Position numbers and translations under genes: made by a program. Source: Marisediminicola senii (lineage in GTDB: Bacteria > Actinomycetota > Actinomycetes > Actinomycetales > Microbacteriaceae). From it: a stretch of DNA of 42,320 bases. Below the pieces are notes generated by a model. It did not search any database, was not told the DNA's origin, and saw nothing but the letters and a program-made list of their open reading frames with translations. Location: the NCBI RefSeq assembly GCF_011057645.1, contig NZ_JAALGE010000023.1, positions 1-42,320 on the forward strand, in the 5' to 3' direction. This document shows, piece by piece, positions 1 through 42,320 of this stretch; positions within the stretch are counted from its first letter, which is position 1; each line of letters begins with the position of its first letter.

Positions 1-81
1 CGGCGCGCCGCGCCGTCTCGTGTCTTTCTGTGTTTGTGGGTGTGGGGTGGTTTCTTGGCTGTTGCGGGCCGGTCCGGTCTG

Positions 82-185
<104 letters not shown>

Positions 186-279
186 CCGGTGAGTGCGCGG
201 CCGGTGAGTGCGCGGCCGGTGAGCGGCCAGGTGGCAGCGGGTGAGCGGCCGGATGGCAGCGGCAGGCGGGTGAGCGGCC
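186..279. repeat. short GC-rich direct repeats
   Basis: Two perfect 15-base units (CCGGTGAGTGCGCGG at 186-200 and 201-215) are followed by a partial third at 216. The core GTGAGCGGCC recurs at 219, 241 and 270. No gene could be supported between the left end and position 340. The stretch lies beyond the 3' end of the DUF222 gene and may be its downstream untranslated region or a degenerate repeat. Confidence 0.6.
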
Positions 280-340
280 GGGTAGCTGGCTGTCTGGGCT
301 GTCCGGCTCGCGGGCGGCTACTGGCGTCGGCCGGGTGGCG

Positions 341-2290
341 TCAGGTCGCGGCGGGTCGTTGCCGACGGAGTTCTGCGGCGATCGGGCTCTTGCTCGGCAT
401 CGGGATCAGCACTCGGTCGGGGTCGACATCGGGTGGGGGCTTGAGGAAGTACTGTGCCCTGTCGCGGACGACTCGCCACCCGTTGTTGTGGATCATCATG
501 TGGTGATGCCGACACAGGCAGATGCCGTCAGCGATGTCTGTGTTGCCGCCGGGCTCGCCGTTCACACCGTGCCACGGGTTGATGTGATGGGCTTCGTAGC
601 GAGTTCGGGGACACCCGGGGAAGCGGCATCCACCATCGCGCACTTCAAGTGCGGTGCGTTGCTTGTCGGTAAAGGAGCGTTTGTCGCGGCCCACGTCGAG
701 TGGTTGCCCGTCGGGGTCGATGAGAACGCCGATCATTCCCGTGGTGCAGATGAGGCGTTCGACCGTGCCGATGGAGAGGGCTTCGTCGCTGCCGTGGATG
801 TGTCCGGGGCCGGTGCCTTGCTCGAGCCGTTCGGCCGTGATGACGACCCGCACGCTCGGGTTGCGGGAGCCGAGCAGCCGGCCGACGGCCGCGCCAGAGC
901 CGGCGGCGCCTGAACCGGCCGCGCCTGAACCGGCGGCGCCTGAACCGGCCGCGCCAGAACCGGCCGCGCCAGAACCGACGGCGCCTGAGCCGGCGACGCT
1001 AGAACCGGCGCCAACGGGGGCGTTGGCGTCATCATGAACGTCGGCGTCGACACTACGCCTCGTGGCGGACTTCGCTTTCGGCTTCGCATTCGCTTTGGCC
1101 TTCGCCCGTGCCCTCGCGCGGGCCTTGGCCGTCGCGTTGTGCTCGGCGTTGGCGTCGATGGCGAGCTGGACCATTTCCATGAGCGCGTCCGCTCGCAGCT
1201 GGTCGTCGGTGCGCGGGTCTTTCATCAGCGCCTCAGCCCGGGCCTGTTCGACCTCGTCGACGAACCGCACCCCGCGACGCGGGGAGAGGACCTGGGCGAA
1301 GACGTCTGCGAACAGGGCGCCGTCTTCCGGCGCGAGGGCCCATGATCCGCGGTACATCCCGTTCGGGTCCTCCCAGATGTGCACGTACCGGTCTTCGTGC
1401 TGCTGCTTCTCGCGCCGGGCGATGCTGGCCGCGTCGATGCGGTCTCGTAGCTGTCGAGCAAGCCGGTACAGCTGATCGGAGTTCATGCCGTTGGCCGCCC
1501 GGATGAGCTCATCCGCGGCGCGGTTCATCGTGTGGTCATCGCAACTGGTGATCTCGCAGAGCACTCGGCGGATGGTGTCGAGGCCCTGAGGGGACAACGT
1601 TCCGGCCTTCTGCGCTGCGGCGAGACGCTCGCGCCAATTCAGGATGCGTGCCGGAGCGGGGGTTGGAGTGGGAGCGAAGGCGGGTGGTTCAGTGGAACCC
1701 GGTGCACCCTCCCCCGGTTGCGCCTCTTCGGTTCCATCACTGGGTACCGGATGCGCGTCGGCACCTGGAGACACGTCACCTTGCGGGGAGGGGCTACCGG
1801 GCTCGTCGGTACGTTCGTGATCGGCGCCAGTCGCTGCGAGGAGTTCGGCATATTCGGCCTCGGCGAGCAGGGTTCCCGTCTGCACGAACCGGGTGGCTTC
1901 CCGCTTGGTCAACTGCAGCTCGGTCTGCACCATATCGGTGGCATTCGTGTACCCGGAGCGCTGCGCCAGACCCTGATGACCCAGCTCCCAGCGAGACCGA
2001 CGCGCGACCTCACCCGAGTACAGCGCGGTGTGTTCGTCGACGTACCGTCGCATCGCCAGGAGGGAGGCGCCCGCGTGCGCGAACTGGGCCGGGTCGAGCG
2101 AGGCGTAGGCCATGGCGGAGCGTTCGACCTCGGCGACAGCGTGGGCAGAGGCCACTAGCGGGTCAGAAGGCCGGGGATCTCCCGCCACCGCCCCGGGCGC
2201 GGATGCGTCAGCGACCGAGCCGCCGAGCGGATCCGCGAGACCCACCGGATCGTCCGGTGAACCTGCCTCCGGAGTGGGAAGGAATTCCAT
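341..2290 (-). CDS. DUF222 (13E12-type) protein with C-terminal HNH endonuclease domain
   Basis: A 649-residue protein of the 13E12 repeat/DUF222 family, which is abundant in actinobacteria and often multicopy. The N-terminal two thirds is the DUF222 region. The C-terminus carries an HNH nuclease fold at about 555-603 with two zinc-type CxxC-like pairs (CRFPGC, CLC), the catalytic HH of YEAHHINPW and a final HHHMMIHNN. Between them lies a low-complexity linker: a Lys/Arg/Ala stretch (about 388-415) and about eight GSGAA pentads (about 428-466). The ATG at 2290 has a GAAGGA element just upstream, inside a palindrome that resembles a LexA box. Nuclease activity is inferred from the motifs; the biological role of the family is not settled, with DNA-damage response or mobile-DNA functions both proposed. 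Confidence 0.9.
891..1010 (-). repeat. 15-base minisatellite inside the DUF222 gene
   Basis: About eight imperfect copies of a 15-base unit of the type GCGCCTGAACCGGCC, each encoding the pentad GSGAA on the minus strand. The unit length is a multiple of three, so gain or loss of copies keeps the reading frame and only changes the length of the linker between the DUF222 and HNH regions. Confidence 0.85.
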
Positions 2291-2299
2291 GCATCCATT

Positions 2300-2325
2300 T
2301 TCCTTCGAAGTTATGTTCGAAGGAA
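2300..2325. promoter_or_regulatory. palindrome containing a LexA/SOS-box-like site upstream of the DUF222 gene
   Basis: A perfect 10-base inverted repeat (TTCCTTCGAA at 2300-2309, TTCGAAGGAA at 2316-2325) has a 6-base centre. Inside it, 2305-2320 reads TCGAAGTTATGTTCGA, matching the actinobacterial/Gram-positive SOS box TCGAACnnnnGTTCGA at 11 of the 12 defined positions. It lies 15-30 bases upstream of the start codon and overlaps the ribosome binding site, a place where LexA binding could block transcription. LexA control of some 13E12-family genes is known in Mycobacterium tuberculosis. Binding here is inferred. Confidence 0.7.
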
Positions 2326-2433
2326 GATAGACAAACCATTCTGCGGAGAGGTCACGAAAGATCTACCTGGGGAGGGATGACCCTGCCCGACGGCCGGGTG
2401 CGCCGAGCCGACCGTGCCCGACGCCACCCCTGG

Positions 2434-3030
2434 TCACCCACCCGCCGGCCGCACCATCCGCAGTTCCCGCACTCCATCCTTGACCGTGACGTTCCCCTCC
2501 ACAACGAACCCGTGCCGTCGGTAGAACGCCTGCGCACGGGGGTTCGGATCCGCAACCCACAACGAGGCGGGCTCGGTCCGATCGATCACCGCTTTAAGCA
2601 GGGCCAGCCCAACCCCCGCGCCGTGAAAGGCGGCCGAGACGTAGAGCACGTACAGCTGACGCGGCCCGCCCGCGTCGTCCATCGACGGACCCGACATAGC
2701 GACACCGACGGGCGTCCCCATTGTGCCGGCAAGCTCGAAAGCGCCGGCACCTACACCGGCACCTACACCGACACCAGCACCAGCACCGACACCGACACCG
2801 ACATCCGTGACCGCAACCGTGACCGCAACCGCGACCCGGTTCTGGGCGTACCGCGGATGCGTCAGGGCTGCAGTCCAGAATTCCTCGCGCCGAGACAGCA
2901 GTGCGGGATCATCCAGCACGTCGTCGCGCATGATTCCACGATACGTTTCGCGCCACGCATCCACATGGACTTTCGCCATGCCAGCCACGTCCGCCAGCTC
3001 CGGCCGGCGCACCGAAAACCCGGCGGTCAC
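2434..3030 (-). CDS. GNAT-family N-acetyltransferase with a Val/Gly/Ala repeat insertion
   Basis: A 198-residue acetyl-CoA-dependent acetyltransferase of unknown acceptor. Motif A is seen at about 129-146 (LYVSAAFHGAGVGLALL, with the acetyl-CoA loop Q/HGxGxG-like) and motif B at about 163-175 (NPRAQAFYRRHGF). Residues about 66-98 are a nearly pure Val/Gly/Ala tract encoded by a short-period microsatellite at about 2737-2835, in a place where the family normally has a short strand or loop. The GTG start at 3030 lies 4 bases downstream of the hisS stop, so the gene is probably co-transcribed with hisS. The GNAT call is secure; the substrate cannot be told. Confidence 0.85.
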   Translation of the reverse strand: MTAGFSVRRPELADVAGMAKVHVDAWRETYRGIMRDDVLDDPALLSRREEFWTAALTHPRYAQNRVAVAVTVAVTDVGVGVGAGAGVGVGAGVGAGAFELAGTMGTPVGVAMSGPSMDDAGGPRQLYVLYVSAAFHGAGVGLALLKAVIDRTEPASLWVADPNPRAQAFYRRHGFVVEGNVTVKDGVRELRMVRPAGG

Positions 3031-3034
3031 GCGA

Positions 3035-4450
3035 TTACCCCAGCGGGCGAAACTGCAGCGTAGACACGGTGGATTGCGGGGTGACGGTCGCGACGGCGGT
3101 GTATCCGGCGGCCGCTAGCTGCTCGAGGAGCGGCTTGACGTTGCGGGGGCGTCGTTCCAGTCGCACGCGGCGCCCCTCGGCGACCAGCGCAGACTTGAGG
3201 GCGACGAGTGCTGCCGGCGCAGCATCCACGTCATAAAGGAGCGCGACGGACTCGCGCGCCTCGGAATCGGCCAGCGAAACCAGATCGACGATGCGTTCGA
3301 AACCTATCGAGAAGCCCGCGGCGGGCACGTCGACGCCGAGAAAGCGGCCGACCATGCCGTCGTAGCGTCCGCCGCCGCCGAGTGATCCCGATGACGCGGG
3401 GTGCGCGATTTCGAACACCGTGCCCGTGTAATAGCCCATGCCTCGTACCAGGAATGGGTCGAAGACGAGCTCGACGGCGGGTGCGGGGGTGGATGATTCG
3501 GCAACAGTTTCGGCGGGCACGCCGGCGTCCGCCGAACCGTCGAGACCCAGAGCCGGAGCAGGAGCAGAACCAGGAACAGACGCAGTGGTGGATGCCGCAC
3601 CCGACGTGCCCGCAGTAGCCGCCGCGACGGCAGCCCCGAGCTCGGCGAGCGGGGCGATCAGCGCCGGATCGACACCCTCGGGCAGTGCCGCGGTGATGCC
3701 TTCGACTCCGAAAGGCAACGGCGCCCCGCTCGAAACCGTGGAGCGTTCGAGAAACGTTTCGAGCGCTGCCACGGCGTCGAGGTCGAAACCCCGGTCGCGC
3801 AACTCTTGTGTGACGCCCGAAACACCGATCTTGTCGAGCTTGTCGATCGTAATGACGGCGGCGTCGTGGTGCTCGGCGGCGAAGCCGAGGACCTCGAGCA
3901 TCGCGGTGAGGATTCGGCGGTCATTGATGCGGATGCTGCATCCACTCAGCGACAGCGCCTGCAGTGTTGCGACGGTCGCCGTGATGAGTTCGACCTCGGC
4001 GAGCGGTCCGGCCTCGCCGATGATGTCGATGTCGCACTGCATGAACTGCCGGTAACGACCCTTCTGCGGACGTTCCGCCCTCCACACCGGCGCCAGTTGC
4101 ACAGCCCGGAACACCGCAGGCAGCTCGGCCCGGTGCGACGCATAGAAGCGGGTGAGCGGCACGGTGAGGTCGAAGCGAAGTCCGAGGTCGGAGAGGTCGA
4201 GAGGGTCGGATGCCGCCGCGAAATCCTCCGCGGCCAGCCCGCGCTTCAGCACGCCGAAGGCCAGCTTCTCGTTGTCACCACCAAGGCCCGCGTGTAGCCG
4301 CGAGCTGTCTTCCATCACGGGAGTTTCGATCTCGTCGAAACCGTGGGCCGAATACACCTCGCGAATTACGGAAAGTACACGCTCGCGGCGGGCCTTGTCA
4401 GCGGGCAGGAAGTCGCGCATGCCGCGCGGCGGATTGACGGGAGAAGCCAT
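3035..4450 (-). CDS. hisS: histidyl-tRNA synthetase
   Basis: A class II aminoacyl-tRNA synthetase that charges tRNA-His in the cytoplasm. At 471 residues it is longer than the usual 420-430. Motif 1 lies in the N-terminal region (NPPRGMRDFLP), motif 2 at about 124-140 (RAERPQKGRYRQFMQCD), the histidine-binding signature at about 335-343 (VRGMGYYTG) and motif 3 at about 360-386 (GGRYDGMVG through FSIGFERI). The anticodon-binding domain follows from about 402. The extra length is a Ser/Ala/Thr/Pro-rich segment at about 275-325, just before the histidine signature. The ATG at 4450 begins the canonical N-terminus. A GNAT gene follows after 4 bases. Confidence 0.97.
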   Translation of the reverse strand: MASPVNPPRGMRDFLPADKARRERVLSVIREVYSAHGFDEIETPVMEDSSRLHAGLGGDNEKLAFGVLKRGLAAEDFAAASDPLDLSDLGLRFDLTVPLTRFYASHRAELPAVFRAVQLAPVWRAERPQKGRYRQFMQCDIDIIGEAGPLAEVELITATVATLQALSLSGCSIRINDRRILTAMLEVLGFAAEHHDAAVITIDKLDKIGVSGVTQELRDRGFDLDAVAALETFLERSTVSSGAPLPFGVEGITAALPEGVDPALIAPLAELGAAVAAATAGTSGAASTTASVPGSAPAPALGLDGSADAGVPAETVAESSTPAPAVELVFDPFLVRGMGYYTGTVFEIAHPASSGSLGGGGRYDGMVGRFLGVDVPAAGFSIGFERIVDLVSLADSEARESVALLYDVDAAPAALVALKSALVAEGRRVRLERRPRNVKPLLEQLAAAGYTAVATVTPQSTVSTLQFRPLG

Positions 4451-4505
4451 GCGTCGTTTCTATCAGTTTGCGTGAGGCGTCTCGCGCGAGCGCCCCGCGT
4501 GAGCC

Positions 4506-5156
4506 CTATGCCACAACGGCCGCGGTCGCCTCGGGGTCGGTTTCGATCGCCGGATCGGCCTCGCGTTCCTCAACCAATGCGTCAATGCGCTGGCGATACG
4601 ACTCCATGCAGTGCTGATAGGCCTCGCTGACGATCTCGAGCTCCCGCGAGACGATGAGGTCGTAATGCAGCCCGTACAGCGCGTTGGCGTGCGCCCGAGC
4701 TTCCTTGCGCGCGACTTTCTCCGGCACGCCCAGGGCGACCAGACCGTCTAACGCGCTCTCGTGCCATCGCACCAGCGAGTTCTTCGTCGCCGCTGAGCGC
4801 TCGGGATGCAGCGATTCAGCCATTGCCGCTTCGATGACGAGTCGCTGAAGTTGCAGGCTGCGTGGTTGCACCGCCCACTCCCAGTAGCGCTCGAACCGCT
4901 GAAAATACACAGCGACGCTCACGTCGGTGACGTCAGCCAGATCGAGGGCGGCGGTTTGTTCCTCGCAGATCGCTTCGACGACGGCGTCGATGAGTTCCTC
5001 GCGGGTGCCGAAGTGGTACACGAGCGTGAAGGTACTGACCTCGAGGTGGTCGGCCAGGCTGCGCATGGTGAGCGACGACAGTGTCCTGTCGTGCAGGTAC
5101 TCGATGATGTCGAGGATCAGCTGCGGACGACGTGCCGGATCGGGCTTCCTGCTCAT
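4506..5156 (-). CDS. TetR/AcrR-family transcriptional regulator
   Basis: A 216-residue one-component repressor-type regulator. An N-terminal helix-turn-helix at about 27-50 (SLTMRSLADHLEVSTFTLVYHFGTREEL, read here as two helices around LEVSTFTLVYHFG) is followed by an alpha-helical ligand/dimer domain. The start was set at the ATG at 5156 because AGGGGG precedes it by 8 bases; an in-frame ATG lies 16 codons upstream but without a comparable site. The C-terminal 20 residues are acidic and poor in structure. It is divergent from the hydrolase gene at 5566, and the intervening 409 bases contain five ATAACA repeats close to its own start, so autoregulation and control of the neighbour are plausible inferences. 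The ligand is unknown. Confidence 0.9.
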   Translation of the reverse strand: MSRKPDPARRPQLILDIIEYLHDRTLSSLTMRSLADHLEVSTFTLVYHFGTREELIDAVVEAICEEQTAALDLADVTDVSVAVYFQRFERYWEWAVQPRSLQLQRLVIEAAMAESLHPERSAATKNSLVRWHESALDGLVALGVPEKVARKEARAHANALYGLHYDLIVSRELEIVSEAYQHCMESYRQRIDALVEEREADPAIETDPEATAAVVA

Positions 5157-5181
5157 CTGCGGCCCCCTATCTGAGGTAACC

Positions 5182-5247
5182 ATAACACTCGAGATTGATA
5201 ACAAGGGTATTCATAACATCGCATAGATAACAGATATTTCCATAACA
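5182..5247. repeat. array of five ATAACA direct repeats with about 15-base period
   Basis: The hexamer ATAACA occurs at 5182, 5198, 5213, 5227 and 5242, giving spacings of 16, 15, 14 and 15 bases, all in the same orientation. The base before each copy alternates C, G, C, G, C. The tract is A/T-rich compared with its surroundings. It lies between the TetR gene start (5156) and a possible promoter at 5252-5280. A 15-base period places successive copies on opposite faces of the helix. This could be an operator for the TetR protein or another regulator; binding is inferred. Confidence 0.75.
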
Positions 5248-5251
5248 ACAC

Positions 5252-5280
5252 TTGCACTATCGGAATCGCAGAGGTACGGT
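5252..5280 (+). promoter_or_regulatory. possible sigma-70-type promoter reading toward the hairpin array
   Basis: TTGCAC at 5252-5257 and TACGGT at 5275-5280 are separated by 17 bases, resembling -35 and -10 elements. A start near 5287 would begin just before the first hairpin of the structured region. It directly follows the ATAACA array. Support is the spacing and position only, since the -10 match is modest. Confidence 0.35.
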
Positions 5281-5286
5281 TCTATC

Positions 5287-5439
5287 CAAGAGGCCGCCGG
5301 GGGGCGGCTTCGAGAAAGCGAAGTCAGGCACTGGTTCGGGTACCGGTGCGTCCTACCGGGGGGTTGAGGGGCTTCGCTTGTATCGGGGGATACAGAGAAC
5401 GTGTCGAGCCCCCTCCGGCTAGGTCGGAGGGGGCTTCTT
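5287..5439 (+). ncRNA. candidate structured RNA or leader ending in a terminator
   Basis: Within about 150 bases there are five consecutive potential hairpins: GCCGCC/GGCGGC (5293-5308), CTTCG/CGAAG (5308-5323), a 7-bp stem GCACTGG/CCGGTGC with one G-U pair (about 5328-5349), TGTATC/GATACA with a GGGG loop (about 5379-5394) and the terminator-like stem at 5407-5435. No convincing coding frame was found. It may be a small RNA, or a 5' leader of the hydrolase gene ending in an attenuator. It does not match any riboswitch class I recognise. Several loops are G-rich. Confidence 0.4.
5407..5439 (+). terminator. intrinsic terminator or attenuator hairpin
   Basis: A perfect 11-bp stem (AGCCCCCTCCG at 5407-5417 with CGGAGGGGGCT at 5425-5435) has a 7-base loop and is followed by TCTTC. 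The pyrimidine run is on the plus strand only, giving the direction. It lies 126 bases upstream of the hydrolase start, so it could terminate a small RNA or attenuate the hydrolase transcript. Confidence 0.65.
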
Positions 5440-5565
5440 CACGCCCCGCGCGAGCAAGTGGATGCTGCGGCCCCACGCACACGGTGGAGGACAGGTCATT
5501 TGTGGCACGGGCGCGGATGCCGCCGCGACCAGACTCGCGGCATCCCATGTCTGAAAGGACCTCGC

Positions 5566-6921
5566 ATGCCGCACGACCTCGCCTTCTCCCCCGACCCGGC
5601 CTATGACTACGAGATTCGCGGGGTGCTCGGGGTCGCAACGGGCGGGGCGTCGGACCTCGGCGAGGTGCTGGCGGCGACATCCGCGGTGGGAAAGGACCAC
5701 GAAAAGTGGTTCGTGGCCTGGCGAAACCTCGCGCAGCGCACCCTCGAGACGGCCGATGTCGCCTCCGCCGGCGGCCACCCGGTGAGTGCCGCGGGGGCGT
5801 ACCTGCGGGCGTCCGCCTACTTCGGCGTCGCCGTCAACGCGCTGGCCGCGCTGCCCGACGCGCTGCCCGGCGACCCGACCGGCACGAACGAGACCACGAA
5901 CGCCACCAGCACGAACCCGGCCGGCGCGAACGAGACCGGCCCGAACCCCCGCCACAGCCCCCTCGCCCGCTTCGCGCGTCCCGCGCACGCGGCCCACCCC
6001 GACCTCACCGCGACCTTCCGCCTGCAGACCGCCGCCTGGAACGGCTTCCTCTCCCACACCGCGCTCGACGTGACTCCCTTCGCGATCGCGTATGGCGACG
6101 ACGGGTTGCCGGGGTGGTTCTTTCGCGCTCCGAAGTCGGCGCAGGCGGCGGCATCCAAATCGGGCGCGACCCTCGTCGCGGTGAATGGAAGCGACGGTTC
6201 GCTCGCCAGCCTGTTCGGCGGCATCGCGTCAAGCGCTTTGGATCGTGGATACAACGTGCTGCTCTTTGACGGACCAGGCCAGCAATCGCAGCTCTTCGAC
6301 CGCGGCACGACGTTTCGCCCCGACTTCGAGGCGGTACTCACCCCGGTCTACACCGCGGTTGCGCGGCTGGACGGCGTCGACCCAACCCGCATCGCGGTCT
6401 ACGGCATCAGCCAGGCCGGATTCTGGGTGCCCCGCGCCCTCGCCTCCGAACACCGCTTCGCCGCCGCGATCGCCGACCCCGGCATCGTCGACGTCTCGAC
6501 CTCGTGGCTGGAACACATTCCGAAGAGCCTCGTGACGCTGCTCGACGAGGCGAAGCACGAGGCGTTCGACCGCGACATGGGCCTCGCGATGAAGGTCGCG
6601 CCGGTGACTGCCCGCACGTGGAGGTTCCGCGCCCGCCCCTACGGCGCCGACGGGTACGCCTCGACGCTCGAGCAGGTTCGCCGGCACACGCTCACCGACG
6701 AGCAGACAGCCGCGATCACGACCCCGCTGCTGATCACCGCGCCGGAGGACGAGCAGTTCTGGCCCGGGCAGTCCGAGCAGCTCGCCGCGCGCACCGCGAG
6801 CGTGTCGACGCTGGTGCGATTCACGGCGACGGAAGGCGCATCCGGCCACTGCCAGCCCCTCGCGCGCACCCTCACCGCCCAGCGCATCCTGGACTGGCTC
6901 GATACCCAGCTCGAGGGTTAG
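5566..6921 (+). CDS. FrsA/pseudooxynicotine-hydrolase-like alpha/beta hydrolase
   Basis: A 451-residue serine hydrolase with no signal peptide. The nucleophile elbow is GISQAG with Ser282. The acid is probably Asp395 (in APEDEQF), and the base His428 (in ASGHCQP). A helical N-terminal cap region of about 150 residues precedes the alpha/beta core, as in the 2,6-dihydroxypseudooxynicotine hydrolase and FrsA-like branch. DGPGQG-like DGPGQQSQLF marks the strand before the nucleophile. A Thr/Asn/Ala/Gly-rich stretch at about 105-125 looks like an inserted simple repeat. The ATG at 5566 has AAAGGA 7 bases upstream, and upstream frame extension has no such site. The gene is convergent with mazG. The substrate is unknown; carbon-carbon or ester hydrolysis are both possible. 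Confidence 0.8.
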   Translation: MPHDLAFSPDPAYDYEIRGVLGVATGGASDLGEVLAATSAVGKDHEKWFVAWRNLAQRTLETADVASAGGHPVSAAGAYLRASAYFGVAVNALAALPDALPGDPTGTNETTNATSTNPAGANETGPNPRHSPLARFARPAHAAHPDLTATFRLQTAAWNGFLSHTALDVTPFAIAYGDDGLPGWFFRAPKSAQAAASKSGATLVAVNGSDGSLASLFGGIASSALDRGYNVLLFDGPGQQSQLFDRGTTFRPDFEAVLTPVYTAVARLDGVDPTRIAVYGISQAGFWVPRALASEHRFAAAIADPGIVDVSTSWLEHIPKSLVTLLDEAKHEAFDRDMGLAMKVAPVTARTWRFRARPYGADGYASTLEQVRRHTLTDEQTAAITTPLLITAPEDEQFWPGQSEQLAARTASVSTLVRFTATEGASGHCQPLARTLTAQRILDWLDTQLEG

Positions 6922-6963
6922 AGACCCGCGAGCCCCGACCCGCCCAGCGAAACCGCGCCGACA

Positions 6964-7629
6964 CTAGTCCCCCGCCTCGACCGCCCGCACCTCGTTCTGC
7001 AGCCCGCGCAGCGCGCCCCGCAGCGCCCGTTCGGCATCGAGACCCGATGAGCGAGCGGATGCCACGATCCCCAGCAACACCGCCCCGAGCTGGTTCTCGT
7101 CGGCGAACGATGCGGAGCCGGCCGACCCGGTAGTGGAGACAGGCACCGACACCCCCACCTTCGCCGCCCGCCCCAGCACCTTCTCCGCGAGCAGCAACGA
7201 CGGCATGCCCGCGGGGATCCCGTCGAGCACGCTTGTGCGCTCGGGCTTCTCGACGGCCTTGAGGCGATCCCACGCGGCGACGACATCGGCGGATGTCTCG
7301 GCAACCGTGTCGCCGAACACGTGCGGGTGCCGGCTGATCATCTTCGCCGACATGTGTTCGGCGACGTCTTCGAGGGTGAACTCCTCCCCCGGCGTGTGGG
7401 CGGCCAGGTCGGAGTGGAAGATCACCTGGTAGAGCACGTCGCCGAGCTCCTCGATGAGCTGGTCGCGGTCGCCCGACTCGATCGCCTCGACGAGCTCGTG
7501 CGTCTCTTCGATGAGATGCTTCACGAGCGACTCGTGGGTCTGCTCGCGATCCCACGCGCACCCACCGGGCGCCCGCAGTCGGGCGAGCACGGCAACCAGT
7601 TCGTCGAGCTTCGGGTTAGGCGCAGTCAT
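6964..7629 (-). CDS. mazG: MazG nucleoside triphosphate pyrophosphohydrolase
   Basis: A 221-residue all-alpha NTP pyrophosphatase that hydrolyses NTPs/dNTPs to monophosphate and pyrophosphate, a housecleaning role. The metal-binding pattern EExxE (EETHE, about 41-45) and EELGD (about 60-64) is present, followed by HPHVFGD. This is the single-domain length common in actinobacteria. Fourteen bases separate it from the MFS gene stop, so the two are likely co-transcribed. In M. tuberculosis mazG directly follows mfd; here the two lie 22 kb apart with the glycan locus between them. Confidence 0.95.
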   Translation of the reverse strand: MTAPNPKLDELVAVLARLRAPGGCAWDREQTHESLVKHLIEETHELVEAIESGDRDQLIEELGDVLYQVIFHSDLAAHTPGEEFTLEDVAEHMSAKMISRHPHVFGDTVAETSADVVAAWDRLKAVEKPERTSVLDGIPAGMPSLLLAEKVLGRAAKVGVSVPVSTTGSAGSASFADENQLGAVLLGIVASARSSGLDAERALRGALRGLQNEVRAVEAGD

Positions 7630-7643
7630 GCGTCAATGATGAA

Positions 7644-9083
7644 CTACGCGGTCTCCCCCACGACGCGAGCCGGCGCATCCACCACGTGCTTCGGCATCGC
7701 GAATGCCGCGACCACGGTCAGCACCGCGAAGATCGCAACCCCGATGAACACAGCCGTCGACGCGAGCTCGACCGCCGCGGGATCCGTCTGGTCCCCGCCA
7801 CTCGACGCGAACAGGCCGTTCGCTACCGCGCCGAACACGGCGACACCGACCGCGCTGCCGATCGACCGCGCGAACAGGTTGGTTCCGGTCACCACGCCGC
7901 GCTCGTTCCACTCCACGCTGGTCTGCGCCGCGATGAGCGACGGCGTGGCGACGAGTCCTAGCCCGAGGCCGACCACGAAGCACGTGAGCGCGACCATGGC
8001 GACCGACGGAGCTCCGGCGAGGCTCGCCAACGCGATCGCTCCGACTGCGGTGATGCCCGACCCGAGCAGAACGGTGAACCGGAATCCGTAACGCAGGTAC
8101 AGCCGCCCCGACAGCGACGCGGCGATGGGCCAGCCGATGGTGAGCGCGGCGAGCGCGAGTCCGCCGACGATGGGCGAGGTGCCGATGGTGCCGTCGAGGT
8201 AGGTGGGCACGTAAGAGGTGAGGCCGATGAGCATCGAGCCGACACCGATCGAGATCAGCGACGTCACGCCGAGCAGGCGGCGCGAGAGCACCCAGAGGGG
8301 CAGCACGGGTTCGGCGGCCCGCCGCTCGGCCGCGAAGAACGCGACCAGAAACACGAAACCGACGACGAACACCGAGATGCTCTGCACCGAGCTCCACGCC
8401 CAGGCCTGTCCGCCCTCCAGAACGCCCAGGATGATGAGCGTGAGGGCGACGGTCAACAGCGATGCGCCGAGGTAGTCGACCTTGTGCTTGGTGCGCTCGA
8501 TGCTCTCGTGGTACTGGCGCAGCAGCATCCATGCCGCAATGAGGCAGAGGGGAATGTTGATGAAGAAGATCCAGCGCCACGACACGAATTCGCTGAACAC
8601 GCCACCGAGGGTCGGGCCGACGACCGATGAGATGGCCCACACGCTGGCGAGGTAGCCCTGCACCTTGGCGCGTTCCTGCAGCGAGTAGATGTCACCGACG
8701 ATGGTGATCGCGATGGGCTGCACGGCGCCGGCACCGAGTCCCTGGATGGCGCGGAAGGCGATGAGCGCGGGAAGGCTCCACGCGAGCCCGCAGAGGATCG
8801 ACCCGAGCAGAAACAGTCCGATACCGATGAGGATGATCGGCTTGCGCCCCACCATGTCGCTGAGCTTCGCGTAGATCGGCACCGACACCGCCTGCGCGAG
8901 CAGGTAGATCGAGAACAGCCACGGAAACAGCGAGAACCCGCCGAGCTCGTCGACCACGGTCGGTACGGCGGTGGCGAGGATGGTCGCGTCGATGGCGACG
9001 AGCCCGGTCGTCATCATCAGGGCGATGAGAATCGGACCCCGCTCCGACCGAAACCCGACTCCGGCGACTGCGCTGCTGCTCAC
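7644..9083 (-). CDS. MFS exporter, DHA2 (14-helix) drug-resistance type
   Basis: A 479-residue inner-membrane proton antiporter. The N-terminal helix with TGLVAIDATILATAVP is the usual motif D1-type sequence, motif A is AKLSDMVGRKP after helix 2, and motif C-like glycines occur in SSVVGPTLGGVFSEF. About fourteen hydrophobic segments are visible. The start was set at the GTG at 9083 because GAGG lies 7-8 bases upstream and residues before it are polar and not conserved-looking; a longer form would begin at 9137. It is likely to export drugs or lipophilic compounds, but the substrate cannot be read from sequence. mazG follows after 14 bases. Confidence 0.88.
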   Translation of the reverse strand: MSSSAVAGVGFRSERGPILIALMMTTGLVAIDATILATAVPTVVDELGGFSLFPWLFSIYLLAQAVSVPIYAKLSDMVGRKPIILIGIGLFLLGSILCGLAWSLPALIAFRAIQGLGAGAVQPIAITIVGDIYSLQERAKVQGYLASVWAISSVVGPTLGGVFSEFVSWRWIFFINIPLCLIAAWMLLRQYHESIERTKHKVDYLGASLLTVALTLIILGVLEGGQAWAWSSVQSISVFVVGFVFLVAFFAAERRAAEPVLPLWVLSRRLLGVTSLISIGVGSMLIGLTSYVPTYLDGTIGTSPIVGGLALAALTIGWPIAASLSGRLYLRYGFRFTVLLGSGITAVGAIALASLAGAPSVAMVALTCFVVGLGLGLVATPSLIAAQTSVEWNERGVVTGTNLFARSIGSAVGVAVFGAVANGLFASSGGDQTDPAAVELASTAVFIGVAIFAVLTVVAAFAMPKHVVDAPARVVGETA

Positions 9084-9245
9084 GACATGACCTCGGTTCT
9101 GCCGTGCACTCGCTTCGGCCCACAGGAATGCAATCACGCCCCACTGACCGGCATTCCCGAATCTGCCGAGAAAAATGCACAGAACGCATAAATTCCAGAA
9201 ACGAGACGAGTGGATGCCGCGGCGCCAGCACCCCGCCGCACCGAA

Positions 9246-9389
9246 CTACATCGTGAGCGCGATGCCCGCCAACGTGAGTGCCGCGAGCGCCATGACGACG
9301 ACGATCACAATCATCAGTGTCGAGGGCCGCCCGCGCCCGATTTTCTGGATCTTCTTGTAGCGCTTGTTCGCCGGTGTTGTTCTCCCCAT
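9246..9389 (-). CDS. 47-residue single-pass membrane peptide
   Basis: A short frame running from ATG at 9389 to TAG at 9246. The N-terminal 22 residues are very basic (KRYKKIQKIGRGR within them), followed by a hydrophobic helix from about 24 to 46 (LMIVIVVVMALAALTLAGIAL) and an immediate stop, so it is predicted to be tail-inserted with the basic end in the cytoplasm. No strong ribosome binding site is seen, and the start codon sits in a small inverted repeat (CTCCCC/GGGGAG) that could limit access. It stands alone between the MFS gene and the CPBP gene. Coding status is inferred from the basic-plus-helix design. Function is unknown. Confidence 0.6.
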   Translation of the reverse strand: MGRTTPANKRYKKIQKIGRGRPSTLMIVIVVVMALAALTLAGIALTM

Positions 9390-9594
9390 GCGGGGAGGCT
9401 ATTCCTGTGTGCGGGTGTGGTGGGTGTCCAGCACGTAAACAGATTCACGTATGCAGTGCTGGCATGCGCGCATGTGAGGTGCTCGGCCAGGGTCCGTTGT
9501 ACCCCATTTTGCCCCCAGAACGGGGGACGTCTCCGCGATCGCAACGCACCCGAATAAGCAGTGCTCAATCGAATATTCACCCTCCCCTGCGACA

Positions 9595-10473
9595 ATGTTT
9601 CGAATGATCACCCCCGAATCCCCCAGCGCGCAGTACTGGCTCTGGGCCGTGCTCGCGGGCCTCATGCTTAACCTGATTACTCGAACCATTCGCCGTGACC
9701 GCTCGCAGTACCGCCGCTTCAAGCGCCTGCGCAGCACCCGCCGCCGGCAGCGCGTCTACCGGGAATGGCTCGTCAGCTCCATCCTCACCATCGGCCTGCC
9801 CGCGCTCGTGGTGATCGTCGCGACCTGGCAGTACATCCCGCTGCTCCTCGACGATGTGAACGCCTGGCCATGGGTGCGCTTTCTGCGGAATACCTTCATG
9901 GATGCCGGCCAACTCGGCATCACCGCCGTGGCCCTGATCGCGGCAATCATCGTCGTCGGCGCGTTCGCCGTGCTGTTCCTGGTCCGCGATACCGACACGG
10001 TGCCCTCCGTCGGCGACATCCAGGCGCTCCTCCCCCGCAACCGTGCCGAGCTGCGCTTCGGCGTCGCCCTGTCGATCAACGCAGGCATCTCCGAAGAGCT
10101 GCTGTTTCGCCTCGCCCTACCGACCCTGTTGTTCGCGGTCTCCGGCAACGCCGCGCTGGCGATCGTGCTCAGCGTGCTGCTTTTCGGTGCGCTGCACCTC
10201 TATCAGGGGAAGGCCGGCGTGATCGGATCCACCATCGTCGGCACCGTACTCATGGCCCTCTACCTCGCGACCGGAACGATCCTCGTGCCGATCGTCGCGC
10301 ACATCCTCATCGACCTGCGGTCGCTCGTGGCCATCCCGATGGTGGTGTTCCAGGTGCACCGTGGTGGCACGCGCCCGAGAACGGTCCCGCTGGTCGATAC
10401 CGCGAAACCCGCGCGACCCAAGGCCGCAGACGAACCCGCACAGCCCACCACCCCGAGCGGCGATCCGCTCTAA
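9595..10473 (+). CDS. CPBP-family intramembrane metalloprotease
   Basis: A 292-residue polytopic membrane protein. The CPBP (CAAX protease and bacteriocin-processing) signatures are present: Glu167-Glu168 and Arg172 in SEELLFR, His201 in FGALH, and His236/Asp240 in HILID. About six to seven helices surround them. N-terminal residues 31-57 are strongly basic, and the C-terminal 40 residues are Pro/Ala-rich and cytoplasmic. The first ATG at 9595 has no clear ribosome binding site; ATG at 9604 is an alternative. The gene ends 24 bases from the convergent DUF4012 gene. Members process prenylated proteins or peptides, or act in immunity to bacteriocins; the substrate here is unknown. Confidence 0.82.
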   Translation: MFRMITPESPSAQYWLWAVLAGLMLNLITRTIRRDRSQYRRFKRLRSTRRRQRVYREWLVSSILTIGLPALVVIVATWQYIPLLLDDVNAWPWVRFLRNTFMDAGQLGITAVALIAAIIVVGAFAVLFLVRDTDTVPSVGDIQALLPRNRAELRFGVALSINAGISEELLFRLALPTLLFAVSGNAALAIVLSVLLFGALHLYQGKAGVIGSTIVGTVLMALYLATGTILVPIVAHILIDLRSLVAIPMVVFQVHRGGTRPRTVPLVDTAKPARPKAADEPAQPTTPSGDPL

Positions 10474-10497
10474 ATCGTTCCGCCCCAGCCGGAGCCC

Positions 10498-12300
10498 CTA
10501 CTGCTCGTCGCAGGCGAGCACGATCTCGCCCACCTCGACGGTGTCGATCATCGGCGTCACCCACGCGCCCAACTCTCCGTCGAACGGTTCCGCCCCGAGC
10601 CAGTCGAACGAATACACAGCGGTCTGCCCCGGAGCCAGCTCGTTGACCACCTGCGAGACGCCGTACTCGCCGTCGACCGCCGGAAAGTACCCGGTGTCGG
10701 AGCCATTCAGCGCGACACCCTGATTCTCCAGTCCGGCCGTGCCGTAGACCGAAACTTGTGTCTTAATGTTGCCTGGCACAACCCCAAACGCCCGGCCACC
10801 GGTCACATATGGGGTGAGTGAAGCAGCAGCGTCAGCCGGCGCCGTGTTGGTAACCGTCACATTGACCCTGAACAGCGGCCGACCATCATCCCGACAGGTC
10901 GATTGCCCCACGGCCACCTGCGCGTCGAGGTAGGAGTCCATCTTGGCGCCGGTGCCGTCGTTGAAGTACACGCCAAATTGCTGCTGGTCTGCGTCACTGA
11001 CCGGCAGGTCTCCCCGCAGGTTGGTGCCCGCCAGGATCTCCTGCTCAGCGACATCCGCGTTCCATACCAACACGCGGTTCTCCTCTCCCGCCAGCGCCAT
11101 CGCGCGAATAAGGGCAGCGGCGTCGAAGTTGCCGCCAGCGACGGCGTCGAAGACCGAGGCAGCTGCGGAGGCGAAGAACAGGTCCTGAATGTTGGTATCC
11201 GTGTAGCGGGCGTACACGTCGACGAGCAGCAGCTGCACCGCGTTATCCGCCGTCAGCACGTCCCCGGTCGGAAGCGTGATCGGCCCCGTCGCCTCAAGCA
11301 AGTAGCTGAGCACCACCGGGTCGATAGCAATGACGCCGTCGGGCTGCAGGCCAAATTCGCGGTTCCACATTTCCCGGGCAATCTCGGCCGAGAGCGAGAA
11401 CCGCGGGGTCAGGTTGGCGCTCTGCAGAAAGGCGCCGGTTCGAGCCCCGTACAGGTTCTGCGTCTCCGCTGGCAGCTCGACCACCGGCACCGGGTAAGGC
11501 CCGAAGTCTGACGCCTCCGCCTGCTGTGCGAGGTCGATCCGGCCGCCCTCGGTATGCACCAAAGCGACCGCACCAGCGATTCCCCCGGTCGCGCGCAGCT
11601 CCGCGAGGTTCGAGAACAGCAGCAGGTAGTCGCGGGGTCCGCCAGCACCGAGCATCGGCGGAACGAGCCGCGCCGCACGGTCCGCGGCATCCAGCGCCCC
11701 AGCCGCACTGGTCGCCGCGTCCTGCAGCTGCACAACGGCATCAGTCAACACCGGCAGCGTCGCGGACGTGTCGATCGCATCGGCACGTGCCTGCGCACTC
11801 TTCATGGCGATGGATGCTTCGGCAAGCGGTTCCTGCGCGTCGATGAGTGGCTGCAGGTCGATGGCCCCGTCCACCGGCTGAAACGCAGTGGCGTCCATCG
11901 ACGAAGCAACCGAGATGAGCGGTGCGATGGCATCACCGGCAACGGCGTTGACGGTACCTGCGACATCGCGCACGGCCGTCAGGTTCGGTCCAAGTACAGG
12001 GATGACTTCGAACGCGCGCCAGACGGGATCACCCGTTAGTGAAGCGGCAGACGAGGCGTGGTCAGCGAAGTCATTGAAGGTGCCCGTGGCACCCGCCACG
12101 TCGCCCGTCGCAACCTGGTCCTGCATCTCACCGGCCAGCGGAATCGCCGCTTCCAGATGATTCTTCGCCAGCAGCCCCCGCACGCCAACCCACGCCGTGG
12201 CGACGATGAGTACGAGCAACACCGCGCCCACGATCCACAGCACCCGGGCGCCGACGCTCATGCGGCGTCGTGCTTCCGGAGGTGTCTGGGGTTCAGGCAT
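10498..12300 (-). CDS. DUF4012 domain membrane-anchored protein
   Basis: A 600-residue protein with one transmembrane helix near the N-terminus (about 20-45, LWIVGAVLLVLIVATAWV) and a large exported region. The pattern of NLAELRATGGIAGA, later PDGVIAIDPVVLSYLLEATGPI and the Cys pair in the C-terminal part fit DUF4012, a family of unknown function often encoded beside exopolysaccharide genes in actinobacteria. The ATG at 12300 was chosen; a TTG four codons upstream (12312) is the alternative. It is convergent with the CPBP gene and lies downstream of a terminator that follows the LAXTG gene. Context suggests a cell-surface role in glycan export or attachment. Confidence 0.85.
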   Translation of the reverse strand: MPEPQTPPEARRRMSVGARVLWIVGAVLLVLIVATAWVGVRGLLAKNHLEAAIPLAGEMQDQVATGDVAGATGTFNDFADHASSAASLTGDPVWRAFEVIPVLGPNLTAVRDVAGTVNAVAGDAIAPLISVASSMDATAFQPVDGAIDLQPLIDAQEPLAEASIAMKSAQARADAIDTSATLPVLTDAVVQLQDAATSAAGALDAADRAARLVPPMLGAGGPRDYLLLFSNLAELRATGGIAGAVALVHTEGGRIDLAQQAEASDFGPYPVPVVELPAETQNLYGARTGAFLQSANLTPRFSLSAEIAREMWNREFGLQPDGVIAIDPVVLSYLLEATGPITLPTGDVLTADNAVQLLLVDVYARYTDTNIQDLFFASAAASVFDAVAGGNFDAAALIRAMALAGEENRVLVWNADVAEQEILAGTNLRGDLPVSDADQQQFGVYFNDGTGAKMDSYLDAQVAVGQSTCRDDGRPLFRVNVTVTNTAPADAAASLTPYVTGGRAFGVVPGNIKTQVSVYGTAGLENQGVALNGSDTGYFPAVDGEYGVSQVVNELAPGQTAVYSFDWLGAEPFDGELGAWVTPMIDTVEVGEIVLACDEQ

Positions 12301-12349
12301 CGGTCCATTCAATCAGTTCGCTCAGCGGCCTCTCGTGGACCGCACCGGG

Positions 12350-12384
12350 CAACGCAAAAGACCCCGGACCGAAGTCCGGGGTCT
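12350..12384 (-). terminator. intrinsic terminator after the LAXTG surface protein gene
   Basis: A perfect 11-bp stem (12359-12369 with 12374-12384) closed by a TTCG tetraloop on the minus strand is followed by TCTTTTGCG. It starts 18 bases after the stop of the LAXTG gene and therefore separates that gene from DUF4012 downstream. Confidence 0.85.
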
Positions 12385-12402
12385 CGTGCTTGGTTCTCGG
12401 TG

Positions 12403-12954
12403 CTACGCGTTGCTGCGCTGGCGGCGCACAACCTGCTGCACGGTGACGAGGCCTGCACCGAGGAGCAGGACTCCACCGGCGCCCCACGCGAGGAGCATCG
12501 TGTTGCCGTCTGCGCCGGTGCTGGCGAGGTTGTCGTCGTCGTCTGAATCCGAGCCGGAGCCGGTTCCATTGGACGATCCCGAACCGGCCGCGGCGGCGGT
12601 CACCGTGATGGTGCCGATCGCACCGGAGGTGAGGCCGGTCGCGGTGATGGTGTACGAACCCGAGGCGTTGGCCGGGAGCGTGAAGCTGTACGCAGCGGAA
12701 CCGTCGGCTGCAGCGGTGCCGTTAGCGGTGAGGCTCAGGCCCGCGCCGTTGATGGCGAACGAAACGGTCTCACCGGCGGAGAACGAACCGGCCGCGAACG
12801 AAACGGTGAACGTTCCGCCGGGAACGGTCGAACCGCTCACCGAGATGTTCGAGCTGGCGACGTACCCGCTGGCGACCGCTGCGTTGGCGGCGACTGGCGC
12901 TGCGAAGAACGCGGCACCAGCGATTGCGGTGACCGCAATGGCTTTTTTGAGCAT
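12403..12954 (-). CDS. LAXTG-anchored Ig-like surface protein
   Basis: A 183-residue exported protein. A signal peptide covers about 1-25 (KK then a hydrophobic stretch ending ANAA). A beta-rich Ig-like domain follows at about 28-120, then a Gly/Ser/Asp-rich linker with five Asp (about 123-142). The sorting signal LASTG is at 143-147, followed by a hydrophobic helix (about 152-171) and a basic tail RRQR. LAXTG is the class E sortase motif of high-GC actinobacteria. AGGGGG lies 8 bases before the ATG. No sortase gene is in the window. It may be a small cell-wall display or stalk protein; its ligand is unknown. Confidence 0.85.
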   Translation of the reverse strand: MLKKAIAVTAIAGAAFFAAPVAANAAVASGYVASSNISVSGSTVPGGTFTVSFAAGSFSAGETVSFAINGAGLSLTANGTAAADGSAAYSFTLPANASGSYTITATGLTSGAIGTITVTAAAAGSGSSNGTGSGSDSDDDDNLASTGADGNTMLLAWGAGGVLLLGAGLVTVQQVVRRQRSNA

Positions 12955-13243
12955 GATTGTTTCCCCCTAGTGATGGTCAAGCTGTGTCCGCTCCGGTTTT
13001 CCTGAAGAGTCCGTAGCGTGAAGATCGCTCTTACTCTAGGGGGAACCCGCTCGAAAACCTACCGAACGTGTTTCGTATGGATTAATTGCCGTAGACAAGT
13101 CGGTTGGTGACATGTGCCGAACGGTGACTTTGTACCCCCTTGGCCGGTACGCTGGGGTCGTCACAGCCGCTCTAGGCTGGCCCTTTGTGTCGCAGCCAGG
13201 CATTGAATGGGCGTTCGGGGGAGCATGACAGGGCCGGGGGATC
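12955..13243. promoter_or_regulatory. divergent intergenic region with a spaced inverted repeat
   Basis: This 289-base region lies between the divergent LAXTG and phosphoglycosyl transferase genes and must hold both promoters. A 10-base inverted repeat is exact (TTCCCCCTAG at 12961-12970, CTAGGGGGAA at 13036-13045) with 65 bases between the arms, and the left arm contains the ribosome binding site of the LAXTG gene. An A/T-rich patch at about 13076-13092 is a candidate promoter region, but no convincing -10/-35 pair was found. Confidence 0.4.
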
Positions 13244-14728
13244 ATGACTAGCAGAGCGACATCCGCAACCGACGCTGCGTTGCCCAAGACGCAGCGCGAC
13301 TGGTACGCACTGTATTCGTCACGACTGGTCATCACCGATCTCTTGGTTCTGGTGTGGGTCGTCGTAGGGGTGCAACTGGCATGGCTGGGCTTCGACAGCG
13401 CCGATGCCAACTTCAGGGGCAATCTGTCGCAACTCGGCTTGAACTACACCGCCATTTCAGTCGTCATCGTCGGCGCATGGATGGCAGTGCTAGCTATCTT
13501 CGGAACCCGTGGTTCTCGCGTACTGGGAACCGGCTCGGACGAGTACAAACTGATCGCCAATGCGTCCGTGCGGCTTTTCGGCTTGGTGGCAATCGTCTCG
13601 TACTTGCTCAAACTCGACCTGGCCCGCGGCTACGTCCTCATTGCGTTCCCCTTTGGTCTGGCCATGCTGGTCGCATCACGTTGGATCTGGCGGGTATGGC
13701 TACGGGCCCAGCGAGACTTGGGGCGGTATTCATCTCAGGTACTACTCGTCGGTTCGGAGTCGTCGGTGACGCACATCGCCCGGGAACTCGTGAAGCAACC
13801 TGCTGCGGGGTACCGCGTAGTCGGAGCATGCATACCAACAGACCGGATCGGCGGACATCTGGGCGGGACGTCGATCCCTGTATGCGGAACCCTCGACAAC
13901 GTCATCCAGGCCCTCGCAGCCACACGCGCGGACACCGTCATAGTCACCAGCGCGGATGAACTCTCCCCGACCCGCATGCGCGAGCTCAGTTGGAGTCTGG
14001 AACCCGGTAATCAGCACCTCATCGTGGCTCCGAGCCTTACCGATGTCAGTGGCCCACGCATCCACACAAGACCCGTTGCAGGTCTGCCCCTCATTCATGT
14101 CGAGACACCCCGCTTCGATGGGCGCAAGAACTTTGCGAAGCGCGCGTTCGACATCGTCGCCTCACTGGGCCTCGTCGTGGTGCTGTCCCCAGTCATGGGG
14201 GCTATCGCCCTCGGCATCAAACTCACGTCACCGGGACCGGTGCTCTTCTACCAGGACCGTGTGGGTATGGGGGGCACCGCATTCAAAATGTTCAAGTTCC
14301 GCTCCATGGTCACCAACGCCGAGTCGCTGCTCGATGAACTGCGAGCTCAGGACCGTGATGCTGGCAACGCCATGCTGTTCAAGATGAAGAATGATCCACG
14401 GATCACGCCCATTGGCAAGTTCCTCCGACGGTTCAGCCTCGATGAACTCCCCCAATTGTTCTGCGTGCTCCTGGGCACGATGTCCCTCGTGGGGCCCCGA
14501 CCACCATTGCAGAGTGAAGTGTCGCGGTACGACCAGCACGTGCACCGTCGGTTCCTGGTGAAGCCCGGCATCACCGGACTGTGGCAGGTGAGCGGCCGGT
14601 CGAACTTGACCTGGGAGGAGAGCGTGCGGCTCGACCTCTTCTATGTGGAGAACTGGTCGATAACCGGCGATGTGGTCATTCTGTGGCGAACATTCAAGGC
14701 CGTGGTGAACCGCGACGGCGCCTACTGA
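13244..14728 (+). CDS. polyprenyl-phosphate phosphoglycosyl transferase (initiating sugar transferase)
   Basis: A 494-residue membrane enzyme of the WbaP/WcaJ-type polytopic family. It transfers a sugar-1-phosphate from a nucleotide sugar to undecaprenyl phosphate, starting the repeat unit. The N-terminus has about four to five helices (28-150), then a CoA-binding-like Rossmann domain (about 165-265) and the bacterial sugar transferase domain (about 297-494) with FKMFKFRSM, SLDELPQL (catalytic Asp-Glu), VGPRPP, GLWQVSGR and LDLFYVENWS. GGGGGA precedes the ATG closely. It transcribes rightward alone, and its 3' end overlaps the convergent fcl end by 7 bases. The sugar could be glucose or galactose, which the sequence does not settle. 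Confidence 0.95.
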   Translation: MTSRATSATDAALPKTQRDWYALYSSRLVITDLLVLVWVVVGVQLAWLGFDSADANFRGNLSQLGLNYTAISVVIVGAWMAVLAIFGTRGSRVLGTGSDEYKLIANASVRLFGLVAIVSYLLKLDLARGYVLIAFPFGLAMLVASRWIWRVWLRAQRDLGRYSSQVLLVGSESSVTHIARELVKQPAAGYRVVGACIPTDRIGGHLGGTSIPVCGTLDNVIQALAATRADTVIVTSADELSPTRMRELSWSLEPGNQHLIVAPSLTDVSGPRIHTRPVAGLPLIHVETPRFDGRKNFAKRAFDIVASLGLVVVLSPVMGAIALGIKLTSPGPVLFYQDRVGMGGTAFKMFKFRSMVTNAESLLDELRAQDRDAGNAMLFKMKNDPRITPIGKFLRRFSLDELPQLFCVLLGTMSLVGPRPPLQSEVSRYDQHVHRRFLVKPGITGLWQVSGRSNLTWEESVRLDLFYVENWSITGDVVILWRTFKAVVNRDGAY

Positions 14729-15711
14729 CTGCTCGTTCTCCCGGTGTACCAATCCACAGTCGCGGAGATGCCAGCTTCTAGCGCGATCGAGGGCGTCCAC
14801 CCCAGTGCTGCGATCTTCGAGATGTCCAATAGCTTCCGCGGGGTTCCATCGGGCTTCGTTGTGTCCCAATGCGTAGTGCCATCGAATCCGACGGTGCGCG
14901 CCACCATCTCGGCGAGCTCCTGGATAGTGATATCGCAGCCGGTCCCGACGTTGAGTTGTTGTGGGCCGTCGTAATTCTCCAGCAGGTGGAGGATGGCGAC
15001 GGCGAGATCGTCGACGTGTAGAAATTCACGCCGCGGTGTGCCGCTTCCCCAGTTAGTTACGGACGGTGACCCGTGGCGCTTGGCCTGGACGTATCGGCGG
15101 ATGAGAGCAGGTAGGACGTGTGATTCATCGAGCGAGAAGTTATCCCGAGGCCCGTAGACATTCGAAGGCATTGCGGAAATCCATGACAAGCCGTACTGCC
15201 GTCGCACTGCCTGAATCTGCGTGATTCCGGCAATCTTGGCGATCGCGTAGGAGTCATTCGTGGGTTCGAGCGTCCCGGTGAGGATCGATTCCTCCGCAAT
15301 GGGCTGCGGCGCAAACTTTGGGTAAATGCACGACGATCCGAGGAAAAGCAGGCGCTCAACCCCATGCACCCGGGCTGCATCAAGCACGTTGACCTGTATC
15401 TGCAGGTTGTCACTGATGAAGTCCACGGGATACGTGTCGACGGCAAGAATCCCTCCCACTCTCGCCGCGGCCAATACGACGTATCGAGGTCGTGTAGCTG
15501 CGAAGAACGCGGATGTTGCGCTTCTATCTCGCAGGTCAAGTTGCTCCGAGGTCTGGCCGACAAGGCGTGAAAACCCACGAGATTGCAGATGGCGCCAGAT
15601 GGCTGAACCCACTAACCCACGATGTCCGGCAATGTAGAACGCGGCTTCACGGTCCAGCTGACCGGCTACCCATCGAGGCGGCTTGCTAGCAGTCGGTCCC
15701 GGCTGGTTCAT
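14722..15711 (-). CDS. fcl: GDP-L-fucose synthase
   Basis: A 329-residue short-chain dehydrogenase/reductase that epimerises and reduces GDP-4-keto-6-deoxymannose to GDP-L-fucose with NADPH. The nucleotide-binding motif GHRGLVGS lies at about 29-36, the Ser/Cys catalytic region is LGSSCIYP, and the YxxxK pair is YAIAK. The ATG at 15711 overlaps the gmd stop as ATGA, so the two are translationally coupled. Longer starts would lie inside gmd. With gmd this completes the fucose donor pathway from GDP-mannose; no manA/manB/manC is in the window, so GDP-mannose must come from elsewhere. Confidence 0.93.
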
Positions 15712-16739
15712 GCCGTATCCCAGGACGCGAGATTCACCTTGTCGATCCACGGGCGACCGTCATGCTCGAGGGCCTCGACGTCGGCATCGACCATGATGCG
15801 AGCTAGCTGCTGAGCGTCAACCGTAGCTTCCCAACCCAGAACGGACTTCGCCTTCGACGCATCGCCGACCAGGGCATCGACTTCTGTCGGTCGCAGGTAC
15901 CGCTGATCGAACTTGACATGGTCCTCCCATCGGAGGCCAACATGGTCAAAAGCGGTCTGCAGAAAATCTCGAACGGTGACGCTACCTCCGGTAGCTAGTA
16001 CAAAATCGTCCGGTTCGTCGGCCTGGAGCATCCGCCACATTCCTTCGACGTATTCTGCGGCGTAACCCCAGTCGCGAATGGCGTCCAGGTTGCCGAGGTA
16101 GAGGTCATCCTGCACACCCGCCTTTATGCGCGCCGCCGCACGGGTGATCTTACGGGTGACGAAAGTCTCACCTCGCCGAGGTGATTCGTGGTTGAAGAGA
16201 ATTCCATTGCTGGCAAACAGCCCATACGCTTCACGATAATTCTTAGTGATCCAAAAGCTGTAGAGCTTCGCCGCCCCATACGGCGACCGTGGATAGAACG
16301 GGGTCGTCTCGTTCTGCGGAGGGGGCGTCGCGCCATACTGCTCGGACGACGAGGCTTGGTAAAAGCGGGTTTCGATACCAGACATCCGGACCGCCTCAAG
16401 TAGGCGAATGGTCCCGGTGCCCGTGACGTCGGCCGTATACTCCGGCTCGTCGAAGGACACGCGAACGTGAGATTGTGCCGCGAGGTGATAGACCTCGTCC
16501 GGACGGATCTCGCTCATCAGCGTCACGAGTCGCGACCCGTCGGTCAAGTCACCGTAGTAGAGAAAGAGGTGCGCGGAAGGGTTGTGCGGATCAACGTAGA
16601 GGTGCTCGATCCGGCTCGTATTGAAGGTTGAAGCCCGGCGAATAAGGCCGTGAACTTCGTACCCCTTAGCCAGCAGGAGTTCCGCCAGATAGGAGCCATC
16701 CTGGCCGGTAATCCCTGTAATGAATGCACGCTTCGTCAT
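15708..16739 (-). CDS. gmd: GDP-mannose 4,6-dehydratase
   Basis: A 343-residue SDR enzyme converting GDP-D-mannose to GDP-4-keto-6-deoxy-D-mannose. The N-terminal [15 protein letters not shown] is diagnostic, followed by the [15 protein letters not shown] catalytic Tyr/Lys segment, [16 protein letters not shown] and [21 protein letters not shown], which are highly conserved in Gmd. The ATG at 16739 has AGGG 5 bases before it, and upstream in-frame starts are not supported. It is followed by fcl with a 4-base overlap. The upstream glycosyltransferase gene lies 96 bases away on the same strand. Confidence 0.97.
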
Positions 16740-16835
16740 GTGACCCTGCCCGTTGCGCAGGCTTGGCAGACTCGTCTGCGTATTCGCTGCTGAGGTTTTC
16801 CCCACTGTATCGGAACGTGCCGGCGCCTCAGTGAT

Positions 16836-18131
16836 CTACCCAACACCGCGGCGCTTCCGGGATGCCACCTGTTGCAGCCAAGAATGCCAATGGTCGATCG
16901 CCCCGTTCTCCTCGAGCAATTCCTCTGAGTACCTGCGACCATGCGTGCCCAAATCTGCCGCCAACTGCGGTCGCGCGCGAAGGAAAATAGCTCCATCGAG
17001 GAGCGCCTGTGCATTTCCAGGCTCCACCCTGTGGCCGCCCTGCGACGCATCGATCTCGACCGCCGTCACGCCCCGACGATCCACCGCCGCCAGCACCGGC
17101 CGGCCGGAAGCGAAGTACGAAGTCAGTTTGCTCGGTACCGCCATCTCGGAAACACCCACCTTCTCGTTGACCAAGAGCACATCCGCAGCCGCAAGCACCG
17201 CGCGGAAGTCGCTGTCGTCGGCCGGGGCGAGAAACTGCAGCCTCTTGAGACCTACGCCGTCGCGCATTAGGCGCTCTCGCTGGGTCCCGTCACCCATCAG
17301 CACGAATCGCACCGGGGCGCTCAATCGGTCTGCTATTCGCGCGGCGGTGACGACGCTGTCGAGTCCTTGCTTGACCCCCATGTTTCCCGCGTGCAGCACG
17401 ACCGTTTCGGTTCCCCAGCCGTAGGCCGCGCGCGTGTTGCCTTCCAGGGTGGCTACCTCCGTAGTTGCGAGGTGCGTCCAGTTTGCGATCACTTCGACAC
17501 GCTCGGGCTCGACACCGAGGCGACCCGCGAGGTACTCGGCGAAGCGAGAATGGATGGCCACGACACCGGATGCATTTCTGTATGTTGCCCGTTCCAGAGC
17601 GGTGACGGCATGTTGTGCCAGACGACTCCCGGTCTGGGTTTCAATCATGCCTCGGCTGTAGATGTCTTGCATCCAGATGGCGACCGAGGGTCGAGCGACG
17701 CCAATCCGAGCTCGCAGTGAAGCCACGGCGGTAGAGAAGAGGCCAGGCGACACGAATAGAACCACCTCGGGCCTGCCCCACGGCGCAAGAAGCACACGCA
17801 ACCCGAAACTCAACTCGGCTACGAGCCGACCTAAGTCAGTGGTCCGACCCGGAACGTAGTGGAGCAATCGTGTAACAGGCACACCCTCCACGACCTCGCT
17901 GCGGGTCCACTGTCCATACGTGTCCCGCACCACCCACTCGGGGTAGTGCGGATGCGAAGTCAGCACCCGCACCTCGACGCCCCGGCGATGAAGTCCTTTC
18001 GCCAACGCGTGCGTGTACGGGGCAACTCCAGTTACTTCTGGGTGGTAGTTCAGGCCGACGATCAAGACCGAGAGTGGCTGGGGATCCGAGCCCGACAAAT
18101 TCTCTGAAATCGAGGGCGTTCCCCGTCTCAC
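16836..18131 (-). CDS. GT4-family glycosyltransferase (WcaI/WbuB-like)
   Basis: A 431-residue cytoplasmic GT-B glycosyltransferase. The N-terminal domain begins LSVLIVGLNYHPEVTGVAPYT, as in WcaI/WbuB enzymes. The C-terminal donor domain shows VVLHAGNMGVKQGL, LMGDGTQRERL and the acidic/donor region NEKVGVSEMAVPSKLTSYFA. The GTG at 18131 is preceded by GAGGCGG. It is encoded upstream of gmd and fcl on the same strand, so a fucosyltransferase role is possible but unproven. The 95 bases between this gene and the phosphatase gene contain no terminator I could recognise. Confidence 0.9.
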   Translation of the reverse strand: MRRGTPSISENLSGSDPQPLSVLIVGLNYHPEVTGVAPYTHALAKGLHRRGVEVRVLTSHPHYPEWVVRDTYGQWTRSEVVEGVPVTRLLHYVPGRTTDLGRLVAELSFGLRVLLAPWGRPEVVLFVSPGLFSTAVASLRARIGVARPSVAIWMQDIYSRGMIETQTGSRLAQHAVTALERATYRNASGVVAIHSRFAEYLAGRLGVEPERVEVIANWTHLATTEVATLEGNTRAAYGWGTETVVLHAGNMGVKQGLDSVVTAARIADRLSAPVRFVLMGDGTQRERLMRDGVGLKRLQFLAPADDSDFRAVLAAADVLLVNEKVGVSEMAVPSKLTSYFASGRPVLAAVDRRGVTAVEIDASQGGHRVEPGNAQALLDGAIFLRARPQLAADLGTHGRRYSEELLEENGAIDHWHSWLQQVASRKRRGVG

Positions 18132-18226
18132 CGACCCGCCTCACGGTCATCTGCACGCGGAACTTCGCGCGGTTCTTGATTCCTATTCGCTGAACGAAGA
18201 AAAATCAACGCGGGACAACCCATTCA

Positions 18227-18865
18227 TCACCGTGTTGTCGCTCTAGCCATGCCCCGGACGATCTGCCAGACCGCCGAGTCGATAGCTGATGCTGCTGCTT
18301 CGTAGACGCTTGCAGACCGCCGGTAGGGATCTTCGATATCGTCCACAGTCGCACCTGACGGAGCGGTCGCGACCCCCCGCATGGACGCGGCCTCCACGAC
18401 GAAGGCTCTAAGGGCCTCGCCTTCTCCGATCGGGCTGTCGCTCCGGCCCGGCCTGGCGTCGATCTCGGTCGAGAGATCGTACGAGGCAGCATCAGCCAGT
18501 CGCGCGAATTGGTTCAGTGTAAAGGTATAGCGCGTCGCGCGGGGCAGCATCGAGACCACCTCACTGCGGTGTTCGCGACTTGCAGTCAGTACGAGATCCG
18601 CCTCATTGATCATCATCGAAGTCACATCCTTAGCGATGTGACCCGCTGGCTGGCCCCCATAGCGGTGCGAGAGAGCCGCAGCTTCGTCAGTCATGGCTTG
18701 TCCGACCAGCGCCATTGTTCCCGCACTGTCGACCGTTACGTTCAGATCCGCGTTCCTGAAACGAGTGGTCAGGAGCTGTTCAGCGAGTGGAGACCGGCAG
18801 ATATTGCCGGTACAAACAACGAGAACCGCGAAGCCCCCTCGAACAGGCAACTCCTTCGTGGTCAA
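18227..18865 (-). CDS. low-molecular-weight protein tyrosine phosphatase
   Basis: A 212-residue phosphatase that probably dephosphorylates the tyrosine-rich tail of the kinase encoded just upstream (Wzb/Wzc arrangement). The P-loop CTGNICRS is at 18-25 (nucleophile Cys18), and the general acid lies in the DDIEDPYRRS segment near the C-terminus. It is about 50 residues longer than the classical family because of a segment between the core and the DP motif. The start TTG at 18865 overlaps the kinase stop as TTGA; no clear ribosome binding site precedes it, suggesting translational coupling. Confidence 0.9.
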   Translation of the reverse strand: MTTKELPVRGGFAVLVVCTGNICRSPLAEQLLTTRFRNADLNVTVDSAGTMALVGQAMTDEAAALSHRYGGQPAGHIAKDVTSMMINEADLVLTASREHRSEVVSMLPRATRYTFTLNQFARLADAASYDLSTEIDARPGRSDSPIGEGEALRAFVVEAASMRGVATAPSGATVDDIEDPYRRSASVYEAAASAIDSAVWQIVRGMARATTR

Positions 18866-20298
18866 GAAGCAGTTTTCTGTGCCCGCGCTTTGGCCCTTGC
18901 CTTTGGCTTAACCGACTCACCTGGAGCTGAAGTATCGCCGTATCCATACCCGTAGCCATATCGGCCGTAGCCGTAAGCATCTGGCCCCTTTGTGGGCAGC
19001 ATAGTAAGCACGAGACCAGAGACAGGCGCCCCGACGTTCGTCAGAGCAGAAATCGCAGCCTTCAGCTGGTTCTTGTGGGTCCGACCGGCCGCAACTACAA
19101 CAAGCGCGCCTCCGACGATCTTCGTCAGAATTGCAGCATCGGTCACGGGTAGGAGCGGAGGCGAGTCGAATATCACTACGTCAAATGCGCGGTTGAATTC
19201 GTTCACAAGATGAGTCATGGCTGTTGAACCGAGGAGCTCGCTGGGGTTTGGCGGAATGTGGCCCGCCGGCAGCACGAATAATTCCTTGCGACCCCACGGC
19301 TGCAACACATCCTTCAGGTCGGCCCGACCGATGAGCACATCGGTCAACCCAACCGCTCCTTCGAGGTCCATGTAGTCCGCGACCTTAGGACGACGGAGAT
19401 CCGCGTCGATGAGAAGCACACGCGCTCCCGTATCAGCGAGGGCAATGGCGAGGTTCGCCGCAGTGGTGCTTTTCCCCTCGCTCTGGATTGACGACGTAAC
19501 GACGAAGCTCCGATCGACCCGGTCAGCGTCAAGATATTGCAGATTGGTCCGCAGTGTACGGAATGACTCAGCGCGAGGGCTTCGCGGATCCGCGTGAACA
19601 ATGAGGGGTCGGTCCTTTGCCTTGGGATCAAAGACGATTCCGCCAATAATGGGCACGGTCGTGACTTGCTCGACGTCGCGCTCGTTCCGAATCCGCGTGT
19701 CCAGTGTCTCGCGCAAAACTGCCGATCCGAGCCCGACAACTGCGCCGACGAGAGCCCCGAGCAAAATGTTCAGCGGCACGTTTGGGCTGATTGGGGCGCT
19801 GGGTACCGTTGCTTCTTGCGCGCGAGTCAATTTGACAGGTGACACTGCAGCATCAATCTGGGGCGTCTCGATGTCTTCTACGACTGACGTGAGGCTAGAG
19901 GAGATCGCATTGGCAGTCGCGGCGGCCCGCACCGGGTCGGTATCGGTCACCGTGATGTCAATGATGGACGTGTCGAGCGGCGCGGACGCGATCACGCGTT
20001 CCGCTAACTGGCCCGCAGTCACTTCCAGGCCCAAGCTCCCGATAACTGGAAGAAGAACGATGGGGGTCGAGGCGAGGTCCGAGTAGGTCTTAACCCGTTG
20101 AACGGTGAATGTGTTTCCCTGGGCCAACTCGGAGGTAGATCCTCCCGACTGCGTCGACACAAACACCTTAGAGGTCGCGTTGTAAGTTGGGGTCTGCAGG
20201 ATCGAATACCCAGCGGCGCCTCCTACCCCAACGAGGACTAGTAACACGATCATTAGCCAGCCTTTGCGCAGAGTGCGCCAGTAATCCTGTAGCTCCAT
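18862..20298 (-). CDS. Wzz-domain chain-length regulator fused to bacterial tyrosine kinase
   Basis: A 478-residue polysaccharide co-polymerase. A Wzz domain is flanked by helices at about 14-33 and 173-193. A cytoplasmic BY-kinase follows with Walker A at about 268-278 (SSIQSEGKST), Walker A' at 294-303 (VLLIDADLRRP) and Walker B at about 373-382 (VVIFDSPP). The tail has six Tyr in alternation with Gly at 442-453 (YGYGRYGYGYGYG), the usual autophosphorylation cluster, then a Lys/Arg/Ala stretch. The start was set at the ATG at 20298, where the Wzz region begins. It controls chain length and export through cycles of phosphorylation with the adjacent phosphatase. Confidence 0.95.
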   Translation of the reverse strand: MELQDYWRTLRKGWLMIVLLVLVGVGGAAGYSILQTPTYNATSKVFVSTQSGGSTSELAQGNTFTVQRVKTYSDLASTPIVLLPVIGSLGLEVTAGQLAERVIASAPLDTSIIDITVTDTDPVRAAATANAISSSLTSVVEDIETPQIDAAVSPVKLTRAQEATVPSAPISPNVPLNILLGALVGAVVGLGSAVLRETLDTRIRNERDVEQVTTVPIIGGIVFDPKAKDRPLIVHADPRSPRAESFRTLRTNLQYLDADRVDRSFVVTSSIQSEGKSTTAANLAIALADTGARVLLIDADLRRPKVADYMDLEGAVGLTDVLIGRADLKDVLQPWGRKELFVLPAGHIPPNPSELLGSTAMTHLVNEFNRAFDVVIFDSPPLLPVTDAAILTKIVGGALVVVAAGRTHKNQLKAAISALTNVGAPVSGLVLTMLPTKGPDAYGYGRYGYGYGYGDTSAPGESVKPKARAKARAQKTAS

Positions 20299-20743
20299 GA
20301 TCGGCCTTTCCCCTCGTGTCGGAGGCCTAAGCCCGCCCCGTTTTATACTGACACATATCACGGGCTCCCCCGGCTTGTGGATGCGCGTCGTCCCGCATCA
20401 ACCTGGCCGCGGCCGGAATGCCGCGAGTGCCTATTGCCCCGCATAGAGGAGCGTTTCTGGCAGGGCGACCAAGAGTAACCACTAGCAAAGCCACGGGACG
20501 GCCGCCAAGAGTGACGTCAGCCTCAGTTCGGGCTCTTTGCAATCAGATGTTTACATCCAGCAGCTACATACAGATGAGGCACACGGCCAGCGAGCTTGCT
20601 ATTGACCACACAAAGAGCCAAAGTCGTTAGGAGCGAACCGCACTTGGGGGACACGACGCGGGTTTTACCGGGGACGTTGTGGCGGATGCCGATGCCGGTG
20701 GGATTTCGCGGGTCGCCATTAATTTGAAACTACGGGGGTTTGA
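20299..20743. promoter_or_regulatory. 445-base divergent intergenic region of the glycan locus
   Basis: No gene is supported here. It separates the leftward kinase/phosphatase genes from the rightward pyruvyl transferase operon, so it should carry both main promoters. A TATAAA-like element lies at about 20339-20345 on the minus strand upstream of the kinase, without a good -35. On the plus strand TTGACC at 20602-20607 is followed 17 bases later by the weak CGTTAG. The last 100 bases are unusually long for a leader. Confidence 0.4.
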
Positions 20744-22000
20744 ATGTTCTTTAGGGGGACGGTTCAAGCAGCGGTTCGGAAGTTCTCTGCTCCTCGCAAC
20801 AGTCTTACCTTGGCGGTCGGGGAGATTGCGATTCGGCTGGGCGCTGTTGTGTCACGTGGCGAGCGAGGTTCAGTGGCCCTTATTGCAGCGACCGGTGGAG
20901 GCAACCTTGGCGATCAGGCAATGCTAGAAACCTTCCTCGACGAAACTGCGGGTCTGGAGCGCTCGATTTTTGTCCAATCGCGGTCAGCCGTGGACGTGAC
21001 GAGCGCATTCGGCCGTTCTGGCGCAGACGACCTTGTCGCCATGCCGGGACTGACGCACGGGTTCGGGCTCCGTCACTTCACTTCTCTCTATCGGTTTGGG
21101 CGGTTACTCAGCTCCTTCGCGACCTTGTTTGTGGTCGGCGCCGACGTGATGGATGGGGCCTACAGCGACAAGGCATCGAGGACTAGGTGGCTGATAGCAA
21201 AAGTCGCAGCGGACCGGGGCGTCAAGGTCGCGGTGTTGGGATTTAGCTGGAACGGTAAGCCCACTCGAGGCGCCCGTGAAGCTATGCGACGAGCGAGCAA
21301 ATCGAACGTCACGATGTACGCTCGCGACCCACTCAGCGCCACCCGACTTCGTGAAGACGGATCGACATCTGTGGTGGAGGCGGCAGATACGGTCTTTTTG
21401 TATAGCCGGCGAGACGAAGATTCGCGCGAGGCGCAGTTGGTCGCGCAAGCACGTCGTGCTGGCAAGCGGATAGCGCTAGTGAATGCGTCGGGACTTGTGG
21501 CTAGCTCGACATCTCAGGTAGGGGCATACGCGTCGGCGATTCAGCTTCTTCAACGGCTCAACTATGCCGTGTTTATGGTCCCGCACGTCGACAGGGCCCC
21601 TCGGAGCGACACCAGCGCGATTGCGGCAATCATGACCTCGATTCCAGACTCTGCGAAACCCACTGTGATCGAGATGACCAACCCGTCTATTGTTCGCACA
21701 ATGGCGTTGGGGGCGGACCTGGTCATCACCGGCCGCATGCATCTAGCCGTCATTGCCCTGTCCTGCGGGGTCCCCGCTGCCGTCATTGCAACTCAGGGCA
21801 AGGTGATGGGCCTTCTCGAACTTTTCTCCCTCACGGACCTATGTCTTGAACCGGGCGCCACATTGGAACAAGAGATGTTGAGTCGAATACATCTTATTAA
21901 CGATCGCATCGGAGGCGTTCGGAATGAGATACAGCGAGCGCTTCCGCACGTGAAGCAACTCGCCGAGCGAAACTTTGAACTGTTGGGGAAAGCAAAATGA
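20744..22000 (+). CDS. polysaccharide pyruvyl transferase family protein (first copy)
   Basis: A 418-residue enzyme of the CsaB/GumL superfamily that would attach ketal pyruvate from phosphoenolpyruvate to a glycan sugar. Family marks are the early GGGNLGDQAM and the late TGRMHLAVIALSCGVPAAVI. The ATG at 20744 has GGGGG five bases before it. An N-terminal extension of about 45 residues precedes the first strand. It overlaps the next gene by 4 bases (ATGA), opening a tightly coupled five-gene operon. A nucleotide-independent transferase role is inferred from the family. Confidence 0.85.
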   Translation: MFFRGTVQAAVRKFSAPRNSLTLAVGEIAIRLGAVVSRGERGSVALIAATGGGNLGDQAMLETFLDETAGLERSIFVQSRSAVDVTSAFGRSGADDLVAMPGLTHGFGLRHFTSLYRFGRLLSSFATLFVVGADVMDGAYSDKASRTRWLIAKVAADRGVKVAVLGFSWNGKPTRGAREAMRRASKSNVTMYARDPLSATRLREDGSTSVVEAADTVFLYSRRDEDSREAQLVAQARRAGKRIALVNASGLVASSTSQVGAYASAIQLLQRLNYAVFMVPHVDRAPRSDTSAIAAIMTSIPDSAKPTVIEMTNPSIVRTMALGADLVITGRMHLAVIALSCGVPAAVIATQGKVMGLLELFSLTDLCLEPGATLEQEMLSRIHLINDRIGGVRNEIQRALPHVKQLAERNFELLGKAK

Positions 22001-22929
22001 AATATCTGTTTGCAGCATCTACGGGTGGTCACTTAGCGCAACTTGTGCGGTTGTCTGCGGGCATGGACGCGTCCGCAGACTCACTTTGGGTAACGTTTCG
22101 TTCGCCTCAGAGCGAGTCGCTGCTAGTCGGCAAACGGGTCATTTACCTCCCATATATTCGGCCCCGCGACGTGCGAGGGGTCTTGGCCGGGACCCGTATT
22201 ATGCTCAAGGCACTTGCCAGCGAAAAATTCGATCACGTCATCAGCACGGGTTCAGCGATTGCGCTGGCTGTATTTCCAGTTTCTCGATACCGGGGTTTCA
22301 ACACGCAGTACATCGAGAGCGTCTCACGAGTGGACGGGCCATCTGTTACCGGCAGGATCGTTCGTCGGCTACGCCTCGCGAACACTTGGACTCAGCATGA
22401 GGGCTGGTCCAGCAAGTCTTGGCAGCTTCATGACAGTGTCATGAGTGGGTTCCAGAAGGTCAGCCGTTCCTCGTCCACTGACGGCCCCCTGAGGCTTTTT
22501 GTCACACTTGGCACCATCGAGGGGTATCGATTTGATTCACTCCCCGATCGACTATTGGAACTAGGCGTCGTGGGGGAAAGCACCGTGTGGCAGCTTGGTC
22601 ATACGACTCGTGACGATCTTCCAGGGACTGCTTTTGGAACTGTCTCTGACAAGGCTTTTGTTCAACACGCCATGGAAGCCGATGTGGTAGTCACTCATGC
22701 TGGAGTGGGAACGATTCTAAAGCTGTTGGACATGGGCATCTATCCGGTAGTAGTGACGCGGCGGGTCAAACGGAATGAGCACGTTGACGACCACCAGACG
22801 CAGATTGCAGCACTTGTGGAGCGCGAGGAGCTGGCTGCGGTCCACGAGGCGGACGAGTTGACCGAAGCGCATCTGCGAGAAGCAGCCGGGTTCTCGGTTT
22901 GCCTCCGACCTGAACGCGTTGACTCGTAG
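21997..22929 (+). CDS. Alg14/Alg13-like fused glycosyltransferase
   Basis: A 310-residue protein that looks like the PssD/PssE or Alg14/Alg13 pair in one chain. The N-terminal half starts KYLFAASTGGHLAQLVRL, the Alg14-like membrane-associated domain; the C-terminal half (about 165-310) has LFVTLGTIEGYRFD and HAGVGTILKLLDMG, the GT28 donor-binding domain. It would add the second sugar to the lipid-linked unit from a UDP-sugar. The ATG overlaps the previous stop by 4 bases, and the next gene begins on the base after its stop. Confidence 0.88.
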   Translation: MKYLFAASTGGHLAQLVRLSAGMDASADSLWVTFRSPQSESLLVGKRVIYLPYIRPRDVRGVLAGTRIMLKALASEKFDHVISTGSAIALAVFPVSRYRGFNTQYIESVSRVDGPSVTGRIVRRLRLANTWTQHEGWSSKSWQLHDSVMSGFQKVSRSSSTDGPLRLFVTLGTIEGYRFDSLPDRLLELGVVGESTVWQLGHTTRDDLPGTAFGTVSDKAFVQHAMEADVVVTHAGVGTILKLLDMGIYPVVVTRRVKRNEHVDDHQTQIAALVEREELAAVHEADELTEAHLREAAGFSVCLRPERVDS

Positions 22930-24156
22930 ATGAACCAGCCGGACCAGCACAAGCGCGAGCAGGTTGAGTACCTTGTCGGCGGGTTTCGCATCTCGGTGCA
23001 AGACGACAGCACCACTCCGGGGCCACGAACGCACATAGTGGGATTCGTAGGTGGATTACGGGCGAAGAACACGAATGTGAACGTACTTGTAGCTTCCACC
23101 TTCCCAGGCATGGGGCGGTTCGCTCGAATAAGGCAGACAGACTACGGCTCGTCGTCGCGTCCGCGCATTCTCGCCGCCGACATCATTCGGATCATGGCGG
23201 CAGGCTGGAGCGGCGCCAACGTCCTAGTTCGGACTTGGACGGATCGCCGCTCAACAGACATCATCTACGAGCGGGTCGCGGTATTCCAATCACTCTCTTC
23301 TTTTCACGCCGCAAAATCTCGGGCGTTTCGCGTCGTTGAGGCCAACGGTATTCTTTCTAGGGAGACTGCCCGTGACCGCAAAGTGCTGGTTTTGGAGGGT
23401 CTTGCGGCAGCGCTTGAGCGTAGAGCTCTCAGGCGTGCAAGCCTCGTTGTTTCTGTAAGCGAGGCCCTCAAGCGAGAGCTGGTAGCTTTTGCCGGCCTTA
23501 CACCCTCGCAAATTCTAGTTCTGCCGAATGCCGCGTCTCTGTCAACTACTGAGTTACCGGTCTCACCTGACGAAGACTCGCCGGTAGTAGGTTTTGTCGG
23601 TTCGGTGGTCGAGTGGCACAGGCTGGACAAACTGATTGACAGCTTCGCCCGCACAGACGGGGTCCGACTCGAGGTTATTGGCGAAGGCCCGGAGCTTGAG
23701 CGCCTCCAACGAATCTCGGTTGGCTTGGGAATCGCTGGCCGAGTCTCCTTCCTGGGGCGACTGCCCCACGACAAGGCGCTCGAGCGAATGAGCCACTGGT
23801 CAGTTGGTTTCGCCGGACACGAAAAATCCTCCAGTACCGTCATGTACCACAGCCCGTTGAAGCTGTACGAATACGCGGCGCTCGGGATGCACATTTTGTG
23901 TTCCCCCTCCGATGACGCCGTCTCGTTAGCTGAATCGGCTTCGGTCCATATATACGACACTGAGCGAGATGGGAGCCTCATGGAGGCACTCCTCTCGAGC
24001 ATCACCGCAGCCCGATCTGACTCACACGAGGCGCGAGTGGTTCGCCGTCAACATGTTGCGGCCAACCACTCTTGGGAAGCGCGCGCCGGTCTATTCCTCG
24101 ACACTGTGCAACTGCACCGTGTCAGTTACAAGAAAACCGAGGTGCGAGATGTTTAG
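22930..24156 (+). CDS. GT4-family glycosyltransferase
   Basis: A 408-residue GT-B enzyme. The C-terminal domain shows VVGFVGSVVEWHRLDKLIDSF, VIGEGPELERLQ, RVSFLGRLPHDKALE and SPLKLYEYAALGMHI, the donor-site signature of the GT4 family. The N-terminal domain is atypical, with little similarity to a standard N-terminal strand (it begins MNQPDQHKREQ). ATG at 22930 abuts the upstream stop; its 3' end overlaps the nitroreductase start by 8 bases. The acceptor and donor cannot be told. Confidence 0.88.
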   Translation: MNQPDQHKREQVEYLVGGFRISVQDDSTTPGPRTHIVGFVGGLRAKNTNVNVLVASTFPGMGRFARIRQTDYGSSSRPRILAADIIRIMAAGWSGANVLVRTWTDRRSTDIIYERVAVFQSLSSFHAAKSRAFRVVEANGILSRETARDRKVLVLEGLAAALERRALRRASLVVSVSEALKRELVAFAGLTPSQILVLPNAASLSTTELPVSPDEDSPVVGFVGSVVEWHRLDKLIDSFARTDGVRLEVIGEGPELERLQRISVGLGIAGRVSFLGRLPHDKALERMSHWSVGFAGHEKSSSTVMYHSPLKLYEYAALGMHILCSPSDDAVSLAESASVHIYDTERDGSLMEALLSSITAARSDSHEARVVRRQHVAANHSWEARAGLFLDTVQLHRVSYKKTEVRDV

Positions 24157-25072
24157 TTGGCTCCGCAAGCGACGGAACGATGTACGCGCCATTCGAGAAT
24201 TCATTATGGATTGGCGGCGATTTGCGACGTACGGCGCACCGCCTGCAGATCAAGTCAATGCTTCAAGTGACCTCCGTCACATAGAGGGTCACCTCACGAA
24301 GGATTACCACCGGATTGAAAAAGGGCTCTCCCTGCGCGCACCCAAGCGTCCTTTCGGCCTAGAAGTCGGGGCTCGATTATCCCGCCTCGGGGCATTGGCA
24401 GATGCGCAGGTAGCGCAAACGCCCTATCGCAAGTACGCCGAAGAAGCGGTGGCTGCTGTCGAAGACTGGAATGCCTCCGGTATCCGATCGGAATCGCTTG
24501 CCCCATTAAGAGGTCGCATCGACGCGGAAGACCAGACGCATCTGCGCCGTATCCTGGCTGACCGCCGCAGTGTGAGAGATTTCGATTCCCGCGCGGTTCC
24601 CAAAGAGCTCTTAGAGGACGCAGTGGCCCTGGCAGTAAATGCCCCATCCGTTTGCAACCGCGCTCCATGGAACGTCCGCTTTTATTCTGGTGGGTCCGCT
24701 GCCCAGGACGTGCTGCGGTTTCAGAACGGAAATCGAGGATTCGGCGACTCCGTGCCTGTGGTAGCGCTAGTTACCAGTGACCTCAGATTGTTTAGTCAAG
24801 CTGGTGAGCGCAATCAAGCCTGGATTGAAGGGGGTATTTTCGCGATGGCCTTGGGAACCGCGCTTCATGGCTTGGGACTAGGGACTTGCATGCTCAACCT
24901 CTCGTTGACAACGGAGAAAATGAACGCACTACACCAGGCCGCGGGGATACCCAAGCACGACGTTCCAATCATGATGATTGCTATCGGCTTTGCGGCGCCC
25001 ACCGCACGAACGGCACGGTCTCCAAGAAGGAACCCTTCCGAAGTCGCGGACTACATCACGGGCAGCCTGTGA
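24149..25072 (+). CDS. nitroreductase-family flavoprotein with N-terminal extension
   Basis: A 307-residue protein. The C-terminal nitroreductase (FMN) domain spans about 133-307 with RRSVRDF (139-145), NAPSVCNRAPW (164-174) and GLGLGTC (242-248). The first 130 residues are a separate helical region containing HLTKDYHRIEKGLSLR, a motif I associate with glycan-cluster nitroreductases. The ATG at 24149 has GAGG upstream and overlaps the preceding gene by 8 bases; the 3' end overlaps the polymerase gene by 4. It is therefore an integral part of the operon. A redox step on a sugar or on a modifying group is inferred; it has no known role. Confidence 0.85.
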   Translation: MFSWLRKRRNDVRAIREFIMDWRRFATYGAPPADQVNASSDLRHIEGHLTKDYHRIEKGLSLRAPKRPFGLEVGARLSRLGALADAQVAQTPYRKYAEEAVAAVEDWNASGIRSESLAPLRGRIDAEDQTHLRRILADRRSVRDFDSRAVPKELLEDAVALAVNAPSVCNRAPWNVRFYSGGSAAQDVLRFQNGNRGFGDSVPVVALVTSDLRLFSQAGERNQAWIEGGIFAMALGTALHGLGLGTCMLNLSLTTEKMNALHQAAGIPKHDVPIMMIAIGFAAPTARTARSPRRNPSEVADYITGSL

Positions 25073-26463
25073 TTCAGATAACGCAGGGCACAACAACTTA
25101 TGGGCAGTTTGACGTTCCTAAGTTGATTCCTTCGCATCCACGGCGGGTAAAGAGGCGCGCAGCCTGGGTGGGCGCGCTACTGGGGCTCTCAGCGGCGTTT
25201 AGTGGAGTGGTTCTCCCGGTAAGTATTGGTGGTCTTCGTCCTTGGCACCTGTTGTTGTTGGCTGCAATTCTGATAGCGATCTCCAGTTCCTTGTCCGAAG
25301 GCCTTATCCGTAAGGCGCGACTGCTCCCCGTTGATCTTGGCGTCGGTCTTTACGTCGGGGTGTGCATTGTGGCCGAACTGATCAACGCCCGTGAACTCCG
25401 TTTTGCACCAGATATTTTGAACGTCATTTCGCCGCTTTTCTATTACATGGGTTACATCGCCGCTCGCATCTCCGTCCGCTCGTATGATCAAGCGGTTTAC
25501 TTCTTGCGACAGTTTGTCTGGCCCATCCTCATCGCCACGCCGCTTGCCCTAGGTCAATCGCTGGGAAATCCGGGAATCACTCAATTGGTACTCGCGGTGG
25601 CACCCGGCGCAGGTGCTACTAGGCGGCTCGAAAACGATGGATTGACCCGGGCAACTGGTCTGGTAGGTCACTGGACAGGGTTCGGAGCTTATGCAGTGTG
25701 CGTCGTCGCTGCAGCAGTTGCACTGCTTATCATTTCGAAACACTTGGGCCTGCGCCGACCCCGCCTCGCGCTCGTCACGCTCCTGGCCGCTGCAATGTGT
25801 GTGATCTCGACTCTCACATTATCGGTGGCTGTGGCTGCCTTAGCGATCGTGCTGTGCTGTTGGCGTTCGGCGGGGCTCGGTCGTCAACTCCTGATCGCGG
25901 CCGGGGTCTTGAGTGCGACCGCCTCTGTTGTGTTCGGGTCACTCATACAGGCCCGTGTGGACCAGCAGTTTACTGACCGAGTCAGCCGCATCTCTTGGCT
26001 GCCTGATTGGGTGCCAGATACTCTGAATTACCGGGCGCGTATTTGGACCGAGCAGACCATTCCCATGGTGCAAGACCGCCCACTCACTGGATGGGGTACC
26101 AACCTTTATGAAGGGGTGTATCTGGGGCTTGAGGGGCAACGTGTCTACCCAACGCAACTGCTCTGGCATTCACCCGAGTCTCAATGGCTGGGGTCAGCTA
26201 TGACCTTCGGATTGTTTGGGCTTTGCGCACAGGTGGTTCTACTTCTAGCGATCGCCCACCTTCTCATATCCGCTCACCGCGAACGCGACAGCATGCTAAT
26301 CGCACGACCAATACTCATGCTCTTCGTAATGTCGATACTTGTGGCGACCACCGTGCCGGTTTTCACCAACAGAGGTTTCCCCATGGCCTTCTGGCCCCTC
26401 TTGGGCGTGTTGACAGGCATCTACCTCAGCGGCAGCCGCTCTGCTCGCAATAGCGCCGATTAG
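25069..26463 (+). CDS. Wzy-like O-antigen polymerase/ligase membrane protein
   Basis: A 464-residue polytopic protein with about eleven to twelve hydrophobic segments. The long periplasmic loop with RARIWTEQTIPMVQDRP, GWG and the late HSPESQWLG fits the Wzy/WaaL (O-antigen ligase) fold. It would join lipid-linked repeat units outside the membrane. The GTG start at 25069 overlaps the nitroreductase stop as GTGA. The gene ends the rightward operon and faces the flippase gene 42 bases away; no terminator hairpin was found in that gap. Confidence 0.85.
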   Translation: MIQITQGTTTYGQFDVPKLIPSHPRRVKRRAAWVGALLGLSAAFSGVVLPVSIGGLRPWHLLLLAAILIAISSSLSEGLIRKARLLPVDLGVGLYVGVCIVAELINARELRFAPDILNVISPLFYYMGYIAARISVRSYDQAVYFLRQFVWPILIATPLALGQSLGNPGITQLVLAVAPGAGATRRLENDGLTRATGLVGHWTGFGAYAVCVVAAAVALLIISKHLGLRRPRLALVTLLAAAMCVISTLTLSVAVAALAIVLCCWRSAGLGRQLLIAAGVLSATASVVFGSLIQARVDQQFTDRVSRISWLPDWVPDTLNYRARIWTEQTIPMVQDRPLTGWGTNLYEGVYLGLEGQRVYPTQLLWHSPESQWLGSAMTFGLFGLCAQVVLLLAIAHLLISAHRERDSMLIARPILMLFVMSILVATTVPVFTNRGFPMAFWPLLGVLTGIYLSGSRSARNSAD

Positions 26464-26505
26464 GCGAGAAGGCCTCCCCGCACATCACCGTCATCACCTG
26501 CGTAG

Positions 26506-27978
26506 TCAGCGGGTCGATCCCCGTCGCCGCAAAGCTTTGCCCACGAATACAGGCAAAGAGAGCAAATCCTTTCGAAATTGACGCCAGATCAGGGATATAA
26601 AGGCGAGGCTCAGAATAAACGCCCCCGTACCCGCTGCAAGCTGTGACCACGTTGTCGTGAACTGTGAGCCAATGACGAGTGAGGCTACGGATGCGAATGA
26701 GTAGCCGATCACCGCTCGCGTCCCGTTGAAGAACATGGCTTTACTCGGAGCGCCGCAGGCCCGCGCCACCCAGAGGAGCCCTAACGGCCAGACGATTGCG
26801 TTGCTTATGGAGTATGCCCACGCAACACCGGAGACTCCCCAGATTGACCCGATCAGTACTGCAACGATGATGACGGGTCGCGAACTGAGCGCCCATAACA
26901 GCTGCGAGCGCGTTGCGGCGTTCGCTAGAAACACCCAGTACGTTGCGTATGCGGCTGCTTGGAAGACTCCCGAGATGGCCAGAATTTGGAAGATGGGCAC
27001 AGCAGGGCCCCACCCAGGCCCTAAAAGAATGCCCAAGAGCGGTTCGGCGACTGCAGCAGCGAGTGCGAAAATCAGCGCGACACCGTGCACCAGCAGCGTC
27101 TGTCCTGTCAGGAGGAAACGATCGAAACGGGGCCGATCGTCGACAAGCCGCGCAAGAACAGGGAGGGCCACACGAGTCGAAGGGGCATTTATTTGATTTA
27201 GAGGCATAACCAGAACCTGGAATGCTCGGTTGTAGTAGCCAAGATCAGAAGCGCCCAGACGACTTCCAATGATTACAGAATCAATATTCTTGCTGACGTA
27301 AGTAATCAGCTGAGCTGTTACGAGGTAGCCGCCGAACTTCACGAAGCTCATTGTGCCCGCCCCACGGCGAAACAGACCAGGAATCCACTTCGTGAGTATC
27401 AGCAGCGGAATAGTCGCGGAACCAGCGGCAACTATCTGCTGGACAGCCAAGGCCCAATAACCGCCTCCCAAGAACGCCACAATGAGTCCTGCCGCGAGGC
27501 CCGCCGCTTGACTTCCTACCTCGACACCGGCGAGAGCCCCAAAACGCATGTTTCGGGCGAGGTGCGCCCGATACTGGGTACCCAATCCGTTCAAAATGAA
27601 AGTGACGGAGATTGCTTGCGCGAGCTGAACAAGGCGCGGCTCTCCGAAGAACACAGCGATGGGCCACGACATGAAGAACCCAAACAGAGAAAGCAGTGTC
27701 CCAATCAGGGAGTTAAGCCAGAAAAGGTTGGAACGCTGTTGCTGGGATAGGTGCGGCGCTTGAACCGCCGCCTGCGTGAGCCCAAAGTCTCGGAAAACCT
27801 CTCCGACTCCTACTACCGCCACGACCATAGCCACCAACCCGAAGTCAGACGGGTCGAGTGTTCGAGAAAGAAGTACTACTCCGACCAACTGAATTGCGAT
27901 TCGCCCGCCTTGGCCGAGCATTGTGGTGGCTGCACCACGTGACGCAGCAGCACCGAGGCCATCTACGGCACTACTCAT
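26506..27978 (-). CDS. Wzx-like MOP-family polysaccharide flippase
   Basis: A 490-residue membrane protein with about twelve to fourteen helices that would flip the lipid-linked repeat unit. It resembles the WzxC/TuaB polysaccharide exporter branch, with the N-terminal ATTMLGQGGRIAIQLVGVVLLSRTL and DFGLVAMV segments. The ATG at 27978 overlaps the stop of the upstream gene by 4 bases (ATGA). A longer start at 28032 would overlap that gene more. It is the last gene of a three-gene leftward operon. Confidence 0.9.
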   Translation of the reverse strand: MSSAVDGLGAAASRGAATTMLGQGGRIAIQLVGVVLLSRTLDPSDFGLVAMVVAVVGVGEVFRDFGLTQAAVQAPHLSQQQRSNLFWLNSLIGTLLSLFGFFMSWPIAVFFGEPRLVQLAQAISVTFILNGLGTQYRAHLARNMRFGALAGVEVGSQAAGLAAGLIVAFLGGGYWALAVQQIVAAGSATIPLLILTKWIPGLFRRGAGTMSFVKFGGYLVTAQLITYVSKNIDSVIIGSRLGASDLGYYNRAFQVLVMPLNQINAPSTRVALPVLARLVDDRPRFDRFLLTGQTLLVHGVALIFALAAAVAEPLLGILLGPGWGPAVPIFQILAISGVFQAAAYATYWVFLANAATRSQLLWALSSRPVIIVAVLIGSIWGVSGVAWAYSISNAIVWPLGLLWVARACGAPSKAMFFNGTRAVIGYSFASVASLVIGSQFTTTWSQLAAGTGAFILSLAFISLIWRQFRKDLLSLPVFVGKALRRRGSTR

Positions 27979-28967
27979 GCTGAAAGCACTGATCGATACG
28001 CGGCCTCGTGTGCTGCACTCACCCGTGACCACGCCCGGTCACCCAGAGGAGGAGTCTGGCCGTGACCTCCAGTTCGCGCCCACTTCAATGCCTCTACGAT
28101 GTGTGGCTCGCTAAGCGGACCACGAAAAGTCATCACCCAAGAACTCCCGAATTCTCTGCGCAGTGCACGTCCAGTTGAGGAATCGGGCACGAGAACTTTC
28201 CGAGCAAGTGAGAGTGCCACAAGGACCGCACCAGAACTGTGCATCTCGGTATACGGGAACACCACTAGCTGAGCCGCCGTGATCTCTCTGACCAGTTCGC
28301 CATCGCTCACGAAGTCGAGTCGGCTAGTTATGCGATCATCCTTTTGTTGAGCCTCGCGAACTGCTCGAGTCACCGCGGGATCAACTGGACTGCCAACGAT
28401 TCGCAACTGAACCGCGCCTCGAACCTGAGGGAAAACGTCGACAAGACGCTCAACCCCCTTATATCCCTTCAGCAACCCGAAGTAGAGAACTCGCTGGTCT
28501 ACCTGAGGGCTCCGAGGGAAGGAGGCAAAGGGTTCCTCGTACCCTCCATGGGGAATCTCTACGCTACGCGACGCGATCAGGTTTTCGGTCTCGGGCACGA
28601 GGTGGATTTCCAACTTGGTGATCCGGTCGAAACCCCTACCAAGAATCGCGTCACAATCCGTTTCCTTGCCGCTATGCGGCTCCAGATTATGCAGCGTTCG
28701 AACCACCGGAGTGCTCGTGACCCTAAGTCGTAGGAGCAGCAACAGAACTAACAGACGCCGAGCCGCACCTTTCGCTCCGCCGACTCGACCAACGAGGTGC
28801 TCCGGCCAGTGAAGATGGAAAATCTCGTATTTTCCGAGAATGGCATTTGGCCATGTGAAGAACCGGACCCGCACAACACTATTCTCTGTACCGGCCATAT
28901 GGCTCGAGTACCGGGTCTCACCTGGGACTGGCGCGCGCAGCGAGTGCAAGATGGTGATGCGTTTCAC
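27975..28967 (-). CDS. glycosyltransferase, possibly GumI-like mannosyltransferase
   Basis: A 330-residue GT-B-type protein. YEIFHLHWPEHLVGR near residue 50 and VRTLHNLEPH near 90 resemble the beta-mannosyltransferase (GumI-like) type, and the C-terminal half shows VLYFGLLKGYKGVERLVD and the PYTEMHSSGAVLVALSL donor region. A GDP-mannose donor is an inference, supported only by that resemblance and by the presence of the GDP-sugar pathway nearby. The ATG at 28967 overlaps the preceding stop by 4 bases. Confidence 0.8.
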   Translation of the reverse strand: MKRITILHSLRAPVPGETRYSSHMAGTENSVVRVRFFTWPNAILGKYEIFHLHWPEHLVGRVGGAKGAARRLLVLLLLLRLRVTSTPVVRTLHNLEPHSGKETDCDAILGRGFDRITKLEIHLVPETENLIASRSVEIPHGGYEEPFASFPRSPQVDQRVLYFGLLKGYKGVERLVDVFPQVRGAVQLRIVGSPVDPAVTRAVREAQQKDDRITSRLDFVSDGELVREITAAQLVVFPYTEMHSSGAVLVALSLARKVLVPDSSTGRALRREFGSSWVMTFRGPLSEPHIVEALKWARTGGHGQTPPLGDRAWSRVSAAHEAAYRSVLSA

Positions 28968-30028
28968 GACGCACCGCTAACGCCATTGCACGATTTGAGG
29001 ATCGACTCGCGTACCCGGTTCACACGGTCTCGCGCCAACTGCAGATCCTCTGCAAGGCATTGTGATACCTCAGGGCTGCGCTGGGACACACCCTCGACCG
29101 GGATCGAATACGTGAACCCGGCGGCCTCAAGGGTGCGAGACAGTTTGCGGGAGCTATCTGGGGCTAGTGCGATCGGTACAGAACCTTCCGTCATAGCGGC
29201 GACCAGTACGTGCAACCGGTCTGAAACGACCCAGGAACTGCGCCCATAGACGGCTCGCACCTGACGCTCGCGAGAAGCGTGGCCTACCTCCGGGGACCAG
29301 TCGTCATAGTCCGCGCCCAGCGCCGTAGCTAACCAAACTAGGCGGTCCCGATCGCGCTGGACTTGACAGACGACAAGCGGGACCGCGTCTAAGGAATCGA
29401 TGAGACGCCGGGCCCGCGTAATCCACTCGTCACTCGGCTGTTCTCGGTCCCCTCGGAGGCTGAAGACAATCTGGGCGGGGTACAGATTCTCTCCGCTTCG
29501 CTCCCTGATGGAATGCGTGGTGGAGCCTTCCGAGAATGCCCAATCTGGCATCACGTCACCCGTTGCCATCGCATCACGCGACCTTTCATCTCGCCACGCG
29601 GTGACGTCCGCTGATCTAGCCAACCACCTAAGAGCGCGGCTTATTGGTTCATCCGTATTCCGCAAACCAGCGCCAGCCTGAATGACAGAACCGCCCCGAG
29701 CGCGCACCAACGCGACTATGGGAAGCATCGCTACACGGTCGCGTACGAATGCGCGGTTCAAGGTGAATTCGCCAGCGTTGAAGAACAGATGCGTTTTGCG
29801 AACTAACGTCGATCTCAGAAGCGACCCCAGCCACTGAATTCGACTGGTGTAGACGTAATCCCCCGCGTCTAAACCTAAATTGTCGCTGTACTGCGACGAG
29901 TTCGGGCCCACCAGCACGTGACACTCACCGACTCGTTTCGCAACACTAAGAAGTGGGCGGCGAAGTAGCGAATCCCCCAGATTGTCCCGTTGACCCGTCA
30001 GCACAACGAATACTTTCACCCGCTTCAT
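28964..30028 (-). CDS. polysaccharide pyruvyl transferase family protein (second copy)
   Basis: A 354-residue pyruvyl transferase relative. The marks are QRDNLGDSLLRRPLL near the N-terminus, FNAGEFTLNRAF in the middle and SDRLHVLVAAMTEGSVPIAL near the C-terminus (the RLH/RMH motif). It differs strongly from the copy at 20744, so the two should act on different sugars. The ATG at 30028 has GGGGG about 7 bases upstream. It opens the leftward flippase operon and lies 67 bases from the mfd stop. Confidence 0.82.
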   Translation of the reverse strand: MKRVKVFVVLTGQRDNLGDSLLRRPLLSVAKRVGECHVLVGPNSSQYSDNLGLDAGDYVYTSRIQWLGSLLRSTLVRKTHLFFNAGEFTLNRAFVRDRVAMLPIVALVRARGGSVIQAGAGLRNTDEPISRALRWLARSADVTAWRDERSRDAMATGDVMPDWAFSEGSTTHSIRERSGENLYPAQIVFSLRGDREQPSDEWITRARRLIDSLDAVPLVVCQVQRDRDRLVWLATALGADYDDWSPEVGHASRERQVRAVYGRSSWVVSDRLHVLVAAMTEGSVPIALAPDSSRKLSRTLEAAGFTYSIPVEGVSQRSPEVSQCLAEDLQLARDRVNRVRESILKSCNGVSGAS

Positions 30029-30095
30029 ACATTCGCCCCCAGAACGTCTCAGTTGACGTTACTGCACTGGTTCGCGGCAGACGAGTAGATCCGGG

Positions 30096-33000
30096 TCAAC
30101 TGGTTTGAGTTGCGGTTGTCGTATCCTGAGCCACTACTGCACCGAAAATGGCAATAAGAAGTTCGCTTGTCCACGCAATTAATGCCGCATCGTCTGGCAG
30201 CGCGCCGTTCTTCTTGGGTAGCGGCACCGTCACCGACTTGCTCGCCGCGAAGTAGCGTGCACCGGGGTACATGCGCTGCAGGCGAATTTGGACGGAATCG
30301 AGTAGCTCCGTGGTTGCGACACGCAGGTTGCCGCCCATCGAAACGACCTCACTGAGACCGGCCTTCTGTGCCATTCGGCGTAGACGCGAAACCTCGACGA
30401 GGTTGCGCACCTGCTCCGGGGGCTCGCCGTAGCGGTCGGTGAGTTCTTCGAGGACCTGGTCGATCGCGGTATCCGCCGATGCAGGTCCACTCGCGGCCGA
30501 CAGCTTTTGGTACGCCTCGAGCCGAAGGCGCTCACTCTCGACGTACTCCTCGGGGATGTGCGCATCGACAGGTAGTTCAAGGCGGAGCTCGGTCTGGCCC
30601 TCAGCGACGTCGCCGCGGAAGGTGCTGACGGCCTCACCGATCATGCGCAGGTAGAGGTCGAAGCCGACGCCGGCGATATGTCCGGACTGCTCACCACCGA
30701 GCAGGTTCCCCGCGCCACGGATCTCGAGGTCCTTGAGAGCAACGTGCATTCCGGCCCCGAGCTCATTATTCGCGGCGATGGTTGCCAGGCGGTCGTGGGC
30801 TACCTCTCCGAGGGGCTTCTCGGCGTCGTAGAGGAAGTACGCGTAGGCGCGCTCGCGTCCGCGGCCGACCCTCCCCCGCAGCTGATGCAACTGGCTGAGG
30901 CCGTACTTGTCGGCCCGGTCGATGATCAGCGTGTTCGCGTTCGCGATGTCGAGGCCGGTCTCGATGATCGTGGTGGAGACGAGCACGTCGTACTTGCGTT
31001 CCCAGAAGTCGACCATCACCTGCTCGAGAACGTGCTCGGGCAGCTGTCCGTGCGCAACGGCGATGCGCGCCTCAGGCACGAGTTCGGCGATCTGGGCGGC
31101 GGCGCGGCTGATACTCGATACCCGGTTGTGCACGAAGAACACCTGGCCCTCGCGCAGCAGCTCGCGGCGGATGGCGGCGGTGACCTGCGCGGGGCTGTAG
31201 GGCCCGACGTAGGTGAGGATTGGGTGCCGGTCCTCCGGCGGGGTGGCCAGGGTCGACATCTCACGAATACCGGTGACAGCCATCTCCAGGGTCCGCGGGA
31301 TGGGCGTCGCGCTCATGGCGAGGATGTCGACGTTGGTCTTGAGCTTCTTCAGCGCGTCTTTGTGCTCGACGCCAAAGCGCTGCTCCTCGTCGATGATGAC
31401 TAGCCCGAGGTCCTTGATGACGATGCTCTTCGACAGCAGGCGGTGGGTGCCGATGACAAGGTCTACGGTGCCGTCGGCGAGGCCGTCGATGGCCTCCTTT
31501 GACTCCTTCTCGGTCTGGAACCGGCTGAGGGCGCGAAGGTGCACGGGGAATCCGGCGAACCTCTCGGCGAAGGTCTCCATGTGCTGGCGCACGAGGAGGG
31601 TGGTCGGCACGAGCATGATGACCTGCTTGCCGTCCTGGATGGCCTTGAACGCGGCGCGGATGGCGACCTCGGTCTTGCCGTAGCCGACGTCGCCGGCGAT
31701 GAGGCGGTCCATCGGGATGGGCCGTTCCATGTCGGCCTTGACCTCATCGATCGTGGTGAGCTGGTCCGGGGTCTCCGCGAATGGGAACGCCTCCTCGAGC
31801 TCGCGCTGCCACGGGGTGTCGGGTGGGAAAGAATGGCCCTTGCTGGCCATGCGGGCGGAGTACAGCTTGACGAGCTCGACGGCGATGTCGCGCACTGCGC
31901 GGCGAGCCTTGCCCTTGGCGGCGGACCAGTCGCTACCACCCATCTTGCTCAGTGACGGTGCCTCTCCCCCGACGTAGCGGCTGAGGAGGTCGAGCTGGTC
32001 TGTGGGAACGTAGAGCTTGTCGCCCGGATAGCCGCGCTTCGAGGGCGCGTACTCGATCGCTAGGTACTCGCGCGAGTTCTTGACCGGGTTGCGGCCACCG
32101 GTGCTGACCTCGCGCTGCACGAGTTCGATGAACTTGCCGATGCCGTGGGTGTTGTGAACAACGATGTCGCCGGCCTTGAGTTGCAGCGGGTCGACGACAT
32201 TCTTGCGGCGGGTGGCGAGCTTCTTGACGGCGCGGGATCCGTAACCGGCTGCGCGACCGTAGAACTCGTTCTCGCTGAGCACAGATATCTTGGCGTCGGG
32301 CAGTTCGAAGCCGGCTTCGACGGAGGCCTGGATCAGGTAGGCGACACCGGCCTCGGTCTTCTTGGGAAGCTCGTCAGAGACGCGACCGGACATGCCGTGC
32401 TCACCGAGTGCTTCGGCGGCCCGGTCGACGAGACCGGTGCCCTGGGCGACGACGACAACGGTCCAGCCATCGGCGAGGCGGGCGCTGACATGGTCGATGG
32501 CCCCGTCGGCGACCCCGGTAAAGCTGGGCACGGTGGTGGCGGCGATGCGCACATAGTCGCCCGCGCTCTCGACCATGGCCGAGATGTCGGTCTCAGGGGT
32601 GGCATCGGCAGCGCCACTGTCGAACGAGCTAAGGGTCCACCAGGCGCGGCCGCCGGCGGCGTCGCGCAGCTTGGGCAGACTCATGAACTCACCCGAGGCG
32701 AGGTCGATCGGGGCCTCCGCTCCGACGGTGGCGGCGTTCCACGCGGCGCTGAGGAATTCGCGATTCGTGTCGACGAGGCTCTGGGCTCGGGCGGACACGC
32801 GTTCCGGGGAGAACACCGCGATGGCGGCATCCACCGGAAGGTAATGCGTAATGGGCACGAGCTTGTCGACGAGCGCGGGGGCAAGGGACTCCATGCCGTC
32901 GACGGGGATGCCCTCGGCGATCTTGGCGAGCATGGTGCTGAGGCTGGGGAACTCGTGCTGCATCTCGCGGGCGCGCTGGCGCACCTCGGGGCTGAGGAGC

Positions 33001-33719
33001 ATCTCGCGGCTGGCCGGCAGGTCCACCGTCTCGACGGGGTCGGGAAGAGATCGCTGGTCTGCGACCGAGAAGAAGCGGATCTGTTCGGCCTCGTCTCCGA
33101 AGAACTCGATGCGGGCGGGGTGCTCGGCGTCGGGTGCGAACACGTCGAGAATGCCGCCGCGCACCGCGAATTCGCCGCGACGAGTCACCATGTCGACGCG
33201 CGTGTAGGCGAGGTCGACGAGCTGCACGGAGAGTTCGCCGAGGTTGTAACCGCGCCCGCCGGTGGTGAGGCGTAGCGGTTCGAGGCTAGTGAGGTTGTCG
33301 GACAACGGCTGCAGTGCCGCGCGCACGCTGGCGACCACCACGATGTCGGTCGTGGTGGTGCCGGCGGCGATGCCTTCCTGCCACTCCTTCATTCGGCGGA
33401 GCGCGTGAATGCGCTTGCCGACGGTCTCGGCCGATGGGCTGAGACGCTCGTGCGGGAGGGTCTCCCAGGCGGGAAACTCCACGATTTCGGCAGTCGGGAT
33501 CATGCACGGCAGCGATGCGCGGAGAGATTCGGAATCCCGGCCGGTAGCGACGATGACGAAGAGCGCCTGCGGGCCGGTGCGGGCGTCGAGGAGCCCAGCG
33601 AGGAGCGGAGCGCGCAGCCCGTCGACAAGGGAGAAGTCAGCGCTGCGTTTGGCGTACTCCAGGGCGTCACCGAACGTTTGGGCGCGCGCGAGCGCCGGGA
33701 TCAAGCCCTGAAGAGTCAC
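30096..33719 (-). CDS. mfd: transcription-repair coupling factor
   Basis: A 1207-residue ATP-dependent translocase that removes RNA polymerase stalled at lesions and recruits UvrA. It has the N-terminal UvrB-like region, a CarD-like RNA polymerase interaction domain (near LKAGDIVVHNTHGIGKF), and the RecG-like helicase with Walker A GDVGYGKTE, DEEQ (IIDEEQRFGV), SATPIPRTLEM and GRVGRGRERAYAYF, then the C-terminal TRCF domain. GTG at 33719 gives the usual N-terminus. In related genomes it neighbours pth/rplY and mazG; here glycan genes lie on both sides. Confidence 0.97.
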   Translation of the reverse strand: MTLQGLIPALARAQTFGDALEYAKRSADFSLVDGLRAPLLAGLLDARTGPQALFVIVATGRDSESLRASLPCMIPTAEIVEFPAWETLPHERLSPSAETVGKRIHALRRMKEWQEGIAAGTTTTDIVVVASVRAALQPLSDNLTSLEPLRLTTGGRGYNLGELSVQLVDLAYTRVDMVTRRGEFAVRGGILDVFAPDAEHPARIEFFGDEAEQIRFFSVADQRSLPDPVETVDLPASREMLLSPEVRQRAREMQHEFPSLSTMLAKIAEGIPVDGMESLAPALVDKLVPITHYLPVDAAIAVFSPERVSARAQSLVDTNREFLSAAWNAATVGAEAPIDLASGEFMSLPKLRDAAGGRAWWTLSSFDSGAADATPETDISAMVESAGDYVRIAATTVPSFTGVADGAIDHVSARLADGWTVVVVAQGTGLVDRAAEALGEHGMSGRVSDELPKKTEAGVAYLIQASVEAGFELPDAKISVLSENEFYGRAAGYGSRAVKKLATRRKNVVDPLQLKAGDIVVHNTHGIGKFIELVQREVSTGGRNPVKNSREYLAIEYAPSKRGYPGDKLYVPTDQLDLLSRYVGGEAPSLSKMGGSDWSAAKGKARRAVRDIAVELVKLYSARMASKGHSFPPDTPWQRELEEAFPFAETPDQLTTIDEVKADMERPIPMDRLIAGDVGYGKTEVAIRAAFKAIQDGKQVIMLVPTTLLVRQHMETFAERFAGFPVHLRALSRFQTEKESKEAIDGLADGTVDLVIGTHRLLSKSIVIKDLGLVIIDEEQRFGVEHKDALKKLKTNVDILAMSATPIPRTLEMAVTGIREMSTLATPPEDRHPILTYVGPYSPAQVTAAIRRELLREGQVFFVHNRVSSISRAAAQIAELVPEARIAVAHGQLPEHVLEQVMVDFWERKYDVLVSTTIIETGLDIANANTLIIDRADKYGLSQLHQLRGRVGRGRERAYAYFLYDAEKPLGEVAHDRLATIAANNELGAGMHVALKDLEIRGAGNLLGGEQSGHIAGVGFDLYLRMIGEAVSTFRGDVAEGQTELRLELPVDAHIPEEYVESERLRLEAYQKLSAASGPASADTAIDQVLEELTDRYGEPPEQVRNLVEVSRLRRMAQKAGLSEVVSMGGNLRVATTELLDSVQIRLQRMYPGARYFAASKSVTVPLPKKNGALPDDAALIAWTSELLIAIFGAVVAQDTTTATQTS

Positions 33720-33801
33720 CGGAGAAGTCTACGCGCGGGTGGTGACATGGCAGATGTGTGGGGCGGGGGCTTGTACAACCCGTGGACCGAGGCAAGCAAC
33801 G

Positions 33802-34617
33802 TCAGCACGTTGTGTACACATAATCGTCATCGTTCGCCGGGACGAGGTTGTGGTCGCGGACGATGGTCGACGGGGACGGGTCGAGGGCGGTGACGCGGGA
33901 GCACACCGCGTCGACGGTTCCTCGGAGATCGTCGGCGTATTCGATGTTGTAGACCAGACCGCCGTACGCAGCGGTGTAGGCGTCGCATTCGTCGTACCGG
34001 TCGCACTGCTCGGTGATGGCGAGATCGAAACCGATGTCGTTCCGGCCTACCTCTGCAACTTCGGGCGCGTTTTTCTGCGCGGCAGCAAGACCCCGGGCAT
34101 GGGCAGACTCGACGAGTTGGGTTGCGAATGCCACAGCGTCGGCTTCGTCGAGGGCACCTCCGGAGCGCGTCCAGGAGTCGAAGTTGTCGAATTCGACGGC
34201 TAGGTAACCGGAGTCGTCGCATCCATCGACCGTCGTCTTGAGGCGCTCGGCAATCGCAGCACGCTTAGCAGGGGTTGAGGTATCGAGGATGTTCTCGTCG
34301 GGCCAGCCGGGGTCGACCAGCAGCTCCCCATCGTCGGTGTGGACGAGGAGGGCGGCGGGCCACGCGACACCAGGCTGGGTCTGGAACCCGTTGACGTAAC
34401 AGATGCCATATGCGTCCTCGGCGGCATCGTCGGTGCTGTCGCGGGCGACTACCTCGGCGCCGGGCGGGACTGGGGAATTGCCGCCGAGTTGGTAATCGAA
34501 CTGTGCGCCGGCTGGGGGGAGCACGATGTCGTTCGGCGATGCGGCGTCCTCGCTTTTGCATGCCGTGATGGTCAGCGCGGCAGTCAGGAGGAGTGCAATG
34601 GAGAGGGTGACTCGCAT
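33802..34617 (-). CDS. lipoprotein with GH114 (endo-alpha-1,4-polygalactosaminidase-like) domain
   Basis: A 271-residue secreted lipoprotein. The signal peptide ends in a lipobox with Cys20 (ITAC), after which the mature protein is acylated and stays on the outer face of the membrane. The domain matches the GH114/TM1410 fold: FDYQLGG at about 40, a RDSTDD stretch, ICYVNGFQTQP, the LAVEFDNFDSW segment holding the probable catalytic Asp/Glu, then LAAAQKNAPE. GH114 enzymes cut galactosaminoglycan in biofilm matrix. Activity is inferred. It lies immediately downstream of the displaced pth fragment on the same strand. Confidence 0.85.
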   Translation of the reverse strand: MRVTLSIALLLTAALTITACKSEDAASPNDIVLPPAGAQFDYQLGGNSPVPPGAEVVARDSTDDAAEDAYGICYVNGFQTQPGVAWPAALLVHTDDGELLVDPGWPDENILDTSTPAKRAAIAERLKTTVDGCDDSGYLAVEFDNFDSWTRSGGALDEADAVAFATQLVESAHARGLAAAQKNAPEVAEVGRNDIGFDLAITEQCDRYDECDAYTAAYGGLVYNIEYADDLRGTVDAVCSRVTALDPSPSTIVRDHNLVPANDDDYVYTTC

Positions 34618-34664
34618 GGGCCGAGCTTAGGGTGCGGTGGCGGACGGCACCCGGGCGCTGCGGG

Positions 34665-34984
34665 CTACGTCGCGGTGTGAAACTCCAGCTGCGCTGCCGT
34701 CAGTCCGTCGGCGGTGACGAGCTCGACAGCATCAGACAGCGTTTTGGGGAGCATCTGCCGCTCGGTGGAGGAGAAGTCACGCAGCACGAAGTCGGCGGCG
34801 GGCTGGCGTCCGGGAGGGCGGCCGATGCCGACGCGCACCCGGAGGAAGTCGTTGGTGCCGGTCGCGGCGATGATGTCGCGCAGGCCGTTGTGTCCGCCGT
34901 GTCCCCCACCGTTCTTCAGGCGTATGGAGTCGAACGGGATGTCGAGTTCGTCGTGCACCACGATGAGGTGCGACGTCTCGATCG
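34665..34984 (-). pseudogene. displaced 3' half of pth (5'-truncated copy)
   Basis: This frame encodes the C-terminal 100-odd residues of peptidyl-tRNA hydrolase and ends in TAG at 34665. Compared with the intact gene at 39101-39685 it starts at the equivalent of residue 87, so it lacks catalytic His23 and Asn71, and it has an in-frame 9-base deletion (three residues near the equivalent of 170). The 220 bases at 34754-34973 are identical to the intact gene. Homology ends at 34984, beside a small inverted repeat GATCG/CGATC at 34980-34993. A functional enzyme is not expected. Confidence 0.92.
34754..34973. repeat. 220-base direct repeat, left copy (pth 3' half)
   Basis: Read by eye, this block is identical base for base to 39199-39418 in the same orientation. 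To its left (34663-34753) similarity to the other copy drops to about 87% with a 9-base gap, so identity ends sharply at 34754. It brackets the acyltransferase unit with its partner. Confidence 0.92.
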
Positions 34985-35100
34985 CAAACGATCAATCTGG
35001 GTGGAGGAGTCCCGGTGGTGAGAATGAAGTGGCAGCTAGCTGTTGCTGACGGGGTACCCTGAACCGACATTCGCGTGCCGAGCATTGGGGAGCCCGCCGC

Positions 35101-36174
35101 ATGACACGACTCGATTCGCTCACCGGAGTGCGGTTCTTCGCCGCGTTCCTTGTCTTCGGATTCCACAGCGTCGCGTACGTCGGCGGCTCACAACTCGACG
35201 TGTTTAGCGCCGGAATGGTCGGCGTCTCGCTGTTCTACATCCTCAGCGGGTTCGTGATGTCGTGGACCGCTCGCGAAAGTGACCTCGTAGGGCACTTCTA
35301 CCGGCGTCGGTTCGCCCGCGTCTACCCGGCATTTTTCGTTGCCTGGTTGCTCTCGCTCGCGCTTCTGCTTAGCCGTGGCTCACTCGACCTGTGGGACGCT
35401 CTGCCACCCACATTGCTACAAGCTTGGTTCCCGGTGGAGGCCGCCTACTTCGCCGGCAGCGCCGTATTCTGGAGCCTGTCTTGCGAGGCGTTCTTCTACT
35501 TGGTGTTCCCGTTCCTCAATCGCCTACTGGCGAGGTTCGGTATCCGTGGTCTTATTGTCATTGGCCTCGCTGCAGCAGCGGTGAGCATCGGAACGGCAGT
35601 CGCCATGCTCGGAGTCGCAGAGGGCCCACTCACTCGGTGGGCGCTAATCATCTTCCCGCCGCTGCGCCTGATGGAGTTCGTGATCGGCGCGGTGCTCGGA
35701 CGTCTTTTCCGGCGCGGCATCCGCGTGCCAGTGCCCGTCTCGGTCGCCGTCGTGCTGGCGGGAGCCGGTGTATACCTCTCATCCATCGCGCCTTACTCGC
35801 TATCCCGGTACGCGGTGACGCTGCTGCCTTTCGTCGTCCTGGTGGCGGCGCTTGCGAGCAGCGACCTGAAGAACCGTCCCAGCGTTTTCCGGTGGACTCC
35901 GGTTGTTTCACTTGGCGTGTGGTCCTACTGCTTCTACCTATTGCACGCCATGGTGCTTGTCAGTGTGTTCGTCATTGCGTCGAGAACAGGCGTGATCGAC
36001 GACGGAGCATCGAGTCTTCGCGTCTGGGGTGTCCTCGGTTTCGCGTTTATCGCATCCGTTGCCGCAGCTTGGATACTCCACGTCCTGGTGGAACGGCCCT
36101 ACGAGCGACGCTTTCGAGTTGCGGGTCCCAAAGAAACAAGCCAGCCGCCGGAGTCCACTCGACAGATACAGTGA
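35101..36174 (+). CDS. acyltransferase 3 family membrane protein (OafA-like)
   Basis: A 357-residue membrane O-acyltransferase of the OafA/NodX type, with about ten helices. Family marks are LTGVRFFAAFLVFGFHS near the N-terminus (catalytic-type His), GMVGVSLFYILSGFVM, FYRRRFARVYPAFF and SLGVWSYCFYLLHAMV near the C-terminus. GGGGAG precedes the ATG at 35101. It would acetylate or otherwise acylate a glycan sugar. It is convergent with the next acyltransferase, 18 bases apart. Its link to the glycan locus is by inference. Confidence 0.9.
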   Translation: MTRLDSLTGVRFFAAFLVFGFHSVAYVGGSQLDVFSAGMVGVSLFYILSGFVMSWTARESDLVGHFYRRRFARVYPAFFVAWLLSLALLLSRGSLDLWDALPPTLLQAWFPVEAAYFAGSAVFWSLSCEAFFYLVFPFLNRLLARFGIRGLIVIGLAAAAVSIGTAVAMLGVAEGPLTRWALIIFPPLRLMEFVIGAVLGRLFRRGIRVPVPVSVAVVLAGAGVYLSSIAPYSLSRYAVTLLPFVVLVAALASSDLKNRPSVFRWTPVVSLGVWSYCFYLLHAMVLVSVFVIASRTGVIDDGASSLRVWGVLGFAFIASVAAAWILHVLVERPYERRFRVAGPKETSQPPESTRQIQ

Positions 36175-36192
36175 GGCAAGGAACCGGCTGCG

Positions 36193-38163
36193 CTAAGGAA
36201 TGTGCCTCAGCAGCTGCTCCTCAAACGCATCCGTCATCGAGAACGCAAAAGTCGCGGTCATGTGGTGCGCGTCGCGGTAGACGAGCGCATTGCCGATGAC
36301 TGCGGGGCAAGACGACTCATTGCAGAAGTAGTCGACGAAGTCGAGATATTCGGCGTCGAGATCCTGCTCGGCCGCGCGAGTGTCGGGGTCGATAGCCGTC
36401 TCACGCGAAATGGCGCATTCCGATGTGTCGTCAAGGTGCGCGGAGAGACAGATTGACGGATTAGCGAGGGCGTGCGGAGTGTCCGCAATGACCACGACCC
36501 CGGATGACGACGGTAACGCGTTCACAGTGGCGCCCAGCGCGTCACGCCACGTTTGGGCCGCGTTGGCATCGCTCGCCACCTGTGCTCGGCTGTAGTTAGC
36601 CAAGAGCACGACATCCGGTGCTGCGGCGTTGAGCCGTTCGATTACGGCTTCGCGCCAGACCTCGCAGGCCCCGTAGTCGGGTTCGGCGAGGATCGCTGAC
36701 GCGCATGAACTCTTAGTGTTCACGTCCAGCCGGATGGTGCCACGGTCGGCGAGCTCCGCCAGCGCGGGGTACCACTGAGCGGCATGCGAATCGCCGAACA
36801 AAGCAACGAGCGGCGCTTCCGAATTCTTGCCAAGCTGGCAGCCGGACGCATCGGTGGCGCTGAAGTTGCGGTGGCACCCGTTCGAGTAGATTTCGGGGTT
36901 GTCGTCGGCAACTGCGCGCAGCGTGGGCCGCATGTTGGAGGGCACAAACGGCGTCCCTTCCGGGAGCATCGTCACATCTGCCTGCGGTGCTTCGCGGTCG
37001 TCACTTAGCTGCATCGCGTTCACGGGGACACTTGCGACCGCAGCCAGCGCGAGGACCGCTACCGACGCACAAATCGTGGCCACGAGCGAGCGGCGCGGAC
37101 GGGACAGGGTCAGAAACCGCCATTTGCGACCGGGTTCCTCGACGTACTTCCAGCTAAGCCAAGCCAGCGGTACTGCGGCAGCCCCGAGAGCGAGCGTCGC
37201 CGAGAGGGGCAACGGACTGCTGACACCCACCGCCTCCTGCGGAATGACTTGTAGCGGCCAGTGGATGAGGTAGAGCGAGTACGAAATCCCGCCTAAGAAT
37301 AATGCCGGGCGAACGGATAGCACCTTGGCCGGCCCGTACCTCCCGCGCCGAACACCGGCCAAAATGACGAGCGCTGTCCCAGCCACGGGGAGCGCCGCCT
37401 GCCACCCCGGGAAGGTGGTCTGTGCGGTGTATGTAAATGCTGTCACGAGGATCATGGCCAACCCGAGCCACCCCAGGAAGGGCAAGATCCTCGCGTTCAG
37501 CCATCGCGGCGCGGCAGCTACCAGCAGGGCCAGCAGCCCGCCCGCGCCCAACTCCCATGCCCGCGTCGGGAGCATGAAGAAAGCTATTGGTTGCGAGATT
37601 TCGGTGACTACGACAGAGCACGCGAACGAGATCGCGACCACGAATACGAGCGAAACGACCACCCCGCGGAGGGAACGCTTTGCCCACACAAACACGAGCG
37701 CCATGAGCAGCGGCCACAACAGATAGAACTGCTCTTCGATACCGAGCGACCAGTAGTGCTGGAACACAGACGGTGCTGTTTCCGCGAGGTAGTCGGTGCC
37801 CTCGACCGCAAACAGCACGTTCGGCACGTATAGGGAAGTCGCCGCCGCGGCCCGCAGCATGGCCGGCAGCTGTAGCGGCGGTAGCCAAATCAGGCTGGCC
37901 ATCAGAGACAGCAGCAGCACCACGAACGATGCGGGCAGAATACGCCGCGCACGACGGGCGTAAAACTCGGCGAATCGTAGCCGCCCGTGGGCTTGCATCT
38001 CGGACCAAATATGTCCCGTGATGAGGAACCCGGAGATGACGAAGAACACGTCGACACCCACGTACCCGCCGCTGAGTATGCCGACGCCACTGTGATAAAG
38101 AACCACAAGAAGGACTGCGATCGCTCGTAGCCCTTGAATATCCCCCCGGAATGCTTTCCCCAC
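36193..38163 (-). CDS. acyltransferase 3 fused to SGNH hydrolase domain
   Basis: A 656-residue OatA/OafA-type fusion. The N-terminal part has DIQGLRAIAVLLVVLYHSG, VGVDVFFVISGFLITG, the FYARRARRILPA loop and YSLYLIHWPLQ, about ten to eleven helices in all. After a further helix (about 358-375) the C-terminal extracytoplasmic SGNH domain has GDSHAAQW (nucleophile Ser) and DAHHMT (catalytic Asp/His). It moves acyl groups across the membrane and onto a surface glycan or peptidoglycan. The GTG at 38163 begins the conserved N-terminus; no strong ribosome binding site is seen. Confidence 0.92.
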   Translation of the reverse strand: MGKAFRGDIQGLRAIAVLLVVLYHSGVGILSGGYVGVDVFFVISGFLITGHIWSEMQAHGRLRFAEFYARRARRILPASFVVLLLSLMASLIWLPPLQLPAMLRAAAATSLYVPNVLFAVEGTDYLAETAPSVFQHYWSLGIEEQFYLLWPLLMALVFVWAKRSLRGVVVSLVFVVAISFACSVVVTEISQPIAFFMLPTRAWELGAGGLLALLVAAAPRWLNARILPFLGWLGLAMILVTAFTYTAQTTFPGWQAALPVAGTALVILAGVRRGRYGPAKVLSVRPALFLGGISYSLYLIHWPLQVIPQEAVGVSSPLPLSATLALGAAAVPLAWLSWKYVEEPGRKWRFLTLSRPRRSLVATICASVAVLALAAVASVPVNAMQLSDDREAPQADVTMLPEGTPFVPSNMRPTLRAVADDNPEIYSNGCHRNFSATDASGCQLGKNSEAPLVALFGDSHAAQWYPALAELADRGTIRLDVNTKSSCASAILAEPDYGACEVWREAVIERLNAAAPDVVLLANYSRAQVASDANAAQTWRDALGATVNALPSSSGVVVIADTPHALANPSICLSAHLDDTSECAISRETAIDPDTRAAEQDLDAEYLDFVDYFCNESSCPAVIGNALVYRDAHHMTATFAFSMTDAFEEQLLRHIP

Positions 38164-38172
38164 GCCGCGAGG

Positions 38173-38520
38173 CTACCCGATGAGGCGGGCTTTCACTCGA
38201 CCGGGGGTGTTCTGTGCTGCGGTCAGGCGCGCGTTCTCCGCGGTCAGCTCGGAGATCTGGATGCACAAGTCACCGCTGATGGCGAGCATTCGATGAATCT
38301 GCTTATTTGGGCCGCTTGGAGCAGGGCGTTGAGTTGGGTCGTGGTGGATGCGGGGGTAGGGGCGTTGGGGATGGCTGATCGACACCGAAGAATTTAGCAC
38401 CACTTCACCTGACGACCGCGCGATGGCGATCGGGGCGTTAGTTTCGGCGCCCGAGTCGTCATGCCGTCGCGATGTGAAGGGCGAGCCACTGTTGCGGCCG
38501 GTCCCAGCGTTCGAACCCAT
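38173..38520 (-). CDS. uncertain short frame upstream of the SGNH acyltransferase
   Basis: A frame of 115 codons ending 10 bases before the GTG of the acyltransferase. Only its last 40 residues look protein-like (an amphipathic, coiled-coil-type ISELTAENARLTAAQ segment); the upstream part is rich in Ser/Pro/Arg and may not be coding. An internal start (near MLAISGD) is more likely than the full length. I do not recognise it. It could be the 3' remnant of a truncated gene. Confidence 0.25.
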   Translation of the reverse strand: MGSNAGTGRNSGSPFTSRRHDDSGAETNAPIAIARSSGEVVLNSSVSISHPQRPYPRIHHDPTQRPAPSGPNKQIHRMLAISGDLCIQISELTAENARLTAAQNTPGRVKARLIG

Positions 38521-39082
38521 TCAAATTCACCATTTACGGCGCCTTCGAGTTACCGGGCCCGAAGTCGAACCGCGCTGCGCTGCGGTACCACCCCTAGTGG
38601 GTGCCCCGATCTGGAACTCCGACTGGTTCGTGCAGATAAACGAGAAGCCTGCGTTGGTGAGATAACGGAAGGCGACGTCGACTCCGACACCACCGGTGTT
38701 GGACTGAATGTAGGTGATTTGAAAACGAGTGCACAGAAAACCCGCGGCGACCGGTACCTTGCCGGGCTCGATGGGCTGCGCCGCTCGATTATGGCCCTCA
38801 CATTCAGGTGGGGAGGTCGTTGATGAACGCCTTGCGGTGCAATGATTCCCGATGCCGGAGTTCTGGCCGTCAGTCTGATTTATTTGACCAGTGAACCGGG
38901 GCACGTTTGGGGCCGTGAGTCCGCTGTCGACCAGCAGTCCACCTACAGGTGCGTACCTGGGCACATCGTGGCTTGACGGGCCCGGGTCTTTGCCGCAGTC
39001 GTGGAGGTAAATAGCGGTCTTGACTCTGGTTCAGCACGAGCGGATTGTGCCGTGCAGGAGCGCGATGTCTGCCATCGGGGGC
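38521..39082. other. gene-poor stretch next to the pth 3' end
   Basis: No secure gene. A minus-strand frame at 38527-38964 (145 codons) has mixed composition with some protein-like segments (CTRFQITYIQS, VDVAFRYLTNAGFSFICTN) but no recognisable family and no ribosome binding site. Base composition is lower in GC than the flanks. It may be decayed coding DNA from the integrated unit. No tRNA or terminator was seen. Confidence 0.4.
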
Positions 39083-39100
39083 GACGCCGGGCGCTGCGGG

Positions 39101-39685
39101 CTACGAGGCGGTGTGGAACTTCAGCTGCGCTGCGGTGAGTCCGTCGGTGGTGACGAGCTCCACAGCATCCACCGCATCAGACAACGTATTGGGGAGGGTC
39201 TGCCGCTCGGTGGAGGAGAAGTCACGCAGCACGAAGTCGGCGGCGGGCTGGCGTCCGGGAGGGCGGCCGATGCCGACGCGCACCCGGAGGAAGTCGTTGG
39301 TGCCGGTCGCGGCGATGATGTCGCGCAGGCCGTTGTGTCCGCCGTGTCCCCCACCGTTCTTCAGGCGTATGGAGTCGAACGGGATGTCGAGTTCGTCGTG
39401 CACCACGATGAGGTGCGAGGGCTCGATCGAGTAGTACTTGAGGAGGTTGGCGACCGGCCCGCCCGACACGTTCATATACGTATTGGGCTTGGCCAACACC
39501 AGCTTCGGCGCGCCGGGGGTCGTGCGACCCTCGGCTACCGCAGCGTTCGCCCTGTGGTTGCGAAAGTTCGCCGAAACGCGGTGCGCGAGCTCGGTGAGCA
39601 CCATCGCACCGACGTTGTGGCGGTTGCCGGCGTAGTCGGGCCCGGGGTTGCCGAGCCCGACTACGAGCCACTGGTTTTCGCCCAC
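39101..39685 (-). CDS. pth: peptidyl-tRNA hydrolase (intact copy)
   Basis: A 194-residue enzyme that releases tRNA from stalled peptidyl-tRNA. Catalytic and substrate residues are present: His23 (GNRHNVG), Asn71 (YMNVSG), Asp97 (HDELD) and Asn118 (GHNGL). It begins with GTG at 39685, and rplY ends 29 bases upstream, the usual rplY-pth operon order. Its 3' half is the right copy of the direct repeat, so its current 3' end may have been supplied by the integrated unit. It keeps the canonical length near residue 170 where the displaced copy has lost three residues. Confidence 0.96.
   Translation of the reverse strand: MGENQWLVVGLGNPGPDYAGNRHNVGAMVLTELAHRVSANFRNHRANAAVAEGRTTPGAPKLVLAKPNTYMNVSGGPVANLLKYYSIEPSHLIVVHDELDIPFDSIRLKNGGGHGGHNGLRDIIAATGTNDFLRVRVGIGRPPGRQPAADFVLRDFSSTERQTLPNTLSDAVDAVELVTTDGLTAAQLKFHTAS
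39199..39418. repeat. 220-base direct repeat, right copy (within intact pth)
   Basis: Identical in sequence and orientation to 34754-34973. Homology to the left copy continues weakly to 39429 on one side and, with about 12 substitutions and a 9-base gap, to about 39083 on the other. Confidence 0.92.
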
Positions 39686-39714
39686 TGGCGGCTTCCGACG
39701 GAAGAGGTCCGTGA

Positions 39715-40410
39715 CTACTTCTCGTCAGCCTCGGCCTCGGCGGCTTCTTCAGCAGCCTCGGCGGCTTCGGCCTCAGCGGCCTCGGCCTCTTCGGCAGCTT
39801 CGTCTTCAGCGTCAGTGGTGAGGTCGAGCTGCGGCACGGTCACGTTGACCACGAGGGTCTCGGGGTCGGTGATGAGCGTGGTGCCCTTCGGCAGCACGAG
39901 CTGGCTCGCGAGGATCTGCGTGCCCTCTTCGAAGCCTTCTACGCTGACGACGACGTTCTCCGGAATGTGCGTGGCCTCGGCCTCGACGGAGATGAACGGG
40001 GTCTCGAGCTGCGCGAGGGTTCCGGGGTAGCTTTCGCCCTCGACGTGCACGGCGATGTCGATGACGACCTTCTCACCCGAACGGATGATGGTGAGGTCGA
40101 TGTGCTCGACGAGCTGGCGCACGGGGTCCTTCTGCACGTCCTTGACCAGGGCGAGCTGGCTCTTGCCATTGATCTGCAGGTCGATGATCGCGTTCTTCTT
40201 GCGGAGCAGGAGAACGGTCTCGTGGCCCGGCAGGGCGAGGTGCAGCGGGTCGGTTCCGTGGCCGTAGACGACCGCGGGGATTCCGCCGGTCACGCGCAGC
40301 TTGCGGGCCGCGCCCTTTCCGAAGGACTCGCGCACGACGGCCTCGATGCGGTTGGTCTCGACCTTCTTGGCCGGCTTGTCGTCGCGACGGTGGCTCTTGA
40401 TCTCAGCCAT
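39715..40410 (-). CDS. rplY: 50S ribosomal protein L25 (Ctc/TL5 type)
   Basis: A 231-residue 5S rRNA-binding protein. The L25 domain occupies about 1-95 and the TL5/Ctc C-terminal domain about 96-190, with a long Glu/Ala tail after 195 (about 40 residues) that is acidic and probably disordered. The ATG at 40410 was chosen since residues before it are not L25-like. pth follows after 29 bases. Confidence 0.95.
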   Translation of the reverse strand: MAEIKSHRRDDKPAKKVETNRIEAVVRESFGKGAARKLRVTGGIPAVVYGHGTDPLHLALPGHETVLLLRKKNAIIDLQINGKSQLALVKDVQKDPVRQLVEHIDLTIIRSGEKVVIDIAVHVEGESYPGTLAQLETPFISVEAEATHIPENVVVSVEGFEEGTQILASQLVLPKGTTLITDPETLVVNVTVPQLDLTTDAEDEAAEEAEAAEAEAAEAAEEAAEAEADEK

Positions 40411-40692
40411 AGTGATCTCATTTCTGTGGGGCATGCCCACGGTTCTGGCCCCTGTGTTCCGGTTGTGCCGGAGTTTCGAAGGGGGATGTCAACTCGAACG
40501 CATGTCAGCGTGAGGAAGACCGTGTGCCTTGCCCACCGCGTCGATTACGGATGCCCGGTTTCTGCGTAATGCAGGTCGCGGGTAGCCCTCGCCGAAGTTC
40601 AGTGGCCGAGTTTACACGGTTGTGGCGTGTCGCGGATTCTCGGGCGTTCGGGTGGCGGTGGCTGGCGGGCTTCGGGTGGCGGTGGGCGCTGG
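40411..40692. other. intergenic region upstream of rplY
   Basis: 282 bases without a gene. It holds the rplY-pth promoter and the 3' end region of the monooxygenase gene. I see no tRNA, terminator hairpin or known leader motif that can be defended. Short repeats of GGCGG type occur at 40640-40690. Confidence 0.4.
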
Positions 40693-41016
40693 TTACAGGG
40701 TGCCCTGGGTTTCGGTGCCGGCGGGGATCGGCGTGAGGCGGGTCACGTCGATCGGCGCCGCGAGCTTGCCGGCGAGGGACTCACCGAGCGCGGCCACGGC
40801 GGGCCCTGCCCCGTGCGCATCGAGCAGCTCGGCGCTCTGCCACTTCTCGATCATCACGATCGACCCGTCTGGCGCATCGTGGATCGCATAGAGGAGGCAT
40901 CCACTCTCTTCGTGCACGGCGGCGATCGCGGGCTTGAGCGCCTCGACCACGGCGTCGTGCTGGCCCTCGGCGGGGGTGAAGATGGCGGTGACGACTACGG
41001 GGCTGTTGGTTGTCAT
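40693..41016 (-). CDS. ABM-domain putative quinol/antibiotic-biosynthesis monooxygenase
   Basis: A 107-residue dimeric alpha/beta ABM fold protein. The pattern VVTAIFTPAEGQHDAVVEAL, ESGCLLYAIHD and IVMIEKWQSAELLDAH fits the YgiN-like ABM family, which often oxidises quinols or other small aromatics, or acts as a heme/product-binding partner. The ATG at 41016 shares one base with the stop of the dehydrogenase gene (TAATG), so the two are translationally coupled. The substrate is unknown. Confidence 0.88.
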   Translation of the reverse strand: MTTNSPVVVTAIFTPAEGQHDAVVEALKPAIAAVHEESGCLLYAIHDAPDGSIVMIEKWQSAELLDAHGAGPAVAALGESLAGKLAAPIDVTRLTPIPAGTETQGTL

Positions 41017-42125
41017 TAGTAGAACTCCACTGTGTTGACTCGGTTGATGAGGGTGGCGCCGGGGTTGTCGGCGTTGGTGCCGTTTGCTTCTGCGCTCTTC
41101 GCTTCGGCTTCTAGCCAGAGGGTGGCGTTGCGGGCGAAGAGTTCGGCGATCAGGCGGTCTTCTGCCTGATTGAGCGCCGCGGTGTGGGGGCTGATGAGAA
41201 CGTGTGGATGCGTCCACAGCGGGCTGCCCTCGTCGAGCGGTTCCTGTGCCACGACGTCGAGTGCCGCGAAGCCGATGCGGCCATCGTTCAGCGCGTCGAG
41301 GAGGGCGGTCTCGTCGATGACGGTTCCGCGGCCGACGTTGACGAGCGTGGTGCCCGGCTTCACCGCGGCGAAGAAGTCGGGGCCGAGGAGGTTCTCGGTC
41401 TCTGCGGTTCCGGGGAGGGTGACCACGATTCCGTCGATGTCGGCGAGGTGCTGCAGCATCCGATCGGGGTGAATTATTTCGGCGACGTTGTCGAGGCTTG
41501 TCTCGTGGCGGCTGGTGCCGATCACCGTGGCGCCGAGGGCGGTGAGCTTCTTCGCGGTCTCCTTGCCGATGCTGCCCAGGCCGACGATGAGGATGCGCTG
41601 TTCGGAGATGAGGCCCATGGTCCAGCGGTTCTCCCAGACCTTGTTTCGCTGGCGGTCGAGGAGTTTCGGCAAGGTTTTTGCGCCGGCCAGGAGGCCGAAG
41701 ACCGACCATTCCGCGAGGGGAACGGCGTGCACACCGGCGGTGGTGCTGAAGGCGATGCGGTTGAGGGCGTCGTCGTCGAGGTTCGCGGCCTTGACCTGGG
41801 CTCCTCCCCCGGCTGGCATGGTCTGCACCCAGCGCAGGCCCGGGTTCGCGGCGACGGTGCGCGCGAGCTCGGACGGCTTGTCATCGGGCAGGCCGTAGAG
41901 CACCTCGGCGCTGTCGACGAGTTTCTCGAATGCTTCCTGCTGCTCGGGGGTGCGGGTGAAGGCGGGGTCGCCGGAGTGGTCCCCGGGGTGGCGCATCGGG
42001 GGGAGCAGGGTCTGGTCGCGGATGAAGTCGATGCGCGGCTCTAGCTCGATGACTCGGGCGATGAGGTCTTCGGAGATGGGGGTGGCGGCTACCACTCGGA
42101 GGCGGGCTGTGGGTGTGGGGGGCAC
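41016..42125 (-). CDS. D-isomer-specific 2-hydroxyacid dehydrogenase
   Basis: A 369-residue NAD-dependent oxidoreductase. The nucleotide motif GLGSIG is at 182-187, the catalytic Arg is 266 (NVGRGTVID), Glu is 295 (VAQEPLDE) and His is 314 (ISPHTAAL), the standard triad of the family. The N-terminal substrate domain has a longer loop (about 36-65) than in standard members. GTG at 42125 has GAGGA 9 bases upstream. It is co-translated with the ABM protein. The substrate, such as a glyoxylate/hydroxypyruvate-type acid, is not clear. Confidence 0.92.
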   Translation of the reverse strand: MPPTPTARLRVVAATPISEDLIARVIELEPRIDFIRDQTLLPPMRHPGDHSGDPAFTRTPEQQEAFEKLVDSAEVLYGLPDDKPSELARTVAANPGLRWVQTMPAGGGAQVKAANLDDDALNRIAFSTTAGVHAVPLAEWSVFGLLAGAKTLPKLLDRQRNKVWENRWTMGLISEQRILIVGLGSIGKETAKKLTALGATVIGTSRHETSLDNVAEIIHPDRMLQHLADIDGIVVTLPGTAETENLLGPDFFAAVKPGTTLVNVGRGTVIDETALLDALNDGRIGFAALDVVAQEPLDEGSPLWTHPHVLISPHTAALNQAEDRLIAELFARNATLWLEAEAKSAEANGTNADNPGATLINRVNTVEFY

Positions 42126-42279
42126 GGGGCGTCGTCCTCTGTTGGGGTGGGTGTGTGGGTGGTGCGTGTGGGGCGGGTGCCGTGGTTCTAGGTTACGGGG
42201 GTGATTGTCGGGGGCGGGCTGGTTGGGGTCGGGAGGGGTGGGTTGGTTTCGGGCTGGGCGGGGCGGGGCGGTCGCGGGC

Positions 42280-42293
42280 GGGGGGGGGGGGGG
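42280..42293. repeat. 14-G homopolymer near the right end
   Basis: A run of 14 G close to the right end in a strongly G-rich, gene-free stretch (42126-42320). Together with the left poly-G this suggests both sequence ends stop at G homopolymers. Confidence 0.85.
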
Positions 42294-42320
42294 CGGGTCC
42301 TCCTCTCCAGGCGTGCCTTT

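Follow-up and report, generated by a model that had tools for sequence, protein, structure and literature searches.

How did two acyltransferase genes of Marisediminicola senii come to lie between two copies of the same end of a housekeeping gene? The DNA analysed here (the window, 42,320 nucleotides of contig NZ_JAALGE010000023.1) belongs to a 3.24-Mb draft genome in 110 contigs (99.8% complete, 0.28% contamination) whose closest matches by pth are in the Microbacteriaceae. The original prediction had described the 3′ half of pth as present twice in the same orientation, once completing the intact gene (39101–39685) and once without its head (34665–34984), and had placed two surface-glycan acyltransferases between the copies. 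These coordinates hold, and both intervening proteins match Acyl_transf_3, one of them with a fused SGNH domain. To this layout we add a GH114 gene, which stands between the headless copy and mfd (Table 1).

Two copies of the pth 3′ end flank two acyltransferase genes

The headless copy contains an open frame (34665–34961, 98 aa) that matches positions 87–176 of the 183-position Pept_tRNA_hydro profile. It lacks the N-terminal catalytic residues of Pth and is presumably no working hydrolase. Six-frame translations of the 0.9 kb separating the AT3-SGNH gene from pth gave no match to Pfam up to an E value of 1. A scan for promoters and terminators returned 0 and 5 sites, respectively, compared with 1.0 and 3.8 in shuffled sequences. 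Searching the genome with the repeat returned its two full matches, plus two others of 33 and 29 bp.

Table 1 Features of the pth–mfd region, in window coordinates
Feature	Coordinates	Strand	Evidence or remark
rplY-like gene, ribosomal protein L25	39715–40440	−	Ribosomal_L25p + Ribosomal_TL5_C; conserved upstream neighbour of pth
Intact pth, peptidyl-tRNA hydrolase, 194 aa	39101–39685	−	Pept_tRNA_hydro profile positions 1–183 of 183
Direct repeat, intact-pth copy with 14 bp beyond the stop	39087–39429	−	Repeat comparison
220-bp tract in intact pth	39199–39418		Identical to 34754–34973
0.9 kb without recognisable gene, AT3-SGNH gene to pth	38164–39086		
AT3-SGNH acyltransferase gene, 656 aa	36193–38163	−	Acyl_transf_3 + SGNH
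Acyl_transf_3 acyltransferase gene, 357 aa	35101–36174	+	Acyl_transf_3
Repeat edge, 11 bp with two mismatches, after which homology stops	34974–34984		Putative illegitimate junction
Headless pth copy with 14 bp beyond the stop, lacking the 5′ half	34651–34984	−	
220-bp tract in headless copy	34754–34973		Identical to 39199–39418
GH114 glycoside hydrolase gene, headless pth to mfd	33802–34617	−	Glyco_hydro_114
mfd	30096–33719	−	Named in the original prediction; conserved downstream neighbour of pth in relatives

The repeat is a mosaic

The two copies are offset by 4,445 bp and align as 262 nt at 97% and 83 nt at 90% identity, with a 9-bp indel. The repeat extends 14 bp beyond the pth stop, and those 14 bp are unchanged between copies. 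The 220 identical bases reported earlier are exact; what had been missed is that the repeat is a mosaic, in which all 14 mismatches and the 9-bp gap fall outside this run. The 11-bp stretch forming the 5′ edge contains two mismatches; the gap and the other 12 substitutions lie in the pth tail, where 77 of 89 aligned bases are alike (counted by hand). When the mismatches were scattered at random, an uninterrupted run of 220 bp or longer had a frequency of 2 × 10−5 across 100,000 trials. Because the mismatches cluster outside the run, the copies did not just diverge together after a single duplication. Either a native head would have crossed to a donor tail, or conversion would have made the middle identical again; the mosaic fits a putative crossover within pth. 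At the 5′ edge, pth homology stops abruptly at 34984, on the side of the Acyl_transf_3 gene, with a possible 8-bp microhomology.

By eye, 6–7 of the 12 tail substitutions are synonymous against an expected 29% (P = 0.10 and 0.03), and 7 of 12 are at third codon positions (P = 0.07). The synonymous excess may lean slightly towards divergence between working genes. Compared with 83 relatives, the headless tail lacks a three-residue block, the D and A of which are kept in 77 and 79 of the 83, and it carries K where 61 have N and E where 74 have K or R. The intact tail has the residues common in the relatives at those positions. This distribution supports the linkage as assembled, and the departures suggest that the headless tail has undergone decay. 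The best match among the 83 was 0.765 for the intact tail and 0.775 for the headless tail, so the two are nearer each other (77/89) than either is to any of these relatives, and this nearest-neighbour comparison named no donor.

The pth–mfd interval varies among relatives

We located pth in 84 loci, having left out L021 beforehand as it is the same contig as L013 (280,224 bases each), and took mfd from whole-protein tblastn matches adjoining pth. L016 was dropped as a contig-edge duplicate of G002, and in five loci the retrieved stretch ended before mfd, including two where the contig itself stopped soon after pth. Gene order in the relatives was L25–pth–mfd, with the rplY-like L25 gene before pth as in the window. 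Across 78 loci the pth–mfd gap was at most 201 bp in 54, 202–1,000 bp in 13 and above 1,000 bp in 11. The relatives had been expected to show a simple site, and at the level of genus and family they do, with one pth, a short gap and no match to these two acyltransferases in the fetched stretches (E 1e-5). The comparison stands at that level because there was no other strain of the same species to compare.

The 11 large gaps with cargo make the pth–mfd site variable. Ten proteins from six of these loci were scanned, of which six matched Pfam, in different families, and four had no Pfam match. In the congener G001 the cargo (L012:9065–11161) is a DUF222-HNH protein; elsewhere it includes a RecQ-like helicase, a GFO/IDH/MocA oxidoreductase and an amidohydrolase, so that different cargo occupies the same place in relatives, as at a hotspot. 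DUF222 proteins also occur at the left end of the window (341–2290). In Agreia sp. PsM10 (L079:10711–14518), a GmrSD_N protein, a protein of no assigned family and an AAA_15 ATPase lie from pth to mfd, possibly a defence system.

In none of the 11 of 78 loci is the cargo accompanied by a partial pth copy. In gaps of about 280 bp or more, the pth-end repeats among the matches listed were short and started near or beyond the stop. In five loci (L037, L043, L053, L072 and L085), stretches of about 50–90 nt around or past the pth stop recur in the gap at 77–94% identity, and in L037 a 72-nt stretch recurs three times.

Chromosomal hotspots without recognisable mobile elements have been described, with recombination at the flanking core genes (PMC5635113). 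The pth–mfd site resembles them in carrying variable cargo between two core genes, but it does so across a family rather than within one species, judging from gap length and cargo.

No recombinase, further unit or donor was found

The statement that no recombinase is visible applies to the contig: none was found among the window proteins scanned, and a genome-wide search for the tyrosine integrase family PF00589 gave no match on the contig and nine on other contigs. Integrative elements carry an integrase gene within the element, and several of them may use the same site; no such gene was found in the insert, and the cargo at this site in relatives comes without partial pth. Nor does the insert look like an insertion sequence or transposon, with no inverted pair at both of its ends (the nearest is a 27-nt pair at 74%) and no transposase among its scanned proteins. 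Pfam scans of its proteins, and of the six frames of its 0.9-kb part, detected no gene for replication.

We searched 299 family genomes, its own included, for the 98-residue headless protein and obtained a match in 295. Besides its own genome, six of the 298 others gave a second pth match, none of which proved a real partial copy. Those in G002, G008 and G294 were contig overlaps (505 bp at 99%, 6,000 bp at 100% and 329 bp at 98.5%, respectively); in G212, which has 9% contamination, one match stood at equal coordinates on two contigs; and those in G089 and G235 were chance matches with E near 8e-4. None of the proposed further pth-flanked cassettes turned up in the 298 other genomes, which are a sample of a larger group; the search would miss any fragment that is far shorter than the headless copy.

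At an E value of 1e-10, 132 of the 298 other genomes had a match to the DNA of the insert. Among the matches listed, similarity falls in the two acyltransferase genes, at 65–93% over short stretches; the best of those listed covers 0.85 kb at 70% (G275), and the 14 kb retrieved around that match contains no pth. With the pth side as query (38166–39195), 41 of 397 other family genomes matched, all on pth tails, and as to a donor, none of the 397 matches the insert side for more than 26 bp beyond the pth stop. Relatives of the AT3-SGNH protein occur in four of five congeners (best 37–43% identity) and one of the 357-aa Acyl_transf_3 protein in one of five (39%), all elsewhere in the genome.

Of 72,556 plasmid records 24 matched the insert, as did 7 of 50,697 phage records, and none covers 80% of it. 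The matches listed (10 of the 24 plasmid and all 7 phage matches) are short and lie in the acyltransferase domain of the AT3-SGNH gene. Six pattern matches in viral contigs included no pth relative. A narrow literature search found nothing relevant on pth as an integration site or on the pth–mfd interval in Microbacteriaceae.

The original prediction had offered integration into pth or a partial duplication, with the unit possibly able to leave as a circle. Gene insertion between pth and mfd with partial duplication of pth stands. A defined cassette that excises and reintegrates is not supported: no second pth-flanked unit was found in the 298 other family genomes, and the matches listed from phage and plasmid records were all short and confined to the acyltransferase domain. 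In principle RecA could excise the unit by way of the 220 identical bp, as it could at any direct repeat.

Homology-anchored capture as a proposed origin of the locus

As read from the sequence, the uneven divergence of the repeat appears to suit a one-off homology-anchored capture, or an old duplication with conversion, better than a recent site-specific integration. The reading we favour, at a probability of about 0.45, is that a foreign pth–acyltransferase segment was captured without an integrase, with homology in pth as the anchor at one end and an illegitimate join at the other. A segment from a related bacterium, with a pth 3′ end followed by two acyltransferase genes, would have entered the cell, and its pth end would have recombined homologously with the resident pth, leaving the gene whole and its tail now of donor type. 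Past the first acyltransferase the far end of the segment, lacking homology, would have been attached by an illegitimate join within pth, at a point upstream of the crossover and probably in a sister chromosome. The headless relic adjoining GH114 and mfd would then be what remained of the old tail. The duplication with its mosaic identity, the gene order shared by relatives, the variability of the site and a contig on which no integrase was seen are all observed; that the tail came from a donor, in what order the steps occurred and that a sister chromosome took part are inferred.

An exact 220 bp on the 5′ side followed by a diverged tail is as expected of a native head crossed to a donor tail. 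Capture also agrees with an L25–pth–mfd order that has a short gap in most relatives and other cargo above 1 kb in some, and with the lack of a PF00589 match on the contig; the synonymous share of the tail substitutions may lean weakly the same way. Against it, no donor match runs further than 26 bp beyond the pth stop in the 397 other family genomes, and since the two tails are nearer each other than to the 83 relatives, a donor would need to be closer than any genome searched. The headless tail also looks decayed, and the lack of any change in the 220 bp then requires conversion or a native tail that was already unusual. Nor does capture explain the two mismatches in the 11-bp edge, unless that edge is microhomology at the join.

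Products of like shape are known, which by analogy would favour capture. In an E. coli conjugation experiment, 56 of 60 lacZ-minus recombinants were the duplication product; 14 of these were sequenced and had duplications of 109–950 bp, which the authors explain by single crossover of a truncated circle, the commoner route there, while the remaining 4 of 60 apparently arose by homology-facilitated illegitimate recombination (PMC3240628). Displacement by the latter process has been proposed to leave orphaned 3′ ends in Vibrio (PMC5361080), and in pneumococcal transformation duplications are described as arising by alternative pairing with the sister chromosome (PMC3784515). Our locus has an orphaned 3′ end, and would have a homologous end and a putative non-homologous join, like products of homology-facilitated illegitimate recombination (PMC3240628, PMC5361080), but it shows partial duplication of the recipient gene instead of a deletion, and no donor sequence was found in the 397 other family genomes. 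The event appears to be a clear instance of a type already known rather than a new mobile element.

The main rival, to which we give a distinctly smaller though real share of belief, is an old partial duplication in which the headless copy and the insert are both of long standing, the copy decayed throughout and a recent conversion from the intact gene restored the 220 bp. Divergence indeed flanks the identical tract on both sides, with two of 11 bp at the 5′ edge and 12 of 89 plus the gap in the tail, and it is the headless copy that departs from residues frequent among the relatives. Yet at least half of the tail substitutions are synonymous, weakly above the expectation for free decay (P = 0.10 or 0.03), the 14 bp beyond the stop are unchanged, and this account requires an extra event reaching nearly to the end of homology.

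It is unlikely that a circle carrying a piece of pth and the two acyltransferases entered by a Campbell-type single crossover, from which RecA could release it again as a 4,445-bp circle through the 220-bp repeat. Direct repeats 4,445 bp apart around the insert would result, and truncated-circle crossover is the explanation given for the partial duplications in 56 of the 60 E. coli recombinants, where the insert likewise has a complete gene end on one side and a truncated copy of it on the other (PMC3240628). Those duplications involved a laboratory plasmid with identical sequence, whereas here one side of the repeat is diverged (PMC3240628). After crossover with a diverged circle one would expect differences to either side of the exchange rather than 220 identical bases, unless conversion followed, and we rank this route below capture and old duplication because such a crossover alone cannot leave one-sided identity. 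Moreover, the insert has no replication gene that we could find, and the plasmid and phage records gave no related unit beyond short acyltransferase-domain matches among those listed.

Some integrative elements insert in the 3′ end of a gene and restore that end, and the orientation and anatomy here fit, with a whole gene bearing a new tail and a displaced old tail in the same orientation. Site-specific integration, with the integrase since lost or acting from elsewhere (nine PF00589 matches lie on other contigs), is nevertheless improbable. No integrase match lies on the contig, no pth-flanked element occurs in the 298 other family genomes and no pth relative in the viral contigs, and the identical core of 220 bp is far longer than usual att cores.

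We consider it very unlikely that the repeat was misassembled from a pth–GH114–mfd chromosome plus a separate 4.4-kb circle, or from a strain mixture: the draft has 110 contigs and a short read might not span the 220 identical bp, but swapping the flanks would put the tail without the residues common in relatives on the chromosomal pth, and contamination is 0.28%. Least credible of all is that pth serves as a homology port through which recombinase-free cassettes, made of a pth tail and glycan-modifying genes, would be swapped repeatedly among Microbacteriaceae by RecA, each leaving a headless relic and changing how the polysaccharide of the neighbouring locus is decorated.

Neighbourhood and implications

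The interval from mfd to mazG (window 7630–30095) is a 22-kb polysaccharide locus with genes for Bac_transf, Wzz, Wzy_C and Polysacc_synt (Wzx-like) proteins, glycosyltransferases and two pyruvyltransferases. The mfd–mazG distance was 9–4,674 bp in the 50 relatives' loci where mazG was found. A further 32 rows, among them stretches that overlap within one genome, gave no mazG; 13 of the 32 extend at least 4.8 kb beyond mfd, so a longer mfd–mazG interval is not unique to this genome. The two insert genes probably modify the sugar coat of the bacterium, and they may decorate the polysaccharide of the neighbouring locus. Among five congeners a relative of the GH114 protein was found only in G002 (56%), on another contig than its mfd, so the GH114 gene may be a separate acquisition.

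The pth–mfd interval is a variable site in Microbacteriaceae. In our locus, where the edges of the tract are still visible, one can read how foreign DNA could be captured without an integrase by way of an essential gene that nevertheless stays intact. A mobile unit of this sort would provide a means of switching surface-glycan acylation that needs no recombinase, if mobility were the case here.
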